From: Lentzea tibetensis
GTDB lineage: Bacteria; Actinomycetota; Actinomycetes; Mycobacteriales; Pseudonocardiaceae
Reading direction: 5' to 3'
Length of the DNA stretch: 64,000 nucleotides
Assembly (NCBI RefSeq): GCF_007845675.1
Contig: NZ_VOBR01000005.1
Coordinates: 358,439-422,438, forward strand
The stretch's first letter is position 1, and each line of letters starts with the position of its first letter. Below the pieces are notes generated by a model. It worked only from the letters and a program-made list of their open reading frames with translations. It ran no database searches and had not been told where the DNA came from. Positions 1 to 64,000 of this stretch are shown here, piece after piece. The translations under genes and the position numbers were made by a program.

Positions 1-1013
1 AACTTCACACCGGTCGGGACCGCGATGAGGAACGTCATGAACGCGAAGAACGGCAGCAGCACGGCGCCGGTGGCGTACATGTGGTGCGCCCACACGGCCA
101 CGGACAGGGCCGCGATGCCGAGCGTCGCGTAGACCAGGCCGTTGTAACCGAAGATCGGCTTGCGGCTGAACACCGGGAAGATCTCCGACACGATGCCGAA
201 GAACGGCAGGGCGACGATGTAGACCTCGGGGTGACCGAAGAACCAGAAGAGGTGCTGCCAGAGGATCACGCCGCCGTTGGCCGGGTCGAACACGTGCGCA
301 CCGAGGTGGCGGTCGGCCAGCAGGCCGAACAGCGCGGCGGTCAGGATCGGGAACGCCAGCAGCACGAGGATCGACGTCACCAGGATGTTCCAGGTGAAGA
401 TCGGCATCCGGAACATCGTCATGCCGGGCGCGCGCAGGCAGACCACCGTGGTGATCATGTTGACGGCACCGAGAATGGTGCCGAGACCACCGATGATCAG
501 GCCGACGATCCACAGGTCGGCGCCGACGCCGGGCGAGTGGATGGCGTTGCTCAGCGGCGTGTAGGCGAACCAGCCGAAGTCGGCGGCGCCACCGGGGGTG
601 ATGAAGCCCGACATCACGATCAGGCCGCCGAACAGGTACAGCCAGTACGAGAACGCGTTGAGCCGCGGGAACGCCACGTCAGGCGAACCGATCTGCAGCG
701 GCATCACGAAGTTCGCGAACCCGAACACGATCGGCGTCGCGTACAGCAGCAGCATGATCGTGCCGTGCATGGTGAACAGCTGGTTGAACTGCTCCTGCGA
801 CAAGAACTGCATACCGGGCCGGGCCAGCTCGGTCCTCATCAGCATGGCCATGGCGCCGCCGACCATGAAGAAGGCGAAGCTCGTGACCAGGTACAGGATG
901 CCGATCTGTTTGTGGTCCGTGGTGCGGAACATCCGCAGCAGGAACGAACCCTTGACCGCCTTGCGCGTCGGGAACGGACGCGTTGCGATCGGCTGCGGGG
1001 CTACGGCCGTCAC
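1..1013 (-). CDS. ctaD: Cytochrome c oxidase subunit I (aa3 type), 5' part
   Basis: Catalytic subunit of the terminal aa3 oxidase in the cytoplasmic membrane; it reduces oxygen to water and pumps protons. The first 337 codons are in the window and the gene runs off the left edge (the family is usually about 550-580 aa). Visible family hallmarks are the low-spin haem ligand His83 in FTMHGTIM and the Cu-B/tyrosine cross-link motif HPEVY at residues 261-265, within a series of hydrophobic helices. The start is GTG at 1013, chosen because a GGAGG ribosome-binding site lies six bases upstream and the protein then begins [12 protein letters not shown], as actinobacterial CtaD proteins do. The call is firm. 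Confidence 0.97.
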
Positions 1014-1160
1014 GGTTCCTCCAGGCCTTGGTGGGACCAGTCGTTCGGAAAACTCCCCGGATCGTAGACGGAGGCGATCAGCCGTTCGCGAGTGGGCTGG
1101 GGCCGGTGGCCAGCGACGTAGCGCAAGTCACACCTGCTCGGGGTGTCCTATTCTGGCGGC

Positions 1161-1439
1161 GTGCCGACCCGTGCTCTCCTGGTGCTCACGCTGCTCTTCG
1201 GCGTCTTCGCCATGCACCAGGTCGCGCAACCTTCCGAAGCCCACGGCGACCACGACCCGAGCCTCCACCTGTGCATTGGTCTGGTCGTGACGGCCGTCGG
1301 CCTCGTCGCGCTGCGGAAGGCCGGCACATCCGGTACCACTTTCCCGCCGCCTCCGGCGCGTGCCGCGGCGGTGCTGCTGCCGCGCGCGGCGCCCGTGGTG
1401 GCCGACGTGCCCACCCGGCTGGTCGTGCTGCGGTTGTGA
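1161..1439 (+). CDS. Small membrane protein, DUF6153-like
   Basis: A 92-aa protein of unknown function with an N-terminal hydrophobic helix (LLVLTLLFGVFAM), a His-rich segment (EAHGDHDPSLHLCIG) and a second hydrophobic stretch followed by an Ala/Pro-rich tail. The arrangement matches DUF6153 proteins, which in actinomycetes typically sit next to a DUF305 gene, as here (41 bp downstream). I chose GTG at 1161 because it puts the membrane helix at the extreme N terminus; an ATG 18 bp upstream is also in frame. The His/Asp cluster may bind metal, but that is inference. Confidence 0.7.
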   Translation: MPTRALLVLTLLFGVFAMHQVAQPSEAHGDHDPSLHLCIGLVVTAVGLVALRKAGTSGTTFPPPPARAAAVLLPRAAPVVADVPTRLVVLRL

Positions 1440-1479
1440 GGAGACCAGGCCCCCGTCTCCCATCAGCACGAACAAAGGA

Positions 1480-1989
1480 ATGAAGATCTTGCGCACCGCG
1501 CTCATCGGCGTGGCGGTACTCGCTGCGCTCACGGCGTGCGGCTCACCCGCGACGCACAACTCGGCGGACGTGAAGTTCGCCCAGGAGATGGTCCCGCACC
1601 ACGAGCAGGCGCTGACCATGGCGAAGCTCGTGGAGAGCCGCACCGAGAACACCCACGTCATCGAACTGGCCTCGCGGATCGAGAAGGGCCAGCAGCCGGA
1701 GATCGACAAGCTCAACGGCAAGCTGAAGGAATGGGGCTCGCCCGCGTCCCACTCTGACCACGGCGGTCACGGCATGGTCGACACGTCGACCCTGACCGCG
1801 CTGAAGGGCACCGAGTTCGACCGGCAGTGGCTGGCGCTGATGATCACGCACCACCGCGGTGCCGTGCAGTCGGCGCGCGACCAGCAGGCGAAGGGCACCG
1901 ACCCGGACACCAAGAAGCTCGCGGGCGACATCATCACCGCACAGGAGAAGGAGATCGCCGAAATGGAGTCGCTGCTGCCCCAGGGCTGA
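1480..1989 (+). CDS. DUF305 lipoprotein
   Basis: A 169-aa secreted lipoprotein: the signal peptide ends in the lipobox LTAC (residues about 16-19), so it should be anchored on the outer face of the membrane. The mature part is a DUF305 (ferritin-like four-helix) domain with the two diagnostic His/Met motifs MVPHHEQALTMA and MITHHRGAV and a His-rich linker (SHSDHGGHGM). DUF305 proteins are often associated with metal, especially copper, handling, but no biochemical role is established for this one. The start is ATG at 1480 with AAAGGA just upstream. It is probably co-transcribed with the DUF6153-like gene. Confidence 0.88.
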   Translation: MKILRTALIGVAVLAALTACGSPATHNSADVKFAQEMVPHHEQALTMAKLVESRTENTHVIELASRIEKGQQPEIDKLNGKLKEWGSPASHSDHGGHGMVDTSTLTALKGTEFDRQWLALMITHHRGAVQSARDQQAKGTDPDTKKLAGDIITAQEKEIAEMESLLPQG

Positions 1990-2004
1990 TGTGACTCTCT
2001 TCCG

Positions 2005-2730
2005 GTGAGTGCTTCAGCAGCCGTGCGCGCAGCCGTCTCAGTGGCTCGCGCGCACGGCCTCACCGTTTCTTCTCCGCTCGTGCTGCGACACCTGTCGAAC
2101 ACCCTGATCTGGCTGCGGCCGGCTCCGGTCGTGGCACGCGTGGCCACGGCGACCGCCCTGGTGCGGTCACCGGCCGCGTTCCTCGAACGCGACCTCGCCG
2201 TGTCGGCCTACCTGGCCGCTCGGGGCGTGCCGGTGGTTCCCGCGTCCGGCGAGCTGCCGCCCGGTCCGCACGCGCACTCCGGGTTCACGATGACGTTCAC
2301 GCAGCACGTGCCGCACGACCTGTCGGTGGTGCCGTCACCTGCTTCGTTCGCCTCCCTGCTGGCCTCGTTGCACGCCGAGCTGGCTCGGTATCCGGGACCG
2401 TTGCCGGTGGCCATGCCGTTCGACGACATGGCTGCTCTTGGGTGTGCTGCGCCCGATCGGCCCGCTGGTGGCGCGGCTCGGCCGCTGCACGGGGACGCGC
2501 ATCCGGGGAACCTGCTGTGGACGCCCGCCGGTCCGGTGTGGAACGACTTCGAGGACACCTGGCTGGGGCCGGTCGAGTGGGATCTCGCGTGCCTGCTGCA
2601 CACCCAGCGGCTCGACGGGGCCGCCGCGGTGGCCGCCTATCCGGGCGCTTACTCGCCGGCCGCCGTCTCGGCGTGGCTCACCGTCCGGCGCGCGCACGCC
2701 GCGTGCTGGACCGAGGTGTTGAGCCGTTGA
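2005..2730 (+). CDS. APH-type phosphotransferase family protein, short
   Basis: A protein-kinase-like phosphotransferase (aminoglycoside/choline kinase superfamily). The Brenner motif HGDAHPGN and the following metal-binding region WNDFEDTWLGPVEWDLA are intact, and the N-terminal lobe is recognisable (VVARVATATALVRSPAAF). It is only 241 aa where relatives are near 290-300. The helical segment expected between MPFDDMAALG and the HGD motif is reduced to an Ala/Gly/Pro-rich stretch, so an internal deletion or local frame slip around 2435-2480 is possible. The GTG start at 2005 has no clear ribosome-binding site. The last codons and stop lie inside a perfect hairpin shared with the opposing gene. 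The substrate is unknown. Confidence 0.7.
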   Translation: MSASAAVRAAVSVARAHGLTVSSPLVLRHLSNTLIWLRPAPVVARVATATALVRSPAAFLERDLAVSAYLAARGVPVVPASGELPPGPHAHSGFTMTFTQHVPHDLSVVPSPASFASLLASLHAELARYPGPLPVAMPFDDMAALGCAAPDRPAGGAARPLHGDAHPGNLLWTPAGPVWNDFEDTWLGPVEWDLACLLHTQRLDGAAAVAAYPGAYSPAAVSAWLTVRRAHAACWTEVLSR

Positions 2731-2775
2731 GGCCACTTCGACCGACGTGAGGTCGGTCGAAGTGGCCTCAACGGC
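2723..2775. terminator. Perfect 24-bp hairpin, bidirectional terminator
   Basis: Arms 2723-2746 and 2752-2775 are perfect reverse complements around a 5-nt loop (GTGAG). The hairpin includes the last two codons and stop of the phosphotransferase gene and ends five bases before the stop of the convergent wall-protein gene, so it can terminate both. There is no T-run, as is common for actinomycete terminators. Confidence 0.85.
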
Positions 2776-2780
2776 ACCGG

Positions 2781-3470
2781 TCAAGCCTTGCGGCGACGCA
2801 GGAAGAACAGAACGCCGGCGCCGGCGGCGACCAGTGCCGCACCCATGCCGACGAGCCACGGCGAACCGAAACCGGTGGAGGCGAGCTCGGCCTCCTGCGC
2901 ACCGGCGGGAGCCACGGCGGTGCTGGTCGACGTGGCCGTGGTCGGCACGGGCCGCTCACTGGACTTCGGCTGCTCCTCGCGCGGCTTCTCCTCGCCGGGA
3001 GGCTGCTCCTCACCAGGAGGCTGCTCCTCACCGGGAGGCTGCTCGGCGGACTTCACGCCGCACGCGTACCAGTGGCTGATGGCGGCGGGCTTGCCGCTGT
3101 CGTTGATCGGAGCGTGCAGGCCGGTCCACGGCAACGCACCCAGCGCACCCGCGAGGTAGACGTTGTAGGCGGGCCCGCCCTTGACGACGACACCCGTGAC
3201 GGTCACGCCGTCCGGAACGCCGGTGATGGTGACCTCGGCCTGGTTGTCCCCACCGGTGAAGGTGAACTCCGCACCGGCGATCGGCTTGCCGGTCAGGTTC
3301 CCGACGGTGCACGCGTCGTCGTGGTCGATCGCCACGTTGCCCGCGTGCACGGCGGCACGCGCGTCACCCGAGACGAGTGGCTTGTTCGGCGCGGCAGAGG
3401 CGGTGGTGGCGAGCGCGGCGAGGGCGAACGACGTTGCGGCCAGCGCGGCGACCAGTCTGGGCAGGGCCAT
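2781..3470 (-). CDS. Secreted cell-wall-anchored protein with LASTG sorting signal
   Basis: A 229-aa surface protein of unknown function. A Sec signal peptide (residues 1-26, ending ASA) precedes a domain of about 110 aa with two cysteines (DACTVGN and YACGVK). Then come three tandem EQPPGE units (residues about 143-160), a Thr/Ser/Ala linker, the sorting motif LASTG at 196-200, a membrane helix and the basic tail RRRK. LAxTG motifs are typical substrates of class E sortases in actinobacteria, so covalent anchoring to peptidoglycan is expected. I chose ATG at 3470 over the in-frame ATG at 3482 because GGAGA lies five bases before it and would be inside the coding sequence if the upstream start were used. 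No enzymatic motif was seen. Confidence 0.88.
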   Translation of the reverse strand: MALPRLVAALAATSFALAALATTASAAPNKPLVSGDARAAVHAGNVAIDHDDACTVGNLTGKPIAGAEFTFTGGDNQAEVTITGVPDGVTVTGVVVKGGPAYNVYLAGALGALPWTGLHAPINDSGKPAAISHWYACGVKSAEQPPGEEQPPGEEQPPGEEKPREEQPKSSERPVPTTATSTSTAVAPAGAQEAELASTGFGSPWLVGMGAALVAAGAGVLFFLRRRKA

Positions 3471-3704
3471 TCGTATCTCCATCAGTTCGGCGGGATGCCG
3501 GGATCTAAGACCATCGACGTCCCCCTAACGGGTGAAGAAGGGGGTGGCGATACGAACCAAGACCGAGTTGTTACGCCCCCGTGAGCTACCAGCGGTGACA
3601 ACGTCTAGGAATCAGCCAGCCCGTTGCCCCTTACGGTCACGATGATGTGCCGTACGCTCGCCACTTTGGTTGGGTCGGGGACGCACGACGGGAACCCCAT
3701 CAGC

Positions 3705-4937
3705 ATGGTCAAACCTCCGGCTGTCGAGTCGATCCACGCGTCGATCGCGCCCGCCGACACGTTGCTCGCGGAGCGACGTGCGTTGTATTCGCTCGCGGTC
3801 GAGCTGCTCTGTCCTGACATGGGGGACAGCGAGGTCGCGGACGAGGTGCTGGACAGTCCGCTCGTGCGCTTCCACATCGGCGAGGCGCTGGCCGGGCGCG
3901 CGGACATCACGCTGGGCGAGCTGACCGCGTGCCTCGAAGCACCGGGGACGACCCGCTCGGCGCACGGACTGCCCGTCATCGCGGACGCGCGCGCACACGA
4001 ACCGCTCGCCCCGCTGCTGCGGACCATCGAGACCCAGCCGGGGCTGCGGCTGCTGACCGACGGGCCGCGGTTCGAGCAGGCGTACTCGATCGTGGAGCAG
4101 GGCGTTCTGCTCGCACTGAAGGTGAGTCCCGGTCTCATCGAGGACCTGCTGGCGCACGTCAACCTGTTCGCGGTGCTGGATCCGGACACGTCGCACGGGC
4201 TCGCGTCCGCGTCGTCCCGCTGGTTCCCGGGCATCGTGCTCATCGACGCACCGGCGACCCCGATCGAGGTCGCCGAGGGACTCGTTCACGAGGCAGCGCA
4301 CCAAAAGTTCTTCGATTTCGCCATCACGCGACAGTTTCTTGGGGCGAAATCCGATACCGCCGAACAATTTGTCACGTCGTGGTCGAAAAAATCATGGCCG
4401 ATGGAGCAAACCGTCGCGGCGTGGCATGCGTACTCCCTGATGTACCGGTTCGCGATGGACGCCGGCGTCGCTGAAGGGCACTGCGAGGTCAGCGCGGCCT
4501 CGCTGTTGCCGAAGGCGGGCGAACGCGCGGCCGAGATCGGGAACTGGCTGGTGGCCCACGCGGAGTACCTCGAGAACGACGCGCGGACGCTGCTCGCCGG
4601 ACTGCTGGAGACCGTCGAACCTCTCGGTTTCTCCAGCACCAGGAGCACGCAGGCGATCACCGGCCGCCTGCGGCTCGCCCCGGACGTGCGTGTCGCCGCG
4701 CGGAAACAGCGAGGTCAGCGGATAGTGGTCGCCACCGCTTCCATTCCACCCGAGCTGTACTGGGTTGATCCCGACGCGGCCGACAGCCTTCAGTTGATAA
4801 AGGACGAGGCCGATGGACTCGAAGTCGACGACCTCGTGGACCGTTTGGCGGCGCAGTGGGGTGTTGTGCCGGAGTTTGCCAGGCCGCGGGTCTCAACCGG
4901 GCTACAAGCGTTGCTCGACGCCGCGTTGATTCACTAA
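3705..4937 (+). CDS. HExxH-type peptide-modifying enzyme with C-terminal PqqD-like domain (candidate RiPP hydroxylase)
   Basis: A 410-aa protein that resembles the HEXXH-motif family annotated as alpha-ketoglutarate/iron-dependent peptide beta-hydroxylases of RiPP pathways. The metal-binding HEAAH lies at residues 195-199 within EGLVHEAAHQKFF. The C-terminal portion (about residue 317 onward) has the layout of a PqqD/RRE precursor-recognition domain: a strand-rich start (LRLAPDVRVAARK) followed by a helix with VDDLVDRLAAQWGV and a final helix STGLQALLDAALI. No signal peptide or membrane helix is present. The gene is followed after 56 bp by a 50-aa precursor-like ORF, which supports a peptide-modifying role. 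The start is uncertain: ATG 3705 was chosen, but in-frame ATG 3642/3645 and TTG 3624 are possible. The family call is good; the exact reaction is inference. Confidence 0.78.
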   Translation: MVKPPAVESIHASIAPADTLLAERRALYSLAVELLCPDMGDSEVADEVLDSPLVRFHIGEALAGRADITLGELTACLEAPGTTRSAHGLPVIADARAHEPLAPLLRTIETQPGLRLLTDGPRFEQAYSIVEQGVLLALKVSPGLIEDLLAHVNLFAVLDPDTSHGLASASSRWFPGIVLIDAPATPIEVAEGLVHEAAHQKFFDFAITRQFLGAKSDTAEQFVTSWSKKSWPMEQTVAAWHAYSLMYRFAMDAGVAEGHCEVSAASLLPKAGERAAEIGNWLVAHAEYLENDARTLLAGLLETVEPLGFSSTRSTQAITGRLRLAPDVRVAARKQRGQRIVVATASIPPELYWVDPDAADSLQLIKDEADGLEVDDLVDRLAAQWGVVPEFARPRVSTGLQALLDAALIH

Positions 4938-4993
4938 GTTCCTCCCACTTGATCGTCCGCATTGGACGGTTCCGCATAAAAGGACCTACGACC

Positions 4994-5146
4994 TTGAGCG
5001 AGTCCGTACCGCCCTCTCAGCACCCCGCGTCCCAGCACCCCGGTGCGGGCCCGGTCGGCCAGCCCGTGAACCGCGTCGAGTGGTTCCGCCGGATGCCGAC
5101 GGGGAGCACGGTCTTCGTTCGTCCGAACGAAGCCGACAGCAAGTAA
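4994..5146 (+). CDS. Candidate RiPP precursor peptide, 50 aa
   Basis: A short peptide with a TTG start at 4994 preceded by AAAAGGA nine bases upstream. The N-terminal half is Ser/Pro/Gln/His-rich with a doubled unit (SQHPA, SQHPG) and looks like a disordered leader. The C-terminal half (VNRVEWFRRMPTGSTVFVRP) is compact, with Trp/Phe/Arg residues, ending NEADSK. The position directly behind an HExxH/PqqD-domain enzyme and in front of a strong terminator argues that it is the substrate. It does not end in the FxSxx-COOH motif known for some precursors next to HExxH proteins. Its role as a precursor is inference from context; that the ORF is translated is likely. Confidence 0.65.
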   Translation: MSESVPPSQHPASQHPGAGPVGQPVNRVEWFRRMPTGSTVFVRPNEADSK

Positions 5147-5149
5147 CGA

Positions 5150-5181
5150 GGAAAAGGGACGCCCCGCAGCGTCCCTTTTCC
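5150..5181 (+). terminator. Rho-independent-like terminator after the precursor peptide
   Basis: Perfect 13-bp stem, arms 5150-5162 and 5169-5181 with loop CCCGCA, starting four bases after the TAA of the precursor gene. The stem ends in a T-rich 3' arm (CCCTTTTCC). Confidence 0.85.
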
Positions 5182-5192
5182 TTGAGCTTAAG

Positions 5193-5203
5193 TTGTCTGA
5201 CAA
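5193..5203. promoter_or_regulatory. GntR-type palindrome TTGTCTGACAA
   Basis: Exact palindrome TTGTC-T-GACAA between the two terminators. It fits the FadR-subfamily pattern T-x-GT-n-AC-x-A, and near-identical sequences occur 300 bp away in front of the FadR-type gene. Function at this site is uncertain because it lies between two gene ends. Confidence 0.4.
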
Positions 5204-5205
5204 CA

Positions 5206-5239
5206 GACGACCCCCCGGCCCCGCAACCGGGGGGTCGTC
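5206..5239 (-). terminator. GC-rich terminator of the 51-aa membrane peptide gene
   Basis: Perfect 13-bp stem, arms 5206-5218 and 5227-5239 with an 8-nt loop, located 11 bp beyond the stop of the minus-strand membrane peptide gene. Confidence 0.75.
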
Positions 5240-5250
5240 TCCCCCTCGAT

Positions 5251-5406
5251 TCAGCTGGACATGATGTTGACGACGTTGGTGAAGCCGATGACGACCAGCA
5301 CCACCACGCTGAGACCGAGGATGGTCACCACCGTCCGCCATCCGATCATCGAGACGGCGACGGCGGTGCAGAAAGCGATTCCCAGGGCGTTTCCCGACAC
5401 AGGCAT
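5251..5406 (-). CDS. Hypothetical 51-aa membrane peptide
   Basis: A short ORF whose product is almost entirely hydrophobic: MPVSGNALGIAFCTAVAVSM, then IGWRTVVTILG and VVVLVVIGFTNVVNIMSS, giving two predicted membrane helices around a short Arg-containing turn. The ATG at 5406 is preceded by the strong ribosome-binding site GGAGGT, and the gene has its own terminator, so expression is credible. I do not recognise a family. It is convergent with the candidate RiPP precursor and divergent from the FadR-type regulator gene, so it could be controlled by the same operators. A role in export or immunity for the neighbouring peptide is only a guess. Confidence 0.65.
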   Translation of the reverse strand: MPVSGNALGIAFCTAVAVSMIGWRTVVTILGLSVVVLVVIGFTNVVNIMSS

Positions 5407-5495
5407 GGCTACCTCCGCGCGCCGAAGCGGTCACCAGGGTGGGCGGTCCTGTTTGAGTGCCTCTTCGGCTGTTCCAAGTGTGCCGGGCTAGTAGG

Positions 5496-5528
5496 TTGTC
5501 TGTCAACCGTCTTCCCCCTGACAGACAA
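5496..5528. promoter_or_regulatory. Paired GntR operator sites upstream of the FadR-type gene
   Basis: TTGTCTGTCAA at 5496-5506 and its inverted relative (TTGTCTGTCAG read on the minus strand) at 5518-5528, with centres 22 bp apart, so they lie on the same DNA face. They lie 71-103 bp before the FadR-type start and about 90-120 bp upstream of the membrane peptide start, so they could control both divergent genes. Assignment to this regulator is inference from the T-x-GT-n-AC-x-A pattern and position. Confidence 0.55.
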
Positions 5529-5598
5529 GTTGCATCTGTTGTCCTGCAGGCCTACGCTGGTCTGAATACCCCAGCGTCAGCACAGGCGGGCGACAGTC

Positions 5599-6381
5599 AT
5601 GAACGACGAGAACTCACCCGACGCCGGGAATTGGGCACTTCCGCTCGACTCCCGACGCCCGCTGCCGGAACTGATCGAGGAACAACTCCGAGCGAAGATC
5701 GCGGACGGGTCGCTCGAGGCAGGCGATCGCCTGCCGACCGAGCCGGAGCTGGCACGTCAGCTGAACGTGGCCCGCAGCTCGCTGCGCACCGCGTTGCAGA
5801 GCCTGCAGCACCGGGGAATCGTCGAGGTGCGGCGCGGGCTCGGCTGGTACGTGCGCACCACGAACCTCGACGAGGACGAGTTCGTCGACCGGCAGTTCAC
5901 CGGCAACCACTTCTCCGACGCGGATCTGCTGGAGACGCGCATCGCGCTGGAGACGGCCGCGACGAGCCTCGCCGCGACCCGCGCCACCGACGGCGAGCTC
6001 GACGAGATCGCCAAGCTCAGCACGATGTACCAGCGTGCGACCGAGCTCGCCGACACGATCGAGGCCGACGAGGCGTTCCACCTCGCGATCGTCCGGGCGA
6101 GCCACAACCGGCTGCTGGAGAAGCTCTACCTGGCCCTGGTTCCGCAGCTGCGCGCTTATCGCCGGTCGACGGCGACCCGTCCGGTGCACAACCGGTCCGC
6201 GAACGACCACCAGCAGGTCGTGATGTGGTTGCGGCGCAGGGACGAGGTGGGCGCGCGAATTGCGATGACCACTCACCTTCTCGGGCTCTACCAGGACTTC
6301 GCGGAGGCCGCCGAGCGCGAGGCGACGATGACGAACTTCGTCAGCGTCGACGACGAGCCGATGTGGACTTCAGCGGACTGA
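5599..6381 (+). CDS. FadR-subfamily GntR transcriptional regulator
   Basis: A 260-aa regulator. The N-terminal winged helix-turn-helix covers about residues 20-88 (LPELIEEQLRAKIADGSLEA, GDRLPTEPELARQLNVARSS, GWYVR wing). The C-terminal all-helical FCD ligand-binding domain covers about residues 110-245, with the family metal/ligand residues in LLETRIALE, DEAFHLAIV and HLLGLY. FCD regulators usually sense small carboxylates or sugars acids and autoregulate. Candidate operators lie just upstream (5496-5528). The downstream gene on the same strand encodes an unknown membrane protein. The ATG at 5599 has only a weak ribosome-binding site (GGCGGGCGAC). The effector is unknown. Confidence 0.93.
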   Translation: MNDENSPDAGNWALPLDSRRPLPELIEEQLRAKIADGSLEAGDRLPTEPELARQLNVARSSLRTALQSLQHRGIVEVRRGLGWYVRTTNLDEDEFVDRQFTGNHFSDADLLETRIALETAATSLAATRATDGELDEIAKLSTMYQRATELADTIEADEAFHLAIVRASHNRLLEKLYLALVPQLRAYRRSTATRPVHNRSANDHQQVVMWLRRRDEVGARIAMTTHLLGLYQDFAEAAEREATMTNFVSVDDEPMWTSAD

Positions 6382-6465
6382 CATCCCCCGATCGGCCCTG
6401 TCCATCACCCTGTATGCGCTTTCACCATGTGTGCACGGGTGGTGCGAGGGGACTGCGGGAGGCGC

Positions 6466-7617
6466 GTGGACAGGTGGGCGAGGATGGGGGCCCGCCGTCC
6501 GCGCCCGCGACGGAGGGTGCTGGCCACGGCGTGCGGGCTGCTCGGCACGGGCGTGGCACTTCTCATCGTCGCGGTGGTCGCCGACCCGCCCTACTGGGCG
6601 CACGTCCTGCTGCTCGAGATCTTCCCGCTGCTGACGCTCGCCGGCGTCGTCCTGCTGGTCTACGAGCTGGTGCTGCACCGTTGGCTGGTACACGAGATCG
6701 CCCGGATCGCGGGGCCCGGCATGGTCGGCAACATGCTGCCTCAGGACGTGCTGCGCACGTTCCTCGACTCGATCTACGGCGAGAACGCGGCCAACCACGA
6801 CGTGGTGTCCGGCGTGCTCGGCGGCGAGGGCGTGCGGCCGGGCGGCGAGGGACTGACGATCAGCACGCACACCACGGTCGAGCTGGAGGCCAGCGCGATC
6901 GACCACGACACCTACCACCTGATGTCGACGGTCAGCTACAGCTTCAAGACCCCGGTGGCGAACGACAAGTTCGTCATCTTCGCGACCTGCGACCCGCTGT
7001 TGCGCGACTCGATCATCGCGGGATGCCGGCTACCGCTCTGCGACCTCTGGTACGTGGGTGATCCCGACCTGTTCCACGAGTCGATCGAGGACATGCTGCC
7101 GTCGGTCAACATCGGCATGAGCTACACGGACGAGAGCAACCGGCTGCACACCGCCGCGCTGGAACGGGTCAAGCCCACCGACGTGAAGTTCGAGCGGTGG
7201 GCCGACTACCTGACGTTCTTCCGCGAGCCGATGGGCCCGATGCCCCGGCAGAACCCGCGCAGGCACCTGAACACGCTGCGCATCTTCGAGTGCGACCTGA
7301 GCGGCCTCGCCTACGCCGACCACATCGTCAGCACCATCGAGCGGCTGACCGTGCAGGTCACCACGCTTCAACCCGTCGACGAGGGCTTCCTGTACTGGCA
7401 GTCGCCCTACCCCTGCTACGTCGACACGATCTCGCTCAAGGTCACCGATCTGAGCGTGCACGACCGGGTGTTCGAGTACCGGATCATGCCGTTCACGTTC
7501 CGCTCCAACACCGAGTCCGTGCGCTGGCTGCCCGCGGACCAGCTGGACGACCTGGACGTGCGGTCCTGGTTGTTGCCGGGGCACGGGGTCGTGCTGGTGT
7601 GGCGGGAAGCCCGGTAG
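6466..7617 (+). CDS. Hypothetical protein, two N-terminal membrane helices and large soluble domain
   Basis: A 383-aa protein I cannot assign to a family. A basic N terminus (RRPRPRRR) is followed by two closely spaced hydrophobic helices (LATACGLLGTGVALLIVAVV and HVLLLEIFPLLTLAGVVLL), then about 310 residues that look soluble. Notable stretches are GMVGNMLPQDVLRTFLDSIY, a strand-rich middle (STHTTVELEASAIDHDTYHL) and a Trp/Tyr-rich C-terminal part (FLYWQSPYPCYVDTISLKV). The domain probably faces the cytoplasm. The start is unsure: GTG 6466 has GGGAGG three bases upstream, ATG 6484 has AGG adjacent, and ATG 6427 is also in frame. It follows the FadR-type gene but is separated by over 80 bp. 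Confidence 0.7.
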   Translation: MDRWARMGARRPRPRRRVLATACGLLGTGVALLIVAVVADPPYWAHVLLLEIFPLLTLAGVVLLVYELVLHRWLVHEIARIAGPGMVGNMLPQDVLRTFLDSIYGENAANHDVVSGVLGGEGVRPGGEGLTISTHTTVELEASAIDHDTYHLMSTVSYSFKTPVANDKFVIFATCDPLLRDSIIAGCRLPLCDLWYVGDPDLFHESIEDMLPSVNIGMSYTDESNRLHTAALERVKPTDVKFERWADYLTFFREPMGPMPRQNPRRHLNTLRIFECDLSGLAYADHIVSTIERLTVQVTTLQPVDEGFLYWQSPYPCYVDTISLKVTDLSVHDRVFEYRIMPFTFRSNTESVRWLPADQLDDLDVRSWLLPGHGVVLVWREAR

Positions 7618-7635
7618 ATCCGGTTACGCAAGCCA

Positions 7636-7662
7636 GCGCAAGCGGCTGTCGTACACTTGCGC
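7636..7662. promoter_or_regulatory. Putative LacI-family operator (GCGCAAG ... CTTGCGC)
   Basis: Inverted 7-bp arms GCGCAAG (7636-7642) and CTTGCGC (7656-7662) lie immediately before the LacI-type start codon, with a further ACGCAAG at 7626-7632. LacI regulators often repress themselves through CG-centred inverted repeats. TTGCG half-sites also occur in the leader of the transporter operon (8660-8760), but no clean palindrome was seen there. Confidence 0.4.
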
Positions 7663-7663
7663 G

Positions 7664-8659
7664 ATGACGCAACGCAGGCTGGCCGAAGTCGCGGCCAAGG
7701 TCGGGGTCAGCGAGGCCACGGTGAGCCGGGTGCTCAACGGCAAGCCGGGCGTCTCGGAGGCGACGCGCAAGGCCGTGCTGACCGCGTTGGACGTGCTCGG
7801 CTACGAGCGTCCCACCCAGCTGCGCGGCGAGCGGGCCCGGCTGGTCGGGCTCGTGCTGCCCGAGTTGCAGAACCCGATCTTCCCGGCGTTCGCCGACGTG
7901 GTCGGGAACGCGCTGGCGCAGCAGGGCTTCACGCCGGTGCTGTGCACGCGGACCGCGGGTGGCGTGAGCGAGGCCGACTACCTCGAGCTGCTGCTGGAAC
8001 AGCACGTGTCGGGGATCGTGTTCGCGGGCGGGCTGTACGCGCAGGCCGACGCGACGCATGCGCACTACCACCAGATGATCACCCGCAGGTTGCCCGCGGT
8101 GCTGGTCAACGCGGCGATCGACGACCTCGCGTTCCCGCGTGTGTCGTGTGACGACGCGGTGGCCGTCGAGCAGGCGTTCGGACATCTGACGTCGCTCGGG
8201 CACACCCGGATCGGCGCCGTGCTCGGGCCGCCCGACCACGTGCCGTCGCGGCGGAAGCTCGCGGCCTTGCAACGGCTTGCGGGCGGCTTGCGCCTCGAGG
8301 TCGAGCACACGATGTTCTCGCTGGAAGGCGGGCAGGCGGCGGCGAGCAGGCTGGTGCGGAACGGGGTCACGGCGATCATCTGCGCGAGCGATCCGCTGGC
8401 GCTCGGGGCGGTGCGGGCGGTGCGGCGGCACGGGCTCCGCGTGCCCGAGGACGTCTCGGTGGTGGGCTACGACGACTCGGCGTTCATGAACTGCACCGAC
8501 CCGCCGCTGACGACCGTGCGGCAGCCGATCGAGGCGATGGGGCGGGCCGCTGTCGAGCTGCTGGCCAGCCAGATCTCCGGTCGTGCGGTGCTCAACGACG
8601 AGCTGCTCTTCGAGCCTGAACTGGTGGTGAGGGCCTCCACGGCGCCAGCGCCGCGCTAG
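7664..8659 (+). CDS. LacI-family transcriptional repressor of the alpha-glucan operon
   Basis: A 331-aa repressor. The N-terminal LacI helix-turn-helix is textbook: RRLAEVAAKVGVSEATVSRV followed by LNGKPGVSEATRKAVLTAL. The periplasmic-binding-protein-like sensor domain follows, with the family signatures LVGLVLPELQNPIFPAF, GYDDSAF and a C-terminal LTTVRQPIEAMGRAAVELL. It stands 100 bp upstream of, and in the same direction as, a binding protein/permease/glucosidase/GH87 operon, so it most likely senses an imported alpha-gluco-oligosaccharide and controls that operon. A candidate operator overlaps its own start region. Confidence 0.95.
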   Translation: MTQRRLAEVAAKVGVSEATVSRVLNGKPGVSEATRKAVLTALDVLGYERPTQLRGERARLVGLVLPELQNPIFPAFADVVGNALAQQGFTPVLCTRTAGGVSEADYLELLLEQHVSGIVFAGGLYAQADATHAHYHQMITRRLPAVLVNAAIDDLAFPRVSCDDAVAVEQAFGHLTSLGHTRIGAVLGPPDHVPSRRKLAALQRLAGGLRLEVEHTMFSLEGGQAAASRLVRNGVTAIICASDPLALGAVRAVRRHGLRVPEDVSVVGYDDSAFMNCTDPPLTTVRQPIEAMGRAAVELLASQISGRAVLNDELLFEPELVVRASTAPAPR

Positions 8660-8761
8660 TAGTCGAGTTTTTGCGGGATTCGGTTCAGATATTGCGTTCA
8701 GAAGCGCGGCGGTTCTATGGTCGCGCTCTCATCGCAGTGTCGCGAGAAGGGTCCCCTCCTC

Positions 8762-10057
8762 ATGAAGAAGACCGCTGGCTTACTGGCCTGCCTGGTGGTC
8801 GCCGCCTGCAGCAGCGGCCCCGAGCAACCCGCGGGCAAGACCGTGATCGACATCAACGGGCAGCCGCCGCAGACCCAGGCCTTCGACCGCAAGATCTTCG
8901 ACGAGGACGTCGCGGAGTTCGAGCAGACGCACCCGGACATCGACGTCCGGCCGCACGAGGGGTTCATGGACCCCAAGACGTTCTCGGCCAAGCTCGCTGG
9001 CGGGCAGCTGGAGGACGTCTTCTACGTCTACTTCAGCGACCCGGCGCAGCTGATCGCGCGCAACCAGGCGGCGGACATCACCGAGTACGTGAAGGACGTG
9101 CCGCACTACGGGGAGATCCAGCAGGACCTGAGGAGCATCTTCTCCTCCGGCGGCAAGGTGTACGGCATCCCGACCGCCAACTACTCGATGGGGTTGCTGT
9201 ACAGCAAGAAGCTCCTCGCGAAGGCAGGCGTGCAGCCGCCGAAGACGTGGGACGAGGTCCGCGAAGCGGCCAAGAAGGTCAAGGCGCAGGGTGCGACCGG
9301 GTTCGCCGAGTACAGCAAGAGCAACCAGGGCGGCTGGCACTTCACGACGTGGATGAAGTCGATGGGCGGGGACGTCGTCGAGAACGGCAAGGCCGCGTTC
9401 AACAACGACAAGGGCCGCAAGGTGCTGGAGCACCTGAAGAACATGCGCTGGACCGACAACACCATGGGCGACAAGCAGTTGCTCGAGATCGCGGACGTGC
9501 AGACCATGATGGGCTCCGGCCAGCTCGGCATGTACCTCGCCGCGCCGGACAACGTGCCGACGATCGTCAACCAGTTCAAGGGCGACTACGCCGACTACGG
9601 GCTCACCACGATCCCGGACGGCAGGGGCACGCTCATCGGTGGCGAGGGGTACATGATCAACCCCAAGGCGACCAAGGACGAGATCAAGGCCGGACTCACC
9701 TGGGTGCAGTGGAAGTTCCTCAACCCGGACCGCATCGAGAAGAACCTGCAGCGGTACAAGGAAAAGGGACAGCCGATCGGCATGCCGACCCCGCCGGTCG
9801 CGGACGTCTGGACCGGTGACACGCGGGTCAAGCAGGAAGAGCTGAAGGCCAAGTACTCCACCGTCCCGACGGAGAACTTCCAGTCCTACATGGACGGTGC
9901 TACCAAGGTGAAGGGCAGCATCGAGCCGCCCAACGCCCAGCAGGTGTACGCGATCCTCGACGGCGTCATGCAGGCGGTGCTCACCAACGAGCAGGCGGAT
10001 CACGCCCAGCTGTTGAAGGACGCCGAAGCCAAGGTCAACGCGGTGCTGGTGAAGTAG
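8762..10057 (+). CDS. ABC transporter sugar-binding lipoprotein (alpha-glucan oligosaccharide operon)
   Basis: A 431-aa extracellular solute-binding protein of the carbohydrate (family 1) type. The short signal peptide ends in the lipobox VAAC at about residues 15-18, so it is a membrane-anchored lipoprotein. Start ATG 8762 (MKKTAGLLACL) was chosen over an in-frame upstream codon at 8717 because it gives a proper signal peptide. The mature protein carries the usual bilobal pattern, with the hinge-type segments VYGIPTANYSMGLLYSKKLL and LIGGEGYMINPKATKDEI. It is the first gene of an operon with two permeases and three glycosidases, which suggests that gluco-oligosaccharides released by the GH87 enzymes are the ligand. 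The last base of its stop overlaps the next start. Confidence 0.93.
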   Translation: MKKTAGLLACLVVAACSSGPEQPAGKTVIDINGQPPQTQAFDRKIFDEDVAEFEQTHPDIDVRPHEGFMDPKTFSAKLAGGQLEDVFYVYFSDPAQLIARNQAADITEYVKDVPHYGEIQQDLRSIFSSGGKVYGIPTANYSMGLLYSKKLLAKAGVQPPKTWDEVREAAKKVKAQGATGFAEYSKSNQGGWHFTTWMKSMGGDVVENGKAAFNNDKGRKVLEHLKNMRWTDNTMGDKQLLEIADVQTMMGSGQLGMYLAAPDNVPTIVNQFKGDYADYGLTTIPDGRGTLIGGEGYMINPKATKDEIKAGLTWVQWKFLNPDRIEKNLQRYKEKGQPIGMPTPPVADVWTGDTRVKQEELKAKYSTVPTENFQSYMDGATKVKGSIEPPNAQQVYAILDGVMQAVLTNEQADHAQLLKDAEAKVNAVLVK

Positions 10058-10914
10058 TGCGGCGCAACCTCACCGCGTACGGCCTGCTGAGCGGTGCGCT
10101 CGTGGCGTTCGCGTTGTTCTCCTGGTACCCGATCGTCCGCGGTGTGACGTTGAGCTTCCAGCAGGTCAACTTCGTCACCGCGCCGGACTGGGTCGGCTGG
10201 GACAACTTCGCGAAGCTGCTGCGAGATCCGCAGTTCGGCACGGCGTGGCGCAACACGCTGGTCTTCACCCTGCTGGCGCTGGTGCTCGGGTTCGGGGTGC
10301 CGTTCGCGACGGCGGTGGTGCTCAACGAGCTGCGGCACGCCAGGGCGTACTTCCGGCTGGTCGTGTACCTGCCGGTGATGTTGCCGCCCGTGGTGACGGC
10401 ACTGCTGTGGAAGTGGTTCTACGACCCAGGTCCCGGTCTGTTCAACAGCGTGCTCCGGGAGCTCGGTCTGCCGACCGGGACCTGGCTCGACTCCAGTAGC
10501 ACCGCACTCGTGAGCCTGGTCATCGTCACGACCTGGGCGAACATGGGCTCGGCCACGCTGATCTACCTGGCCGCGCTGCAGACGATCCCCGGTGAGCTGT
10601 ACGAGGCGGCCGAGCTGGACGGTGCGAACGTCGTGCAGCGGATCCGGCACGTCACGATCCCGCAGACGAAGTTCGTGCTGGTGATGCTGGCTCTGCTGCA
10701 GGTCGTGGCGACGATGCAGGTGTTCACGGAGCCGTTCATCATGACCGGCGGCGGGCCGGAGGACTCGACGATCACGGTCCTGCTGCTGCTCTACCGGTAC
10801 GCCTTCGTCTACAACGACTTCGGCAGCGCCAGCGCGCTCAGCCTGCTGCTGTTCGCCGTGCTCGGCGTGTTCTCCGCGCTGTACCTCAGGACCACGCGGA
10901 GGGCCGACGCGTGA
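10057..10914 (+). CDS. Carbohydrate ABC transporter permease, MalF type
   Basis: A 285-aa integral membrane permease with six predicted helices and the cytoplasmic EAA loop (LYEAAELDGANVVQRIRHVT, then IPQ) that contacts the ATPase. Start GTG at 10057 overlaps the stop of the binding-protein gene by one base, indicating translational coupling. It should form the membrane channel with the second permease. No ATPase gene is in the operon, so a shared MsmK-like ATPase encoded elsewhere is expected. Confidence 0.95.
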   Translation: MRRNLTAYGLLSGALVAFALFSWYPIVRGVTLSFQQVNFVTAPDWVGWDNFAKLLRDPQFGTAWRNTLVFTLLALVLGFGVPFATAVVLNELRHARAYFRLVVYLPVMLPPVVTALLWKWFYDPGPGLFNSVLRELGLPTGTWLDSSSTALVSLVIVTTWANMGSATLIYLAALQTIPGELYEAAELDGANVVQRIRHVTIPQTKFVLVMLALLQVVATMQVFTEPFIMTGGGPEDSTITVLLLLYRYAFVYNDFGSASALSLLLFAVLGVFSALYLRTTRRADA

Positions 10915-11741
10915 GGACGCTCGTCAAGCCGGGACGGTCCTACTGGTTCGTCTTCACTGCGACCATGGTCGTTTTCACCGCGACCTTCCTCCTCCCGCTG
11001 GCATGGGTCCTGGTCGGCGCGATGAAGCCGCCTGCCGAGCTCGCGCGGATCCCGCCGACCGTGCTGCCTGAGACCTGGGTTCCTGAAACGTACGCGGACG
11101 CGTGGAACTTCATGGACCTCGGTCGCTACTTCCTCAACACCCTGGTCGTGGCGGTCGGCTCGTGGGCCGTGCAGCTCGCGGTCGCGGTGCCCGCGGCGTA
11201 CGCGTTGTCGAAGCTGAGGCCGTTGCTGGGCAACGTGGTCCTCGGGCTGATGCTCGCGACGCTCATGCTGCCGGCTGCCGCGCTGCTCGTCCCGATGTAC
11301 CTGACGATCTCCGACCTGGGTCTGCTCAACTCCCCCACCGCGATCTGGTTCCCCGCCGCCGCCAACGCGTTCAACATCTACCTGCTCAAGCGCTTCTTCG
11401 ACCAGATCCCCGACGAGCTGCTGGAAGCCGCCCGCATGGACGGGGCGGGACCGGTCACGACGCTCGTGAGAATCGTCGTCCCGATCTCACGGCCGGTGCT
11501 CGCCGTGGTGTCGATCTTCGCGGTCGTGGCCGCGTGGAAGGACTTCATCTGGCCGCTGCTCGTCTTCTCCGACCCAGCGGAGCAGACGCTCAGCGTCGCG
11601 TTGCAGCGCTTCGCACCCGACACCCCGATCAACCTCCTGCTGGCCGGACTCGTGCTCGCCAGCCTGCCGATGGTCGCGCTGTTCCTGGCGTTCCAGCGGC
11701 ACATCCTCGCGGGCCTCACCGCGGGCGGCATCAAGGGCTGA
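10911..11741 (+). CDS. Carbohydrate ABC transporter permease, MalG type
   Basis: A 276-aa permease, partner of the preceding gene, whose stop it overlaps by four bases (GTGA). It has the usual helices, the segment AMKPPAELARIPPTVLPETW after the first helix that is typical of MalG-type subunits, and the EAA loop LLEAARMDGAGPVTTLVRIV. It transports sugars across the cytoplasmic membrane together with the binding lipoprotein. Confidence 0.95.
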   Translation: MRTLVKPGRSYWFVFTATMVVFTATFLLPLAWVLVGAMKPPAELARIPPTVLPETWVPETYADAWNFMDLGRYFLNTLVVAVGSWAVQLAVAVPAAYALSKLRPLLGNVVLGLMLATLMLPAAALLVPMYLTISDLGLLNSPTAIWFPAAANAFNIYLLKRFFDQIPDELLEAARMDGAGPVTTLVRIVVPISRPVLAVVSIFAVVAAWKDFIWPLLVFSDPAEQTLSVALQRFAPDTPINLLLAGLVLASLPMVALFLAFQRHILAGLTAGGIKG

Positions 11742-11751
11742 AAGGAACCGC

Positions 11752-13245
11752 ATGAACTGGTGGCGCAGTGCCGCGATCTACCAGGTGTACCTGCGCAGTT
11801 TCGCGGACGGCAACGGTGACGGCATCGGCGATCTCGCGGGGCTGCGCGCGAAGCTCCCGCACATCGCGGGGCTCGGCGCCGACGCGATCTGGCTCAACCC
11901 CTGGTACCCCTCACCACTGGCCGACGGTGGCTACGACGTCGCCGACTACCGCGACGTCGAGCCGGTGTTCGGCACGCTCGTCGAGGCCGAGAAGCTGATC
12001 GACGAGGCGCACGCGCTCGGCATCAGGATCATCATCGACATCGTCCCGAACCACTGCAGCGACCAGCACCCCTGGTTCACCCGAGGCCTCAGGGACCGCT
12101 TTCACTTCCGTGACGACGACGGTGGCGACGCACCGCCGAACGACTGGAAGTCGAGGTTCGGCGGGTCCGCGTGGAGCCGGCTCACCGACGGCTCCTGGTA
12201 CCTGCACCTCTACGCCGCCGAACAGCCGGACCTCAACTGGGAGAACCCGGTGGTGCGCCGGGAGTTCGAGGACATCCTGCGGTTCTGGCTCGACCGCGGC
12301 GTCGACGGGTTCCGCATCGACGTGGCCGACGGGCTGGTCAAGGACTTCAGCAGGCCCGATGCCGAACAGCCGTACTCCGACCAGGACGGCGTTCACGAGA
12401 TCTACCGGCAGTGGCGCCGGATCGCCGACGAGTACGACGGTGAGCGGATCTTCGTCGGCGAGATGTGGTTGCCGGACCCGGTGCGGTTCGCCCGCTACCT
12501 GCGGCCGGACGAGCTGCACTCGGCTTTCAACTTCGACTTCCTCTGCTGCCCGTGGGACGCGACCGAGTTCAGGAAGGTCATCGACGCCACGCTCGCCGCG
12601 CACGAACCCGTTGGCGCGCCACCGACCTGGGTGCTCTCCAACCACGACGTCACGCGGCACGTCACGCGCTACGGCCGCGACGACACCAGCTTCTCCTTCG
12701 CGGACAGGCAACACGCCGCCCCGACCGACCGCGCGACGGGCACCCGGCGGGCCAGGGCCGCGATCCTGCTCACCGCCGGACTGCCCGGCGGCGTGTACGT
12801 CTACCAGGGCGAGGAACTGGGCCTGTGGGAGGTCGAGGACCTGCCGGACGAGCTGCGCGAGGACCCGGTGTGGCACCGCTCCGGCTTCACCGACCGCGGC
12901 CGGGACGGCTGCCGCGTGCCTCTCCCCTGGGGGGACGACGGCCCGTCGTGGCTCCCCCGGCCCCCGGAGTGGGAGCGGTGCTCGGTCGCGGCGCAGTCCG
13001 GCGACCCTGAATCGATGCTCAGCCTGTACCAGCAGGTCTTCCGGCACCGCAGGGACATCAGCGGTGACCTCACCTGGGTCGACAGCGCACCGAACGTGCT
13101 CGCGTTCCAGCGCGACGACGGCTTCACGTGCGTCCTGAACCTCTCGGACGGCCCGATCTCCCTGCCCGGCAAGCCTTTCCTCACCAGCACGCCGCTCGTC
13201 GACGAGCAGCTGCCCACCGACTCCGCCGCTTGGATCCGTGTGTGA
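11752..13245 (+). CDS. GH13 alpha-glucosidase, cytoplasmic
   Basis: A 497-aa family GH13 enzyme of the oligo-1,6-glucosidase/alpha-glucosidase type, with no signal peptide, so it should cleave imported oligosaccharides in the cytoplasm. The conserved regions are all present: DIVPNHCS; the nucleophile Asp190 in GFRIDVADG; the acid/base Glu237 in FVGEMW; and the transition-state Asp299 in LSNHDVTRH. It begins WWRSAAIYQVYLRSFADGNG, typical of this subfamily. The gene starts ten bases after the MalG-type permease with AAAGGA upstream, in the same operon. Its substrate is probably an alpha-linked di- or oligosaccharide such as a nigero- or malto-oligosaccharide; linkage preference cannot be read from sequence. 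Confidence 0.95.
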   Translation: MNWWRSAAIYQVYLRSFADGNGDGIGDLAGLRAKLPHIAGLGADAIWLNPWYPSPLADGGYDVADYRDVEPVFGTLVEAEKLIDEAHALGIRIIIDIVPNHCSDQHPWFTRGLRDRFHFRDDDGGDAPPNDWKSRFGGSAWSRLTDGSWYLHLYAAEQPDLNWENPVVRREFEDILRFWLDRGVDGFRIDVADGLVKDFSRPDAEQPYSDQDGVHEIYRQWRRIADEYDGERIFVGEMWLPDPVRFARYLRPDELHSAFNFDFLCCPWDATEFRKVIDATLAAHEPVGAPPTWVLSNHDVTRHVTRYGRDDTSFSFADRQHAAPTDRATGTRRARAAILLTAGLPGGVYVYQGEELGLWEVEDLPDELREDPVWHRSGFTDRGRDGCRVPLPWGDDGPSWLPRPPEWERCSVAAQSGDPESMLSLYQQVFRHRRDISGDLTWVDSAPNVLAFQRDDGFTCVLNLSDGPISLPGKPFLTSTPLVDEQLPTDSAAWIRV

Positions 13246-13270
13246 ACCCTGCACCAGCAAGGAGACAACG

Positions 13271-15412
13271 ATGTTTTCCTGGAGGGCAACAACAGTTGCA
13301 TTGGTGGTGGGAGCGAGCATTCAGGCCGCTCCGGCCGCGTCCGCCGTTGGTGGCAACGGCGCGACCGTTCCGTTCGTCGAGCAGGAAGCGGAATCCGCTG
13401 CCCACAACGGAACCAAGATCGGACCGGACTACACGCAGGCGAGCCTCGCGAGCGAGGCGTCGAACCGGCAGGCCGTCACACTCGACGGCGGCGGCGAGTA
13501 CGTGGAGTTCACGCTCACCCGCCCGGCCAACTCGATCGTCCTGCGCTACAGCGTTCCGGACGGCAGCCAGGGCACCATCGGCGTCTACCTCAACGGCGGC
13601 AAGGTGAACAACCTGCCCGTCACGTCGAAGTACAGCTGGCTCAACACCGGCTGGATCCCCGGCCAGAAGATCCACCACTTCTTCGACGAGTCGCGCCTGC
13701 TGCTCGGCCGCGACCTGCAGACCGGTGACCGCGTCAAGGTCCAGCTGGACGGCGGGATCAGCAACATCACGGTCGATCTCGCCGACTTCGAACAGGTGGC
13801 GGGGCCGAGCACCAGGCCGGCGAACTCGTTGTCCATCACGGACTACGGCGCCACCCCGAACAACGGCTCCGACGACGCCGAGGCCATCTGGCAGACCGTG
13901 CTCGCGGCCAGGTCGCAGGGCCGCGAGGTGTGGATCCCGGCGGGCACGTTCGAGGTGAACCGGCCGCTCGCGATCGACCAGGTCACGATCCGCGGCGCGG
14001 GCATGTGGCACTCGGTGCTGCACAGCAACAACCCGTTCAACAACGGCGGCCAGGTGCAGGGCAACATCCGCCTGCACGACTTCGCGGTCGTGGGCGAGAT
14101 CACCGAGCGCAACGACGGCCAGGCCGACAACGCCTACCACGGCCCGCTCGGCACCAACTCGGTGATCTCCGGGCTGTGGATGCAGCACCTCAAGGTCGGC
14201 GTCTGGACGATGAGCGGCACCACCACGAACGCCGTCATCGAGAACAACCGGTTCCTCGACCTCACCGCGGACGGGCTGAACTTCAACGGCCGGGTCAGCG
14301 ACTCGGTGGTGCGCAACAACTTCCTGCGCAACACCGGTGACGACGCGCTCGCCATGTGGTCGCTCAGGGGCGCGGACGTGCGGTGCCGGTTCGAGAACAA
14401 CACGATCGTCCAGCCGAACCTCGCCAACGGCATCGCGATCTACGGCGGCCAGGACATCACCGTGCGCGGCAACAGGATCCTCGACACCAACGCGCTCGGG
14501 TCCGGCATCGCGATCTCCAACCAGGCGTTCATCTACGACGGCACGTTCTCGCCGCTCGCGGGTACGACCACGGTCGCGGACAACACGCTGATCCGCACGG
14601 GTGCGATGAACCCGAACTGGAACCACCCGATGAGCGCGATCCGGATCGACTCCTACGACACGGAGATCACGAGCCCGGTCACCGTCACCGGCAACCTGTT
14701 CCAGGACAGCCCGTACAGCGCGATCCAGGTCGTCGACGGCGGCGGGCAGGGCAGGCAGGTCCGCAACCTGCGGGTCGACAACAACCGGGTCGACGGAGTC
14801 GGCACCGTGGTCGTGCAGATAGAGACCACGGGAGTAGGCGACTTCTCCAACCTGGTCGCCACCCGCGTGGGCACCGCGGGAAGTTACAACTGCCCCTACC
14901 CGGCCGGGCGTCCACCGTTCACGATCAACGCCGGTGCGGGCAACTCCGGCTGGGACACGCAGTGGACCGACTGCGGCTCGTGGCCGCCGGTGAACGGGGG
15001 CACGCCGCCGACCGACGGCAACCTCGCGCGCGGCCGCGCCACGTCGTCCACCGGGTACGTGCAGGTCTACCAGCCGTCCAACGCGGTCGACGGTGACCCG
15101 AACACGTACTGGGAGAGCACGAACCACGCGTTCCCGCAGTCGATCACGGTCGACCTCGGGCAGCCCCGCTCGGTGTCCAGGCTCGTGCTCAAGCTCCCCG
15201 CGCACTGGGGTGCCCGCACGCAGACGATCGCCGTCGAAGGCAGCACCGGCGGTGCGTACACGACGCTCAAGTCGTCGGCGCAGTACAACTTCTCCCCCAA
15301 CACCACGGTCACCTTCCCGGCCAGCAACCAGCGGTACGTCCGGCTGACCGTCACGGCCAACACCGGATGGCCCGCGGGCCAGGTGTCCGAGTTCGAGGTG
15401 TACTCGTCATGA
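13271..15412 (+). CDS. Secreted GH87 glycosidase (alpha-1,3-glucanase/mycodextranase class) with F5/8C domain
   Basis: A 713-aa secreted enzyme. A signal peptide (residues 1 to about 26) is followed by a CBM35/CBM6-like sugar-binding domain (from VPFVEQEAESAAHNG), a right-handed beta-helix with Asn-rich coils (about residues 180-550), and a C-terminal F5/8-type C (discoidin-like) domain starting NLARGRATSS. In the helix, Asp334 in DGLNF and Asp357-Asp358 in GDDALAMWS are spaced 23 and 24 residues apart. This is the spacing of the three catalytic aspartates reported for GH87 enzymes, which cleave alpha-1,3-glucan or nigeran. The start is ATG 13271 with AAGGAG six bases upstream; it lies 25 bp after the glucosidase gene. 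Exact linkage specificity is not proven. Confidence 0.85.
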   Translation: MFSWRATTVALVVGASIQAAPAASAVGGNGATVPFVEQEAESAAHNGTKIGPDYTQASLASEASNRQAVTLDGGGEYVEFTLTRPANSIVLRYSVPDGSQGTIGVYLNGGKVNNLPVTSKYSWLNTGWIPGQKIHHFFDESRLLLGRDLQTGDRVKVQLDGGISNITVDLADFEQVAGPSTRPANSLSITDYGATPNNGSDDAEAIWQTVLAARSQGREVWIPAGTFEVNRPLAIDQVTIRGAGMWHSVLHSNNPFNNGGQVQGNIRLHDFAVVGEITERNDGQADNAYHGPLGTNSVISGLWMQHLKVGVWTMSGTTTNAVIENNRFLDLTADGLNFNGRVSDSVVRNNFLRNTGDDALAMWSLRGADVRCRFENNTIVQPNLANGIAIYGGQDITVRGNRILDTNALGSGIAISNQAFIYDGTFSPLAGTTTVADNTLIRTGAMNPNWNHPMSAIRIDSYDTEITSPVTVTGNLFQDSPYSAIQVVDGGGQGRQVRNLRVDNNRVDGVGTVVVQIETTGVGDFSNLVATRVGTAGSYNCPYPAGRPPFTINAGAGNSGWDTQWTDCGSWPPVNGGTPPTDGNLARGRATSSTGYVQVYQPSNAVDGDPNTYWESTNHAFPQSITVDLGQPRSVSRLVLKLPAHWGARTQTIAVEGSTGGAYTTLKSSAQYNFSPNTTVTFPASNQRYVRLTVTANTGWPAGQVSEFEVYSS

Positions 15413-17598
15413 GGGCGGCACCTCTGACTGCGGTCGCGCTCGCGGCGGCCGGAATCGTGATCGTCTGGCCCGCGGCAGCCGCACCCGCGTCGGGCTCGCC
15501 GTTCGACGTGCCGGGTCGTGGCGCGGCGGTTCCCTTCGTGGAACAGGAAGCGGAGTCCGCGCAGACCAGCGGCACCCGCATCGGACCGGACCGCACGAAG
15601 GGCACGCTCGCCGGCGAGGCCTCCGGCAGGCAGGCCGTCACACTCGGCTCCGGGCAGCACGTGGAGTTCACGCTGACCAGGCCTGCCAACGCGGTGGACT
15701 TCCGGTTCAGCGTGCCGGACGGCTCGACGTCGTCGGTCGCGGTGCTGCTCAACGGTGTCCGCGCGACGAGCCTGCCGCTGCAGTCGAAGTACGCGTGGCG
15801 CTACGGCTGGTACCCGTACAGCAACGACCCTGGCCAGGGTCGTCCGCACCACCTGTACGACTCGACGCGCACGCTGTTCGGGCAGACCCTCCCAGCGGGC
15901 GCGAAGGTGCGGCTGCAGAACGAGGGCAGCCAGGTCACCATCGACCTGGCCGACTTCGAGGAGGTCGCACCAGTGGCCGCACGTCCGGCGAACTCGGTGT
16001 CGGTGGTGGAGCACGGCGCCACCTCCGGCGACGGCACGGACGACGCGAACGCGTTCGACGCGGCGGTCGCGGCGGCTCGCGCGCAGGGCAAGGAGGTGTG
16101 GATCCCGGCGGGCACGTTCACCGTGCACCGGCACGTCACGCTGGACCAGGTGACGATCCGCGGCGCCGGGCACTGGCACAGCGTGGTGCGCGGAAACCGG
16201 GTCGGGTTCTACGGGCTCGGTGAGCCGAACAGCTGCGGCCAGGGCGGGAACACCGGCCGCAGCAGCCGCGTCGGCGTCCACGACTTCGCGATCATCGGTG
16301 AGGTCACCGATCGGGTCGACTGCGACCAGGTCAACGCCATCGGCGGTGCGCTCGGCGGTGGCTCGGTCGTCTCGGGCATGTTCCTGCAGCACACCAAGGT
16401 CGGCCTCTGGCTCGACGGGCCGTTCGACGGGCTGACCGTGCGGAACAACCGGATCGTCGACCAACTGGCGGACGGGCTGAATCTGCACGACGGGATCAGC
16501 AACGTGCTGGTGGAGCACAACCTGGTGCGCAACATCAGCGACGACGGCCTGGCCATGTGGTCGGAGCACAACGCCGACCACAGCAACACGTTCCGGTACA
16601 ACACGATCGTCGTGCCGATGAAGGCCAACGGCATCGCGATCTACGGCGGCCGGAACATCACGGTGTCCGACAACGTCGTCGCCGACACCCAGGACCAGGG
16701 CGGCGGCCTGCACGTGGGCAACCGGTTCCAGTCGGTACCGGTCGCGGACACGATCCGCTTGCACCGCAACACCACGCTGCGAGCCGGATCGCTCGACTCG
16801 AATTGGCAGTTCGGCGTCGGCGCGCTGTGGTTCGACGCGCGGGACCAGGCCATGACCGGGCGGGTGGAGGTGACCGACACGGACCTGGTCGACTCGAACT
16901 ACCAGGCGATCGGGTTCATCAGCGGCACGATCTCGAACATCCACTTCGACGGTGTGCGGATCACCGGCGCGGGCACGTTCGGGCTGCAGCTGCAGGCACC
17001 GGGCGGTGCGTCGTTCCGCAACGTCACGGCGACGGGTCTCGGCAGGCAGGGCAGGTACAACTGCATGGGAGACAACGCGTTCGCGATCGCCGACGGTGGC
17101 GGCAACTCCGGCTGGGACACGACGTACTGCGGCCCGTGGCCGGATCCGATCTACAACGCTCCCCCACCCACGACAACAACCACGACGACCACCTCGCCAC
17201 CCACGGGCAACCTGGCCCGCGGCAAGCCGGTGACGGGCAGCCACGTGGAGATCTACCAGCCAGCCAACGCGGTCGACGGCGACCCGAACACCTACTGGGA
17301 GAGCACGAACCACGCGTTCCCGCAGTCGATCACGGTCGACCTCGGCGAGTCCCGGTCCACTTCCCGGTTGGTGCTCACACTCCCCGCGCACTGGGGAGCC
17401 CGCACCCAGACGATCTCGGTCGAGGGCAGCAACGGCGGCGCCTACACCACGCTCAAACCCTCGGCGCCGTACACCTTCTCCCCCAACGCCACCGTCGCCT
17501 TCCCAGCCACCGACCAGCGCTACATCCGGCTCACCATCACGACCAACACCGGATGGCCGGCGGGCCAACTCTCGGAGCTCGAGATCTACGCCCAGTAG
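15409..17598 (+). CDS. Second secreted GH87 glycosidase with F5/8C domain
   Basis: A 729-aa paralogue of the preceding enzyme, overlapping its stop by four bases (ATGA). It has the same architecture: signal peptide to about residue 25, CBM35-like domain from VPFVEQEAESAQTSG, beta-helix, and a Pro/Thr linker with eight consecutive threonines. The terminal F5/8C domain is nearly identical in places to that of the first copy (DGDPNTYWESTNHAFPQSIT). Candidate catalytic aspartates are Asp355 in DGLNL and Asp378-Asp379 in SDDGLAMWS, with spacing preserved. The beta-helix is more diverged than the C-terminal domain, suggesting duplication followed by specialisation on related alpha-glucans. It is the last gene of the operon. 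Confidence 0.85.
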   Translation: MRAAPLTAVALAAAGIVIVWPAAAAPASGSPFDVPGRGAAVPFVEQEAESAQTSGTRIGPDRTKGTLAGEASGRQAVTLGSGQHVEFTLTRPANAVDFRFSVPDGSTSSVAVLLNGVRATSLPLQSKYAWRYGWYPYSNDPGQGRPHHLYDSTRTLFGQTLPAGAKVRLQNEGSQVTIDLADFEEVAPVAARPANSVSVVEHGATSGDGTDDANAFDAAVAAARAQGKEVWIPAGTFTVHRHVTLDQVTIRGAGHWHSVVRGNRVGFYGLGEPNSCGQGGNTGRSSRVGVHDFAIIGEVTDRVDCDQVNAIGGALGGGSVVSGMFLQHTKVGLWLDGPFDGLTVRNNRIVDQLADGLNLHDGISNVLVEHNLVRNISDDGLAMWSEHNADHSNTFRYNTIVVPMKANGIAIYGGRNITVSDNVVADTQDQGGGLHVGNRFQSVPVADTIRLHRNTTLRAGSLDSNWQFGVGALWFDARDQAMTGRVEVTDTDLVDSNYQAIGFISGTISNIHFDGVRITGAGTFGLQLQAPGGASFRNVTATGLGRQGRYNCMGDNAFAIADGGGNSGWDTTYCGPWPDPIYNAPPPTTTTTTTTSPPTGNLARGKPVTGSHVEIYQPANAVDGDPNTYWESTNHAFPQSITVDLGESRSTSRLVLTLPAHWGARTQTISVEGSNGGAYTTLKPSAPYTFSPNATVAFPATDQRYIRLTITTNTGWPAGQLSELEIYAQ

Positions 17599-17640
17599 CC
17601 ACTCGGGCACAAATCCACCCCCATCCGGGCACGCCCGTTC

Positions 17641-17693
17641 TTGATGAAGGGAGCTTTCATCAACCTCAGCTTGATGAAAGCTCCCTTCATCAA
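17641..17693. terminator. Perfect 23-bp hairpin after the alpha-glucan operon
   Basis: Arms 17641-17663 and 17671-17693 are exact reverse complements around the 7-nt loop CCTCAGC. Each arm starts and ends with a shorter inverted motif (TTGATGAA and TTCATCAA), so alternative folds exist. It is likely the operon terminator and insulates the downstream DeoR gene. Confidence 0.8.
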
Positions 17694-17824
17694 CCTTCAA
17701 GCGGGCAGGAAGCGGGCGGAGATTCACCCGAGTGTGGCGGTGGCCACACCGTGAGAGCGGTGTTACACCTAATACCAGCCCGATCGGGCAGACGGAGTCC
17801 GAGCGGGCAGGGCAGGAGGTGAGC

Positions 17825-18586
17825 ATGCGGTCGGACGAGCGCAAGCGCCGCATCCTCGCCAGGGCGCGTGCGGACGGCAAGGTCGACGTCGCCGACATGG
17901 CGGTCGAGCTGGACGTCGCTCCCGAGACGGTGCGCCGCGACCTGCGCCTGCTCGACGAGCACGGTCTCGTCCGCCGCACGCACGGCGGCGCCATCCCGGT
18001 CGAGAGCGCCGGGTTCGAGACCGGCCTCAAGTTCCGCTCCGCGTCGCACGTGCCGGAGAAGCGGCGCATCGCGAAGGCCGCCGCCGACCGCATCGACGAC
18101 GCCGAGACGGTGTTCGTCGACGAGGGCTTCACCCCGCAGCTGGTCGCCGAAGCGCTGCCGCTCACCCGCCCGCTGACGGTCATCACGGCCAGCCTGCCGA
18201 CGGCGGCCGCGTTGTCCGAGCACCCGGCGTGCACGGTGCTGCTGCTCGGCGGCAGGGTCCGCGGCCGCACACTGGCCACAGTGGACCACTGGACCATCCG
18301 CATGCTGGGCGAGATGGTCATCGACCTCGCCTACGTCGGCGCGAACGGGATCTCGCGCGAGCACGGGCTCACGACGCCGGACCCGGCGGTCGGCGCGGTC
18401 AAGGCGAAAGCCGTCGAGGTGTCGAAGCGGAGGATCTTCATCGGCGTGCACACGAAGTTCGGCGTGCACAGCTTCACCCGGTTCGCGGGCATCGGTGACC
18501 TCGAGGCGATCGTCACCGACACCAACCTGCCCGCAGGCGAGGCCCACCGGTACTCGCTGCTCGGCCCCAAAGTGATCAGAACCTAG
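17825..18586 (+). CDS. DeoR-family transcriptional regulator of the polyol transport operon
   Basis: A 253-aa regulator. The N-terminal DeoR helix-turn-helix (VDVADMAVELDVAPETVRRD, then LRLLDEHGLVRRTHGGA) is diagnostic. The C-terminal DeoRC sensor domain has the phosphosugar-binding segments (VFVDEGFT, VITASLPTAAAL, GGRVRG, YVGANGIS). DeoR proteins usually respond to a phosphorylated sugar or polyol intermediate. The start is ATG 17825, preceded by AGGAGGTGAGC. The binding protein/permease/dehydrogenase operon begins 55 bp downstream on the same strand, so this is presumably its repressor. Confidence 0.93.
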   Translation: MRSDERKRRILARARADGKVDVADMAVELDVAPETVRRDLRLLDEHGLVRRTHGGAIPVESAGFETGLKFRSASHVPEKRRIAKAAADRIDDAETVFVDEGFTPQLVAEALPLTRPLTVITASLPTAAALSEHPACTVLLLGGRVRGRTLATVDHWTIRMLGEMVIDLAYVGANGISREHGLTTPDPAVGAVKAKAVEVSKRRIFIGVHTKFGVHSFTRFAGIGDLEAIVTDTNLPAGEAHRYSLLGPKVIRT

Positions 18587-18641
18587 GACAGCCACGCCCC
18601 AGGTAGGGCCTATTTCCGCATGCCCTCAGAAAGGAAAGACG

Positions 18642-19982
18642 ATGTCGTCGTTCCGGTATCTCAGCATCACCGCCGCAGTGCTGCTGGCGACCACCGCCTG
18701 CGCGGGAGCGGGAGGTGGTGGGGGCTCCTCCGACTCGAACTCGGTCAACGTCCTGATGGTCAACAACCCGCAGATGCAGGACCTGGTGAAGCTGACCGCG
18801 GACAACTTCACGAAGGACACCGGCATCAAGGTCAACTACACGGTGCTGCCGGAGAACGACGTCCGCGACAAGATCAGCCAGGACTTCTCCAGCCAGGCCG
18901 GGCAGTACGACGTCGCGACGATCTCCAACTACGAGACGCCGATGTACGCCAAGAACGGCTGGCTCGCGCCGCTCGACGACCAGATCACGAAGGACTCGGG
19001 CTTCGACCAGGGCGACATCCTGGAGCCGATCCGGCAGTCGCTGACCGCCGCGGACGGCAAGGTGTACGCGGAGCCGTTCTACGGCGAGTCGTCGTTCCTC
19101 ATGTACCGCAAGGACGTGCTGGACGCCAAGGGCGTCACGATGCCCGAGAAGCCGACCTGGCAGCAGGTCGCCGACATCGCGGCCAAAGTGGACACTCCGG
19201 AGATGCGCGGCATCTGCCTGCGCGGCCAGCCCGGCTGGGGTCAGGTGATGGCTCCGCTCACCACGGTCGTCAACACGTTCGGCGGCACCTGGTTCACCAA
19301 GGACTGGCAGGCGCAGGTCAACGCGCCGGAGTTCAAGGAGGCCACCGACTTCTACGTCAACCTGGTCCGCACGCACGGTGAAGCCGGTGCGCCGCAGGCG
19401 GGTTTCGCGGAGTGCCTGAACAACATGACGCAGGGCAAGACGGCCATGTGGTACGACGCCACGGTCGCCGCCGGTCTGCTCGAGGCCACCGACTCACCGG
19501 TGAAGGGCAAGCTCGGCTTCGCGCAGGCGCCGGTCGTGAAGACGGAGTCCTCCGGCTGGCTCTACACGTGGGCGTTCGGCGTGCAGAAGGCCAGCAAGAA
19601 GCAGGACGCGGCGTGGAAGTTCATCTCGTGGGCGTCCGGCAAGGGCTACGAGGAGCTGGCCGGCAAGACGCTCGGCTGGTCGAAGGTGCCGGACGGCAAG
19701 CGTTCCTCGACCTACCAGCGCGCCGAGTACAAGCAGTCCAGCGGCACGTTCTCCGCGCAGGCCGAGGCCGCGATCAAGGGTGCGAAGCCGCTCGACCCCG
19801 GCGTGCAGGCACGTCCGGCGCCTGGCATCCAGTTCGTCGGCATCCCCGAGTTCACCGACCTCGGCACGCAGGTGTCGCAGCAGATCAGTTCCGCGATCGC
19901 TGGTGCCACCAGCGTGGACGCCGCCTTGAACGCCGGCCAGGCACTGGCCGAGAAGGTCGCAGCGAAGTACAAGGGGCAGTGA
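18642..19982 (+). CDS. ABC transporter polyol/sugar-binding lipoprotein
   Basis: A 446-aa extracellular family-1 solute-binding protein, lipidated at the lipobox TTAC (about residue 19) and followed by a Gly/Ser-rich spacer (GAGGGGGSSDS). It resembles binding proteins of sorbitol/mannitol transporters: early segment QDLVKLTADNFTKDTGIKVN and the ligand-site stretch AEPFYGESSFLMYRKDVL. Start ATG 18642 has GAAAGGAAAG upstream. The polyol assignment rests on the linked medium-chain dehydrogenase and DeoR regulator and is inference. Confidence 0.9.
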   Translation: MSSFRYLSITAAVLLATTACAGAGGGGGSSDSNSVNVLMVNNPQMQDLVKLTADNFTKDTGIKVNYTVLPENDVRDKISQDFSSQAGQYDVATISNYETPMYAKNGWLAPLDDQITKDSGFDQGDILEPIRQSLTAADGKVYAEPFYGESSFLMYRKDVLDAKGVTMPEKPTWQQVADIAAKVDTPEMRGICLRGQPGWGQVMAPLTTVVNTFGGTWFTKDWQAQVNAPEFKEATDFYVNLVRTHGEAGAPQAGFAECLNNMTQGKTAMWYDATVAAGLLEATDSPVKGKLGFAQAPVVKTESSGWLYTWAFGVQKASKKQDAAWKFISWASGKGYEELAGKTLGWSKVPDGKRSSTYQRAEYKQSSGTFSAQAEAAIKGAKPLDPGVQARPAPGIQFVGIPEFTDLGTQVSQQISSAIAGATSVDAALNAGQALAEKVAAKYKGQ

Positions 19983-19983
19983 G

Positions 19984-20913
19984 ATGGCGGTCTTGACGCG
20001 GGAGCGGCCGACGACGGATCGGCCGCCTCCCGTCCCCAGGAAGGCGACGGACAGGTGGGCGCGGCGGGCACCTCTGCTCCCCGCACTGCTGTTCCTGATC
20101 ATCATCACGCAGCTGCCGTTCATCGCGACGCTGGTGATCTCGTTCATGAAGTGGAACTCGCTGGACCCCGGCGGCCGCGGGTTCGCCGGATTCGACAACT
20201 ACGTCAACGTGTTCACCGACCCGGACCTGCGGTCGTCCGTCGTCAACACGGTCGTCCTCACGGCGTCCGTGGTGCTGATCAGCCTGGTGCTCGGCCTGGG
20301 TCTCGCGCTGGTGCTGGACAAGAAGTTCCGCGGCCGCGGCCTGGTGCGCACGATGCTGATCGCGCCGTTCCTCGTGGTCCCGGTCGCGGCGGCGCTGATC
20401 TGGAAGCACGCGCTCTACAACCCGGAGTACGGGCTGCTGAACGGAATCCTGAACTGGCTGGGCGGTCCGCAGCCGGACTGGATCAGCTCCATGCCGATGA
20501 CCGCGGTCGTCGCGTCGCTGGTGTGGCAGTGGACGCCGTTCATGATGCTGATCCTGCTGGCGGGCCTGCAGAGCCGCCCGGTGGAACCCGTCGAGGCGGC
20601 CAGGATCGACGGTGCGTCGCCGTTCCAGATCTTCCGCTACCTCACGTTCCCGCACCTGCGGCAGTACCTGGAGCTCGGCGGCCTGCTCGGGTCGATCTAC
20701 ATCGTGCAGAACTTCGACGCGGTGTTCACGATCACGTCCGGCGGTCTCGGCACCGCGAACCTGCCCTACATGATCTACCAGACCTTCTACCAGGCGCACG
20801 AGTACGGCGAGGCGTCCGCGGCGGGCGTGATCGTGGTCGCGGGTTCGATCATCATCGCGACGTTCGCGCTGCGCGTGGTGTCCTCCCTCTTCAGGGACGA
20901 GGCGAAGTCATGA
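19984..20913 (+). CDS. Polyol/sugar ABC transporter permease 1
   Basis: A 309-aa membrane permease with six predicted helices and the EAA loop PVEAARIDGASPFQIFRYLT, plus a hydrophilic, Arg/Pro-rich N-terminal extension of about 35 residues. It starts one base after the binding-protein stop. It partners with the next gene; no ATPase is encoded in the operon. Confidence 0.94.
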   Translation: MAVLTRERPTTDRPPPVPRKATDRWARRAPLLPALLFLIIITQLPFIATLVISFMKWNSLDPGGRGFAGFDNYVNVFTDPDLRSSVVNTVVLTASVVLISLVLGLGLALVLDKKFRGRGLVRTMLIAPFLVVPVAAALIWKHALYNPEYGLLNGILNWLGGPQPDWISSMPMTAVVASLVWQWTPFMMLILLAGLQSRPVEPVEAARIDGASPFQIFRYLTFPHLRQYLELGGLLGSIYIVQNFDAVFTITSGGLGTANLPYMIYQTFYQAHEYGEASAAGVIVVAGSIIIATFALRVVSSLFRDEAKS

Positions 20914-21719
20914 TCAAGCAGTCGCGCGTCTGGGGCATGATCGGCTGGGTCGCCGCGGTGTTCTTCTTCCTGCCGGTGGCGTGGATGGTGCTGACCTCGT
21001 TGCACAGCGAGGCCGACGCCGCGACCAACCCGCCGTCGCTCGCCGCCGGACTGACCTTCGACGGCTACACCGAGTTCTTCAACTCCGACGCCTGGCCGCC
21101 GCTGATCAACTCGTTCAGCGCGTCCATCGGCTCGACGATCATCGTGCTGCTGCTGGCGATCCCGGCCGCGTACGCGTTGTCCATCAAGAAGGTCGACAAG
21201 TGGACGGACGTGTTGTTCTTCTTCCTGTCCACCAAGATGATGCCGGTCGTCGCGGCCTTGCTGCCGATCTACCTGGTGGCGCAGTACACCGGGCTGCTCG
21301 ACAACATCTCGTTCCTGATGGTGCTCTACACGTCGATGAACCTGCCGATCGCGGTGTGGCTCATGCGGTCGTTCCTCTCCGAGGTGCCGAAGGAGATCCT
21401 CGAGGCGGCGTCCATCGACGGCGCCGGGCTGATCACGATCCTGCGCCGCGTGGTGGCACCGATCGCGATGCCCGGCATCGCGGCGACCGCGTTGATCTGC
21501 TTCATCTTCAGCTGGAACGAGCTGCTGTTCGCCCGCGTGCTGACCGGTGTCGTCGCCACGACCGCGCCCGTCTACCTGACCGGGTTCGTGACGTCCCAAG
21601 GACTCTTCCTCGCGAAGGTCTGCGCCGCCGCGACCGTCGTGTCCCTCCCGGTGCTCATCGCCGGGTTCGCCGCCCAGGACAAGCTGGTCCAGGGCCTGTC
21701 TCTAGGAGCGGTCAAGTGA
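20910..21719 (+). CDS. Polyol/sugar ABC transporter permease 2
   Basis: A 269-aa MalG-type permease that overlaps the stop of permease 1 by four bases (ATGA). It has the membrane helices of the family and the EAA loop ILEAASIDGAGLITILRRVV. The segment FFLSTKMMPVVAALLPIYLV is typical of polyol-type MalG homologues. It shares the operon with the dehydrogenase that follows. Confidence 0.94.
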   Translation: MIKQSRVWGMIGWVAAVFFFLPVAWMVLTSLHSEADAATNPPSLAAGLTFDGYTEFFNSDAWPPLINSFSASIGSTIIVLLLAIPAAYALSIKKVDKWTDVLFFFLSTKMMPVVAALLPIYLVAQYTGLLDNISFLMVLYTSMNLPIAVWLMRSFLSEVPKEILEAASIDGAGLITILRRVVAPIAMPGIAATALICFIFSWNELLFARVLTGVVATTAPVYLTGFVTSQGLFLAKVCAAATVVSLPVLIAGFAAQDKLVQGLSLGAVK

Positions 21720-21747
21720 ACAACCCGACCCCGATCGGACGTGCCAG

Positions 21748-22737
21748 GTGAAAGCGGCCGTCATCAGCGCACCCGACGTGGTCGAGGTGACCACTGTGGA
21801 CGATCCGGCGCCCGGCAGGCGCGAGGTCGTCGTGGACGTCGCCGCGTGCGGGCTGTGCGGAACGGACCTGCACATCCTGCAGGGCGAGTTCGCGCCGACG
21901 CTGCCGGTCGTGCCGGGGCACGAGTTCGCGGGCGTGGTCGCCGAGGTCGGAACGGAGGTCACCGAGCTGCGCGTCGGCGACCGGGTGGCCGTCGACCCGT
22001 CGCTGTACTGCTACGAGTGCCGGTTCTGCCGGTCCGGGCGCAACAACCTGTGCGAGCGCTGGGCCGCGATCGGGGTGACGACGAGCGGCGGCGCGGCCGA
22101 GTTCGCGGTCGCGCCGGTCGCGAACTGCGTGAAGCTGCCGGACCACGTGCGGCTGGAGGACGCCGCGCTGATCGAGCCGCTGTCGTGCGCGGTGCGCGGG
22201 TACGACGTGCTGCGGTCGCAGCTCGCGACCCGCGTGCTGATCTACGGGTCGGGCACGATGGGCCTGATGATGCTCCAGCTCGGCAAGCTGACCGGTGCGG
22301 CGTCGATCGAGGTGGTCGACGTGAACTCCGAACGGCTGGAGACCGCCCGTCTGCTCGGCGTCTCGGCGGCCGCGACGTCCGCCGACGAACTGGACCGGCC
22401 GGACGGCTGGGACGTCGTGATCGACGCGACCGGCAACGAGAAGGCGATCCAGGACGGGCTCGGCCGGGTCGCGCGCGGCGGAACGTTCCTGCAGTTCGGC
22501 GTCTCGGACTACTCGGCGCGGGCGACGATCGAGCCGTACAAGATCTACAACCAGGAGATCACGATCACCGGTTCGATGGCCGTGCTGCACTCGTTCGAAC
22601 GCGCGTCTGACCTGTTCGCGAACGGTGTGCTCGACGCGGAGGTGTTCATCAGCGACCGGCTGCCGCTCGACGAGTACGCCGCCGCGCTGGACGCGTTCAA
22701 GTCCGGGAAGGGGCGCAAGATCCAGGTGCTGCCGTAG
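21748..22737 (+). CDS. Zinc-dependent medium-chain alcohol (polyol) dehydrogenase
   Basis: A 329-aa MDR-family dehydrogenase of the sorbitol/threonine dehydrogenase type. Catalytic-zinc residues are seen in CGLCGTDLHI and GHEFAG. The structural-zinc cysteines lie in YCYECRFCRSGRNNLC, with the expected four Cys. A Rossmann dinucleotide-binding segment lies at VLIYGSGTMGLM, and an Asp in EVVDVNSER suggests NAD preference. It probably oxidises the polyol brought in by the upstream transporter to a ketose. The start is GTG 21748. A sugar kinase to complete the pathway is not present here. Confidence 0.92.
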   Translation: MKAAVISAPDVVEVTTVDDPAPGRREVVVDVAACGLCGTDLHILQGEFAPTLPVVPGHEFAGVVAEVGTEVTELRVGDRVAVDPSLYCYECRFCRSGRNNLCERWAAIGVTTSGGAAEFAVAPVANCVKLPDHVRLEDAALIEPLSCAVRGYDVLRSQLATRVLIYGSGTMGLMMLQLGKLTGAASIEVVDVNSERLETARLLGVSAAATSADELDRPDGWDVVIDATGNEKAIQDGLGRVARGGTFLQFGVSDYSARATIEPYKIYNQEITITGSMAVLHSFERASDLFANGVLDAEVFISDRLPLDEYAAALDAFKSGKGRKIQVLP

Positions 22738-22818
22738 GACATCTCGTATCCAGGCCGCACGCACTCCCCTCTTGCCATACTGGACGCGCCGCCAGGCGCT
22801 CCGGGGGGAGGATCAACG

Positions 22819-23073
22819 ATGACGTTGGACGAGTTCCTGGACTCGGTTCAGGACTTACCGGACGACGAGTTGCTGGCCTGGTACGACGCGTTCGAGGGGC
22901 GGGCCACGGCGCCTGAGGCCGATGACGCGGACTTCGATCACGAGCACGAGCCGTTGAAGTACTCGGTCGACGACCTGCGGGCGATACTGGTCAAGATCGC
23001 GGAGAACCGGGATGTGCACACCTCGAATCCCGGTTCTCCATGGCACAACCTGTGGCACTGGATGCGCCGGTAG
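22819..23073 (+). CDS. Hypothetical acidic 84-aa protein
   Basis: A small soluble protein rich in Asp/Glu (DEFLDSVQDLPDDELLAWYD; EADDADFDHEHEP) with a helical C-terminal part ending in PWHNLWHWMRR. ATG 22819 follows the strong ribosome-binding site GGGGGGAGGATC. Its 3' end overlaps the histidine kinase gene by 34 bp, or by 1 bp if the kinase starts at GTG 23073, so the two are probably translated together. No family recognised; it may be a partner or modulator of the kinase, which is inference from linkage only. Confidence 0.7.
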   Translation: MTLDEFLDSVQDLPDDELLAWYDAFEGRATAPEADDADFDHEHEPLKYSVDDLRAILVKIAENRDVHTSNPGSPWHNLWHWMRR

Positions 23074-24992
23074 TGGAGCCGGCCGCTCTGCGCGGGGAGA
23101 TCGTCGCGGCGCGCGCGTTGGGCGTCGCGGTCGCGGCGTGCGTGCTGTTCGCCGCCGTGCACGCGACGATCGCGGGCACCATCGGGGTCTCACACCCCCG
23201 CAACTGGCTCGTCGCGATCGGCTGCACCCTGCTCGGCCTGCGCGTCGTCGCACACGTCCAGCGCAACTCGGTCGGCTGGATGCTGCTCGCGATGGGCGCG
23301 TTCGGCGCCGTCGCCGTGGCGGTGGCCGGCTGGCGCGACGTGCCCGCCGCCGCGTGGGTCGACGCCTGGGTGTGGTGGCCGACGTACGCGCTGCTGCCCG
23401 CCGTGGCACTCGTGTTCCCCACCGGGAGCCCCGTGTCGCGGCGGTGGCGCCCGGTGCTGGTCGCGAGCCTGGTCAGCATCCTGCTCGGCACCGTCGGGCT
23501 CGGCTGGGCGTCGTGGTCGTCGCCGGGGACGTTCTGGGACGACGCGGTGAGCGGTGAGCCGGTGCACGGTTTTCCCAAGCACATCACCATGATCGGTCTG
23601 GCCGGTGTGGTGCTCAGCCTGCTCGCCGCGGTGGTGGCGCTCGCGTTGCGCTGGCGTCGTTCGGCCGGTGACCAGCGGCGGCTGTTCGTGTGGGCGACGA
23701 GCCTGCTCGCGATCGCGGTGCTCGCGTTCCTGCTGGAGATCCCGTTCGGCGACTGGTCGTGGTTCGCGGGCGCCATCGCGTTCCCGGCGGCCGCGGTGAT
23801 CGCCATCGTGCGCTACGGGCTGTACGACATCAGCCTGATCATCCACCGCTCACTGCTGTACGGCACGCTGACGGTCGCGTTGCTCGCGCTGTACACGCTC
23901 GTCGCGCTCGCGGCGGGCTCGGTGTTCTCCGGCCAGGCGGCGGTGTTCGGCACGGCGGCCGCGGTGCTCGCGATCAACCCGTTGCGGCACACCGTGCAGC
24001 GCCGCCTCGACCGCTGGCTCTACGGCACCCGCGCGGATCCCTACGCCGCGCTGTCGACGCTGGGCGGGCGGCTCGAACACTCGCTGGCGCCCAACGAGGT
24101 GCTGCCCGCGGTGGCCGCGACGATCGCCGAGTCGCTGAAGCTGCCGTACGTCGCGATCCGCGGGGGCGGTGCGCTCGCACTCGCCGAGCACGGCTCGTCG
24201 CACGGCTGGCCGCAGCTGCGGTTCCCGATGACCTACCGCGGCAAGACGATCGGCGACCTGGTCGTCGAACCGCGCGCGCCGGACGAGCGCCTGACCGACC
24301 GCGAGCTGAGCCTGCTCGCGGACCTGGCCCGCTCGACCGCGCCCGCCGCCCAGTCGCTGCGCCTGACCGCCGACCTCCAGCTGGCGCGCGAACGCCTGGT
24401 CCGCGCGCGGGAGGAGGAACGCCTGCGGCTGCGCAGGGACCTGCACGACGGCGTCGGCCCGAGCCTCGTCGGCATCCGCCTGCAGCTGCGCGCCGCGCGG
24501 CGCGCGTTGAGCCCGTCCGACGCCGAGGTGCTCGACGCCGTGCTCACCGACGTCGACACCACGGCCGCGGAGGTGCGCGCGCTCGTCGACGGCCTGCGCC
24601 CGCCGATCCTCGACCAGGGCCTGGTGCTGGCGTTGCGCCAGGAGGCGGCCCGGTTCACCGGTCCCGGCCTCTCCGTCGTCGTCGACGCCGACGAGCTGAC
24701 CGGCCTGCCCGCCGCCGTCGAGGTGGCCGCGTACCGGATCGCCGCCGAGGCGCTGACCAACACGGCCCGCCACTCCGGCGCGGCGTCGTGCCGGATCACG
24801 GTGCGCCGCAACTCGAACCTGGAGCTGGAGATCGTCGACGACGGCAGCGGTGTCGCCGCGGACGCCACGCCCGGCGTCGGTCTCGGCTCGATGCGCGAAC
24901 GGTGCGCGGAGCTGGGCGGCTCGTGCACCGTCGGTGCCGCGTCACCCCGCGGCACGCGCGTCGTAGCCCTGATTCCCCTGGAGGCCCAGTGA
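23040..24992 (+). CDS. NarL-type sensor histidine kinase
   Basis: A 650-aa membrane kinase. The N-terminal half holds about eight hydrophobic helices (residues about 20-330), then a GAF-like linker region, a HisKA_3 dimerisation domain with the phospho-acceptor His469 in RRDLHDGVGP, and a HATPase domain with the N box AAEALTNTARHS and G-box residues in DDGSGVA and GVGLGSMRERC. The ligand is unknown; the multi-helix input domain suggests a membrane-borne or envelope signal. An alternative start is GTG 23073, which overlaps the upstream stop by one base. The response regulator gene overlaps its stop. Confidence 0.93.
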   Translation: MAQPVALDAPVVEPAALRGEIVAARALGVAVAACVLFAAVHATIAGTIGVSHPRNWLVAIGCTLLGLRVVAHVQRNSVGWMLLAMGAFGAVAVAVAGWRDVPAAAWVDAWVWWPTYALLPAVALVFPTGSPVSRRWRPVLVASLVSILLGTVGLGWASWSSPGTFWDDAVSGEPVHGFPKHITMIGLAGVVLSLLAAVVALALRWRRSAGDQRRLFVWATSLLAIAVLAFLLEIPFGDWSWFAGAIAFPAAAVIAIVRYGLYDISLIIHRSLLYGTLTVALLALYTLVALAAGSVFSGQAAVFGTAAAVLAINPLRHTVQRRLDRWLYGTRADPYAALSTLGGRLEHSLAPNEVLPAVAATIAESLKLPYVAIRGGGALALAEHGSSHGWPQLRFPMTYRGKTIGDLVVEPRAPDERLTDRELSLLADLARSTAPAAQSLRLTADLQLARERLVRAREEERLRLRRDLHDGVGPSLVGIRLQLRAARRALSPSDAEVLDAVLTDVDTTAAEVRALVDGLRPPILDQGLVLALRQEAARFTGPGLSVVVDADELTGLPAAVEVAAYRIAAEALTNTARHSGAASCRITVRRNSNLELEIVDDGSGVAADATPGVGLGSMRERCAELGGSCTVGAASPRGTRVVALIPLEAQ

Positions 24993-25636
24993 TGCGCGTC
25001 GTGATCGCGGACGACCACCCCGTGTTCCGGCGCGGGCTGCGGGCGTTGCTGGACAGCACACCGGGCCTCGAGGTCGTGGCCGAGGCGTCGACCGGCAACG
25101 AGGCCGTCGCTCTCGTGTCGGAGCTGTCGCCGGACGTGGTGGTGCTGGACCTGCACATGCCGGACGGCACCGGTGTGGAGGCGGCCCAGCGGATCCTCGA
25201 CGCCCGTCCGGGCACCGGCGTGCTGGTGCTGACCATGCACGAGGACGACGAGCTCGTGTTCGCGGCCATGCGCGCGGGCGCCCGCGGCTACCTGGTGAAG
25301 ACCGTGGACGACGACGAGATCGTCCGCGCGGTCCACGTCATCGGCGCGGGCGAGGCGATCTTCAGCCCCACCATCGCGCAACGCATGATGGGTTACTTCA
25401 CCGCGATCTCCGGCCCCAGCGCGGCCGAGCTCGCCTTCCCGTCCCTGACCGAACGCGAACGCGACGTGCTGACGTTGCTCGCCTCCGGGATCGGCAACGC
25501 CGAGATCGCGCACCGGTTGTCGCTGAGCCCCAAGACCGTCCGCAACCGCATCTCCAGCATCTTCACCAAGCTGCAGGTGGCCGACCGCGCGCAGGCGATC
25601 GTCCGGGCCCGGTCGGCGGGACTGGGCGGTCCCTGA
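24992..25636 (+). CDS. NarL/FixJ-family response regulator
   Basis: A 214-aa regulator. The receiver domain has the acidic pocket (IADDHP), phospho-acceptor Asp53 in VVLDLHMPDG, Thr in LVLTMHE and Lys in YLVKTVDDDE. The C-terminal LuxR-type helix-turn-helix is LTERERDVLTLLASGIGNAE, then IAHRLSLSPKTVRNRI. The ATG overlaps the kinase stop by one base (TGATG), so the pair is translationally coupled. Targets are unknown; the unusual gene 79 bp downstream is one candidate. Confidence 0.96.
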   Translation: MRVVIADDHPVFRRGLRALLDSTPGLEVVAEASTGNEAVALVSELSPDVVVLDLHMPDGTGVEAAQRILDARPGTGVLVLTMHEDDELVFAAMRAGARGYLVKTVDDDEIVRAVHVIGAGEAIFSPTIAQRMMGYFTAISGPSAAELAFPSLTERERDVLTLLASGIGNAEIAHRLSLSPKTVRNRISSIFTKLQVADRAQAIVRARSAGLGGP

Positions 25637-25714
25637 AAGTGGGGACACCGGTCACCTGTGCCGGGGACACGTCCCCCACCACCATCGACCCCACTGGTGA
25701 TCAGGGGGAGAACG

Positions 25715-26278
25715 ATGGACATCACTTGGGAAGTCGCCTACGCACGGCTGAGCCACGACCGCATGCTGCGCACCGCCGACGCACTCATCTCGATGCGGCC
25801 GGACTCGGTCACGCTCACCGGCGGTGAGCCGCTGTCCGTGCCGGGCCTGTTCGAGGTGGCCGAACGCTTCCGCGCGGCGGGCATCGACATCGTGCTGCGC
25901 ACCGGCGGCATCGGCCTGCACCCGTCGATGGTCGCCACGCTGCTCGGCCTGTGCCGCCGGATCGAGGTGACCGTCGAGTCGTTCGCACACGCGTTGCAGG
26001 CGCTGCACATGCTCAACGTCGGCGCGGTGAAGCTGAGGGGCACACCGGTCGCCGACTTCGGGCTCGACGCGACGGCCGTGCGGCACGGGTTCGACCGGCT
26101 CGAGGAGTTCTGCTCGTCGGCCGCCTCGGAGCTGTCCGAGCTGTCGTTCGTGATGCTCGGAGACGCGGTCGCCGCGGACCACGCCCAGTACCTGCAGGCC
26201 CTTGCGCCGCACCGGATCCGCGTGTGCGTGACGACCGCCTGCACCACCGACGCGGTGCTCAGGTCACGCCACTGCTGA
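25715..26278 (+). CDS. Radical-SAM-like protein lacking the iron-sulfur cysteine motif
   Basis: A 187-aa protein that looks like the front half of a radical SAM barrel. It has the SAM-binding-type motif TLTGGEPLSVPGLFEVAERF, then IDIVLRTGGIGLHPSMVATL and VTVESF, matching the order of the beta-2 to beta-4 region of such enzymes. The N-terminal CxxxCxxC cluster that binds the 4Fe-4S is absent: the protein starts MDITWEVAYARLSHDRMLRT. Five later cysteines (GLCRR, EFCSS, VCVTTACTT and the terminal HC) do not form the motif. ATG 25715 has a strong GGGGGAG site. It is either a degenerate, non-catalytic relative or a different enzyme with a convergent motif. It is linked to, but not overlapping, the two-component genes. 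Confidence 0.6.
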   Translation: MDITWEVAYARLSHDRMLRTADALISMRPDSVTLTGGEPLSVPGLFEVAERFRAAGIDIVLRTGGIGLHPSMVATLLGLCRRIEVTVESFAHALQALHMLNVGAVKLRGTPVADFGLDATAVRHGFDRLEEFCSSAASELSELSFVMLGDAVAADHAQYLQALAPHRIRVCVTTACTTDAVLRSRHC

Positions 26279-26306
26279 CCGCGTGCACCACCGAAGCTGT
26301 GCTCAG
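26233..26306. repeat. Imperfect 30-bp direct repeat at the gene end
   Basis: Two copies, starting at 26233 and 26277 (44 bp apart), match at 27 of 30 positions (core TGCACCACCGA followed by GTGCTCAG). The first lies in the last codons of the radical-SAM-like gene; the second lies after its stop, before the convergent GntR gene. It looks like a local duplication of the 3' coding end. Confidence 0.6.
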
Positions 26307-26312
26307 ACCGCG

Positions 26313-26951
26313 TCACGACAGCGTCGAGCGAGACTCCTCGATGGCACGAAGCGTCGCGGCGAGGTGGTCGCGGGTGAGGCGCTCCGCGGCGTCGAGGTCT
26401 CCATCGCGCAGGTGCGCGAGCAGCTCGGCGTGCTCGGCGTTGCTGTCCGCGCGCTGGTCGGGCTTGGCGAGTGACAGCGCGACGTAGGGGATCGCGCTGT
26501 CCCGCAACGAAGCCACGATGTCGCCGAGCCGCGTGCCGTCGGCGGGGGCGAAGAGCGTGTGGTGGAACTCGCGGTTCAGCTCGGCCCACCGGGAGACGTC
26601 CTGCTCGGTCTCCATCCGCTCGTACAACCGCCGCGCGTGGTCGAGTTCCTTGCCGTCCAGTTCGGACACGGCTTTCCTGAGCAGCATGGGTTCCAGCACC
26701 ATGCGCAGCTCGTAGATCTCCCGCACCTCGTCGAGGCTCAGCGACCGCACGACGGCGCCCCGGTGCGGGTCGAGCAGCACGAGTCCCTCGCGAGCCAGGT
26801 CCTGCAACGCCTCGCGCACCGGCGTCGTGGAGACGTCGAGGCGTTTCGCCAGCTCGGTCTGCACGAGTCGCGCGCCGGGTTCGATGACGCCCTCGATGAT
26901 CTCCGACCGCAGCGTCTGCCGGACGAATTCGTAGTTGGTCTTCGGTCTCAC
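26313..26951 (-). CDS. GntR-family (FCD) transcriptional regulator
   Basis: A 212-aa regulator. The winged helix-turn-helix at residues about 5-70 (VRQTLRSEIIEGVIEPGARL, LAKRLDVSTTPVREAL) is followed by an FCD domain (YELRMVLEPMLLRKAV, LNREFHHTLF, HAELLAHLRDGD). GTG 26951 overlaps the asparaginase stop by four bases (GTGA), so it is the second gene of that operon. It probably responds to a substrate of asparaginase or of the two divergently transcribed transporters. A perfect ACTTTATAAAGT palindrome in the divergent promoter is its best operator candidate. Confidence 0.93.
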   Translation of the reverse strand: MRPKTNYEFVRQTLRSEIIEGVIEPGARLVQTELAKRLDVSTTPVREALQDLAREGLVLLDPHRGAVVRSLSLDEVREIYELRMVLEPMLLRKAVSELDGKELDHARRLYERMETEQDVSRWAELNREFHHTLFAPADGTRLGDIVASLRDSAIPYVALSLAKPDQRADSNAEHAELLAHLRDGDLDAAERLTRDHLAATLRAIEESRSTLS

Positions 26952-27907
26952 CAGATGCTCCCGCGCTTCTCGAACTCATCGGCCAGCTGCTCCTGGCTCG
27001 CGTTCGCCCCGAGCAGCAGGGCCAGCAGGATCCGCGCCTTGCGCGGGCACAGCCACCCGGCCATCAAAACACCCCGCGCGATCAGGTCGGACTCCGAGCC
27101 CTGGAAACCGTAGGTGCGGCGGAACGTGGTGCCCGCCCCCGTCCGGCTGGCGACCACCACCGGGAACGGCGCGGCGGCGATCGCGTCCGCCATGCCCGTG
27201 GACACGTGGCCGACGCCTGTCGCCGCCACCACGGCGCCGTCGACCCGCAGTGCGCGGACCAGGCTTCCGTCATCGCCGAGCGTGGCTTCCAGCAGCGCGA
27301 CGCTCGGCACCGCCGATGGACGGGACAACGCCCCAAAGCGTTCCGCGACGGGGTGGAAGTAGTGGACCTCCTGCTCGGCGACGAGGCCGAGCGGGCCTGC
27401 CGGTGCGGACTGGAACGCGTCCAACCTGCTGGAGTGCGTCTTGCGCACCCAGCGCGCCGCGTGCACCTCGTCGTTGAGGACGAGCAGGCAGCCGCGGCCG
27501 CTGCTGTTCGGTGAACCGGCGACGGTGACGGCGGCGGCGAGGTTCGCGGGCCCGTCCGCGCCGGGCAACGCGGGGTGCCGCATCGCCCCGGTCACCACGA
27601 CGGGCGCGTCGAACGGCCACAGGCAGTCGAAGAAGTACGCGGTCTCTTCCAGCGTGTCCGTGCCCTGCACGATCACGACTCCCCTGGCACCCCGCTCGAC
27701 CTGCGTCTTAGCCCAGTCGAGCGCCGTCAGCAGCGTGTCGAACGTCAGCGACGCGCCCGGAGTGGTCGCCAGTGTGACGACTTCGCCGACAGCCAGGCCT
27801 TCGACGAGGTCAGCGGCGCTCTTGGTCGGCACCACGCCCTGGCCCGTCGGCGTCATCGCGATCGTTCCACCCAGTGAGGCCACGGCCACCAAGGTATTGC
27901 AATCCAT
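26948..27907 (-). CDS. L-asparaginase family amidohydrolase
   Basis: A 319-aa cytoplasmic asparaginase/glutaminase-type enzyme converting L-asparagine to aspartate and ammonia. Both catalytic signatures are present: the first-Thr motif SLGGTIAMT (Thr15) and the second-Thr motif VIVQGTDTLEETAYF. The invariant Lys region is seen around VVVTGAMRHPALPGADGPAN, and SDLIARGVLMAGWLCPRKAR occurs near the end. No signal peptide, so it is probably the cytosolic type. The start is ATG 27907; an alternative upstream codon would run through the divergent promoter. It is operonic with the GntR gene. Because it is paired with transporters of the aromatic/hexuronate type, a different amide substrate is possible. 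Confidence 0.9.
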   Translation of the reverse strand: MDCNTLVAVASLGGTIAMTPTGQGVVPTKSAADLVEGLAVGEVVTLATTPGASLTFDTLLTALDWAKTQVERGARGVVIVQGTDTLEETAYFFDCLWPFDAPVVVTGAMRHPALPGADGPANLAAAVTVAGSPNSSGRGCLLVLNDEVHAARWVRKTHSSRLDAFQSAPAGPLGLVAEQEVHYFHPVAERFGALSRPSAVPSVALLEATLGDDGSLVRALRVDGAVVAATGVGHVSTGMADAIAAAPFPVVVASRTGAGTTFRRTYGFQGSESDLIARGVLMAGWLCPRKARILLALLLGANASQEQLADEFEKRGSIW

Positions 27908-27914
27908 ACTGTGC

Positions 27915-27926
27915 ACTTTATAAAGT
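27915..27926. promoter_or_regulatory. Palindrome ACTTTATAAAGT in the divergent promoter
   Basis: A perfect 12-bp AT-rich palindrome in otherwise GC-rich DNA, eight bases upstream of the asparaginase start and 30 bp before the first MFS start. Its position in a 48-bp divergent gap, and the GntR gene in one of the operons, make it a likely GntR operator controlling both directions. It may also contain a -10 element. Confidence 0.55.
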
Positions 27927-27955
27927 CTGCCCTCCCCCGAGCAAGGGAGAGCGAA

Positions 27956-29266
27956 GTGAGCAGGTACCGGTACGTGATCTTCGGCCTCCTGGTCGTGGTC
28001 GCGTTGATCAACTACATCGACCGCGGCGCCATCTCGTACGCGGCGGGATCGATCACCGCGGAGTTCGGCTTCGACAAGAAGTCCTGGGGTGAGGTGCTCG
28101 GGTTCTTCGGCTACGGCTACATGTTCGGCGCGCTCGTCGGCGGCTGGTTCGCCGACCGGCTCGGCCCGCGCCGGGTGTGGCTGTGGGCGGGTGCGGCGTG
28201 GTCGGTGCTGGAGATCGCGTCGGCCTTCGCGGGTGAGCTCGGCCTGCTGCTCGGCTCCGCGCTGTGGGGCTTCGCGGTGGTGCGCGTGCTGTTCGGCTTC
28301 GCCGAGGGGCCCGCGTACTCGACGATCAACCGCACGATGGCGGACTGGGCCGCCCCGAAGGAACGCGGCTTCGCGGTGTCGCTCGGCCTGCTCAGCACTC
28401 CCCTGGGCGCACTGCTCACCGCACCCGTGTCCGTCGGGCTGCTGACGCTGACCGGCAACTGGCGGGTCACCTTCATCGTCCTCGGAGCCGCCGGGTTGTT
28501 GCTGCTCGTGGCGTTCTACCGGTTGTTCCGGAACAGGCCGGAGGAGCACCCGAGCGTCTCCCCCGACGAGCTCGCGCTGATCCGCTCGTCGGCGGGCCCC
28601 GAGGCGGTCGCCCGGCCGCTGCCCGCCGCGGCGTTCTTCCGCAGCCGCACGCTGCTGCTGAACGCGGTGGGCTACTTCGCCTTCATGTTCGTCAACTTCA
28701 CCATCCTGACGTGGGTGCCGAAGTACCTGCAGGACGAGTTCGGCTTCTCACTGGGATCGCTGTGGTACCTGGGCATGGTCCCGTGGGTCGGCGCGTGCGT
28801 GACGATCGTCCTGGGTGGACGGATCTCGGACTGGCTGCGCCGCCGCACCGGCAACCTGCGCATCGCCCGCAACGCGCTGGCGGTGGCGTCGATGGCGCTC
28901 ACGGCCACCTGCTTCCTGCTCATCCCCTTCGTGTCCGGACCGGTCGCCGTGCTCTCACTGATGGCGCTGGGGAACGCGCTGAACTCGTTGCCCAACGCGG
29001 TGTTCTGGAGCGTCATCATCGACACGGCGCCGTCCCGCGCAGGAACGTTCGGCGGCTTCACCCACTTCATCGCGAACATCGCCACGATCCTCGCCCCCAC
29101 GCTCGCCGGGTACCTCGCGACGTCGTACGGCTACTCGTCGATGTTCGTCGCGGCCGGCGCCGCGACGGTGCTCGGGATGTGCGCCATGGCACTCATCCGA
29201 CCCGGCCGTCTCAATGCGCGGGACGAATTGTCCCCTGTGGAACGTCCGGCGAACATGGGAGCGTGA
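27956..29266 (+). CDS. MFS transporter, anion:cation symporter (ACS) type
   Basis: A 436-aa major facilitator with 12 predicted helices. It begins SRYRYVIFGLLVVVALINYI and has the ACS-family signatures NYIDRGAISYA in helix 1 and GWFADRLGPRRVW in loop 2-3; FNR-type residues of helix 4 appear as RVLFGFAEGPAYSTINRTMADW. Members carry organic anions such as hexuronates, phthalates or tartrate. The start is GTG 27956 with GGGAGAG upstream. It is divergent from the asparaginase/GntR operon and overlaps the next MFS gene by four bases. Confidence 0.9.
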   Translation: MSRYRYVIFGLLVVVALINYIDRGAISYAAGSITAEFGFDKKSWGEVLGFFGYGYMFGALVGGWFADRLGPRRVWLWAGAAWSVLEIASAFAGELGLLLGSALWGFAVVRVLFGFAEGPAYSTINRTMADWAAPKERGFAVSLGLLSTPLGALLTAPVSVGLLTLTGNWRVTFIVLGAAGLLLLVAFYRLFRNRPEEHPSVSPDELALIRSSAGPEAVARPLPAAAFFRSRTLLLNAVGYFAFMFVNFTILTWVPKYLQDEFGFSLGSLWYLGMVPWVGACVTIVLGGRISDWLRRRTGNLRIARNALAVASMALTATCFLLIPFVSGPVAVLSLMALGNALNSLPNAVFWSVIIDTAPSRAGTFGGFTHFIANIATILAPTLAGYLATSYGYSSMFVAAGAATVLGMCAMALIRPGRLNARDELSPVERPANMGA

Positions 29267-30660
29267 CCATCCAGATCCGCAACGCCCGTGACGTCAACGA
29301 CCTGGTGAACTCCGGCGCGGCCGCGGGCAGCAACGCCCGCATGATCGTCTTCCTCGCGCTGGGCGGCATCTTCCTCGACGCCTACGACTTCACGTCACTG
29401 GCCTACGGCATGAAGGACATCACGGCCGAGTTCGGGCTGTCCCCGGTGTGGGCGGGCGTCGTGAACGTGTCGATCATGGTCGGCGCCGTCGTCGGAGCGC
29501 TCTTCGGCGGGGTGCTGGTCGACCGGATCGGCCGCTACCGCGTGTTCATGGCGGACATGCTGTTCTTCGTGGTCGCCGCGCTCGGCTGCGCGTTCGCGCC
29601 GAACGAGTACGTGCTCGTGTTCTTCCGGTTCCTGATGGGCATCGGCGTCGGCATGGACCTGCCGGTCGCGATGGCGTTCCTCGCCGAGTTCTCCCGGCTG
29701 ACCGGCAAGGGCAGCAAAGCGTCGCGCACCGCCGCGTGGGCGCCGGCGTGGTTCACCGCGACGAGCGCCTGCTACCTGATCATCCTCGGCCTGTACCAGG
29801 TGGTTCCGCACGCCGACCTGTGGCGCTACACCGTCGGCTTCGGCGCGGTTCCGGCCGTCGTGATCCTGCTGGTGCGCAAGAAGTACATGAACGAGTCCCC
29901 GGCGTGGGCCGCGCAGCGGGGCGACCTGGAACGAGCGGCCGCGATCCTGCGGGACTCGTACGGGGTGGACGCGGTGGCCGTCTCCTCCGCTCCGGTCCCG
30001 ACGCCACCGCGCGGGTCGTTCCGGCCGCTGTTCAACCGGACGTACCGCCTGCGGACCGCGCTGGCGCTGGCCGTGGCGCTGGCGCAGACGTTCGCCTACA
30101 ACGCGGTCGCGTACGGCCTGCCGGTGATCATCGCGTCGTTCCTGGCGCAGGGTCCGCTGACCACGATCACGGCTTCGCTGGTGCTGAACCTCGGGTTCGC
30201 CGTGACGGGCGGCCTGCTCGGCATCCGCTGGGCGCGTTCGGGCGCGTGGCGGATGACCGTGCTCGGCTTCGCCGTGCAGCTCGTCTCGCTGGTGGCGCTG
30301 GCGTTGATCGGCAAGCCGTCGTCGGTGCTGGCGCTCGCGGCGCTGCTGTCGCTGGGCGCGTTCCTGTTCGCGCAGGCCTGGGGGCCGGGTGCGCACTACA
30401 TGACGTTCGCGTCGCTGAGCTACCCGACGTCGCTGCGCGGCGTGGGGGTCGGGTTCAACCAGGGCGTGCTGCGGGTGGGGTCGACGCTGTCGCTGTTCCT
30501 GTTCCCGATCCTCGCGGCGTCGCTGGGGCCCCGCGTGTTCTGGGTGATCGCAGCGGCGCCCGCACTCGGGTTGCTGGCGCTGCTGCTGATCAGGTGGGAG
30601 CCGGTCGGTTACGACGTCGATGCCGAGGACGAGCTCATCCCTGCCGGTGACCGGCCATGA
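29263..30660 (+). CDS. MFS transporter, sugar/metabolite-H+ symporter type
   Basis: A 465-aa transporter with 12 predicted helices and a long central loop. Motifs include FLDAYDFTSLAYGM in helix 1, GGVLVDRIGRYRVF in loop 2-3, and GIGVGMDLPVAMAFLAEFSR in helix 4, as in aromatic-acid or metabolite:proton symporters. GTG 29263 overlaps the stop of the first MFS gene (GTGA). Two different MFS porters in one operon suggest uptake of two related compounds, or uptake plus export. Its 3' end overlaps the convergent mtnD by 26 bp. Confidence 0.88.
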   Translation: MTIQIRNARDVNDLVNSGAAAGSNARMIVFLALGGIFLDAYDFTSLAYGMKDITAEFGLSPVWAGVVNVSIMVGAVVGALFGGVLVDRIGRYRVFMADMLFFVVAALGCAFAPNEYVLVFFRFLMGIGVGMDLPVAMAFLAEFSRLTGKGSKASRTAAWAPAWFTATSACYLIILGLYQVVPHADLWRYTVGFGAVPAVVILLVRKKYMNESPAWAAQRGDLERAAAILRDSYGVDAVAVSSAPVPTPPRGSFRPLFNRTYRLRTALALAVALAQTFAYNAVAYGLPVIIASFLAQGPLTTITASLVLNLGFAVTGGLLGIRWARSGAWRMTVLGFAVQLVSLVALALIGKPSSVLALAALLSLGAFLFAQAWGPGAHYMTFASLSYPTSLRGVGVGFNQGVLRVGSTLSLFLFPILAASLGPRVFWVIAAAPALGLLALLLIRWEPVGYDVDAEDELIPAGDRP

Positions 30661-31207
30661 GCTGGTCGAACGTGGGGAACGACTGCGCGATGTCGCTGCC
30701 GGTGAAGTTGCCGACCCAGCCGTCGTCGTCGTGGAAGAAGCGGATGGACACGTAGTCCGGGGTGGTGCCCATGTCGAACCAGTGGGTGGTGTTGGCAGGC
30801 ACGCTCAGCAGGTCGCCCGCCTCGCACAGCACGCCGTAGACGCGACCGCCGACGTGCAGGTAGAACACGCCCGCGCCACGCGCGAAGTAGCGGTCCTCAT
30901 CATCGTCGTGGGTGTGCTCGGCGAGGAACTTCTGCCGGAACTCGACCGCTTTCGCGCGGTACTCGTCGGTGTCCGCGGGCGTCATCTCCATCGCGTCGAC
31001 GAGGATGTAGCCCTCCGTCTCGGTGACGCGGGCGACCGGACCGGCGTACGCCTCCACCGCGTTGGCCGCCGTCACGCCGTCCAGCACCGGCCAGCGCTCG
31101 AAGCGGACGCCGTGTTCCTTCAGCGCGGCCTCGATCTCCGCGGCATCCGTCGTGCGCACGAGCACGGTGCCCGGATCGGTGTCCGGCCAGACCGTCAGCA
31201 GTGTCAT
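30635..31207 (-). CDS. mtnD: Acireductone dioxygenase (methionine salvage)
   Basis: A 190-aa cupin enzyme that oxidises acireductone to 4-methylthio-2-oxobutanoate and formate, the last ring step of methylthioadenosine salvage. The metal ligands of the family are in EHTHDDDEDRYF (two His and Glu) and NTTHWFDMG (His). It is the last gene of a tightly coupled operon, its ATG overlapping the MtnB stop by four bases. Its tail overlaps the convergent MFS gene by 26 bp. Confidence 0.95.
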   Translation of the reverse strand: MTLLTVWPDTDPGTVLVRTTDAAEIEAALKEHGVRFERWPVLDGVTAANAVEAYAGPVARVTETEGYILVDAMEMTPADTDEYRAKAVEFRQKFLAEHTHDDDEDRYFARGAGVFYLHVGGRVYGVLCEAGDLLSVPANTTHWFDMGTTPDYVSIRFFHDDDGWVGNFTGSDIAQSFPTFDQLMAGHRQG

Positions 31208-31794
31208 GATCGGCTCCTCCTCGTCTCGACCTTGAAGCGCAGCAGCCACTCCAGGCACTCAAGACGGTGCCTGGCCTGGTACAGGTCCTCACCCCACACG
31301 TACACCCCGTGCCGGGCGACGAGCAACGCCGGCACGTCGGCCGACCAGCCCTTCTCGAACGCGTCGCCCAGCTCGGCCATGTCCTGCGAGTTCGGGACGA
31401 CCGGGATCACGACCTCGTCGTCCGCCTGGCGGCCGAAGCCCTTCAGCATCTCCAGGTCGCGCAGCACGACGCCGTCCGGCCAGTGCTCGGCCGCCACGAC
31501 CGGGGCCAGCGCGTGCACGTGCACCACGGCACCCGCACCGGCGACCGCGGCGATCCGCGCGTGCAAGCCCGCCTCGGCGGACGGGACCTTGTCCGAGTCC
31601 ACGGCCGCACCGGACGCGTCGATCACGACGTGGTCGTCCGGGGTCATCTCGCCCTTGTCGAGACCGCTCACGGTCACCGCGAGCCGCAACGGATCGCGGC
31701 CGAGCACCACGGACAGGTTGCCGGACGTGCCGCGCATCCAGCCCATCTCGGTGTAGCGCCCGCACTCCCGCGCCAGTGCCTCGCCCGGCGTCAC
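31204..31794 (-). CDS. mtnB: Methylthioribulose-1-phosphate dehydratase
   Basis: A 196-aa class II aldolase-fold zinc enzyme that dehydrates methylthioribulose 1-phosphate. The zinc-binding HVHA (VVHVHALAP) is present, as are the MRGTSGNLSV motif, the Lys/Glu region (PSAEAGLHARI) and the C-terminal HGVYVWG. The start is GTG 31794, overlapping the MtnC stop by four bases (GTGA). Confidence 0.95.
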   Translation of the reverse strand: MTPGEALARECGRYTEMGWMRGTSGNLSVVLGRDPLRLAVTVSGLDKGEMTPDDHVVIDASGAAVDSDKVPSAEAGLHARIAAVAGAGAVVHVHALAPVVAAEHWPDGVVLRDLEMLKGFGRQADDEVVIPVVPNSQDMAELGDAFEKGWSADVPALLVARHGVYVWGEDLYQARHRLECLEWLLRFKVETRRSRS

Positions 31795-32441
31795 AGCGAG
31801 TGGACCGTCCTGTGTGGACCGAAGTCGGCGTCGCCGTACGGTTCGCCGTCCCGTGCGACGCCGACGGTCTTCCAGCCCGCCTCGGCCGCCGCGTCGAGCT
31901 CGGCGGGGACGTCCGAGTAGAACGTGATGTCGTCGGAGTCCAGCACTGCCGCGATCGCCTTGTACGAAGCGGCTTCGCGCTTCGGGCCCGCGTTCACCGT
32001 GTCGAAGTGGTGCTCGAACAACGGGGTCAGGTCGCCGTCGACGGTGTGCTTGAAGAACGCGACCTGGCCCGCGACCGAGCCGGACGAGAAGATCGCCAGC
32101 CGGGTCCCGGCCTCGTGCCACGCGCGGATCGCGGGCACCACGTCCGGGAAGAACGACGCCACCAGGTCGCCCCGCTCGTAGCCGCGCTGCCAGATGAGGC
32201 CCTGCAACGTCTTCAGCGGCGTGACCTTCTGGTCGGCGGCCATCCACGCGTGCAGCGCGCCCACCACGTCGTCGTGCCCGCTGAGCTCCTTGATCTGGCG
32301 CACGGCCTCGACGACCACCGGGTCGTCGGCGTGCTCTTCGATCCACGGGCCGAGGCGCGGCCGCGCGTAGTCGTACAGCACCACGAGCACCTGGTCGGTC
32401 GCGCTCAGGGTGCCCTCGATGTCGAGTACGACCCAGCTCAC
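31791..32441 (-). CDS. mtnC: Enolase-phosphatase E1
   Basis: A 216-aa HAD-superfamily enzyme that enolises and dephosphorylates 2,3-diketo-5-methylthiopentyl-1-phosphate. The HAD motif I is LDIEGTLSATD, motif II is AIFSSGS, the Lys motif is in GPKREAASY, and motif III/IV is FYSDVPAELDAA. GTG 32441 overlaps the MtnA stop by four bases. It lies third in the coupled order monooxygenase-mtnA-mtnC-mtnB-mtnD. Confidence 0.95.
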   Translation of the reverse strand: MSWVVLDIEGTLSATDQVLVVLYDYARPRLGPWIEEHADDPVVVEAVRQIKELSGHDDVVGALHAWMAADQKVTPLKTLQGLIWQRGYERGDLVASFFPDVVPAIRAWHEAGTRLAIFSSGSVAGQVAFFKHTVDGDLTPLFEHHFDTVNAGPKREAASYKAIAAVLDSDDITFYSDVPAELDAAAEAGWKTVGVARDGEPYGDADFGPHRTVHSL

Positions 32442-33442
32442 TGTTGTTCCCCTCCTGAGTAGTAGTCCGGCAACCGGTCCGGCGCGAACACGCCCCGGTC
32501 GGTCACCACCGACGTGACGAACCGCGGCGGTGTCACGTCGAACGCGGGGTAGTGCCCGCGCACGCGCGCCGACGCCGTGCGCCTGCCCAAAGTGGACAGC
32601 ACCTCGGCACCGTCGCGGAACTCGATCGGCACGTCCGCCGCCGTCAGCGCCTGCCGGTCCGGCGCCTGCACCAGCGCCAGGAACGGCACGCCGAACGCGG
32701 ACGCCGCCACGGCCAGGCCGAGCGTGCCCACCTTGTTCACCACGTGCCCGTCCATGGTGACGCGGTCAGCCGCCGTCACCAAGGCGTGCACCTCCCCCGA
32801 CTGCAGCACGGCGGCACCCATGCCGTCCGTGATCACCGTCGTGTCGACACCCATCTCCGCCAGCGTCTCCGCGGTGAGCCGCGCGCCCTGCAGGTACGGA
32901 CGGGTCTCGGTGCAGACGAAGCGCAACCGCTTGCCTGCCCGCTGAGCAGCGAAAACGGTCTCGGTCAGGTACAGGTCCGCCCAGCAGTGCGTGAGCACGC
33001 AGCCGTCATCGGGCAGCAGCGCTGCCGTGTGAGTGCCCAGCGCGCGGCTGCGGGAGCGGTACCGCTCGTCACCGGTCCGCGCGCCCTCAACAGCAGCGGC
33101 CACGTCCTGCGCCGCGTCGACCGCCTCCAGCACGATCGCGACGGCCTTGCGCAGCGCGTTGTTCGTGCGCCTGGTGGCCTCCAGCAGCTCACCGGCCCGC
33201 GCCAGCTCGGCCCGCGCCTCGGTGAACGGCCTGCCCTCCAGCGCACGCGCGGCCAGCACCATGCCGTACAGCGTCGCGAAGTACGGGCCCGAGGACTGCG
33301 TGACCATGTCCTCGATGGCCTTCGCGACCTCGTCGACCGTCGCGCAACGCACCCACGAGCGCTCGAACGGGAAGGTGCGCCGGTCGAGGATGAGCACGCC
33401 GTCCTCGACGAGGCGCACGCTGTCCGCGAGCACCGGCTGCAT
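32438..33442 (-). CDS. mtnA: S-methyl-5-thioribose-1-phosphate isomerase
   Basis: A 334-aa member of the eIF2B-like aldose-ketose isomerase family, converting methylthioribose 1-phosphate to methylthioribulose 1-phosphate. Signatures include GVLILDRRTFPFER near the start, the catalytic Cys in VLTHCW and the Asp in VTAADRVTMDGHVVNKVGTL. ATG 33442 overlaps the stop of the upstream monooxygenase by one base. MtnK/MtnP, which would supply the substrate, are not in this window. Confidence 0.96.
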   Translation of the reverse strand: MQPVLADSVRLVEDGVLILDRRTFPFERSWVRCATVDEVAKAIEDMVTQSSGPYFATLYGMVLAARALEGRPFTEARAELARAGELLEATRRTNNALRKAVAIVLEAVDAAQDVAAAVEGARTGDERYRSRSRALGTHTAALLPDDGCVLTHCWADLYLTETVFAAQRAGKRLRFVCTETRPYLQGARLTAETLAEMGVDTTVITDGMGAAVLQSGEVHALVTAADRVTMDGHVVNKVGTLGLAVAASAFGVPFLALVQAPDRQALTAADVPIEFRDGAEVLSTLGRRTASARVRGHYPAFDVTPPRFVTSVVTDRGVFAPDRLPDYYSGGEQQ

Positions 33443-34548
33443 CAGCTGTACCCCGTGCACGCGGGCCGCGCGCCGGTCAGGTAGTTCTCGCCGACCTCGC
33501 GCGCCTTGTAGACGACCGGGTCGTGCAGGGTGAGGGTGCGGGCGTTGCGCCAGAACCGGTCCAGGCCGTAGCCGGCCGCGGTGCCGCGCGCGCCGACCTG
33601 CTCGAAGATCCGCGACGTCACCTCGTTCGCGACCTTCGTGGACACGACCTTGGCGGCCGAGATCGTGACCGCCACCTCGCCGCGCTTCTCCTTGGTGAGC
33701 GCGGTTCCCGCCTCGGACGCCTCCAGCAGCTCGGCGCCGGCCTGGTCCGCGAGCAGCCCGGCCGCGCGCACCTGGGCGACCATCTCGCCGTAGCTGACCA
33801 GGATGTGCGGGTCCTCGACGGCCGCGTCGACGCCGCTGACGAACCACGGGCGCGTCTTGGACCTGGTGTACTCGGCGGCCTCGGCGAGCGCGCCCTCGGC
33901 CATCGCCACGTACAGCTGGGCCAGCACGAGCTGGAAGCCCAGTGCGGCAAGGGAAAGCCTCGGGTGCTCGCCGGTCGGCTGCACACCCAGCACCGCCTCG
34001 GCGGGCACCTCGACGTTCTCGAACAGGACGCCGCCGGACGCGGTGAGCCGCTGCCCGATGTTGTCCCAGTCGCCGGGGAACGAGAGGCCGGACGCCTTGC
34101 CGTCCACGAGGAACGTGATCTTTTCGCCGTTGTCCGTGCGCGTCGCGCTGACCACGAGCCGGTCCGCGACCGCCGCGCCGGTCGCGAACGTCTTGCGCCC
34201 GTTGACGACGAACCCCGACTCGGTGGGCATCAGCTCCAACGCGGCGTCGAGCGGGTTGCTGACGCCGGCCCAGAACCAGTCCGGCTGGGTGCGCACGGGC
34301 TTGTCGAACAGCCCGGAGCGCCAGATCTGCAGGTAGTGGTAGCCGAGGAGGTGGCCGATGTTGGCGTCGGCGGCGCCGATGATCCGCCCGACGGCGAGCT
34401 GCGTCGTCCAGTCCGCGACGCCGAGCAGGCCGGACTGGCGGAGCAGCTCGACCTCCTTGACCGGGGCTTGGTTCGCGCGGTCGCGGTCGGCGGCGTCGGA
34501 CGACAGCCGGGTGGCGAGCTCACGCGCAACGGCCAGCCAGTCGGTCAT
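33442..34548 (-). CDS. DszC/SfnB-like flavin-dependent monooxygenase (acyl-CoA dehydrogenase fold)
   Basis: A 368-aa protein with the acyl-CoA dehydrogenase fold but the layout of the two-component flavin monooxygenases DszC/SfnB, which need reduced flavin and act on sulfur or nitrogen compounds. Visible features are the N-terminal helical domain (VKEVELLRQSGLLGVADW), the middle beta-domain (ESGFVVNGRKTFATGA; GQRLTASGGVLFENVEVPAE) and the C-terminal bundle with GARGTAAGYGLDRFWRNART. The typical catalytic Glu of acyl-CoA dehydrogenases is not evident, favouring a monooxygenase. It leads the mtn operon and is coupled to mtnA, so it probably feeds or drains a methylthio or sulfonated intermediate. 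The substrate is unknown. Confidence 0.82.
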   Translation of the reverse strand: MTDWLAVARELATRLSSDAADRDRANQAPVKEVELLRQSGLLGVADWTTQLAVGRIIGAADANIGHLLGYHYLQIWRSGLFDKPVRTQPDWFWAGVSNPLDAALELMPTESGFVVNGRKTFATGAAVADRLVVSATRTDNGEKITFLVDGKASGLSFPGDWDNIGQRLTASGGVLFENVEVPAEAVLGVQPTGEHPRLSLAALGFQLVLAQLYVAMAEGALAEAAEYTRSKTRPWFVSGVDAAVEDPHILVSYGEMVAQVRAAGLLADQAGAELLEASEAGTALTKEKRGEVAVTISAAKVVSTKVANEVTSRIFEQVGARGTAAGYGLDRFWRNARTLTLHDPVVYKAREVGENYLTGARPACTGYS

Positions 34549-34604
34549 GCTTCACACCCCGTATCTCCTGCGGCAACGGCTCCAATTTAGCCCGTGACAC
34601 CGAC

Positions 34605-34616
34605 CGGTCATGACCG
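34605..34616. promoter_or_regulatory. Palindrome CGGTCATGACCG upstream of the mtn operon
   Basis: Perfect 12-bp palindrome, 57 bp upstream of the monooxygenase/mtn start and about 120 bp from the cold-shock gene start, in the divergent gap. It is a candidate operator; no regulator gene is adjacent. I looked for SAM-riboswitch elements in this leader and did not find them. Confidence 0.35.
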
Positions 34617-34734
34617 TTGTCCACAGGTTGGTACCTACGCCCGACAGGGTTAACCGGAGTGTCGAACGCCTTGATCACTGGCAGACTGCCCGCACCCCGC
34701 GAAGGGGCACGGCTCGGCTGAGGGAGCAAGAAGC

Positions 34735-34938
34735 ATGGCGCAGGGCACTGTGAAGTGGTTCAACGGCGAGAAGGGCTTCGGGTTCATCGCGCAGGACGGC
34801 GGCGGACCTGACGTCTTCGTGCACTACTCGCAGATCACGGGCAACGGGTTCCGCTCGCTGGAGGAGAAGCAGCGCGTGGAGTTCGACATCGGCCAGGGTC
34901 AGAAGGGACCACAGGCGCAGGCTGTCCGCGCCATCTGA
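34735..34938 (+). CDS. Cold shock domain protein (CspA family)
   Basis: A 67-aa single-stranded RNA/DNA-binding chaperone. Both RNP motifs are intact: KGFGFI (RNP1) and VFVHY (RNP2) within [23 protein letters not shown] 34735 follows GAGGGAGCAAGAAGC. It is monocistronic, with a strong terminator 13 bp after the stop. Actinomycetes carry several copies; whether this one is cold-induced cannot be read here. Confidence 0.97.
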
Positions 34939-34950
34939 GTGCTTCACGAC

Positions 34951-34990
34951 GAAGGGCCCGCTCCGACCTGACGGCAGGAGCGGGCCCTTC
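34951..34990 (+). terminator. Terminator of the cold shock gene
   Basis: Perfect 14-bp GC-rich stem, arms 34951-34964 and 34977-34990, loop of 12 nt, shortly after the csp stop codon. Confidence 0.88.
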
Positions 34991-35007
34991 TGCATGCACG
35001 AACAAGG

Positions 35008-35092
35008 CGGCAACCGAGGGACTCGAACCCTGCACGGCTTATGAAGGCGGTGCTCGTTACCGGCCTCACCCCTTGGCGAAGCGACGGCTGCC
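35008..35092 (-). pseudogene. tRNA-like remnant with CAT anticodon loop
   Basis: Read on the minus strand, this stretch has a canonical T-arm core (GGGTTCGAGTCCC) and a Met-type anticodon loop (TTCATAA). A potential 7-bp acceptor pairing joins GGCAGCC (35092-35086) with GGTTGCC (35015-35009), with one G-T wobble. The anticodon stem pairs at only three of five positions, the D-arm is poorly formed, and the spacing between anticodon stem and T stem is too short. I therefore read it as a decayed or rearranged tRNA rather than a working gene. It could be an old attachment-site scar, although no integrase is nearby. Confidence 0.35.
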
Positions 35093-35174
35093 TGGACTCA
35101 GTGTTCCCACTGTGTTAAACGTCTAAACGGCTGAGAACGTTTCATGTTTCACCCGTTTAGGTGACTCTGGTCAC

Positions 35175-36374
35175 GTGCGATACCTCCCTGCCGTCGCTTT
35201 CCTGATCATCGCTTTCCTGGTCCCGGCGCCTGCTCACGCGGCTCCCGAGGGCATCTACTACCTGCAGAGCGTGAGCACCGGACTGAACCTCTCCCAGAGT
35301 GGCACGGGCGTCGCTATGCATCGCCCTAAAGGCAATGAGGACCACCAGCAGTGGTCGCTCAGGGGCGGTCGGATCGAGAACACCGACACCCCCGGCTCGT
35401 GCCTCGGCAAGTCGCTGACCGTCGTCACCTGCTCGGGTGACACCACCTGGACGTTCAACCAGACCGGCGACCAGTGGGACATCCCCGGCCTCACGCTCGC
35501 CAGCCGGTGGTACCTGACGCCGGTGTCCGGTGGGACGCAACCGTTCCCGGCGGACCCGCGCCTCGACGAGGCCACGTTCCTGACGTCCCACAACGCCTAC
35601 GCCAACGGCGTCGACGGCGGGTTCGCGCCGCCGTTCGCCAACCTCGCCAAGAACCAGACCCGCGGTGTCGCGCAGCAGCTGAACGACGGCGTGCGCGGCC
35701 TGATGCTGGACATCCACCAGACCTCGGACGGCGCGATCCTGTGCCACAACAGCTGCACGTGGGTCTCGAAGCCGGTGGCGCTGTGGGTGGACGTGCAGCG
35801 GGTCGTGGACTTCCTGCGCGCCAACCCGTCCGAGATCGTGACGATCTTCCTGGAGGACTACGTGTCGTCCCAGGTGCTCGGCGCGGAGCTGGCGCGGGTG
35901 AACGGCCTGTCGTCGGTGCTGTTCCGGCCGGACCAGTCCGGTGTGCGCGAGAACGGCTGGCCGAAGCTGTCCCAGATGCGCGCGTCCGGCAAGCGGCTGC
36001 TGATCTTCACCGACCACTCGCCGGACGGACGTGACGCGCACGGCGTGATGTACCAGCGCGACTGGACCGTCGAGAACTACTGGTCGATGGGCGGCGGCAT
36101 GGGCAGCTCCGACTGGTCCTGCTACAGCCGGTGGGACGACCGCCCGCTGTCCACGACCGCCCGGTTCCAGCCGCTGTTCGTGATGAACCACTTCCGGGAC
36201 GTCCCGTTCACGGGCACGGCCACGACGGACAACTCGAAACTGGCCGACCGCGCGCAGCGGTTCTGCCAGCCCGCGGCCCGCAAGAAGCCCACGTACCTGG
36301 CCGTCGACCACTACAACCTCGGCAACGCCGCATCGGCTGCGTCCCTGCTCAACACCTACGCATACCGGCCATAA
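35175..36374 (+). CDS. Secreted PI-PLC X-domain phosphodiesterase-like protein
   Basis: A 399-aa secreted protein. The signal peptide (residues 1-22, ending AHA) is followed by a ricin-like beta-trefoil segment (about residues 25-115, with QSVSTGLNLSQSG and HQQWSLRGG), then a phosphatidylinositol-specific phospholipase C X domain. The two catalytic-type histidines are in FLTSHNAYANG and AILCHNSCTW, with NDGVRGLMLDIHQ and EIVTIFLEDY between and after them. It should act outside the cell on a phosphodiester such as an inositol phospholipid or glycerophosphodiester. GTG 35175 overlaps a small GTGAC...GTCAC palindrome. It is monocistronic. Confidence 0.85.
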   Translation: MRYLPAVAFLIIAFLVPAPAHAAPEGIYYLQSVSTGLNLSQSGTGVAMHRPKGNEDHQQWSLRGGRIENTDTPGSCLGKSLTVVTCSGDTTWTFNQTGDQWDIPGLTLASRWYLTPVSGGTQPFPADPRLDEATFLTSHNAYANGVDGGFAPPFANLAKNQTRGVAQQLNDGVRGLMLDIHQTSDGAILCHNSCTWVSKPVALWVDVQRVVDFLRANPSEIVTIFLEDYVSSQVLGAELARVNGLSSVLFRPDQSGVRENGWPKLSQMRASGKRLLIFTDHSPDGRDAHGVMYQRDWTVENYWSMGGGMGSSDWSCYSRWDDRPLSTTARFQPLFVMNHFRDVPFTGTATTDNSKLADRAQRFCQPAARKKPTYLAVDHYNLGNAASAASLLNTYAYRP

Positions 36375-36404
36375 CCCAGATTCTGAGAGCGGTACGCTCC
36401 GCGC

Positions 36405-37481
36405 ATGGCCCCGATTCTGTTCACGCGCGGAGCGCCCTCTCTCGACATCATCGACCAGGAGGGTCTGCGCGACGCGGCGCAGCAGGCCTTCACGAAGGAC
36501 CCCGGCGGGACGTTCGCCTACGGCACGTCCGTCGGCTACGTACCGCTGCGCGAGTGGATCGCGGAGAAGCACGGGGTCGACGTGAACCAGGTGCTCGTCA
36601 CCAACGGGTCGATGCAGGCGGACGCGTTCCTGTTCGAGCTGCTCGTCTCCCCCGGCGACGACGTGGTGGTCGAGGCGCCGACGTACGACCGCACGCTGCT
36701 GAACCTGCGCCAGCGCGGCGCGAAGGTCACCGCCATCGACCTGCAGACCGACGGCATCGACGTCGACGCGTTCCAGACGCTCCTCGAGAGCGGCACCCGC
36801 CCGTCGCTCGCGCACATCATCCCGAACTTCCAGAACCCGGCCGGCTACACGCTTTCGGCCGAGAAGCGCGCCCGCCTGCTGGCGCTCGCCGCCCAGCACG
36901 ACTTCGTGCTGTTCGAGGACGACCCGTACTACGAGGTCCGCTTCGAGGGCACGCCGCTGCCGACGATGCTGTCGCAGGACGAGAACAACCGCGTCGTGTA
37001 CGCGTCGTCGTTCTCGAAGACCATGTGCCCCGGCATCCGCTGCGGCTACCTGGTCGGCCCGGCGGACGTCATCGCGAAGGTCCAGAAGATCGCGACCAAC
37101 ACCTACATCTCGCCGAACATGGTGGCGCAGTCGATCGTCAACGAGTTCTGCCGCTCGGGCCGCATCGACCAGTCCGTCGCCACCGTCCGCGTCGCCCTGC
37201 GCGAGCGCAAGGACGCGTTGGTGAACGCGCTCAAGCGCGAACTGCCGGACGCTGTCTACACGGCACCGCAGGGCGGCTACTTCATGTGGGTCGAGCTGCC
37301 GGGCGTGAGCATCGAGAAGCTGTTCCCCGTGGCCAAGGAGCACGGCGTCGAGTTCGTGAAGGGCTCCGACTTCCTGCTCGAGGGCGGCGACAACGCCATG
37401 CGCATGGCGTTCTCCGGCGTAACCCCCGAGCAGATCGACGAGGGCATCACCCGCCTCGCGACGGCGGTTCGCTCGCTGTAG
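36405..37481 (+). CDS. PLP-dependent class I/II aminotransferase (2-aminoadipate transaminase-like)
   Basis: A 358-aa fold-type I aminotransferase, the same type as the catalytic half of MocR regulators but without the helix-turn-helix. The pyridoxal lysine is Lys205 in SSFSKTMCPGIRCGY. Phosphate- and ring-binding segments are seen in VTNGSMQADAF, PNFQNPAGYTLS and FEDDPYYEVRF. Relatives act on 2-aminoadipate, aromatic or branched amino acids. The start is ATG 36405. It stands alone between the PI-PLC gene and a repetitive non-coding region. Confidence 0.92.
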   Translation: MAPILFTRGAPSLDIIDQEGLRDAAQQAFTKDPGGTFAYGTSVGYVPLREWIAEKHGVDVNQVLVTNGSMQADAFLFELLVSPGDDVVVEAPTYDRTLLNLRQRGAKVTAIDLQTDGIDVDAFQTLLESGTRPSLAHIIPNFQNPAGYTLSAEKRARLLALAAQHDFVLFEDDPYYEVRFEGTPLPTMLSQDENNRVVYASSFSKTMCPGIRCGYLVGPADVIAKVQKIATNTYISPNMVAQSIVNEFCRSGRIDQSVATVRVALRERKDALVNALKRELPDAVYTAPQGGYFMWVELPGVSIEKLFPVAKEHGVEFVKGSDFLLEGGDNAMRMAFSGVTPEQIDEGITRLATAVRSL

Positions 37482-37579
37482 ACGTTTGACCCTGTACGAC
37501 GGCGCGGGCTGCAGACATGCACCCGCGCCGTTGTCGTTGCTGGGCCCGCGAAACCGAGGTGCGGAAGCCCGCAACTTCC

Positions 37580-38054
37580 GCGGCGCGGCAGACACCCCGC
37601 GAGCGAAGCGAAGCCAGCACACCAAGCGCCCCGACCACGACCCGGCAGAAACCACGGCGACCCACACACCAACGGGCCGCACGAGGCGAGCACCTGCCTG
37701 CCCAGCGGGCAAGAGCCTGGCGGGCGTGCCATGCGGCCATGCTCACGCAGGCGTCCCCCGCGCATGAGAACCCCCCGATCCATGCTCGCAGCCAGCACCG
37801 ACAATCCCCGGCGGCGCAGCCACCTCAGCCACGAAACCGGCAGGTACCAAGCGAGCAGCGCCGAAACCGGCAGATACCAAAGGAAAGAGCGGCCGCCGCA
37901 CTGCCAACCCCCGCACTGCCAACCGGGCGCGGCCCCCGAGCACAAACCGGCGGCCGAACAATCCCAAGCATCCGAAGGGCCGGGGGCGGGGAGGGGCTCG
38001 CGGATCAGGCGCAGCCTTGCCACCTCTGGTGATCCGCGAGCCCCTCCCCACCCC
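37580..38054. repeat. Dispersed mosaic repeat, copy A
   Basis: A 630-bp gene-free gap (37482-38110) holds this element. Recognisable modules from left to right are: CGAGCGAAGCGAAGCCAGCA; GAGAACCCCCCGAT with AGCCAGCACCGACAATCCCC; two copies 30 bp apart of CGAAACCGGCAGRTACCAA (37832 and 37862); a GCACTGCCAA doublet; a GCGCGGCCCCCGAGCACAAA module; and a terminal hairpin. The same modules recur in opposite orientation at 62098-62530, with the first module in a different position, so the element is a mosaic. ORFs drawn across it are not supported by codon structure. It could be a mobile non-coding repeat or a structured RNA. Confidence 0.75.
37988..38049. terminator. 20-bp hairpin at the end of repeat copy A
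   Basis: Arms 37988-38007 and 38030-38049 are perfect complements around a 22-nt loop that begins GGCGCAGCCTTGCCA. This is the same loop core as in repeat copy B. It may terminate transcription entering from the aminotransferase side. Confidence 0.75.
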
Positions 38055-38100
38055 ACACCGCAACGAAGCTCACACCCCCAACCAGGCACAACGTGATACC

Positions 38101-38110
38101 TTGTACACAA
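38101..38110. promoter_or_regulatory. OhrR-type operator-like sequence TTGTACACAA
   Basis: An AT-rich near-palindrome immediately abutting the MarR/OhrR start codon. OhrR operators in several bacteria contain TTGT-ACAA type half-sites, so autorepression is plausible. No ribosome-binding site is present between it and the ATG, suggesting a leaderless transcript. Confidence 0.4.
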
Positions 38111-38554
38111 ATGATTAGTACACCAAGCATCCCGGACCCCCTGGCGCTGGAACGACAGGTCTGCTTCGCCCTGTCCGTGGCGTCGCGCAGCGTCGTAGCC
38201 GTCTACCGCCCCCTGCTGGAACCGATGGGCCTGACCCACCCCCAGTACCTGGTGATGCTGGCCCTCTGGGAGAAGTCCCCACTCTCGATCAAGGACCTGA
38301 GCGGCCTGCTGCAGCTGGACCCAGGCACTCTCTCCCCGCTCGTGAAGCGCCTGGAGGCGATCGGCTACGTCAAGAAGGACCGAGACCCCCGAGACGAGCG
38401 ATCCCTCGCCCTCAAACTCACCCCCGAGGGCCAAAAACTGCGAGAAGAAGCCTTGAAAATCCCGTTCAAGGTCGTCGACCGGCTGGGCATGACATTCGAG
38501 GAGCTCATGGTGCTGAACAAGGTGCTGCACCGCGTGATCGAGGCAGCGACGTGA
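38111..38554 (+). CDS. MarR-family regulator, OhrR-like
   Basis: A 147-aa winged-helix regulator closest in pattern to the organic-peroxide sensor OhrR. It has the N-terminal reactive cysteine in LERQVCFALSVASR, YRPLLEPMGLTHPQYLVMLA before the helix-turn-helix, LQLDPGTLSPLVKRLEAIGY as recognition region, and the wing DPRDERSL. If it acts like OhrR, oxidation of that Cys releases DNA. No ohr peroxidase gene is adjacent; the downstream DUF5313 gene overlaps its stop by four bases. ATG 38111 was chosen over GTG 38093 because the protein pattern starts there and an operator-like site ends just before it. Confidence 0.85.
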   Translation: MISTPSIPDPLALERQVCFALSVASRSVVAVYRPLLEPMGLTHPQYLVMLALWEKSPLSIKDLSGLLQLDPGTLSPLVKRLEAIGYVKKDRDPRDERSLALKLTPEGQKLREEALKIPFKVVDRLGMTFEELMVLNKVLHRVIEAAT

Positions 38555-38964
38555 GCACGTCAACCGCACCGAACATCGCGCTGCGCCTGTGGTACATCGC
38601 GGGCGGACGGCTGCCGATGCGTCACCGCGAGTGGGTCAAAGACGACGTGACGGGCACGAACTGGTTGCTGCGCTTCACCTTCCGGTCCCTCACGCAGGTC
38701 TTCCCGCTCACCGCGGCCATCACGCTCACGCTCGTGTTAGGACTCGACTCCCCGTGGCCACTGGCGATAGCCTGCGGCGCGCTCGGCCTGATCGTCGGGT
38801 TGTACTTCGCACTGTCCTACGCACCCGAAAGCGTGGATTACCGCCTCACCAAGTACAGGTACCCCAGGGGATCCGCCACGGAAGGGCGCCGGGAGCGAAA
38901 CGCTGAGCGTGAGTCCGAGCGACAAGCGAGGTACGACGCGGCCTGGCGCAGCAGCGAGGAGTAA
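38551..38964 (+). CDS. DUF5313-like membrane protein
   Basis: A 137-aa protein with a conserved hydrophilic start (RLWYIAGGRLPMRHREWVKD), two predicted membrane helices (FPLTAAITLTLVLGL and LAIACGALGLIVGLYFALSY) and a charged, Arg/Glu-rich C-terminal tail. The pattern fits DUF5313 of actinobacteria, whose function is unknown. GTG 38551 overlaps the MarR stop by four bases, so the two are co-translated. Confidence 0.7.
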   Translation: MSTSTAPNIALRLWYIAGGRLPMRHREWVKDDVTGTNWLLRFTFRSLTQVFPLTAAITLTLVLGLDSPWPLAIACGALGLIVGLYFALSYAPESVDYRLTKYRYPRGSATEGRRERNAERESERQARYDAAWRSSEE

Positions 38965-38968
38965 TGAC

Positions 38969-39295
38969 ATGGCTTGGGTGGACACCGAAGCGGAATTCAC
39001 CCGGCCTCAGCTCCTCACCCTTGTGGCCGGAGTGCTGCAGCTGGCCCTCGGCCTTTTGGACGTTTTTCCCCTCAGCCCGGAGTACCACGTGCTGCAGCTC
39101 GGCGTGGGCGCGCTGGGTGTCGTGATGTCGATCCGGCACGATCTCGCCCGCATGTACGGGCTCGCGCTGCTGCTCTTCTTCGGCTGGATGTCGTTGGGGC
39201 TCAACGAAGTCAACGCCGAAGGGTTCCTCGAGGTCCGCACCGCCGTGGTCGGCGCGGTGATCACTCTCGTGCGGCCTGGCAGGTCGGCCGAATAG
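38969..39295 (+). CDS. Small membrane protein, DUF4383-like
   Basis: A 108-aa protein with three to four short hydrophobic helices (LLTLVAGVLQLALGLLDVF; LQLGVGALGVVMSI; MYGLALLLFFGWMSLGL; AVVGAVITLV). It starts four bases after the DUF5313 stop and likely belongs to the same transcript. Function unknown; the resemblance to DUF4383 rests on size and helix pattern only. Confidence 0.65.
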   Translation: MAWVDTEAEFTRPQLLTLVAGVLQLALGLLDVFPLSPEYHVLQLGVGALGVVMSIRHDLARMYGLALLLFFGWMSLGLNEVNAEGFLEVRTAVVGAVITLVRPGRSAE

Positions 39296-39365
39296 CCGAT
39301 GTCCCCCTCCGGTGGCCCCGGTCACCGTCCTTGACGCCCCCTCGTCCCGTCGGCATGCTCGCACC

Positions 39366-39389
39366 ATTCCACTAAGGGGTTAGTGGAAT
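39366..39389. promoter_or_regulatory. Operator ATTCCACTAA-N4-TTAGTGGAAT
   Basis: Perfect 10-bp inverted repeat with a 4-bp spacer (GGGG), 22 bp upstream of the small secreted protein start. The inner part recurs at 39811-39828 in front of the YtrA-type GntR gene, so both are probably bound by that regulator. Confidence 0.7.
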
Positions 39390-39411
39390 GAGGGAATCCA
39401 CGGGAGGAACC

Positions 39412-39798
39412 ATGAAGAAGTTCGCGATCGCGGCTGCTGTCGTCGGTGCGCTGGCGGCCGGCGGCGGGTGGCTCGCGCTGGGACAGTCGGAGGTCGTCGC
39501 GGCCACCGCGAAGACGGGCCGCGTGTCCGACCTGAGCATCAGCGCCGACGACAAGAACGCCATCACCGTCAAGGTCACCGGCGGTCCCGAAGGCGACCGC
39601 GAGGTGCAGGTCGCCGCTGGTCAGGTCACCAAGGTGCCGAGCACCGGCGGTGCGAAGTACACGCTCACCGCGACGACGGCGGACAGCACCGAGATCGGTG
39701 ACGTGACGGTGCCCGGCGGGACCGAGGAGGGCTGGGACTGCTTCGCGTCGGACGACTACGGCCCGCTGCAGTTCGGCTGCGTCATCGGCGTCGGCTGA
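39412..39798 (+). CDS. Small secreted or membrane-anchored protein, unknown family
   Basis: A 128-aa protein with an N-terminal signal/anchor sequence (KKFAIAAAVVGALAAGGGWL) and a mature part rich in Thr/Gly/Asp that appears beta-stranded (NAITVKVTGGPEGDREVQVA; KYTLTATTADSTEIGDVTV). Two cysteines near the end (WDCFASDD, FGCVIG) could form a disulfide. ATG 39412 follows GGGAGGAACC. It shares its operator with the following GntR/ABC operon, so it is probably part of the same stress or export response. No family recognised. Confidence 0.75.
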   Translation: MKKFAIAAAVVGALAAGGGWLALGQSEVVAATAKTGRVSDLSISADDKNAITVKVTGGPEGDREVQVAAGQVTKVPSTGGAKYTLTATTADSTEIGDVTVPGGTEEGWDCFASDDYGPLQFGCVIGVG

Positions 39799-39810
39799 TC
39801 TAGGCTGCCA

Positions 39811-39828
39811 CCACTAATGCCTTAGTGG
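39811..39828. promoter_or_regulatory. Operator CCACTAA-N4-TTAGTGG
   Basis: Second copy of the inverted repeat (7-bp arms, spacer TGCC), 14 bp before the GntR start codon, matching the inner part of the site at 39366-39389. It fits autorepression by the YtrA-type regulator. Confidence 0.7.
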
Positions 39829-39842
39829 AAGGGTGCGCCGGA

Positions 39843-40238
39843 GTGCTGGAGTTCCGGATCGACCGCCAGTCCGGCGTACCCACCTACCTCCAGATCGTCG
39901 ACCAGGTGAAGCAGGCGCTGCGGCTCGGCGTCCTGTCCCCCGGCGACCGGCTGCCGACCGCGAAGGACGTCGTGGCGGCGACCGCGATCAACCCGAACAC
40001 CGTGCTCAAGGCGTATCGCGAGCTCGAACGCGAAGGCCTCGTCGCGCCGCAGCCGGGCAGGGGCACGTTCGTCCGCAAGTCGCTCGCGAGTCCGGGTGCG
40101 GGCGAGAACTCGCCGCTGCGGACCGAGCTGACCAACTGGATGAACCGCGCCCGCCTCGCGGGCATGGACCGCGACGACGTGATCGCCTTGTTCACCGCGG
40201 TGCTCAACGAGAACCACCCCGTGAAGGACGCCGAATGA
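39843..40238 (+). CDS. YtrA-subfamily GntR regulator
   Basis: A 131-aa regulator with a full winged helix-turn-helix (QIVDQVKQALRLGVLSPGDR, LPTAKDVVAATAINPNTVLK, GTFVRKSL) and only a short helical tail, the hallmark of YtrA-type GntR proteins, which control ABC exporters. GTG 39843 was chosen because AAGGG lies nine bases upstream and the protein then starts MLEFRIDRQSG; GTG 39825 would overlap the operator. It overlaps the ATPase gene by four bases. Confidence 0.93.
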   Translation: MLEFRIDRQSGVPTYLQIVDQVKQALRLGVLSPGDRLPTAKDVVAATAINPNTVLKAYRELEREGLVAPQPGRGTFVRKSLASPGAGENSPLRTELTNWMNRARLAGMDRDDVIALFTAVLNENHPVKDAE

Positions 40239-41044
40239 TCGCACTGGCAGCCGACCGAGTCGGCAGGCGCTTCGGGCGCACGTGGGCGTTGCGCGACTGC
40301 TCGTTCGAGATCCCCGACGGCAGCGTCACCGCGCTGGTCGGCGTGAACGGCGCGGGCAAGAGCACGCTGCTCACGCTCGCGACCGGCCTGCTCGCCCCGA
40401 CCGAAGGCGCGGTCCGCGTGCTCGGCACGGCGCCCGGCAGCCGGGGCATTCACCCGCGGGTGTCGTTCCTGGCGCAGGACAAGCCGACCCACCGCGGGTT
40501 CACGGTCGCCGAGATGCTCCGGTTCGGCCGCGAGCTCAACCCGACGTGGGACGACGAGTACGCCCGGCGGCTCGTCGACGAGGCAGGCGTCGGGCTGGAC
40601 GCGAAGATCCGCACCCTGTCCGGCGGGCAACGCACCCGCGTCGCGCTGGCCGTCGCGCTCGGCAAGCGCCCCGAGCTGCTGCTGCTCGACGAGCCGATCG
40701 CGGACCTCGACCCGGTCGCCCGCGACGAGGTGCTGCGGATGCTCATGGCCGAGGTCGCGGACACCGGCACGACCGTCGTGCTCTCGTCGCACGCGCTGTC
40801 CGAGCTGGGCAACGTCTGCGACCACCTGCTGCTGCTCGGCTCCGGCCGGGTCCGGCTCGCGGGCGACGTCGACGAGCTGCTGCGAAGCCACCGCGTCCTG
40901 GTGCACGAACCGGCGGGCGCGCACCACGTCGTCGAGGCGCGCGGCTCGATCCGGCTGGTGCGCACCGAGGATCCGGCGGCGGGAACCGCGCCGAACCTAG
41001 AGGAGCTCGTGCTGGCCTACCTGCGGACGGAGGACGCGTCATGA
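40235..41044 (+). CDS. ABC transporter ATP-binding protein
   Basis: A 269-aa ATPase. It has Walker A (VGVNGAGKSTLL), the Q-loop (LAQDKPT), signature LSGGQRTR, Walker B (LLLLDEPIADLDP) and switch His (SSHALSEL), with a C-terminal extension of about 60 residues typical of drug/antibiotic-export ATPases. ATGA overlap with the GntR gene and with the permease gene indicates a single operon. Expected to power export, for example of an antimicrobial. Confidence 0.95.
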   Translation: MIALAADRVGRRFGRTWALRDCSFEIPDGSVTALVGVNGAGKSTLLTLATGLLAPTEGAVRVLGTAPGSRGIHPRVSFLAQDKPTHRGFTVAEMLRFGRELNPTWDDEYARRLVDEAGVGLDAKIRTLSGGQRTRVALAVALGKRPELLLLDEPIADLDPVARDEVLRMLMAEVADTGTTVVLSSHALSELGNVCDHLLLLGSGRVRLAGDVDELLRSHRVLVHEPAGAHHVVEARGSIRLVRTEDPAAGTAPNLEELVLAYLRTEDAS

Positions 41045-41784
41045 CCTGGCTCGCCTGGCGGCAGCAGCGCGCGACGGTCGTGACCATCGCGGCACTGCTG
41101 ATGCTCTGCGCCATCACCGTGCTGATCCTCGAGATCCGCACGAGCGGGCTGGTCGAAGCGACGCAGGGCGAGCCCGAGTTCTTCGCCGGCTACCGCGACG
41201 CTTTCGGGGCGGCGAACGGGCTGATCTTCGTGCTCCCCGTGCTGCTGGGCGCGTTCGTCGGCGCACCGCTCTTCGCGCGGGAACGCGAGCAGCGCACGCA
41301 CGTGCTCGCGCTGACCCAGTCGGTCAGCCGAACCCGGTGGCTCACCACGAAAACGGCGATGGCCGCCGGATCCGCGCTCGCCGCGACCGGGCTGTACCAG
41401 GCGCTCTACCTGTGGTGGGCGTTCTCGCTGCGCCCGCTGGAACCACGCGACTTCACCACCGACGCGCGCTCGTTCCTCGACGCCACCGGCCCGGTTCCGC
41501 TGGCGTGGACGTTGTTCGCGGTCGTGCTCGGCGCCGCGCTCGGCCTGCTGCTCGGCAACGCGCTGAGCGCGGTCGTGCTGACGTTCGGTGTGGTGCTCGG
41601 GCTGTCCTACGCGGACCGCGCGCTGTTGCGCGTGAACGTCGGCCACGACCCCGGCTGGGGCGGCGGCCGCTGGCAGACGCTCTGGCCGTCACCGTGGGTC
41701 GAGGCGGGAACGCTGGTGCTCGCAGCGGCCGCGATCATCGCGACCATGCTGTGGTGGCTGCGTTCCCGCCTCGTCACGGCGTAG
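41041..41784 (+). CDS. ABC transporter permease
   Basis: A 247-aa membrane protein with about six helices (VVTIAALLMLCAITVLILEI; FVLPVLLGAFVGAPLFARE; LAWTLFAVVLGAALGLLLG; LVLAAAAIIATMLWWL). The REREQRTHVLALTQSVSRTR segment resembles the cytoplasmic loop of ABC-2-type exporters. It overlaps the ATPase stop by four bases and completes the GntR/ABC module. The substrate is unknown. Confidence 0.9.
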   Translation: MTWLAWRQQRATVVTIAALLMLCAITVLILEIRTSGLVEATQGEPEFFAGYRDAFGAANGLIFVLPVLLGAFVGAPLFAREREQRTHVLALTQSVSRTRWLTTKTAMAAGSALAATGLYQALYLWWAFSLRPLEPRDFTTDARSFLDATGPVPLAWTLFAVVLGAALGLLLGNALSAVVLTFGVVLGLSYADRALLRVNVGHDPGWGGGRWQTLWPSPWVEAGTLVLAAAAIIATMLWWLRSRLVTA

Positions 41785-41791
41785 TCACGGC

Positions 41792-43519
41792 CTAGCAGGG
41801 ACCGTCGTCTCGCCAGACGCCCCACTGGCCGGTGGTGCCGGGCTCCTCGCCCTGCGTCCACCACTTCGCGGTCCACTTGTGCGCCTTGTGCTGCACGACG
41901 TTCCCGCCGACGTAGACCTTGGTGCGGTCCCACGTCGGCTGCGTGCACGGACCGGGCGGCGGGCCTCCGGTCTCCCACGGCACCTGCGTCGACTTGTAGT
42001 AGTTGATGCCCATCGTGGCCCAGCGCGGCGCCTGCGCGCCCAGCCGCAGCTTGAAGGACTCCCAGTTGTGCGTCGACCACGGCGACCAGCCGAGCTCGGC
42101 GTGCACGGACAACCTGGGGAACGCCATGAACTCCAGGTCGGCCGACGTCACGATGGTCTCCGTCCACAGTGGAGCCTCGACGCCGCGCACCGCGGACTCG
42201 GGCACGCCGCTGAGGTGCGTGCCGGGGTTCCAGTTGTACGCGTCCTGCACCTCGATGAAGCCGGCCCACGAGAGCCCGAGCGGCGTGCTGGAGTTGTACT
42301 TCATGTCCAGGTACGCCTTGTTGGCCGGTGACATCAGCACCTTGTTGCCGCGCTGCACCGCCGCCTGCACGGTCGCGTTGGACGTCGTGGTGCCCCAGTA
42401 CTGCGGGATCGCCGCGGTGTCCGTCGTGGTCTTCACGAACTCGTGCCAGCCGAGCACGGTCTTGCCGTACTTCTTCACGATCGGCAGCGCGCGGTTCATG
42501 AAAGCCTGGTAGTCCGCGTCGGACGTCGCGTTGGCCTCGTCACCGCCGAGGTGGAAGTACGGTCCGGGCGTGATCGCCGAGATCTCGCGCACCACGTCGT
42601 CGATGAACTTGTAGGTGATGTCCTTGCTGACGCACAACGACGAGTAGCCGACCTCGATGTCCGTGCGCAGTCCCGGCGCGACGCCGTTGCAGTTCAGCTC
42701 CGCGTAGGACGCCAGTGCCGCGTTGGTGTGGCCGGGCATGTCGACCTCGGGGATCACCGTGATGTGCCGGGCGGCCGCGTACGCGACGACCTCCTGGTAC
42801 TGCGCCTTGGTGTAGTAGCCACCGGCGCCGCCGCCGACCTGCGTGCTGCCGCCGTACGTGGCCAGGCGCGGCCAGCTGTCGATCGCGATCCGCCAGCCCT
42901 GGTCGTCGGTCAGGTGCCAGTGGAAGTAATTGATCTTGTACAGCGCCATCTGGTCGAGGTACTTCTTGATCGCGCTCACGGAGTGGAAGTGCCGTGCCAC
43001 GTCCAGCATCGCGCCCCGGTGGGTGAAGCGCGGGTGGTCGACAATCGTCGCACCCGGCACGGTCCACGGACCGGTCTGCACGGTGGCGCTCTCCACCTTG
43101 GCGGGCAACAGCTGGCGCAACGTCTGCACGCCGCCGAACAGCCCGGCCGCGGTGTTCGCGCGGAGCACGACGTTCCCCGCGTTGACGTCGAGCTGGTAGC
43201 CCTGCTGCCCCACCGACGACGGCGCACCGGACAGCAGCAGCGAGATGCCGTCGGACGGCGTGCCCGACGCGGCGCTGACCGGGAACGGGTAACCGGTCGA
43301 GCGGCGCAGCAGGTCGGCGAGGAACGTGCCGACGCCCTCCGCGCCGGCCGCCGTGTAGATCTTGGTCGAGGCGGTCAGGGTGTGCGTGACACCGGATTTC
43401 GCCTGCACCGAGACGGGTACGGGCACGAGGCTCTGCAACGGTTCCGCGGCCTGCGACTGGCCGGAGACTGCCGTTGCCGCGACCAGCGCGGCGACGACAG
43501 CCAGAACGCGTGCTCTCAC
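41792..43519 (-). CDS. Secreted beta-N-acetylhexosaminidase (GH20) with C-terminal chitin-binding domain
   Basis: A 575-aa secreted GH20 enzyme releasing terminal GlcNAc from chitin oligomers. It has a signal peptide (to about residue 24), a GH20b-type N-terminal domain, and a catalytic barrel with YFHWHLTDDQGWRI, EVDMPGHTNAA and the catalytic pair Asp327-Glu328 in FHLGGDEAN. Glycine/proline linker PPPGPC leads to a CBM5/12-like chitin-binding domain (CTQPTWDRTKVYVGGNVV, ending WRDDGPC). A DasR-type site lies 80-91 bp upstream of the start, fitting GlcNAc control. The start ATG 43519 is convergent at its tail with the ABC permease gene. Confidence 0.95.
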   Translation of the reverse strand: MRARVLAVVAALVAATAVSGQSQAAEPLQSLVPVPVSVQAKSGVTHTLTASTKIYTAAGAEGVGTFLADLLRRSTGYPFPVSAASGTPSDGISLLLSGAPSSVGQQGYQLDVNAGNVVLRANTAAGLFGGVQTLRQLLPAKVESATVQTGPWTVPGATIVDHPRFTHRGAMLDVARHFHSVSAIKKYLDQMALYKINYFHWHLTDDQGWRIAIDSWPRLATYGGSTQVGGGAGGYYTKAQYQEVVAYAAARHITVIPEVDMPGHTNAALASYAELNCNGVAPGLRTDIEVGYSSLCVSKDITYKFIDDVVREISAITPGPYFHLGGDEANATSDADYQAFMNRALPIVKKYGKTVLGWHEFVKTTTDTAAIPQYWGTTTSNATVQAAVQRGNKVLMSPANKAYLDMKYNSSTPLGLSWAGFIEVQDAYNWNPGTHLSGVPESAVRGVEAPLWTETIVTSADLEFMAFPRLSVHAELGWSPWSTHNWESFKLRLGAQAPRWATMGINYYKSTQVPWETGGPPPGPCTQPTWDRTKVYVGGNVVQHKAHKWTAKWWTQGEEPGTTGQWGVWRDDGPC

Positions 43520-43598
43520 GATGAGTCCTCCTCCACGAGCACGAGAAAGGGGCGGCGGCCCGTTGTCCAGCCTGAATGGGCGATTCGCCCGTTGTCAA

Positions 43599-43610
43599 TG
43601 GTCTGAACCA
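43599..43610. promoter_or_regulatory. DasR-responsive-element-like site TGGTCTGAACCA
   Basis: Matches 10 of 12 positions of the dre core TGGTCTAGACCA recognised by the GntR regulator DasR in Streptomyces. It lies 80 bp upstream of the GH20 gene, a classical member of the DasR regulon, and 71 bp before the cupredoxin start. Confidence 0.6.
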
Positions 43611-43680
43611 ATAAGACAGCATTGATCGGGACTGCCACGATGGGTGCGCGCCGCCGCTCCCGTCGATCAGAGGAGCCGCA

Positions 43681-44046
43681 ATGCGCATTCTCCTGCTAGC
43701 CGCCGCACTGCTGACCGCGCTGGCCGCACCCGTGCAGGCCGATCCGGTCAGGACGCACGTCGTCGATGTCGTCGGCCTGCAGTTCAAACCCGAGGTCCTG
43801 CACATCAAGCAGGGCGACAAAGTGAAATGGGTGTTCAAGGGCCCCGGCGTGCACAGCGTGCGCAAGGGCCTCGACCCGTCCAAGCCGTGCAAGTCGATGA
43901 ACGAGCCCAACAGCGGGCCGAAGCGGCCCGGCCAGACCTTCACGTACAAGTTCACGCGGCCGATCGACTACGTCTACCACTCCGACGTCGACGGCGACTG
44001 CTACAAGGGCATGATGGGCAAGATCATCATCGATGGCGAGGGGTGA
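43681..44046 (+). CDS. Secreted cupredoxin-like copper protein
   Basis: A 121-aa secreted protein: signal peptide to about residue 20 (ending VQA), then a plastocyanin-like beta-sandwich (VVDVVGLQFKPEVLHIKQGD, KVKWVFKGPGVHSVRKG). Potential copper ligands are the His in GVHSV and the C-terminal cluster YHSDVDGDCYKGMMG (His, Cys, Met), which follows the cupredoxin order. It probably binds copper outside the cell. ATG 43681 has GAGGAG upstream. It is divergent from the GH20 gene. Confidence 0.82.
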   Translation: MRILLLAAALLTALAAPVQADPVRTHVVDVVGLQFKPEVLHIKQGDKVKWVFKGPGVHSVRKGLDPSKPCKSMNEPNSGPKRPGQTFTYKFTRPIDYVYHSDVDGDCYKGMMGKIIIDGEG

Positions 44047-44047
44047 T

Positions 44048-44539
44048 CAGCGCCGCAGCGTGAACCAGTCGGCGACCACGTCCGCGAGCGTGTGGACGAG
44101 GTACTGCTCGCCAGGGGTCGGCTCCCACGGCTGGTCGAAGTGCGTGGACAGCACCCCGATCAGCTGACCGCTCGAGTTGACCAGCGGGGGTCGACTGCAC
44201 GGACAGCGCCCCGGCGTCCAGCATGATCCGCTTCGCCCTCAGGTCGAAGATCGGACTGCGCTGGACGTCGGGGACGACCACGACCCGGTTGCGCGCCATC
44301 GCCTCACCGCACGCGGAGCCGTCGTCCGCGACGAGCTCGAAGAAGTCGAGGAACGGCCGGGAGAATCCGTGCTGCGCGGCGATCCGCAGCCCGCCGAGCC
44401 CGCGGTCGAACAGCTGGAGGTTGCCGCGGTCCGCACCGTTGATCTTGCGCGCGATCTCGACCACGACGCTGAGCACGTCGTGCTCTTCCCAGTGCTCGGT
44501 CAGCAGCGAGAACATCGAGCTGTTCGTGCGGTAGTCCAT
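44048..44539 (-). pseudogene. GAF-domain protein gene with apparent frameshift
   Basis: The N-terminal 100 residues are a clean GAF domain (VVVEIARKINGADRGNLQLF, ACGEAMARNRVVVVPDVQRS). After LDAGALSVQSTP the annotated frame turns into Arg/Ala-rich nonsense. The other frame continues sensibly as LVNSSGQLIGVLSTHFDQ, then PWEPTPGEQYLVHTLADVV and a stop at 44048. The switch falls at a five-base G run on the plus strand (44186-44190). One extra base there explains it, either a real frameshift mutation or an assembly/sequencing error. Restored, the protein would be about 163 aa: a single GAF sensor domain, likely cytoplasmic, ligand unknown. Confidence 0.75.
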
Positions 44540-44605
44540 GACGACCCCCTCGCGTGAGGCAGCGACTCAGCGTAGGCACGCCATCAGACGAAATGCCAGT
44601 CCACG

Positions 44606-45511
44606 TCACACAGCCGTGAGCTGCGGCATCGCCCGCCACGCGGCTAGCGGCTGCTGGAGGCCGTCGGCGAGCATCGGCAGCTGCGGCACGAGCGCGAGGC
44701 ACGACACGACCTGCAACATCCGGGCGACGTCGAGCACGCGCAGGACCCGCTCGTCCAGCGGCCGCAGCCCGAGCTCGACCGCCGCCGCGTCGTACACCGC
44801 GCCGAGGTCGGGCCCGACCAGCGTCAGGTCCCACTCGACGGGGCCGAGCGTGGCGTCCTCGAAGTCCGAGAAGCGCTCGCCGATGAGGTTGAACGGCGGT
44901 GAGTCGCCGTGGATCGGCTGCACGGTGACCTCCGGAAATGCAGCCGTGAAGGCATCGTGCGAGGTCAGGACGGGTGCGACGACCTCCCACTCGGCGCGGG
45001 CGCGGGCCAGGTCCTCGGCGCCGATCAGCTCGGGCTGCTTCTCCAGCAGGCCGAGGCTGTCCGGGATGTAGCCACCGAGCGGTGACAGGAACGGCAGCGA
45101 GCCGGGGTAGTCGCGCAGCGCGGCGTGCAGCGACGGCGTCAGACCGACGTTCTTGACGTAGTCCGGCTCGCCTTCCGGCACGTCGACCAGCTGCCACAGC
45201 GTCATCGAGAAACCGTCGAGCTGCACCGGCTCGCCGTGCGCGGGTGGGACGACGGGGTGGCCGTTCGACGCGAGCCAGCTGACGACGGCGAGCTCGTCGG
45301 ACTGCCTGACGGCCTGCGCCGCGAGATCCGACTGGAGTGAGCTCGGCAGCACGACCGGCACGCGCACCACGACCGGTTCCGGCGCCAGGTGCACGACGAC
45401 CGAGAAGACGTCGTGCAGCACCTTCGGCTCGGTGGACGTGACGCCGATGGTGCGCCCGGCGGCGACCGCGGCGGCGACGGCGCGGTCGGTGCGGGTGGAG
45501 AGATCTGACAT
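44606..45511 (-). CDS. APH-type phosphotransferase family protein
   Basis: A 301-aa kinase-like phosphotransferase. The N-lobe beta-strands (VVRVPVV) are followed by YIPDSLGLLEKQ; the catalytic-loop motif is HGDSPPFNLI, with Asp and Asn in the expected places, and the metal motif is SDFEDATLGPVEWDL. It is full length, unlike the relative at 2005-2730. Substrate unknown; the family includes aminoglycoside, choline and homoserine kinases. ATG 45511 is divergent from the DUF6461-like gene with a 51-bp gap. Confidence 0.85.
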   Translation of the reverse strand: MSDLSTRTDRAVAAAVAAGRTIGVTSTEPKVLHDVFSVVVHLAPEPVVVRVPVVLPSSLQSDLAAQAVRQSDELAVVSWLASNGHPVVPPAHGEPVQLDGFSMTLWQLVDVPEGEPDYVKNVGLTPSLHAALRDYPGSLPFLSPLGGYIPDSLGLLEKQPELIGAEDLARARAEWEVVAPVLTSHDAFTAAFPEVTVQPIHGDSPPFNLIGERFSDFEDATLGPVEWDLTLVGPDLGAVYDAAAVELGLRPLDERVLRVLDVARMLQVVSCLALVPQLPMLADGLQQPLAAWRAMPQLTAV

Positions 45512-45562
45512 GTGACCGATCGTTGCATGCGCCTGCAAAGGTTTTTGCGGCACGATGCGATC

Positions 45563-47191
45563 ATGGGGACCTTCGAGGGGGACGTCGCGGCGGCCGCGGC
45601 TCAGATCGTGGAGCTGATCCCGAGCACGCCGGCGGCGGCGCTGGGGCGTTTCGAACCGCGCTGGGTGCACGCAACGGACTCACGGGTCCGGCGGGGGCTG
45701 CACGCGCTGGACCGCATGGTGGTGGAGCGGCTGCTGGGTGCGCTGGAGCTGGCCGTCGACCGGCTCGCGCTGCGCGCACCCGCCGAGCTCGTCGCACGGG
45801 TCGGTCCGGCGCCGACCGGGACGTTCAGCGTCATCGGGCAGGACAGCGAGGCCAAGGACGGCCTGTCGTTCGTCGAGCTGCTGCACCCCGGCGCGGCCGA
45901 TCTCGTGCTCGAGCTCGTCGAGTCGTTGCGGGACAAGGCTTTTGTCGCGGACGCGGCAGGCGACGAGGAGTCGATCTCAGCCCGGCACGGCGCCGCGCAC
46001 CTGGCGCTCGCGGTGGCCGTGTCGGCGGCCGTGCTGCGCGCGGTGGGCAAGCCGAAGGCCGCCGCGATCATCGGCGTCGCGCTCGGCGTCACCGCGGCCG
46101 TGCTCCCGGACTCCCCCAAGCCGCCCGCGCACGCGGCGGCGGCACTCGACAAGCGGCGCGCCGAGTACGGGTACGGCGCCACGTCCGAGAACGCGGTCGT
46201 GACCGGCCACCGGTTCGCGCTGGCCGACGGCGAGTTACCCGAGCACGTCGACTTCTCCGGCAACGGACTCGTCGCCGCGGTGCCCGGTGGCGTGGTGGTC
46301 AGGACGGGCATGGCGGACGGTGCGGCGCCGGTGTTCTTCCGGGTGTCGCAACAACCTCCGGCCGAGGTCGACCTGCGCGGCTGGGACGAGGTGGTCGAGC
46401 TGAGCTGGACCGCCGCCTCGGGTGGCGCGACGTTGTCCGGGACGCGGAAGTCGATGTGGAACAGGCAGAACGAGACACCGCCGTGGCCGGGTGACTACCG
46501 GGCGCTGGTGTCCGCGTCCGGCCGCGACGGCGACTTCCGCGAGCACTACGACGTGGTGGTGTGGCAGGCGCCGCTCGCGCCGGAGGTCGTGCACAAGAGG
46601 TCGGACCGGCTCGGGCACCGGCTGCGCGGCGAGCCGGAACCACCCGTGGTCGTCGCACCGGAGGCCAGGTACCGGTGGATCGCGGAGCGGTTCGGTGTGG
46701 CCGCGACCGTCACGTTCGTCGTCGGGGCACCGTTCACGCACGTCATCCGGGCGTTCGGCGCGAACCTCGGCGAGGGCGAGCCGTTGTCGGACCACCACGA
46801 GCTGTGGTTCGCGGCGACCGGACTCCCCAGCGGCCTGGTGGTCGTCGTCGAGGAGAACCACTACCGGGGCGCGCAGCCGGAGACGCTGAAGGAGCTGTCG
46901 CGCTACGGCCGGGCGGCGAGCATGTTCTGGAATGTCAACGCGGTGACCCGGTTGTCGTTCGCGCGCAAGGGAAAGGTCCTCGCCTCCGCGAAACCCGGCT
47001 ACGACGCCGACGACGACTGGGACCCGTTCCGGGGCAGCGCCGCCGAGGTGCGCGCGGCGCTGAACGGCATCGACTTCCACGACTGGCGGGAGCTGTACGC
47101 GAAGGGCGTGACGGCCGCGCTGCGGTTCGTCGGCGGGGAGCTCGTCCCCGCCGACCTCGACCGCCTCACCGTCTACCCGATCGCCGAGTAG
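45563..47191 (+). CDS. Hypothetical protein with DUF6461-like C-terminal domain
   Basis: A 542-aa protein, probably cytoplasmic. The N-terminal about 190 residues contain a hydrophobic Ala-rich helix pair (AAIIGVALGVTAAVLP), and the middle about 180 residues look beta-rich (VFFRVSQQPPAEVDLRGWDE). The C-terminal about 160 residues fit the DUF6461 pattern: RWIAERFGVAATVTFVVGAP, RAFGANLGEGEP, then the acidic VVVVEENHYRGAQPETL and SMFWNVNAVTRLSFARKGKV. DUF6461 has no known function. The 3' end overlaps the convergent monooxygenase gene by 19 bp. ATG 45563 is preceded by no strong ribosome-binding site. Confidence 0.65.
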   Translation: MGTFEGDVAAAAAQIVELIPSTPAAALGRFEPRWVHATDSRVRRGLHALDRMVVERLLGALELAVDRLALRAPAELVARVGPAPTGTFSVIGQDSEAKDGLSFVELLHPGAADLVLELVESLRDKAFVADAAGDEESISARHGAAHLALAVAVSAAVLRAVGKPKAAAIIGVALGVTAAVLPDSPKPPAHAAAALDKRRAEYGYGATSENAVVTGHRFALADGELPEHVDFSGNGLVAAVPGGVVVRTGMADGAAPVFFRVSQQPPAEVDLRGWDEVVELSWTAASGGATLSGTRKSMWNRQNETPPWPGDYRALVSASGRDGDFREHYDVVVWQAPLAPEVVHKRSDRLGHRLRGEPEPPVVVAPEARYRWIAERFGVAATVTFVVGAPFTHVIRAFGANLGEGEPLSDHHELWFAATGLPSGLVVVVEENHYRGAQPETLKELSRYGRAASMFWNVNAVTRLSFARKGKVLASAKPGYDADDDWDPFRGSAAEVRAALNGIDFHDWRELYAKGVTAALRFVGGELVPADLDRLTVYPIAE

Positions 47192-48339
47192 TCCTTGAGC
47201 CGCAACGAGTTGACGACCTCGTAGAAGTCGTCCATCGTCGGCAGCTCACCGATCTCCTCGCCCTGCGCCTGTCGCGCCTCGGCCTCGTGGCGGGCCTTGT
47301 TGTCCAGCGCTAGCTGCTGGTTCGCCCGCACGTAGTCGCGGATCTCGGCCTCGTAGCGGGCGAACGCGACGGTGTGGTCGCCGTTGGCCGCCTTCAGCTC
47401 GCCCGCGAGGACGTACGCGCCGACGAGCGCCATGCTGGTGCCCTGACCGGACAGCGGCGAACCGCAGTACCCGGCGTCGCCGAGCAGCGTGACCCGGCCG
47501 CGCGACCAGGTGTCCATGTGGATCTGGCTCATCGAGTCGAAGTGGAAGTCCGGCGCGTTCCACATGAACGTCAGCGCGCGCTGGAACTCCCAGCCCGACC
47601 CGGCGAACGCGTCCGCGATCAACTGCCGCTGCGCCTCGGTGTCGCGGTAGTCGTAGGTGATCGGCTCGACCGACTCGAAGCCGAGGTAGAAGCGGGCCTC
47701 GGTGTTCTTGCGGGCGCTCATCACGCCACCGCCGACGACACCGGCCTGGCAGAACACCTGCCAGTGGTCGAGGTCGAGGAAGTTGGGCGTGGTGAACACC
47801 GACAGGTAGGTGCCGAGGTGGCGGATGAACTGCTGCTCCGGCCCGAACACGAGGTTGCGCACGTTGGAGTGCAGGCCGTCCGCGCCGACGACGAGGTCGA
47901 ACTTCCGGGGCGCGGTGCGCTCGAACGTGACGAGCACGCCGTCGCCGGTGTCCTCGAGCGCGGCGATCGAGTCGTCGAAGAGGTACTCGACGTCGGCCAG
48001 CTTGAAGATCAGCTCGCTGAGGTCGTCGCGCATGATCTCGATGTCGGGGCTGTCGACGTCGCCGCCGGTGAGCGTGCGCTCGGTGGTGCTGAACAGCTCG
48101 TTGCCCTCGGGGTCGACGACGGTCATGCCGCGCATCCCGGTGCTGAGCGCGCGCACGTCCTCGAGGATGCCCATCTTGTCAGCGACGTCGAGCGCCGGGC
48201 CGCGGACGTCGACGGCCTGGCCGCCGAAACGCAGGTGCGGCGCGCGCTCGACGACCGTGACGTCGAAGCCGTGGTGGTTGAGCCAGTACGCGAGTGCGGG
48301 GCCGCCGATGCTGGCGCCGGAGATCAGGATGTTCGTCAT
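47173..48339 (-). CDS. FAD-dependent monooxygenase (class A flavoprotein hydroxylase)
   Basis: A 388-aa single-component flavoprotein hydroxylase. The Rossmann ADP-binding motif is ILISGASIGGPALAYWL, the second FAD/NADPH motif is DLVVGADGLHSNVR, and the GD motif is TLLGDAGYCGSPLSGQGTS. The family includes TetX-like and aromatic/polyketide hydroxylases; substrate unknown. The start is ATG 48339, with four spaced CTGAC repeats directly upstream that may be a regulator-binding array. Gene tail overlaps the DUF6461-like gene. Confidence 0.92.
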   Translation of the reverse strand: MTNILISGASIGGPALAYWLNHHGFDVTVVERAPHLRFGGQAVDVRGPALDVADKMGILEDVRALSTGMRGMTVVDPEGNELFSTTERTLTGGDVDSPDIEIMRDDLSELIFKLADVEYLFDDSIAALEDTGDGVLVTFERTAPRKFDLVVGADGLHSNVRNLVFGPEQQFIRHLGTYLSVFTTPNFLDLDHWQVFCQAGVVGGGVMSARKNTEARFYLGFESVEPITYDYRDTEAQRQLIADAFAGSGWEFQRALTFMWNAPDFHFDSMSQIHMDTWSRGRVTLLGDAGYCGSPLSGQGTSMALVGAYVLAGELKAANGDHTVAFARYEAEIRDYVRANQQLALDNKARHEAEARQAQGEEIGELPTMDDFYEVVNSLRLKDYSAIG

Positions 48340-48361
48340 GCCGACACTGTGCTGAGCAGGG

Positions 48362-48412
48362 CTGACAGCGGACTGACCGCCTGCTGACCGGGCCGCTGAC
48401 CGGCCGGTCAGC
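48362..48412. promoter_or_regulatory. Phased CTGAC repeats plus 18-bp palindrome
   Basis: CTGAC occurs at 48362, 48373, 48384 and 48396 (11, 11 and 12 bp apart), and the last copy opens a perfect 18-bp palindrome (48395-48412, centre CCGGCCGG). Helical phasing upstream of the FAD monooxygenase start suggests cooperative regulator binding. The palindrome also covers the stop codon of the VOC gene, so a terminator role is the alternative. Confidence 0.45.
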
Positions 48413-48770
48413 CGAAGTTCGGCAGCGGGCTGGGATGCCTCGGCTCGTACAGCCCGATGTCGCCGCCGCCCGGCACCTTCAGCCGGGTGACCAGGCCCCA
48501 TCCCTGGTCGGTGACCGGCTCGACGAACTCGACGCCCTTCGTCTGCAACTCAGCTCGGGTCGCATGTACGTCCTTGCACATCAGGTACAGCTCGTGCACC
48601 GGCTCGCCGTCCGTCGGGTGCACGGCGACCTCGGCCGGCGGCAGCGCGAAGATCAGCCAGCCGCCGCCCGCGTCCACGCCGGACAGGCCGAGCACGTCGC
48701 GGAAGAAGGCCCTGGCCGCCTCGGCGTCCTGGCCGAACACGATCGCGTGCACACCTTCGATCACGGCCAC
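48408..48770 (-). CDS. VOC-superfamily (glyoxalase-like) protein
   Basis: A 120-aa single-module vicinal-oxygen-chelate protein (VHAIVFGQDAEAARAFFRDV, GWLIFALPPAEVAVHPTD, ending GGGDIGLYEP). Metal-ligand positions are His in the first strand, possibly His in VHELYLMC and Glu in GLYEP. Function could be metabolite chelation, resistance or dioxygenase-like; not determinable. GTG 48770 is the start. It is probably co-transcribed with the downstream monooxygenase unless the palindrome between them terminates. Confidence 0.85.
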   Translation of the reverse strand: MAVIEGVHAIVFGQDAEAARAFFRDVLGLSGVDAGGGWLIFALPPAEVAVHPTDGEPVHELYLMCKDVHATRAELQTKGVEFVEPVTDQGWGLVTRLKVPGGGDIGLYEPRHPSPLPNFG

Positions 48771-48844
48771 ACCGTACGCGTGTCGAAAGCGGCCCGCTGA
48801 GTCCGACGTTTCCGTGAGGGCTCACCGGACGAAGGGGAACCGCG

Positions 48845-50191
48845 ATGACACGCAAGGCCATCACCATCGCGTTGTTGCTGGTCACGACACTGGGAGTGGC
48901 CATGCCGGCGAAGGCTGCCGGACGGCGCACGTACACCGGCGCGATCGACGGCGCGAACTACCGCGTCGAGGTGCCGGACCGCTGGAACGGCACGCTCGTG
49001 CTGTTCAGCCACGGCTACGTGCCACCGGAGGACGGCATCCCGGGCGGGATCTGGGTCGCGAACCGCGCCGAGACCGCGGCGTGGCTGCTCGACCACGGGT
49101 ACGCGCTCGCCGCGTCCGACTACCGGGGCCGCACCGGCTGGGCCGTCGAGCCCGCGCTGCACGACCAGGTCGCGCTGCTCGACTGGTTCACCCGCACGGT
49201 CGGCAAGCCGCGCCGCACGGTGCTCAACGGGATGTCCATGGGCGGCGGGATCGCCGTCCAGCTCGCCGAACGCCACCCGCACCGGTTCGACGGCGTGCTC
49301 ACCACGTGCGCGGCGCACGACGTCCACGCGGGGCTGAACGTCCAGCTGGACATGGCGTTCGTGATCCGCACGCTGCTCTCCTCCCCCGGCGTCGACCTGG
49401 TGAAAGCCCGTGATCCGGAGGCCAGCAGGGACGCGCTGCTCGCCGCGGTCGAGCAGGCGGTCACCACGCCACAGGGCCGGGCGCGGCTGGCGCTCGCCGG
49501 GTCGTTCGGCAACGTCCCCACCTGGTACTCGGCGCACCTCCCGCAGCCGGAGGGGCTGGAGGACCGCATCCGCGCGATGGCCGCGGTGCTGCACGACGCC
49601 TACATCTGGGGCATGGGCCCGACCGGGCGGGTCGACCTGGAACGCCGCGCGGGCGGCAACCCGTCGTGGAACACCGGCGTCGACTACCGGTTCCAGCTCG
49701 CCAGGTCCGCGCGCAAGGACCTCGTGCGCGACGCCTACCGCGCGGCGGGCATCGACCTGGCCGCCGATCTCGACGCGCTCGCCGCGGCACCCCGCATCAG
49801 CCCGGACCCCGCCGCGCTGCGGTACGCGTACCGGACGTTCGTCCCGCGCGGCACGGCTCGGGTGCCGATCCTGACCATGCACAACACCGGTGACGGCGGC
49901 GCGCTGCCCGACCAGGAGCGGTGGCTCGCGTCGCAGGTGCCGGTGAAGCAGCTGTGGGTGGACCGCGGGCAGCACTGCGCGTTCAGCGCCGCCGACGAGA
50001 TCGTGGCGCTGCGGGCGTTGATCGATCGCATCGACACCGGGAAGTGGCACACCGACCGGCTCAACGAGCAGGTGGCCGCGCTCGGCCCCGCCTACCACCG
50101 GGTGTTCGACCTGACCACGTTCACCGACGAGGAGATGCCGCCCGCCTTCACGCGGTTCGCGCCACCCGCGCTCCAGCGCCCGTCACGCTGA
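48845..50191 (+). CDS. Secreted alpha/beta-hydrolase
   Basis: A 448-aa exported hydrolase: signal peptide to about residue 24, then a beta-hairpin (GAIDGANYRVEVPDRWNG) leading into an alpha/beta-hydrolase core. The nucleophile Ser is in LNGMSMGGGIAVQ (G-x-S-x-G type) and the catalytic His is probably in DRGQHCAFSA. The acid is likely the Asp in HNTGDGGALPDQE. Relatives include tannase/feruloyl-esterase-like and peptidase S9-like proteins. ATG 48845 with GAAGGGGAACCGCG upstream. Its end overlaps the convergent methyltransferase gene by nine bases. Confidence 0.85.
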   Translation: MTRKAITIALLLVTTLGVAMPAKAAGRRTYTGAIDGANYRVEVPDRWNGTLVLFSHGYVPPEDGIPGGIWVANRAETAAWLLDHGYALAASDYRGRTGWAVEPALHDQVALLDWFTRTVGKPRRTVLNGMSMGGGIAVQLAERHPHRFDGVLTTCAAHDVHAGLNVQLDMAFVIRTLLSSPGVDLVKARDPEASRDALLAAVEQAVTTPQGRARLALAGSFGNVPTWYSAHLPQPEGLEDRIRAMAAVLHDAYIWGMGPTGRVDLERRAGGNPSWNTGVDYRFQLARSARKDLVRDAYRAAGIDLAADLDALAAAPRISPDPAALRYAYRTFVPRGTARVPILTMHNTGDGGALPDQERWLASQVPVKQLWVDRGQHCAFSAADEIVALRALIDRIDTGKWHTDRLNEQVAALGPAYHRVFDLTTFTDEEMPPAFTRFAPPALQRPSR

Positions 50192-51013
50192 GAGCTTGAT
50201 CCCGACGCCGCACCACGGCACGGCGTTGATCTCGGCGTTCGCGGAGAAGTCGCCCTGGCCCTCCGGCCGCCACGCCGGGCAGCCGACGAGACCGGGTTCG
50301 ACCAGCTCGAACCCGTCGAAGAAGCGCAGCACCTCGTCGCGGGTGCGCAGGTACGCCTGGTTCTGCGCGCTCTTCTGGTTGTAGGTCTGCACGGCCTCGT
50401 CCATCCCTGCGGGCTTCGCCTCGGCCGCGACGTGCGAGAGCGCGAGGATGCTTCCCGGCGGGAGGCGGTCGCGGTACTTCGCGAGAATGGCGGCCGGGTC
50501 CCATTCGTCCGGAACGAAGTGCAGCAGCAACAACATGAAGAGACCGACCGGCCGGTCGAGGTCGATCTGCGCCTTCACCTGTTCCGACTCGAAGATGTCG
50601 TCGAGATCGCGCAGATCGGCGCGCAACGCGGCGGTGCGGTCGTTGCCGGCGAGCAGCAGCTCGCCGTGCGCGACCGCCACCGGGTCCTTGTCGACGTAGA
50701 CGACCCGGCATTCGGGCGCGGCGTCCTGGACGATCTCGTGCAGGTTTCCGACGGTCGGGATGCCGGCACCGATGTCGAGGAACTGCCGGACTCCGGACTC
50801 CACCATGAACAACGCGGCGCGGCGCAGGAACGACCTGTTCAGCCTGGCCGCGTCCCGGATGCCCGGCATGAGCTGGATGATCTTCTCCGCGAGCGCGCGA
50901 TCCGGGTGGAAGTTGTGGCCGCCACCGAGCCAGTAGTCGTACACGCGCGCCGGGCTGGGCACGGTCGTGTCGACCTCCGGGGGCACCCAGCTCCGGTCGT
51001 GGCTCACACGCAC
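50183..51013 (-). CDS. DUF574-type S-adenosylmethionine methyltransferase
   Basis: A 276-aa protein of the actinomycete SAM-dependent methyltransferase family once called DUF574. Family marks are PSPARVYDYWLGGGHNF near the start, the SAM-binding QFLDIGAGIPT with CRVVYVDKDPVAVAH, and the C-terminal GVGIKL. These proteins occur in many copies in filamentous actinomycetes and act on small molecules or are of unknown role. Start GTG 51013, or GTG 51007 two codons later. No operon partner. Confidence 0.92.
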   Translation of the reverse strand: MRVSHDRSWVPPEVDTTVPSPARVYDYWLGGGHNFHPDRALAEKIIQLMPGIRDAARLNRSFLRRAALFMVESGVRQFLDIGAGIPTVGNLHEIVQDAAPECRVVYVDKDPVAVAHGELLLAGNDRTAALRADLRDLDDIFESEQVKAQIDLDRPVGLFMLLLLHFVPDEWDPAAILAKYRDRLPPGSILALSHVAAEAKPAGMDEAVQTYNQKSAQNQAYLRTRDEVLRFFDGFELVEPGLVGCPAWRPEGQGDFSANAEINAVPWCGVGIKLSA

Positions 51014-51107
51014 GAAGCTTAGGCCCGATGGCCTACAGCGGCCATGACACATCCGATCGAGTGGTTCTCCTCGCTTCGGACCAGTCGTGCTCCATAGGGT
51101 TGCCCGC

Positions 51108-52433
51108 GTGGATGTTCCTGGCCGTTGGCCGTTGGTCGGGCACACCGTGCGATTACTGCGCACCCCGGTCGAGTTCCTCTCGTCGCTGCCCGCGAGTGGT
51201 GACGTGGTGCGGATCTTCCTGGGCCCGCTGCCGGTGTTCCTGGTGACGACGCCGGAACTCGCGTGGCAGGTGCTCACCACCGACGCCGACAAGTTCGACA
51301 AGGGCGTCGTTTTCGACAAGATGCGCCCGTTGTTCGGCGACGGTCTCGCGACGTCCAACGGCAAGTTCAACCAGCGGCAGCGGCGGATGGTGCTGCCCGC
51401 GTTCAGCCGGGCGCGGATCGAGGACTACGCCGAGGACACCATGACCCGGTTCGCCGTCCAGCTCGCCGCGTCGTGGCAGCCGGGCGAGGTCGTGCGGGTC
51501 GACCAGCGGATGCAGGACGTCGTGCTGTCCATCGCCGGCCGCACGCTGTTCTCGGCCGACTTGGGCCCCGAGGTGCTCGACGAGATCAAGCGGTCGATCC
51601 CGATCATGCTGAAGCACGTGCTGGTGCGTGCTTTCACGCCGGGTTTCGTGGCGAAGCTGCCGATCCCGGCCAACCGCCGGTTCGACGAGGCGGCCGCCCG
51701 GCTGCGGCGGGTCATCCCGGAAGTCGTTGTGGCGGCGCGGAAAGAGGGCGGCGACCACGGCGACCTGCTCTCCACGTTCCTGCGGGCGCGCGACGAGGTG
51801 ACCGGCGAGGGCATGACCGACGAGCAGATCCACGACGAGGTCGTCACGATCCTCACCACCGGCGCCGAGACCACGGCCGTCGCGCTCTCCTGGTTCTTCC
51901 ACGAGATCGGCGCGCGACCCGAGGTCGAGCGCCGGTTCCACGCCGAGCTGGACGACGTGGTCGGCGACCGGCAGGTGACGTTCGGGGACCTGCCGAAGCT
52001 CGAGTTCACCCAGCGGATCATCAACGAGATCCTGCGCCTCACCCCGCCGTTGATCCTCATGCGCCGCGCCCGGCAGAACATCGTGCTCGGCGGCGTGCGC
52101 ATCAAGAAGGGCACCGAGGTCGCCGTCAGCCAGCACACGCTGCACCGCGATCCGCGCTGGTTCCCGGACCCGGACTCGTTCAACCCGGACCGCTGGGAAC
52201 CCGAGCTCGCGGTGGCGTTGCCGAAGGGCGCGTTCATCCCGTTCGGCGCGGGTGCCCGCTTCTGCCCCGGCCACTTCTTCGCGCAGACCGAGATCGCACT
52301 CGTCGCGGCGACCGTCGCCCGGCGCTGGCGGCTCGTGCCGGTTGCGGGCGAACGCGTGTACCCGCAAGTGAAAGCCACGATGCAGCCCAACCAGCTGCCG
52401 ATGACCGCGGTACCCCGGAGGGATCTCCCGTGA
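51108..52433 (+). CDS. Cytochrome P450 monooxygenase
   Basis: A 441-aa P450. The oxygen-activation motif is TTGAETTAVAL in the I helix, ExxR is in NEILRLTPP, and the haem-thiolate Cys386 lies in FGAGARFCPGH. The N terminus (VPGRWPLVGHTVRLLRTPVE) lacks a membrane anchor, as in soluble bacterial P450s, and the length and PERF-like region (FNPDRWEPE) resemble the CYP families acting on terpenes and fatty acids. GTG 51108 is the likely start; GTG 51087 is in frame. It overlaps the next secreted hydrolase by four bases. Redox partners are not in the window. Confidence 0.94.
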   Translation: MDVPGRWPLVGHTVRLLRTPVEFLSSLPASGDVVRIFLGPLPVFLVTTPELAWQVLTTDADKFDKGVVFDKMRPLFGDGLATSNGKFNQRQRRMVLPAFSRARIEDYAEDTMTRFAVQLAASWQPGEVVRVDQRMQDVVLSIAGRTLFSADLGPEVLDEIKRSIPIMLKHVLVRAFTPGFVAKLPIPANRRFDEAAARLRRVIPEVVVAARKEGGDHGDLLSTFLRARDEVTGEGMTDEQIHDEVVTILTTGAETTAVALSWFFHEIGARPEVERRFHAELDDVVGDRQVTFGDLPKLEFTQRIINEILRLTPPLILMRRARQNIVLGGVRIKKGTEVAVSQHTLHRDPRWFPDPDSFNPDRWEPELAVALPKGAFIPFGAGARFCPGHFFAQTEIALVAATVARRWRLVPVAGERVYPQVKATMQPNQLPMTAVPRRDLP

Positions 52434-53455
52434 GACTGCTGACCGCCTCGCTGCTCGCCTGCTGCGCCCTGCTCGGAGGCGCCGTCGCCGCACCGCGGGC
52501 AGACGCGACCGGGGTGACGTGCTCGGTCACCGACCTCCCGGTGACCGGCCCGACCGGTGGCGCGGCCGTCGTGCAGGGCCAGCTGTGCGTACCTTCCGGA
52601 TCGACGCCGGCGTCCGTGCAGCTGCTGGTGCACGGCGGCACGTACAACCGCGCGTACTGGGACCTCCCGGTCGAGGGTTACTCGTACCAGAAGGACATGG
52701 CGCGCAACGGTTTCGCCACGTTCGCCGTCGACCGGCTCGGCGCGGGCGCGAGCACGCACCCGCCGAGCGTGCCGATGCTGATCGGCGCGGAGGCGCGGTC
52801 GTTGCACGAGGTGATCTCGCACCTGCGCGCGGGCCACGTCGGCGGCACGTCGTTCGCGAAGGTCGTGATCGTCGGCCACTCGGTCGGGTCCGGCATCGTG
52901 GCGGCGGAAGCAGCGACGTACCACGACGTCGACGGCGTGATCCTGTCCGGCATGACGCACATGCCCGCCGTGCCCGTGCTGGTCGTCAGCGCCGCGCTCG
53001 GCCTCACGCCGGTGTTCGTGGACTCGCAGCTGGCACACCTCGGCACCGACCCGCTGTGGTTCACGACCAGGCCCGGCGCGCGCAAGCCGTTGTTCTACTC
53101 GGACAACGCGGATCCGGCCGTGATCGCGGCGGACGAGGCGACCAAGGACGAGGTGTCCGTGCCGGGCATGGGCACCGTCGCCGTGTTCGGCATCGTGCTG
53201 CCCACGACGTACGGCATCGACGTCCCGGTGTTCCAGGCCGTCGGCTCGCAGGACGTGCTGTTCTGCGGCCTGCTCGCGTTGCGCGACTGCTCGTCGGCCG
53301 CGTCGTTGTGCGCCGGGGAAGCCGCGTACTACCGGCCCGAGGCCCAGCTGCAGACGTACGTGCTGCCGGGCGCCGGGCACTCGCTCGGCCTGCACCGCAA
53401 CGCCGCCGAGTACTACGCGGCGTCGCGCACCTGGTTGTCCGCCAAGGGTTTCTAG
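52430..53455 (+). CDS. Secreted alpha/beta-hydrolase coupled to the P450
   Basis: A 341-aa exported hydrolase with a signal peptide (to about residue 26) and an alpha/beta-hydrolase core: the oxyanion region LLVHGGTYNRAYWD, the nucleophile Ser in VVIVGHSVGSGIVAA and the His in LPGAGHSLGLH. Six or more cysteines suggest disulfides outside the cell. GTG 52430 overlaps the P450 stop (GTGA), so the two are co-translated. Extracellular ester hydrolysis followed by cytosolic oxidation is one reading, not proven. It is convergent with ltrA by four bases. Confidence 0.86.
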   Translation: MRLLTASLLACCALLGGAVAAPRADATGVTCSVTDLPVTGPTGGAAVVQGQLCVPSGSTPASVQLLVHGGTYNRAYWDLPVEGYSYQKDMARNGFATFAVDRLGAGASTHPPSVPMLIGAEARSLHEVISHLRAGHVGGTSFAKVVIVGHSVGSGIVAAEAATYHDVDGVILSGMTHMPAVPVLVVSAALGLTPVFVDSQLAHLGTDPLWFTTRPGARKPLFYSDNADPAVIAADEATKDEVSVPGMGTVAVFGIVLPTTYGIDVPVFQAVGSQDVLFCGLLALRDCSSAASLCAGEAAYYRPEAQLQTYVLPGAGHSLGLHRNAAEYYAASRTWLSAKGF

Positions 53456-54576
53456 GCCGGCTTCCACACCAGCAGCAGCGGCCGCTCGGTGGTGACCCAG
53501 AAGTACTCGAGACCGTTCAGCGCGATCAGCACGACGGTGCAGAGCACGGCGGTCACCACCAGCGGCAGCAGCGGAGCGGCGAGCCCGAGCAACGCGCACG
53601 CGACCACACCTGCCGAGCGGAAGAGCGTGGGAGCGCCGAACATCCGCCACCGGCTGTAGGCGAACCCGGCGAGGAAGATCGCGACACCGGGCGCCAGCAG
53701 CAGCTCGGGCATCGAGTGCGGCGCGTCCAGCGGGTGCAGCACCAGCTTCTTCAAGCCCACCGCGATGCACAGGATGCCCACCACGTAGGCGAGATGGGCG
53801 TAGGCGAACACCTGCCGCACGATCCGGCCCTGCAACTTCGTGGTGCGCAACGAGTGGTGCATCGCGGACGCACCGAAGTGGAAGTACGTCCACCACAGCG
53901 CGCAGATCATCACGAACGCGAGCGCCATCAACCCGAGCGCGCCCGCCGTGACGTCACCGGCGGACAGCTGCGTGCCCAGTGCCACGACGGTCTCGCCGAT
54001 CGCGATGATGATGAACAACCCGAAGCGCTCGGGCAGGTGCGCGGTCTCGAACGTCAGCGTGCCGGTGGCCCCGCGCATCAGTGCGGGGCTGCCGATCTCG
54101 ACGAGCGCCGCCAGCGTCCACACGGCGACGCGCCAGCCGTCCGGCAGCAGGCCGCCGAGCACGAAGAGCGGTGCGGCGAGGAACAGTCCGACGGTGAACG
54201 GGTCGAGCTTCGCGCCGCCGTAGAAGTGCAGCGGCCGCATCGCCAGCCACAGCACGAGCCGCAGCGCCAGGTACGCCAGACCGAACATCAGCCCGCGGCC
54301 GTCGTACGCCTGCGGGATCGCCACCGCGACCCCGAGCCCGGCCGCGGCGACCCCGAACAGGGTGAGGCGCCCGCCCACGATGTCGATCTTCTGGCCGGCC
54401 GCGTTGCTGTACACGGTCACGCCGACCCAGCCCCACCAGACGGGCACGAGCAGCAGCAGCGCGAGCCCCTGCCCGGCCGCGAGCAGGCTCGCCAGCTGGG
54501 CGATCGCGAACACCCAGATCAGGTCGATGAACAGTTCGGACCAGATGACCCGCTGCTCGCTGGTCTCCTCGGACAT
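53452..54576 (-). CDS. ltrA: Low temperature requirement protein A (LtrA) family membrane protein
   Basis: A 374-aa integral membrane protein with about ten helices. The LtrA family signature regions are present: SELFIDLIWVFAIAQLASLL near the start, ERFGLFIIIAIGETVVALGT in the middle, and WWTYFHFGASA. LtrA is required for low-temperature growth of Listeria, but its biochemical activity is unknown. ATG 54576 is the start. Confidence 0.92.
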   Translation of the reverse strand: MSEETSEQRVIWSELFIDLIWVFAIAQLASLLAAGQGLALLLLVPVWWGWVGVTVYSNAAGQKIDIVGGRLTLFGVAAAGLGVAVAIPQAYDGRGLMFGLAYLALRLVLWLAMRPLHFYGGAKLDPFTVGLFLAAPLFVLGGLLPDGWRVAVWTLAALVEIGSPALMRGATGTLTFETAHLPERFGLFIIIAIGETVVALGTQLSAGDVTAGALGLMALAFVMICALWWTYFHFGASAMHHSLRTTKLQGRIVRQVFAYAHLAYVVGILCIAVGLKKLVLHPLDAPHSMPELLLAPGVAIFLAGFAYSRWRMFGAPTLFRSAGVVACALLGLAAPLLPLVVTAVLCTVVLIALNGLEYFWVTTERPLLLVWKPA

Positions 54577-54637
54577 GGCGGTCCCCCGTGCGGTGGAGCA
54601 GACTTCGAGTTGCGCAACGATGCCACGGGAGAAGCCG

Positions 54638-54742
54638 ATGAGCACACCGCACAGCGAAGAGCACGTCCGGACCGACGGGGAGATCAGCGTCGACGACGCG
54701 ATCGGCGCCGCGGACGACCCGCAGGCGGAGCCCCGCCAGTAG
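54638..54742 (+). CDS. Hypothetical 34-aa acidic peptide
   Basis: A short ORF with a good ribosome-binding site (GGGAGAAG, five bases before ATG 54638): STPHSEEHVRTDGEISVDDA, ending PQAEPRQ. It is strongly acidic and has no cysteine or membrane helix. It ends 11 bp before the CopC-like gene start, with which it may be co-transcribed. Translation is plausible from the site, but no family is recognised. Confidence 0.45.
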   Translation: MSTPHSEEHVRTDGEISVDDAIGAADDPQAEPRQ

Positions 54743-54753
54743 CATCCGCTGCC

Positions 54754-57623
<2,870 letters not shown>

Positions 57624-57701
57624 TCAGGTGAGGACCCGCAAGCACCAGTTATTCCACTCGACCGGACGATCCGCTCGTATCAATAGGACTCTGCGTAATG
57701 G

Positions 57702-57730
57702 TTGACATCGACTAGTCAGAGTCGGATAGT
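57702..57730 (+). promoter_or_regulatory. Promoter of the PadR operon with GACTAGTC palindrome
   Basis: A sigma-70-like promoter: -35 TTGACA at 57702-57707, 17-bp spacer, -10 GATAGT at 57725-57730. The 8-bp palindrome GACTAGTC (57710-57717) lies in the spacer and would block polymerase if bound, consistent with PadR autorepression. The PadR start follows 22 bp after the -10. Confidence 0.6.
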
Positions 57731-57751
57731 TGAAGCTGACTAAGGAGTGAG

Positions 57752-58342
57752 ATGCGACGCAAGGTGGCCAACCCGTTGGCGCTGGCGGTGCTCGCGCACC
57801 TCGTCATGGGGCCGATGCACCCGTACGAGCTGGGCAAGCAGCTGAAGGAGACCGGCAAGGACCGCAACATCAAGTACAACCGCGGCTCGCTCTACATGGT
57901 GGTCGAGCAGCTGCGGAAGGCCGGTTTCATCGTCGAGCACGAGACGGTCAAGGACACGCAGCGGCCGGAGCGCACGGTCTACGCGCTCACCGACGCCGGG
58001 CGCGACGAGATGTACGACTGGATGCGCCAGCTCGTCTCGGACCCGCAACACGAGTACCCGCAGTTCGGGGTCGCGCTGTCGCTGATCGCGGTGCTGTCGC
58101 CGACCGAGGCGGTGGAGCTGCTGCGCGACCGGGTGGGCGCGCTCGCGAAGGAGATCAGCGAGACCCGGTCGCTCATCGGCAAGGCGGGCGACGACGGCGT
58201 CGAGTGGGTGTTCCTCGTCGAGGAGGAGTACCGGATCTCGTTGCTGGACGCGGAGCTCCGGTTCGTCACCGGCCTCATCTCCTCCTTCGAGGGAACGGAC
58301 TACCGCCGTTCGTGGGAACAGCACTTCGGGAGGGAACCATGA
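57752..58342 (+). CDS. PadR-family transcriptional regulator
   Basis: A 196-aa regulator. The PadR winged helix spans about residues 5-90 (NPLALAVLAHLVMGPMHPYE, LGKQLKETGKDRNIKYNRGS, LYMVVEQLRKAGFI), and the C-terminal helical dimerisation domain is of the long type (VEWVFLVEEEYRISLLDAEL). ATG 57752 follows AAGGAGTGAG. ATGA overlap with the monooxygenase gene downstream suggests that it represses its own operon and responds to a compound that the monooxygenase modifies. Confidence 0.95.
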   Translation: MRRKVANPLALAVLAHLVMGPMHPYELGKQLKETGKDRNIKYNRGSLYMVVEQLRKAGFIVEHETVKDTQRPERTVYALTDAGRDEMYDWMRQLVSDPQHEYPQFGVALSLIAVLSPTEAVELLRDRVGALAKEISETRSLIGKAGDDGVEWVFLVEEEYRISLLDAELRFVTGLISSFEGTDYRRSWEQHFGREP

Positions 58343-59490
58343 AGGCACTGATCATCGGGGGCGGCATCGCGGGGCCGGTCACCGCGCTGGCACTGCGGAA
58401 AGCCGGCATCGACTCGGTCGTGCACGAGGCGTACGAGACGACCGCGGACGGCATCGGCGGCATCCTCAACATCACCCCCAACGGCTTGGACGCGCTGCGC
58501 ATCGTCGGCCTCGGGCAGGAGCTGGTCGGCGAACCCGTGCGGCGCATGGTGATCGCCGACAGCAGGGGTCGCACGCTCGGCAGCATCGACAGCGCGGAAC
58601 CGAGCCGCGTGGTGTGGCGCGCCGATCTCTACCGCGCGCTGCACGACCAGGCGTCGGCGCAGGGCATCAAGGTCGAGCACGGCAAACGACTCGTGGGTGT
58701 GGACGAGTCCGGCGGGACCGTCACGGCGCGGTTCTCGGACGGCACCGCCGACACCGGCGACCTGCTGGTCGGCGCGGACGGCATCCGCTCGACGGTCCGC
58801 ACGATCATCGACCCGGCCGCGCCCGGTCCCGAGTACGTCGGCCTGCAGGGCTTCGGCTCGTACGCGATCGGCAGCGGGGTGCGCGGCGAGCCCGAGACCA
58901 TGTACTTCGTGTTCGGCAGCTCGTTCCTCGGCTACTGGTCGCTGCCGGACGGCACGGTGGCCTGGTTCAACAACCTCGCCGTGCGGGAACCGATGTCGCT
59001 CGCGGAGGCCCGTGCGATCCCGGCGGCCACCTGGCTGGCCCGCCTGCGCGAGGCGTACGGCGACGACATGCCGGCCAAGCAGCTGCTCGCGCACAGCGAC
59101 GAGCTCTTCGTCGCCGGACCGATGGAGATCATGCCTCGGGTGCCGCGCTGGCACCGCGGCCGCATGGTGCTGGTCGGCGACTCGGCGCACGCACCGAGCG
59201 CCAGCTCCGGCCAGGGCGCGTCGCTCGCCGCGGAGTCCGGGGTGCAGCTGGCCCGCTGCCTGCGCGACATCCCGGACGTGTCACAGGCTTTCGCCGCGTA
59301 CGAGCGCCTGCGCAGGCCGCGCGTCGAGAGGATCGCCGCGCGTGCCGCGCGCACGAACAACAACAAGAAGGCGGGCCCGGTGGCGGGCGCGATCATGCGT
59401 CTGGTCATGCCGGTCATGCTGAGGGCGTTCGGCCGAAAGGCCTTCGCCAAAGAGCAGGCCCATCGAATCGACTGGGATGCCAGGATCTGA
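58339..59490 (+). CDS. FAD-dependent monooxygenase (class A flavoprotein hydroxylase)
   Basis: A 383-aa flavoprotein hydroxylase: ADP-binding motif ALIIGGGIAGPVTALALRK, second motif DLLVGADGIRSTVRTI and GD motif MVLVGDSAHAPSASSGQGAS. The C-terminal tail is basic with a hydrophobic stretch (GAIMRLVMPVMLRAFGRK), perhaps membrane-associated. Paired with PadR, it resembles inducible xenobiotic- or antibiotic-modifying systems. It is similar in class, not closely in sequence, to the gene at 47173-48339. Confidence 0.93.
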   Translation: MKALIIGGGIAGPVTALALRKAGIDSVVHEAYETTADGIGGILNITPNGLDALRIVGLGQELVGEPVRRMVIADSRGRTLGSIDSAEPSRVVWRADLYRALHDQASAQGIKVEHGKRLVGVDESGGTVTARFSDGTADTGDLLVGADGIRSTVRTIIDPAAPGPEYVGLQGFGSYAIGSGVRGEPETMYFVFGSSFLGYWSLPDGTVAWFNNLAVREPMSLAEARAIPAATWLARLREAYGDDMPAKQLLAHSDELFVAGPMEIMPRVPRWHRGRMVLVGDSAHAPSASSGQGASLAAESGVQLARCLRDIPDVSQAFAAYERLRRPRVERIAARAARTNNNKKAGPVAGAIMRLVMPVMLRAFGRKAFAKEQAHRIDWDARI

Positions 59491-59640
59491 CCAGAAACGG
59501 AAAGATCCAGGTCAGGGCATCACTGTCCGAACACCGGCGCCGACACACCGTTACGCCAACACGCCGGTCCAGTAGCCCGAACGGATGACGACGGCGTCAG
59601 GGTTTGGCATGGGCCCCCATCGCTGAGTCATGATTCGCGC

Positions 59641-62085
59641 ATGGCTGCGCATGACAGTGACAGACCGTCACATCAGGCGCCGGTCATGAGCGGCCGCGGA
59701 AACCTGCCGGCCGAGACCACCACGTTCGTCGGCCGGGAAACGCTGCTCGCCGAGACCGGCGGTCGGCTACGTCAGGCGCGGCTGGTCACGTTGACCGGCA
59801 CGGGTGGAGTGGGCAAGACGCGCGCCGCCGTCCAACTGGGACGGCAGGCGCGCGACGCCGGTGTGTACCGGCACGGTGTGTGGATGGTGTCGCTGGCCGG
59901 GCTCAAGGACCCCGGTCTGCTGGCGCGCACCGTCGCGCAGTCGCTGGACATCGTCGACAACTCGCGCGAGGCGGGCCTCGCGCACCTGATCGAGTCGTTG
60001 CGCGACAAGCACCTGCTGCTGATCCTGGACAACTGCGAGCACCTGCTCGCCGCCGCTCAGCACCTGGTCCACGACCTGCTGCGCGCGTGCGACGGTCTCA
60101 CCGTGCTCACGACCAGCCGCGAACGCATCGGCACCTACGGCGAGCACATCGTCCGCGTACCTCCGCTCGGCGTGACCGAGGGCGAGGCGGTGCGGCTGTT
60201 CCTCGACCGCGCCGGGGCGACGGGCGCCGAGCTCGACGACAGCCAGCTCGGCGAGATCACCGAGCTGTGCCACCTGCTGGACGGCCTGCCGCTCGCCATC
60301 GAGCTGGCCGCCGCCCGGCTCGGTGAGCTGTCGCTGACCGACATCCTCGAGCAGCTCGTCGACCGCCGGTTCTCGCTGCTGGTCGGTGGCGACGACATGG
60401 GCCTGCCGCACCACCAGACGCTGCAGCGCGCCTTCGAGTGGTCGGCCGCGCACTGCAGTCCTGGCGAGAAGTTGTTGTGGTCGCGTCTGTCGGTGTTCCC
60501 GGCGAACTTCAGCCGCGCGGCGGCCGAGGCGGTGTGCACGGGCGAGGGCATCGACCGCGAGGACGTGCTGGACCTGCTGACCGGCCTGGTCCGCAAGTCG
60601 ATCCTGATCGCCGAGCCGAGCCCGGTGTCCCGCCGCACCCGCTACCGCATGCTGGAGACGGTGGCCCAGTTCGGCGCTCGCATGCTCGCACCGGACGAGC
60701 GCGTCCCGGTGCGTCAGGCACACGCGGACCACTACCGCGACCTGATCGCCGAGGCCGCGCGCGACTGGTTCTCGCCGCACGAGGTCCGCTGGATGGGCAC
60801 GCTGCGCGAGGAGTGGCAGAACATCCGCGTCGCGATCGCGTTCTACCTGTCGCAGCCAGCGCAGGTCGAGTTCGCCGCCCAGCTCGCGATCGACGTGGGC
60901 CGCACCCGCTTCGCCACGTTCGCCGGCCTGCTGGGCCAGACGCTGGACCTGCTGGAGAACGCCTACCGCGCCCAGCCGTCCGCCGCGATCCTCGCCCACC
61001 GCGCGTGGATCCTGCTCGTGCAGGGCGACGCCGAGGCCGCCGCACCGCACCTGCGCCAGGCCCGCATCCTGGCCCCGCACGACCCCCAGCTGCTGTACAC
61101 CGAGGCCGCGCACCAGTTCCTGGCCGAGGAGAACCCGGTGCGCGCCAAGGGGTGCGTGGCCACGTTCCGCGTGGTGCTCGACCAGCTGATCGCCGATGGC
61201 GACACCCCTGGCGACGCCCACATGGTCGAGCTGTTCTACGCGATGTCCGCCTGCTTCCTCGGCGACCGCGACACCGCGGACCGCTCCACCCGCGGCCTGC
61301 TGACGTCCGTCGAAGAGCACCACGCCGAGTGGTCCGGCTCGTGGGCGCTGTGGACGCGCGGCCTGTTCGAGCTGCTGCACGGCGAACCGCACCAGGCATA
61401 CCTGCTGGCGCAACAGGCATTGGCGACGCAGCACGACATCGGCGACACGTGGGGCCCCGCGTTCAACCTGTGGCTGCTCGCGTGCGCCACCGCCGAGCTC
61501 GGCGCCCACCAGCGCGCCGCGCGGTTGTTCGGCGGCCACTGGTCCCAGGAACGCACCTCCCGCATCCGGTTCGCCGGACTGCGGCCGTGGGCCCGCGTGC
61601 GCGAGAAGATCGACCGGCGCATCCGGCAGGCACTCGGGGACGACGAGTACACCGCCGAGCTGGCCCGCGGTGCCGCGCTGCGACCCGAGCAGGTGCTCGC
61701 GCTCGCACTCGAACCGCTGCCCGCCGCAGAGCGCAAGCCGTCCGGCAAACAAGCGCTGCCCGGTGGGTTGACCAAGCAGGAGTACACGATCGCCGGGCTC
61801 GTCGCCGATGGGTTGACCAGCAAGCAGATCGGGGAGCGGCTGTTCATCTCGCCCCGCACCGCTGATCGGCACGTGGTCAACATTCGGGCCAAGTTGGGGT
61901 TGCCCAACCGGCTCGCGCTCGCCGCTTGGCATCACGAGCAGATTCGGCGGTTCGAGCGTGGCGGCATTGATCCTGGGCCTGTTGAGCGGGCGTTGGACGC
62001 TGCTCTCGAGGGTGGGGACATGATGGCGCCTGCTCTTTATGACGAGTACGTGCGGGTTGAGCGGGATCGGTATCGGGGGCCGTGA
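59641..62085 (+). CDS. LuxR-type ATPase regulator (SARP-less AfsR/MalT-like, NB-ARC-type)
   Basis: An 814-aa regulator. The N-terminal P-loop ATPase has Walker A GTGGVGKT at residues 53-60, Walker B LLLILDNCEHLL and the sensor-type TVLTTSRERIGTYGE and GLPLAIELAAARLGEL, as in NB-ARC/STAND proteins. A helical repeat region (about residues 400-640) follows, then a LuxR helix-turn-helix at about 708-755 (LTKQEYTIAGLVADGLTSKQ, IGERLFISPRTADRHV) and an unusual 50-residue C-terminal extension. Such proteins act as ATP-dependent switches for secondary metabolism or stress genes. ATG 59641 has no good ribosome-binding site. Monocistronic, ending in a strong hairpin. Confidence 0.9.
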   Translation: MAAHDSDRPSHQAPVMSGRGNLPAETTTFVGRETLLAETGGRLRQARLVTLTGTGGVGKTRAAVQLGRQARDAGVYRHGVWMVSLAGLKDPGLLARTVAQSLDIVDNSREAGLAHLIESLRDKHLLLILDNCEHLLAAAQHLVHDLLRACDGLTVLTTSRERIGTYGEHIVRVPPLGVTEGEAVRLFLDRAGATGAELDDSQLGEITELCHLLDGLPLAIELAAARLGELSLTDILEQLVDRRFSLLVGGDDMGLPHHQTLQRAFEWSAAHCSPGEKLLWSRLSVFPANFSRAAAEAVCTGEGIDREDVLDLLTGLVRKSILIAEPSPVSRRTRYRMLETVAQFGARMLAPDERVPVRQAHADHYRDLIAEAARDWFSPHEVRWMGTLREEWQNIRVAIAFYLSQPAQVEFAAQLAIDVGRTRFATFAGLLGQTLDLLENAYRAQPSAAILAHRAWILLVQGDAEAAAPHLRQARILAPHDPQLLYTEAAHQFLAEENPVRAKGCVATFRVVLDQLIADGDTPGDAHMVELFYAMSACFLGDRDTADRSTRGLLTSVEEHHAEWSGSWALWTRGLFELLHGEPHQAYLLAQQALATQHDIGDTWGPAFNLWLLACATAELGAHQRAARLFGGHWSQERTSRIRFAGLRPWARVREKIDRRIRQALGDDEYTAELARGAALRPEQVLALALEPLPAAERKPSGKQALPGGLTKQEYTIAGLVADGLTSKQIGERLFISPRTADRHVVNIRAKLGLPNRLALAAWHHEQIRRFERGGIDPGPVERALDAALEGGDMMAPALYDEYVRVERDRYRGP

Positions 62086-62097
62086 GGTTTCTGGTGT

Positions 62098-62530
62098 GGG
62101 GTGGGGAGGTTCTCGCTGATCACCTCACGGTCGCCATATTTTCAGGGCGGGGTCAAGACAAAAAGACGTCTTGACCCCGCCCTGAAAATATGGCAAGGCT
62201 GCGCCTGATCAGCGAGCCCCTCCCCACCCCTGCCCTCCGGGAAAGTTTGTTCTGATCATTTGGCCGCCGGTTTGTGCTCGGGGGCCGCGCCCGCTTGGCA
62301 GTGCGGGGGTTGGGAGTGCGGCGGGCGCTCCTTTCTTTTGGTACCTGCCGGTTCTCGCTGGGCTCTCTTGGTGCCTGCCGGATCGTGGTGGGTCGCCGGG
62401 TGTGCTGGCGTCGCTTCGCTCGCGCGTTCTCGGCTTGCGTGCCTGCGGGGCCGGGGATTGTCGGTGCTGGCTGAGACCATCGATCGGGGGGTTCTCACTG
62501 CCAGGGGACGCCTGCGTGAGCGTGCCCCAG
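62098..62530. repeat. Dispersed mosaic repeat, copy B (inverted)
   Basis: Second copy of the element at 37580-38054, in opposite orientation, within the 758-bp gap 62086-62843. Read on the minus strand it has CGCAGGCGTCCCC, GAGAACCCCCCGAT, AGCCAGCACCGACAATCCCC, CGAGCGAAGCGACGCCAGCA, GAACCGGCAGGTACCAAAAG, then GCGCGGCCCCCGAGCACAAA and a terminal hairpin. Module order differs from copy A, and an extra 27-bp hairpin is inserted in the terminal loop. The rest of the gap (62531-62757) holds no ORF with convincing codon structure. Confidence 0.75.
62133..62194. terminator. Perfect 27-bp hairpin nested in repeat copy B
   Basis: Arms 62133-62159 and 62168-62194 are exact reverse complements, loop AAAAAGAC; the base of the stem is AT-rich (CATATTTTCAG). 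An outer stem (62098-62122 with 62206-62230, 23 of 25 paired) surrounds it. Likely terminator of the LuxR gene 48 bp upstream. Confidence 0.8.
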
Positions 62531-62757
62531 CCCCAGCGAGCGACCGGACACGTCGACACGCCGAAACCACGGTCAGGTTGGGGCATCCCTGCCCACGGCG
62601 AAGCCCCGAACCCGAGGCCGGGAGCGCCCAGAACCGGGCAAACACCTCGGCCACACCTGGGAACCCCGATGGCGAGCGGCCACGGACACACCCCGCGCGC
62701 ACAACGGTGCCGCCCAGGCCAACCCCGTGCCCAGGCGGCACCAGAACATGGAGATGC

Positions 62758-62801
62758 GGCATCGGGCCCCGGCGTGGGCTGGCACGCTGGGGCCCGATGC
62801 C
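62758..62801 (-). terminator. Terminator of the VOC gene
   Basis: Perfect 13-bp GC-rich stem, arms 62758-62770 and 62789-62801, loop 18 nt, about 40 bp beyond the stop of the minus-strand VOC gene. Confidence 0.65.
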
Positions 62802-62843
62802 CCGGTGGTGCGGCTCAAATCCCTCAGGTGATGCGCACGGACC

Positions 62844-63218
62844 TCACTTGGCACTCCTTCGCGCAGTGCTGATGCAGAACGGATAACCGGCGGGGTCGAT
62901 CAACACCCGCCACGCGTCGCCGGGTTGGAAGTCCGGCTTGGTGGCGCCCAGCTTCACGCACCGGGCCTCGGCCTCGTCCAGGTCGTCGGCCGTCAGGTTC
63001 AGGTGGAACTGCTTGGGTGAGTCCGGGTCGGGCCAGCGCGGGGGGACTCCGTCCACGCGCCAGAAGACTATGGGGACGCCGTCGCCCTTGATGGTCGCGT
63101 GGTCGTCGTCGGCGTCCATGATCTGCCAGCCGAGTACCTGGTGGTAGAAGTCCGCCAGGGCTTTGGGCTCAGCACAGCCGATACCGATCATGGCCAGGTT
63201 GGCCGATCCAGCCGCCAT
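62844..63218 (-). CDS. VOC-superfamily (glyoxalase-like) protein
   Basis: A 124-aa vicinal-oxygen-chelate protein: LAMIGIGCAEPKALADFYHQ, VLGWQIMDADDDHATIKGDG, then KQFHLNLTADDLDEAEARCV and the terminal DPAGYPFCI typical of this group. The start was placed at ATG 63218 (MAAGSANLAMIG), since the upstream in-frame extension is Arg/Cys-rich and not family-like. Function unknown, possibly metabolite detoxification or a small-molecule-binding role. Confidence 0.88.
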   Translation of the reverse strand: MAAGSANLAMIGIGCAEPKALADFYHQVLGWQIMDADDDHATIKGDGVPIVFWRVDGVPPRWPDPDSPKQFHLNLTADDLDEAEARCVKLGATKPDFQPGDAWRVLIDPAGYPFCISTARRSAK

Positions 63219-63668
63219 GCCACACCGCCTTCGACAGGGAGAACGGTGCCAGGCGGGCTCACCGTGGCGGCGGACCACGGTGAACCCGCCTGATTGCACC
63301 TCCAGCACGCGGACGCCACGGTCGAGGCGGTGCCTGACGAATCCGCGGCCACTCCCCCGTGACCGCGGCCATCACCTCGGCCAGACACCATCGTCTCCCG
63401 GCCCTGGTCGGCTGACGGTCTGACCGGGCTGGGCGACTCACCTCGTTCGTGGTGTCCGCTCGACACGGGTTGCGTGCCGGTCCACAGGTTCAACCAAGTG
63501 AGAGTCCACCCGCATCGGCAAATTGACCCATTCCAACACTATGTAGCCAATGATCCTATCTTTGAGCCCTCAGAACGGCAGACCAACCCGAATGAGGGCA
63601 GTTACATCCGATGTCTGTCGCTAGACTGCCGCTTGCCGTCGCCAGCGAGCACCCCAACGGGAGGGTCT
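63219..63668. other. Gene-free interval with one long imperfect hairpin
   Basis: About 450 bp without a credible gene. It holds a 17-bp inverted repeat with one mismatch (arms 63251-63267 and 63275-63291) just upstream of the VOC start. An AT-richer stretch at about 63520-63630 probably contains the fucosidase promoter, with a possible -10 TAGACT at 63622-63627. ORFs across the interval have no ribosome-binding site or typical codon bias. Confidence 0.5.
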
Positions 63669-64000
63669 ATGCGGGCAGTGGCGGCAGTACTCGCTCTAGT
63701 CGCGGCGATGGCGGCACCGGCAACAGCGGCACCCAGTACCCCGGCGGACGACGCGTTCACCTCGCCGCGCACGCAGTGGTGGCGGGACGCGAAGTTCGGC
63801 ATGTTCATCCACTTCGGCACCTACGCGTACTGGGGTGGCGAGTACACGCGCAAGGACGGCACGGTCTGCCAGGACGCCGAGTGGATCCAGCTCCGGTGCG
63901 AGATCCCGTGGGCCGAGTACGAGGCGGGCGCTAAGAAGTTCAACCCGGCGAAGTTCGACGCGGGTGCGATCACGCAGCTCGCGAAGGACGCGGGGCAGCG
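63669..64000 (+). CDS. Secreted alpha-L-fucosidase (GH29), N-terminal part
   Basis: The first 110 codons of a secreted glycosidase that runs off the right edge. A signal peptide (residues 1 to about 21, ending TAA) is followed by the GH29 N-terminal signature WWRDAKFGMFIHFGTYAYWG and EYEAGAKKFNPAKFDAGAIT. The catalytic Asp and Glu lie further downstream, outside the window. ATG 63669 follows GGGAGGG. The enzyme should remove terminal alpha-L-fucose from glycans outside the cell. The family call is firm for the visible part. Confidence 0.92.
   Translation, partial: MRAVAAVLALVAAMAAPATAAPSTPADDAFTSPRTQWWRDAKFGMFIHFGTYAYWGGEYTRKDGTVCQDAEWIQLRCEIPWAEYEAGAKKFNPAKFDAGAITQLAKDAGQ

Follow-up and report, generated by a model that had tools for sequence, protein, structure and literature searches.

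A RiPP-type peptide-oxidation cassette in Pseudonocardiaceae, inferred from a conserved enzyme, precursor, regulator and membrane proteins

An HExxH enzyme and the genes around it

The window analysed here is a 64,000-nucleotide stretch of the Lentzea tibetensis genome (9.36 Mb). Positions 3705 to 7617 hold the following features.

3705..4937, plus strand: predicted aKG-HExxH peptide hydroxylase, 410 amino acids (from TIGR04267, HExxH conservation and sub-threshold PqqD matches)
4994..5146, plus strand: precursor peptide, 50 amino acids, TTG start (enzyme-linked in 48/48 named loci)
5147..5184, plus strand: hairpin with a 16-bp stem, probable terminator
5251..5406, minus strand: 51-residue hydrophobic protein, a probable two-TM hairpin around IGWR (from hydropathy; 35/48 named loci)
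5599..6381, plus strand: GntR/FCD-type transcription regulator (Pfam FCD, 8.3e-24; GntR, 5e-18)
6427..7617, plus strand: 396-residue protein; N-terminal region with two probable TM helices, then a soluble domain (from hydropathy)

The enzyme comprises a catalytic domain (approximately residues 136–300), with HEAAH at residues 195–199, and a PqqD-like C terminus (approximately residues 350–409). A preliminary description of this DNA had taken it for an HExxH protein of the type known from RiPP pathways. This is borne out by a profile search, in which the NCBIfam model TIGR04267, named aKG-HExxH-type peptide beta-hydroxylase, scores 71.5 bits against a cut-off of 40. The HExxH motif is intact throughout the family, His195, Glu196 and His199 being present in every one of the 41 enzymes aligned; candidates for the third metal ligand are His241 (41/41) and Glu234 (39/41). 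A profile built from 29 enzyme relatives matched the radical SAM-HExxH protein 22nu (E 5.6e-7) and ChlH (8s5f; E 0.0013) in the PDB. The closest named relative, from Lentzea sp. NBRC 105346 (L032), is 72% identical. Sequence comparison places the enzyme in the aKG-HExxH family. Contig C1 of the same genome carries another HExxH gene (L093, 5160–6911, minus strand; 583 residues; TIGR04267, 151.9 bits), which also matches an FxsBH form below cut-off and belongs to a separate system.

The C terminus is harder to place. Pfam PqqD scores 19.7 bits (E 0.0011) against the whole enzyme and 21.3 bits against the C-terminal domain alone, both below the gathering score of 23.4, and PqqD turns up, again below threshold, in just 4 of the 41 enzymes and in 3 of 16 C-terminal domains searched separately. 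Likeness to PqqD domains and RREs such as TfuB1 (6jx3) is suggested by a profile–profile alignment against 29 PqqD domains, which spans all 67 PqqD columns (P 6.7e-5, probability 36%; a GntR control in the same comparison gave P 0.069). The full-length enzyme profile also finds TfuB1 in the PDB, at E 0.025. The C terminus differs from these domains in staying under the Pfam gathering score and in finding no RRE in the PDB when searched alone. Five of the 41 enzymes are too short to contain such a domain. An RRE at the C terminus of the enzyme is likely and its PqqD-like identity plausible. The preliminary description had named the lack of an RRE/PqqD match there as a ground for refutation, and the sub-threshold matches and one profile–profile match answer this weakly.

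A conserved precursor with a near-fixed core

The precursor gene begins 56 nt downstream of the enzyme gene, both reading frames and their spacing being as originally read. Its product has a variable N-terminal part, the core VEWFRRMPTGSTVFVRP (residues 28–44) and a short tail ending in NEADSK. The absence of an FxSxx terminus was correctly noted in the preliminary description, and none of 17 aligned precursors has one. The consensus of the core across precursors is V-D/E-W/F-F-R-R-M-P-x-G-G-T-V-Y/F.

A pattern-based scan of GTDB contigs yielded 48 named loci from 47 genomes (two are in G002), in records titled Lentzea, Amycolatopsis, Pseudonocardia, Pseudonocardiales/Pseudonocardiaceae MAGs and one Nocardia. 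The last, titled Nocardia sp. NRRL S-836 (L036), carries a cassette of Lentzea type, and its organism name may be wrong. Every one of the 48 has a precursor relative on the enzyme's strand that ends no more than 2.6 kb downstream of it, part of this co-occurrence being built in, since the precursor model was made from ORFs beside enzymes. When the 15 loci whose precursor is a row of the model were set aside, the same held for 33 of the 33 left; these held-out loci are relatives, some with near-identical peptides, and one (L065) shares its genome with a training row. The model gave 77 matches at E<0.1 (76 in the loci and one in the window), all on the strand of the enzyme, the weakest being from Pseudonocardia (L077, E 0.09; L074, 4e-3; L076, 8e-4; L079, 7e-4). 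Within the source genome it returned a single convincing match (E 9.8e-19; the next is at E 0.3). Twenty-five loci have one precursor, 18 have two and five have three, and an additional precursor lies 3.7–4.9 kb upstream in 18 of the 48.

One core pattern fits 68 of the 77 precursors. Among these, the initial residue is always Val or Ile, Asp or Glu stands ahead of the aromatic residue in 55, and that residue is Trp in 53 and Phe in 15; the next Phe is kept in 67, RRM in 45, Thr in 66 and the final Tyr or Phe in 60. Pro and Gly are required by the pattern itself, and finding them in all 68 is therefore no independent evidence. Outside the pattern (nine precursors), Pro is kept in L052, L058, the second copy of L065, L073, L078 and L079, and is missing from the L077 candidate. 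First precursor copies that look decayed occur in L045 (near 11258–11593) and L065 (near 11367–11669); in both, a better copy follows downstream.

Nucleotide differences in the core fall mainly at third codon positions (2653, 2542 and 6842 at positions 1, 2 and 3), the pattern expected for a protein-coding core under selection; in the stretch preceding the core the counts are 6045, 7271 and 8631 (57 sequences and 1243 non-independent pairs in both cases). Conservation, strand bias and codon pattern together rule out a chance ORF. A lack of conservation beside the enzyme in other genomes had been named in advance as grounds for rejecting the RiPP proposal, and the opposite was found for the 50-residue ORF. 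By comparison of sequences, then, this ORF is a conserved partner of the enzyme.

The terminator that had been proposed after the precursor corresponds to a hairpin (RNA fold −31.2 kcal/mol, z −7.6 versus shuffles). It is absent from the output of a scan for consensus terminators, so its reading as a probable terminator comes from the fold. A sigma-70 promoter scan found nothing.

Partners, distribution and phage-borne cores

The locus had been described as a compact two-gene system. This does not hold, as the GntR/FCD regulator and the two-TM and TM-hairpin proteins (5251–7617), overlooked at that stage, are conserved alongside. Crude gene calls, which fail on short or lower-GC contigs, show the enzyme accompanied by the GntR/FCD cluster in 44 of the 48 loci and by the two-TM protein in 42. 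The TM-hairpin protein goes with the cassette in Lentzea and Amycolatopsis; its model finds no match in the Pseudonocardia or MAG loci among the 48, and it belongs to no Pfam family. Searches of Pfam, NCBIfam, PADLOC and the PDB with the two-TM protein gave no convincing match. Gene order varies with lineage. In several Pseudonocardia loci the GntR, two-TM, enzyme and precursor genes follow in that order on one strand, and in most Lentzea and Amycolatopsis loci the GntR and two-TM genes are oriented divergently to a unit made up of the TM-hairpin, enzyme and precursor genes. The window and L032 have enzyme and precursor on the opposite side of the TM-hairpin gene.

In nine loci, by crude calls, the extra upstream precursor has beside it a two-TM protein of a second type, which belongs to cluster 19 in seven of them and to cluster 46 in the other two; Lentzea examples of these clusters include L033 6405–7454, L038 6385–7437 and L044 6284–7219. 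In G089 a protein of the second type adjoins one of the cassette type, with neither enzyme nor precursor (L094, 7953–9035). Six Pseudonocardia loci have a ClpB-like AAA+ gene near the cassette (cluster 24; for example L072 4939–7629), with sub-cut-off ClpB/ClpK matches.

Beyond the cassette, the ten neighbouring proteins scanned in the source genome comprise sugar ABC importer, LacI, alpha-amylase, APH, DUF305, HAD/ACT, COX1 and NmrA-type proteins. None is a radical SAM protein, a peptidase or a peptide exporter, in agreement with the original statement that no radical SAM gene, protease or dedicated transporter lies nearby. Nor did the annotated subset of clusters in relatives include a peptidase or exporter family. 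The LacI, sugar ABC importer and alpha-amylase genes (window 7664–13245), the first of which are syntenic in many Lentzea loci, are probably unrelated.

Within the window's genus, all 25 genomes have the cassette. Sampling 200 genomes from the family gave the enzyme in at least 29, a match to the precursor profile in at least 30 and both in at least 28; these presence counts are lower bounds, with 9 enzyme and 31 precursor candidates scored per genome. The sole enzyme-only genome (G180) has a different HExxH gene, beside what the ORFs suggest is a radical SAM gene. The precursor without the enzyme was found in two genomes, G102 and G168; both are fragmented assemblies in which the precursor lies less than 600 bases from a contig start, so the enzyme was presumably lost at the break. 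Searched for directly, the two-TM protein turned up in 33 of the 200. Every genome with both enzyme and precursor is among these, such that the three co-occur in 28/200. In G089, G151 and G189 it is present and enzyme and precursor were not found, which suggests that the two-TM protein can exist without the peptide. Across 391 family genomes the enzyme matched in at least 58, G180 included (four candidates scored per genome). A wide spread was considered and rejected: among 396 sampled genomes of the phylum, the enzyme profile matched its own genome only.

Two precursor matches are remote from the cassette that their genome carries, and both are in prophages. The core in L088 (G193:C20; approximately 6020–6706, plus strand) opens a protein whose later part is related to Gordonia phage proteins, and is surrounded by portal, head, terminase, endolysin and RecE-like genes (L187). 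The core in L089 (G064:C1:2656144; approximately 6145–6279, minus strand) lies among terminase, portal, integrase and anti-repressor genes (L185/L186). Pattern scans of IMG/VR returned 74 contigs, four of which contain the full motif. L099 (2870–3250) has two full cores in one protein, with thymidylate-synthase and RNA-binding phage families nearby; L100 (319–828) has the core in a viral protein near terminase and portal genes; and a DnaB-type helicase lies near the cores of L103 (11460–11942, in a viral protein) and L108 (6744–6775, minus strand). Other viral pattern matches, such as L107 and L171, were judged to be chance. The L100 protein is 100% identical to G704:C71:17293–17799, and G704 has its own cassette on C72. 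The three prophage cores (L088, L089 and L100) thus correspond to three cassette-bearing genomes, against an enzyme background of 58/391.

Phage and viral cores score 87–117 against the 30 precursors compared, and 300 shuffles of each peak at 46–66. GGSTAY is common to L100 and the precursor of its host. In the set of precursors compared, the MPQGG of L089 recurs solely in that of its host. When whole cores are scored, however, the best match is the host's own precursor for L100 alone; for L089 the host comes fifth, and for L088 it is outside the top ten. A query with L100 over the 391 genomes gave weak chromosomal precursor matches, of which 14 of the 19 places listed adjoin a cassette and the others do not. 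We found no core in INPHARED phages or PLSDB plasmids, and no relatives of the L100 or L103 proteins in INPHARED. The phage-borne cores, recognized from sequence, are a lead to mimicry or capture, not proof of either.

Proposed function and relation to known systems

We read the locus as a RiPP-type peptide-oxidation cassette of Pseudonocardiaceae, made up of the enzyme, a conserved precursor, a regulator and membrane proteins, and give this reading, whose chemistry and role are inferred, a probability of roughly 0.6. The enzyme would hydroxylate the precursor core in an aKG-dependent reaction guided by the leader, as suggested by characterized relatives. PesO hydroxylates Pro at C3, and the residues targeted by earlier aKG-HExxH members were His, Asp, Phe and Gln (PMC13060819); PflC and PosC are aKG-dependent and leader-gated, hydroxylate Gln and cleave the backbone oxidatively, oxidation needing the leader (PMC12636437); and BpmH is predicted for biphenomycin (PMC12257519). 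Because of these precedents and the sequence of the core, we place Pro35 or Phe31 first as the candidate site. The GntR regulator probably controls the cassette. The membrane partners are fixed and no exporter or protease occurs among annotated neighbours, which favours action in or at the producing cell; the product would probably act on or with the two-TM protein.

The phage-borne cores bear on what such a product might do. The cassette is possibly a phage-conflict system, in which the core, modified or not, restrains or arms a membrane effector (the two-TM or TM-hairpin protein) and phage cores are decoys or substrates that subvert it. The occurrence of precursor-like cores in prophages of three cassette-bearing genomes, the three further viral contigs (L099, L103 and L108), core scores well above those of shuffles and the motifs shared by L100 and L089 with their hosts are all consistent with this. 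Toxin or signal roles were also proposed by Kaur et al. for related HExxH/small-peptide pairs (PMC7159879). Nonetheless, the cases are few, the own host scores highest for L100 only, and neither INPHARED nor PLSDB yielded a core. PADLOC-DB, moreover, has no match for the enzyme, two-TM or TM-hairpin proteins; its matches to the GntR regulator are weak (Csa3/CARF, E 0.00075 and 0.03), and the second two-TM type matches LmuB (E 0.0002). The spread of defence genes is usually patchy, unlike the presence of the cassette throughout its genus. We regard this explanation as a minority one and doubtful. A narrower form, a membrane-based conflict system of Pseudonocardiaceae in which the oxidized core is the switch and phages of the same hosts carry the core as decoy or substrate to disarm it, seems to us slightly more doubtful again.

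The fixed partners weigh against the view that the product is a secreted hydroxylated peptide, either antibiotic or signal, whose leader is removed and whose export is handled by genes elsewhere. Unlinked proteases can serve RiPP clusters, according to PMC12636437, and several loci have multiple precursors (18 with two and five with three). However, the core is nearly invariant across species, the constant companions are membrane proteins and a regulator, and neither the scanned neighbours nor the annotated clusters include a peptidase or exporter family. Secretion appears unlikely on balance. Least probable, by a clear distance from an even chance, is that the enzyme hydrolyses the precursor. 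Hydrolysis is the role assumed for HExxH partners of FxSxx-type peptides in PMC7159879, and PflC hydrolyses a leaderless substrate (PMC12636437). Yet the characterized members described in PMC13060819 and PMC12636437 are aKG-dependent oxygenases, PflC hydrolysis being seen there only without the leader, and the current NCBIfam family name is beta-hydroxylase.

A peptide-oxidation cassette of this kind would matter in several ways. It pairs a precursor family of near-fixed core with an enzyme family whose chemistry is just being mapped and, with the usual partner enzymes absent, simple co-expression is enough for testing the enzyme on its substrate. Two membrane-protein families of unknown function are also identified as its partners. 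If the prophage cores are mimics, phages copy a RiPP core, and a part for oxidized peptides in phage–host conflict becomes directly testable. The letters of the core did not occur in the literature searched, and we found no description of this cassette in the accessible portions of the HExxH, FxSxx and Lentzea RiPP literature; most subscription literature lay outside both searches. TIGR04267 itself led to one paper, on Pseudomonas Os17.

Three groups of known systems come closest. The FxSxx-COOH/FxsBH radical SAM-HExxH systems share the HExxH family, a small precursor and an actinobacterial setting. Membership is ruled out by the NEADSK end, the absence of FxSxx termini (0/17) and the lack of a radical SAM protein among the ten scanned neighbours. 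The peptide-processing systems that Kaur et al. described (2020; PMC7159879) likewise combine a zincin-like HExxH protein with a small precursor, and a conflict or signal role was proposed for them. The present core lies outside the FxSxx, RxD and acidic motifs as described there, and no AP-ATPase, VMAP or FtsH partner was found among the ten scanned neighbours or the clusters annotated in relatives. The aKG-HExxH peptide beta-hydroxylases (ChlH, PflC/PosC and PesO, with BpmH predicted) resemble the cassette in TIGR04267, in HExxH and in an adjoining short precursor. Their precursors are of ARMD and R(V/T)DN type in the available text (PMC12636437, PMC13060819), whereas the core here is VDWFRRMPxGGTVY and no MNIO, radical SAM or nitroreductase occurs among annotated neighbours. 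To the arrangement of these hydroxylases the cassette adds a PqqD-like C terminus, a GntR regulator and membrane-protein partners.
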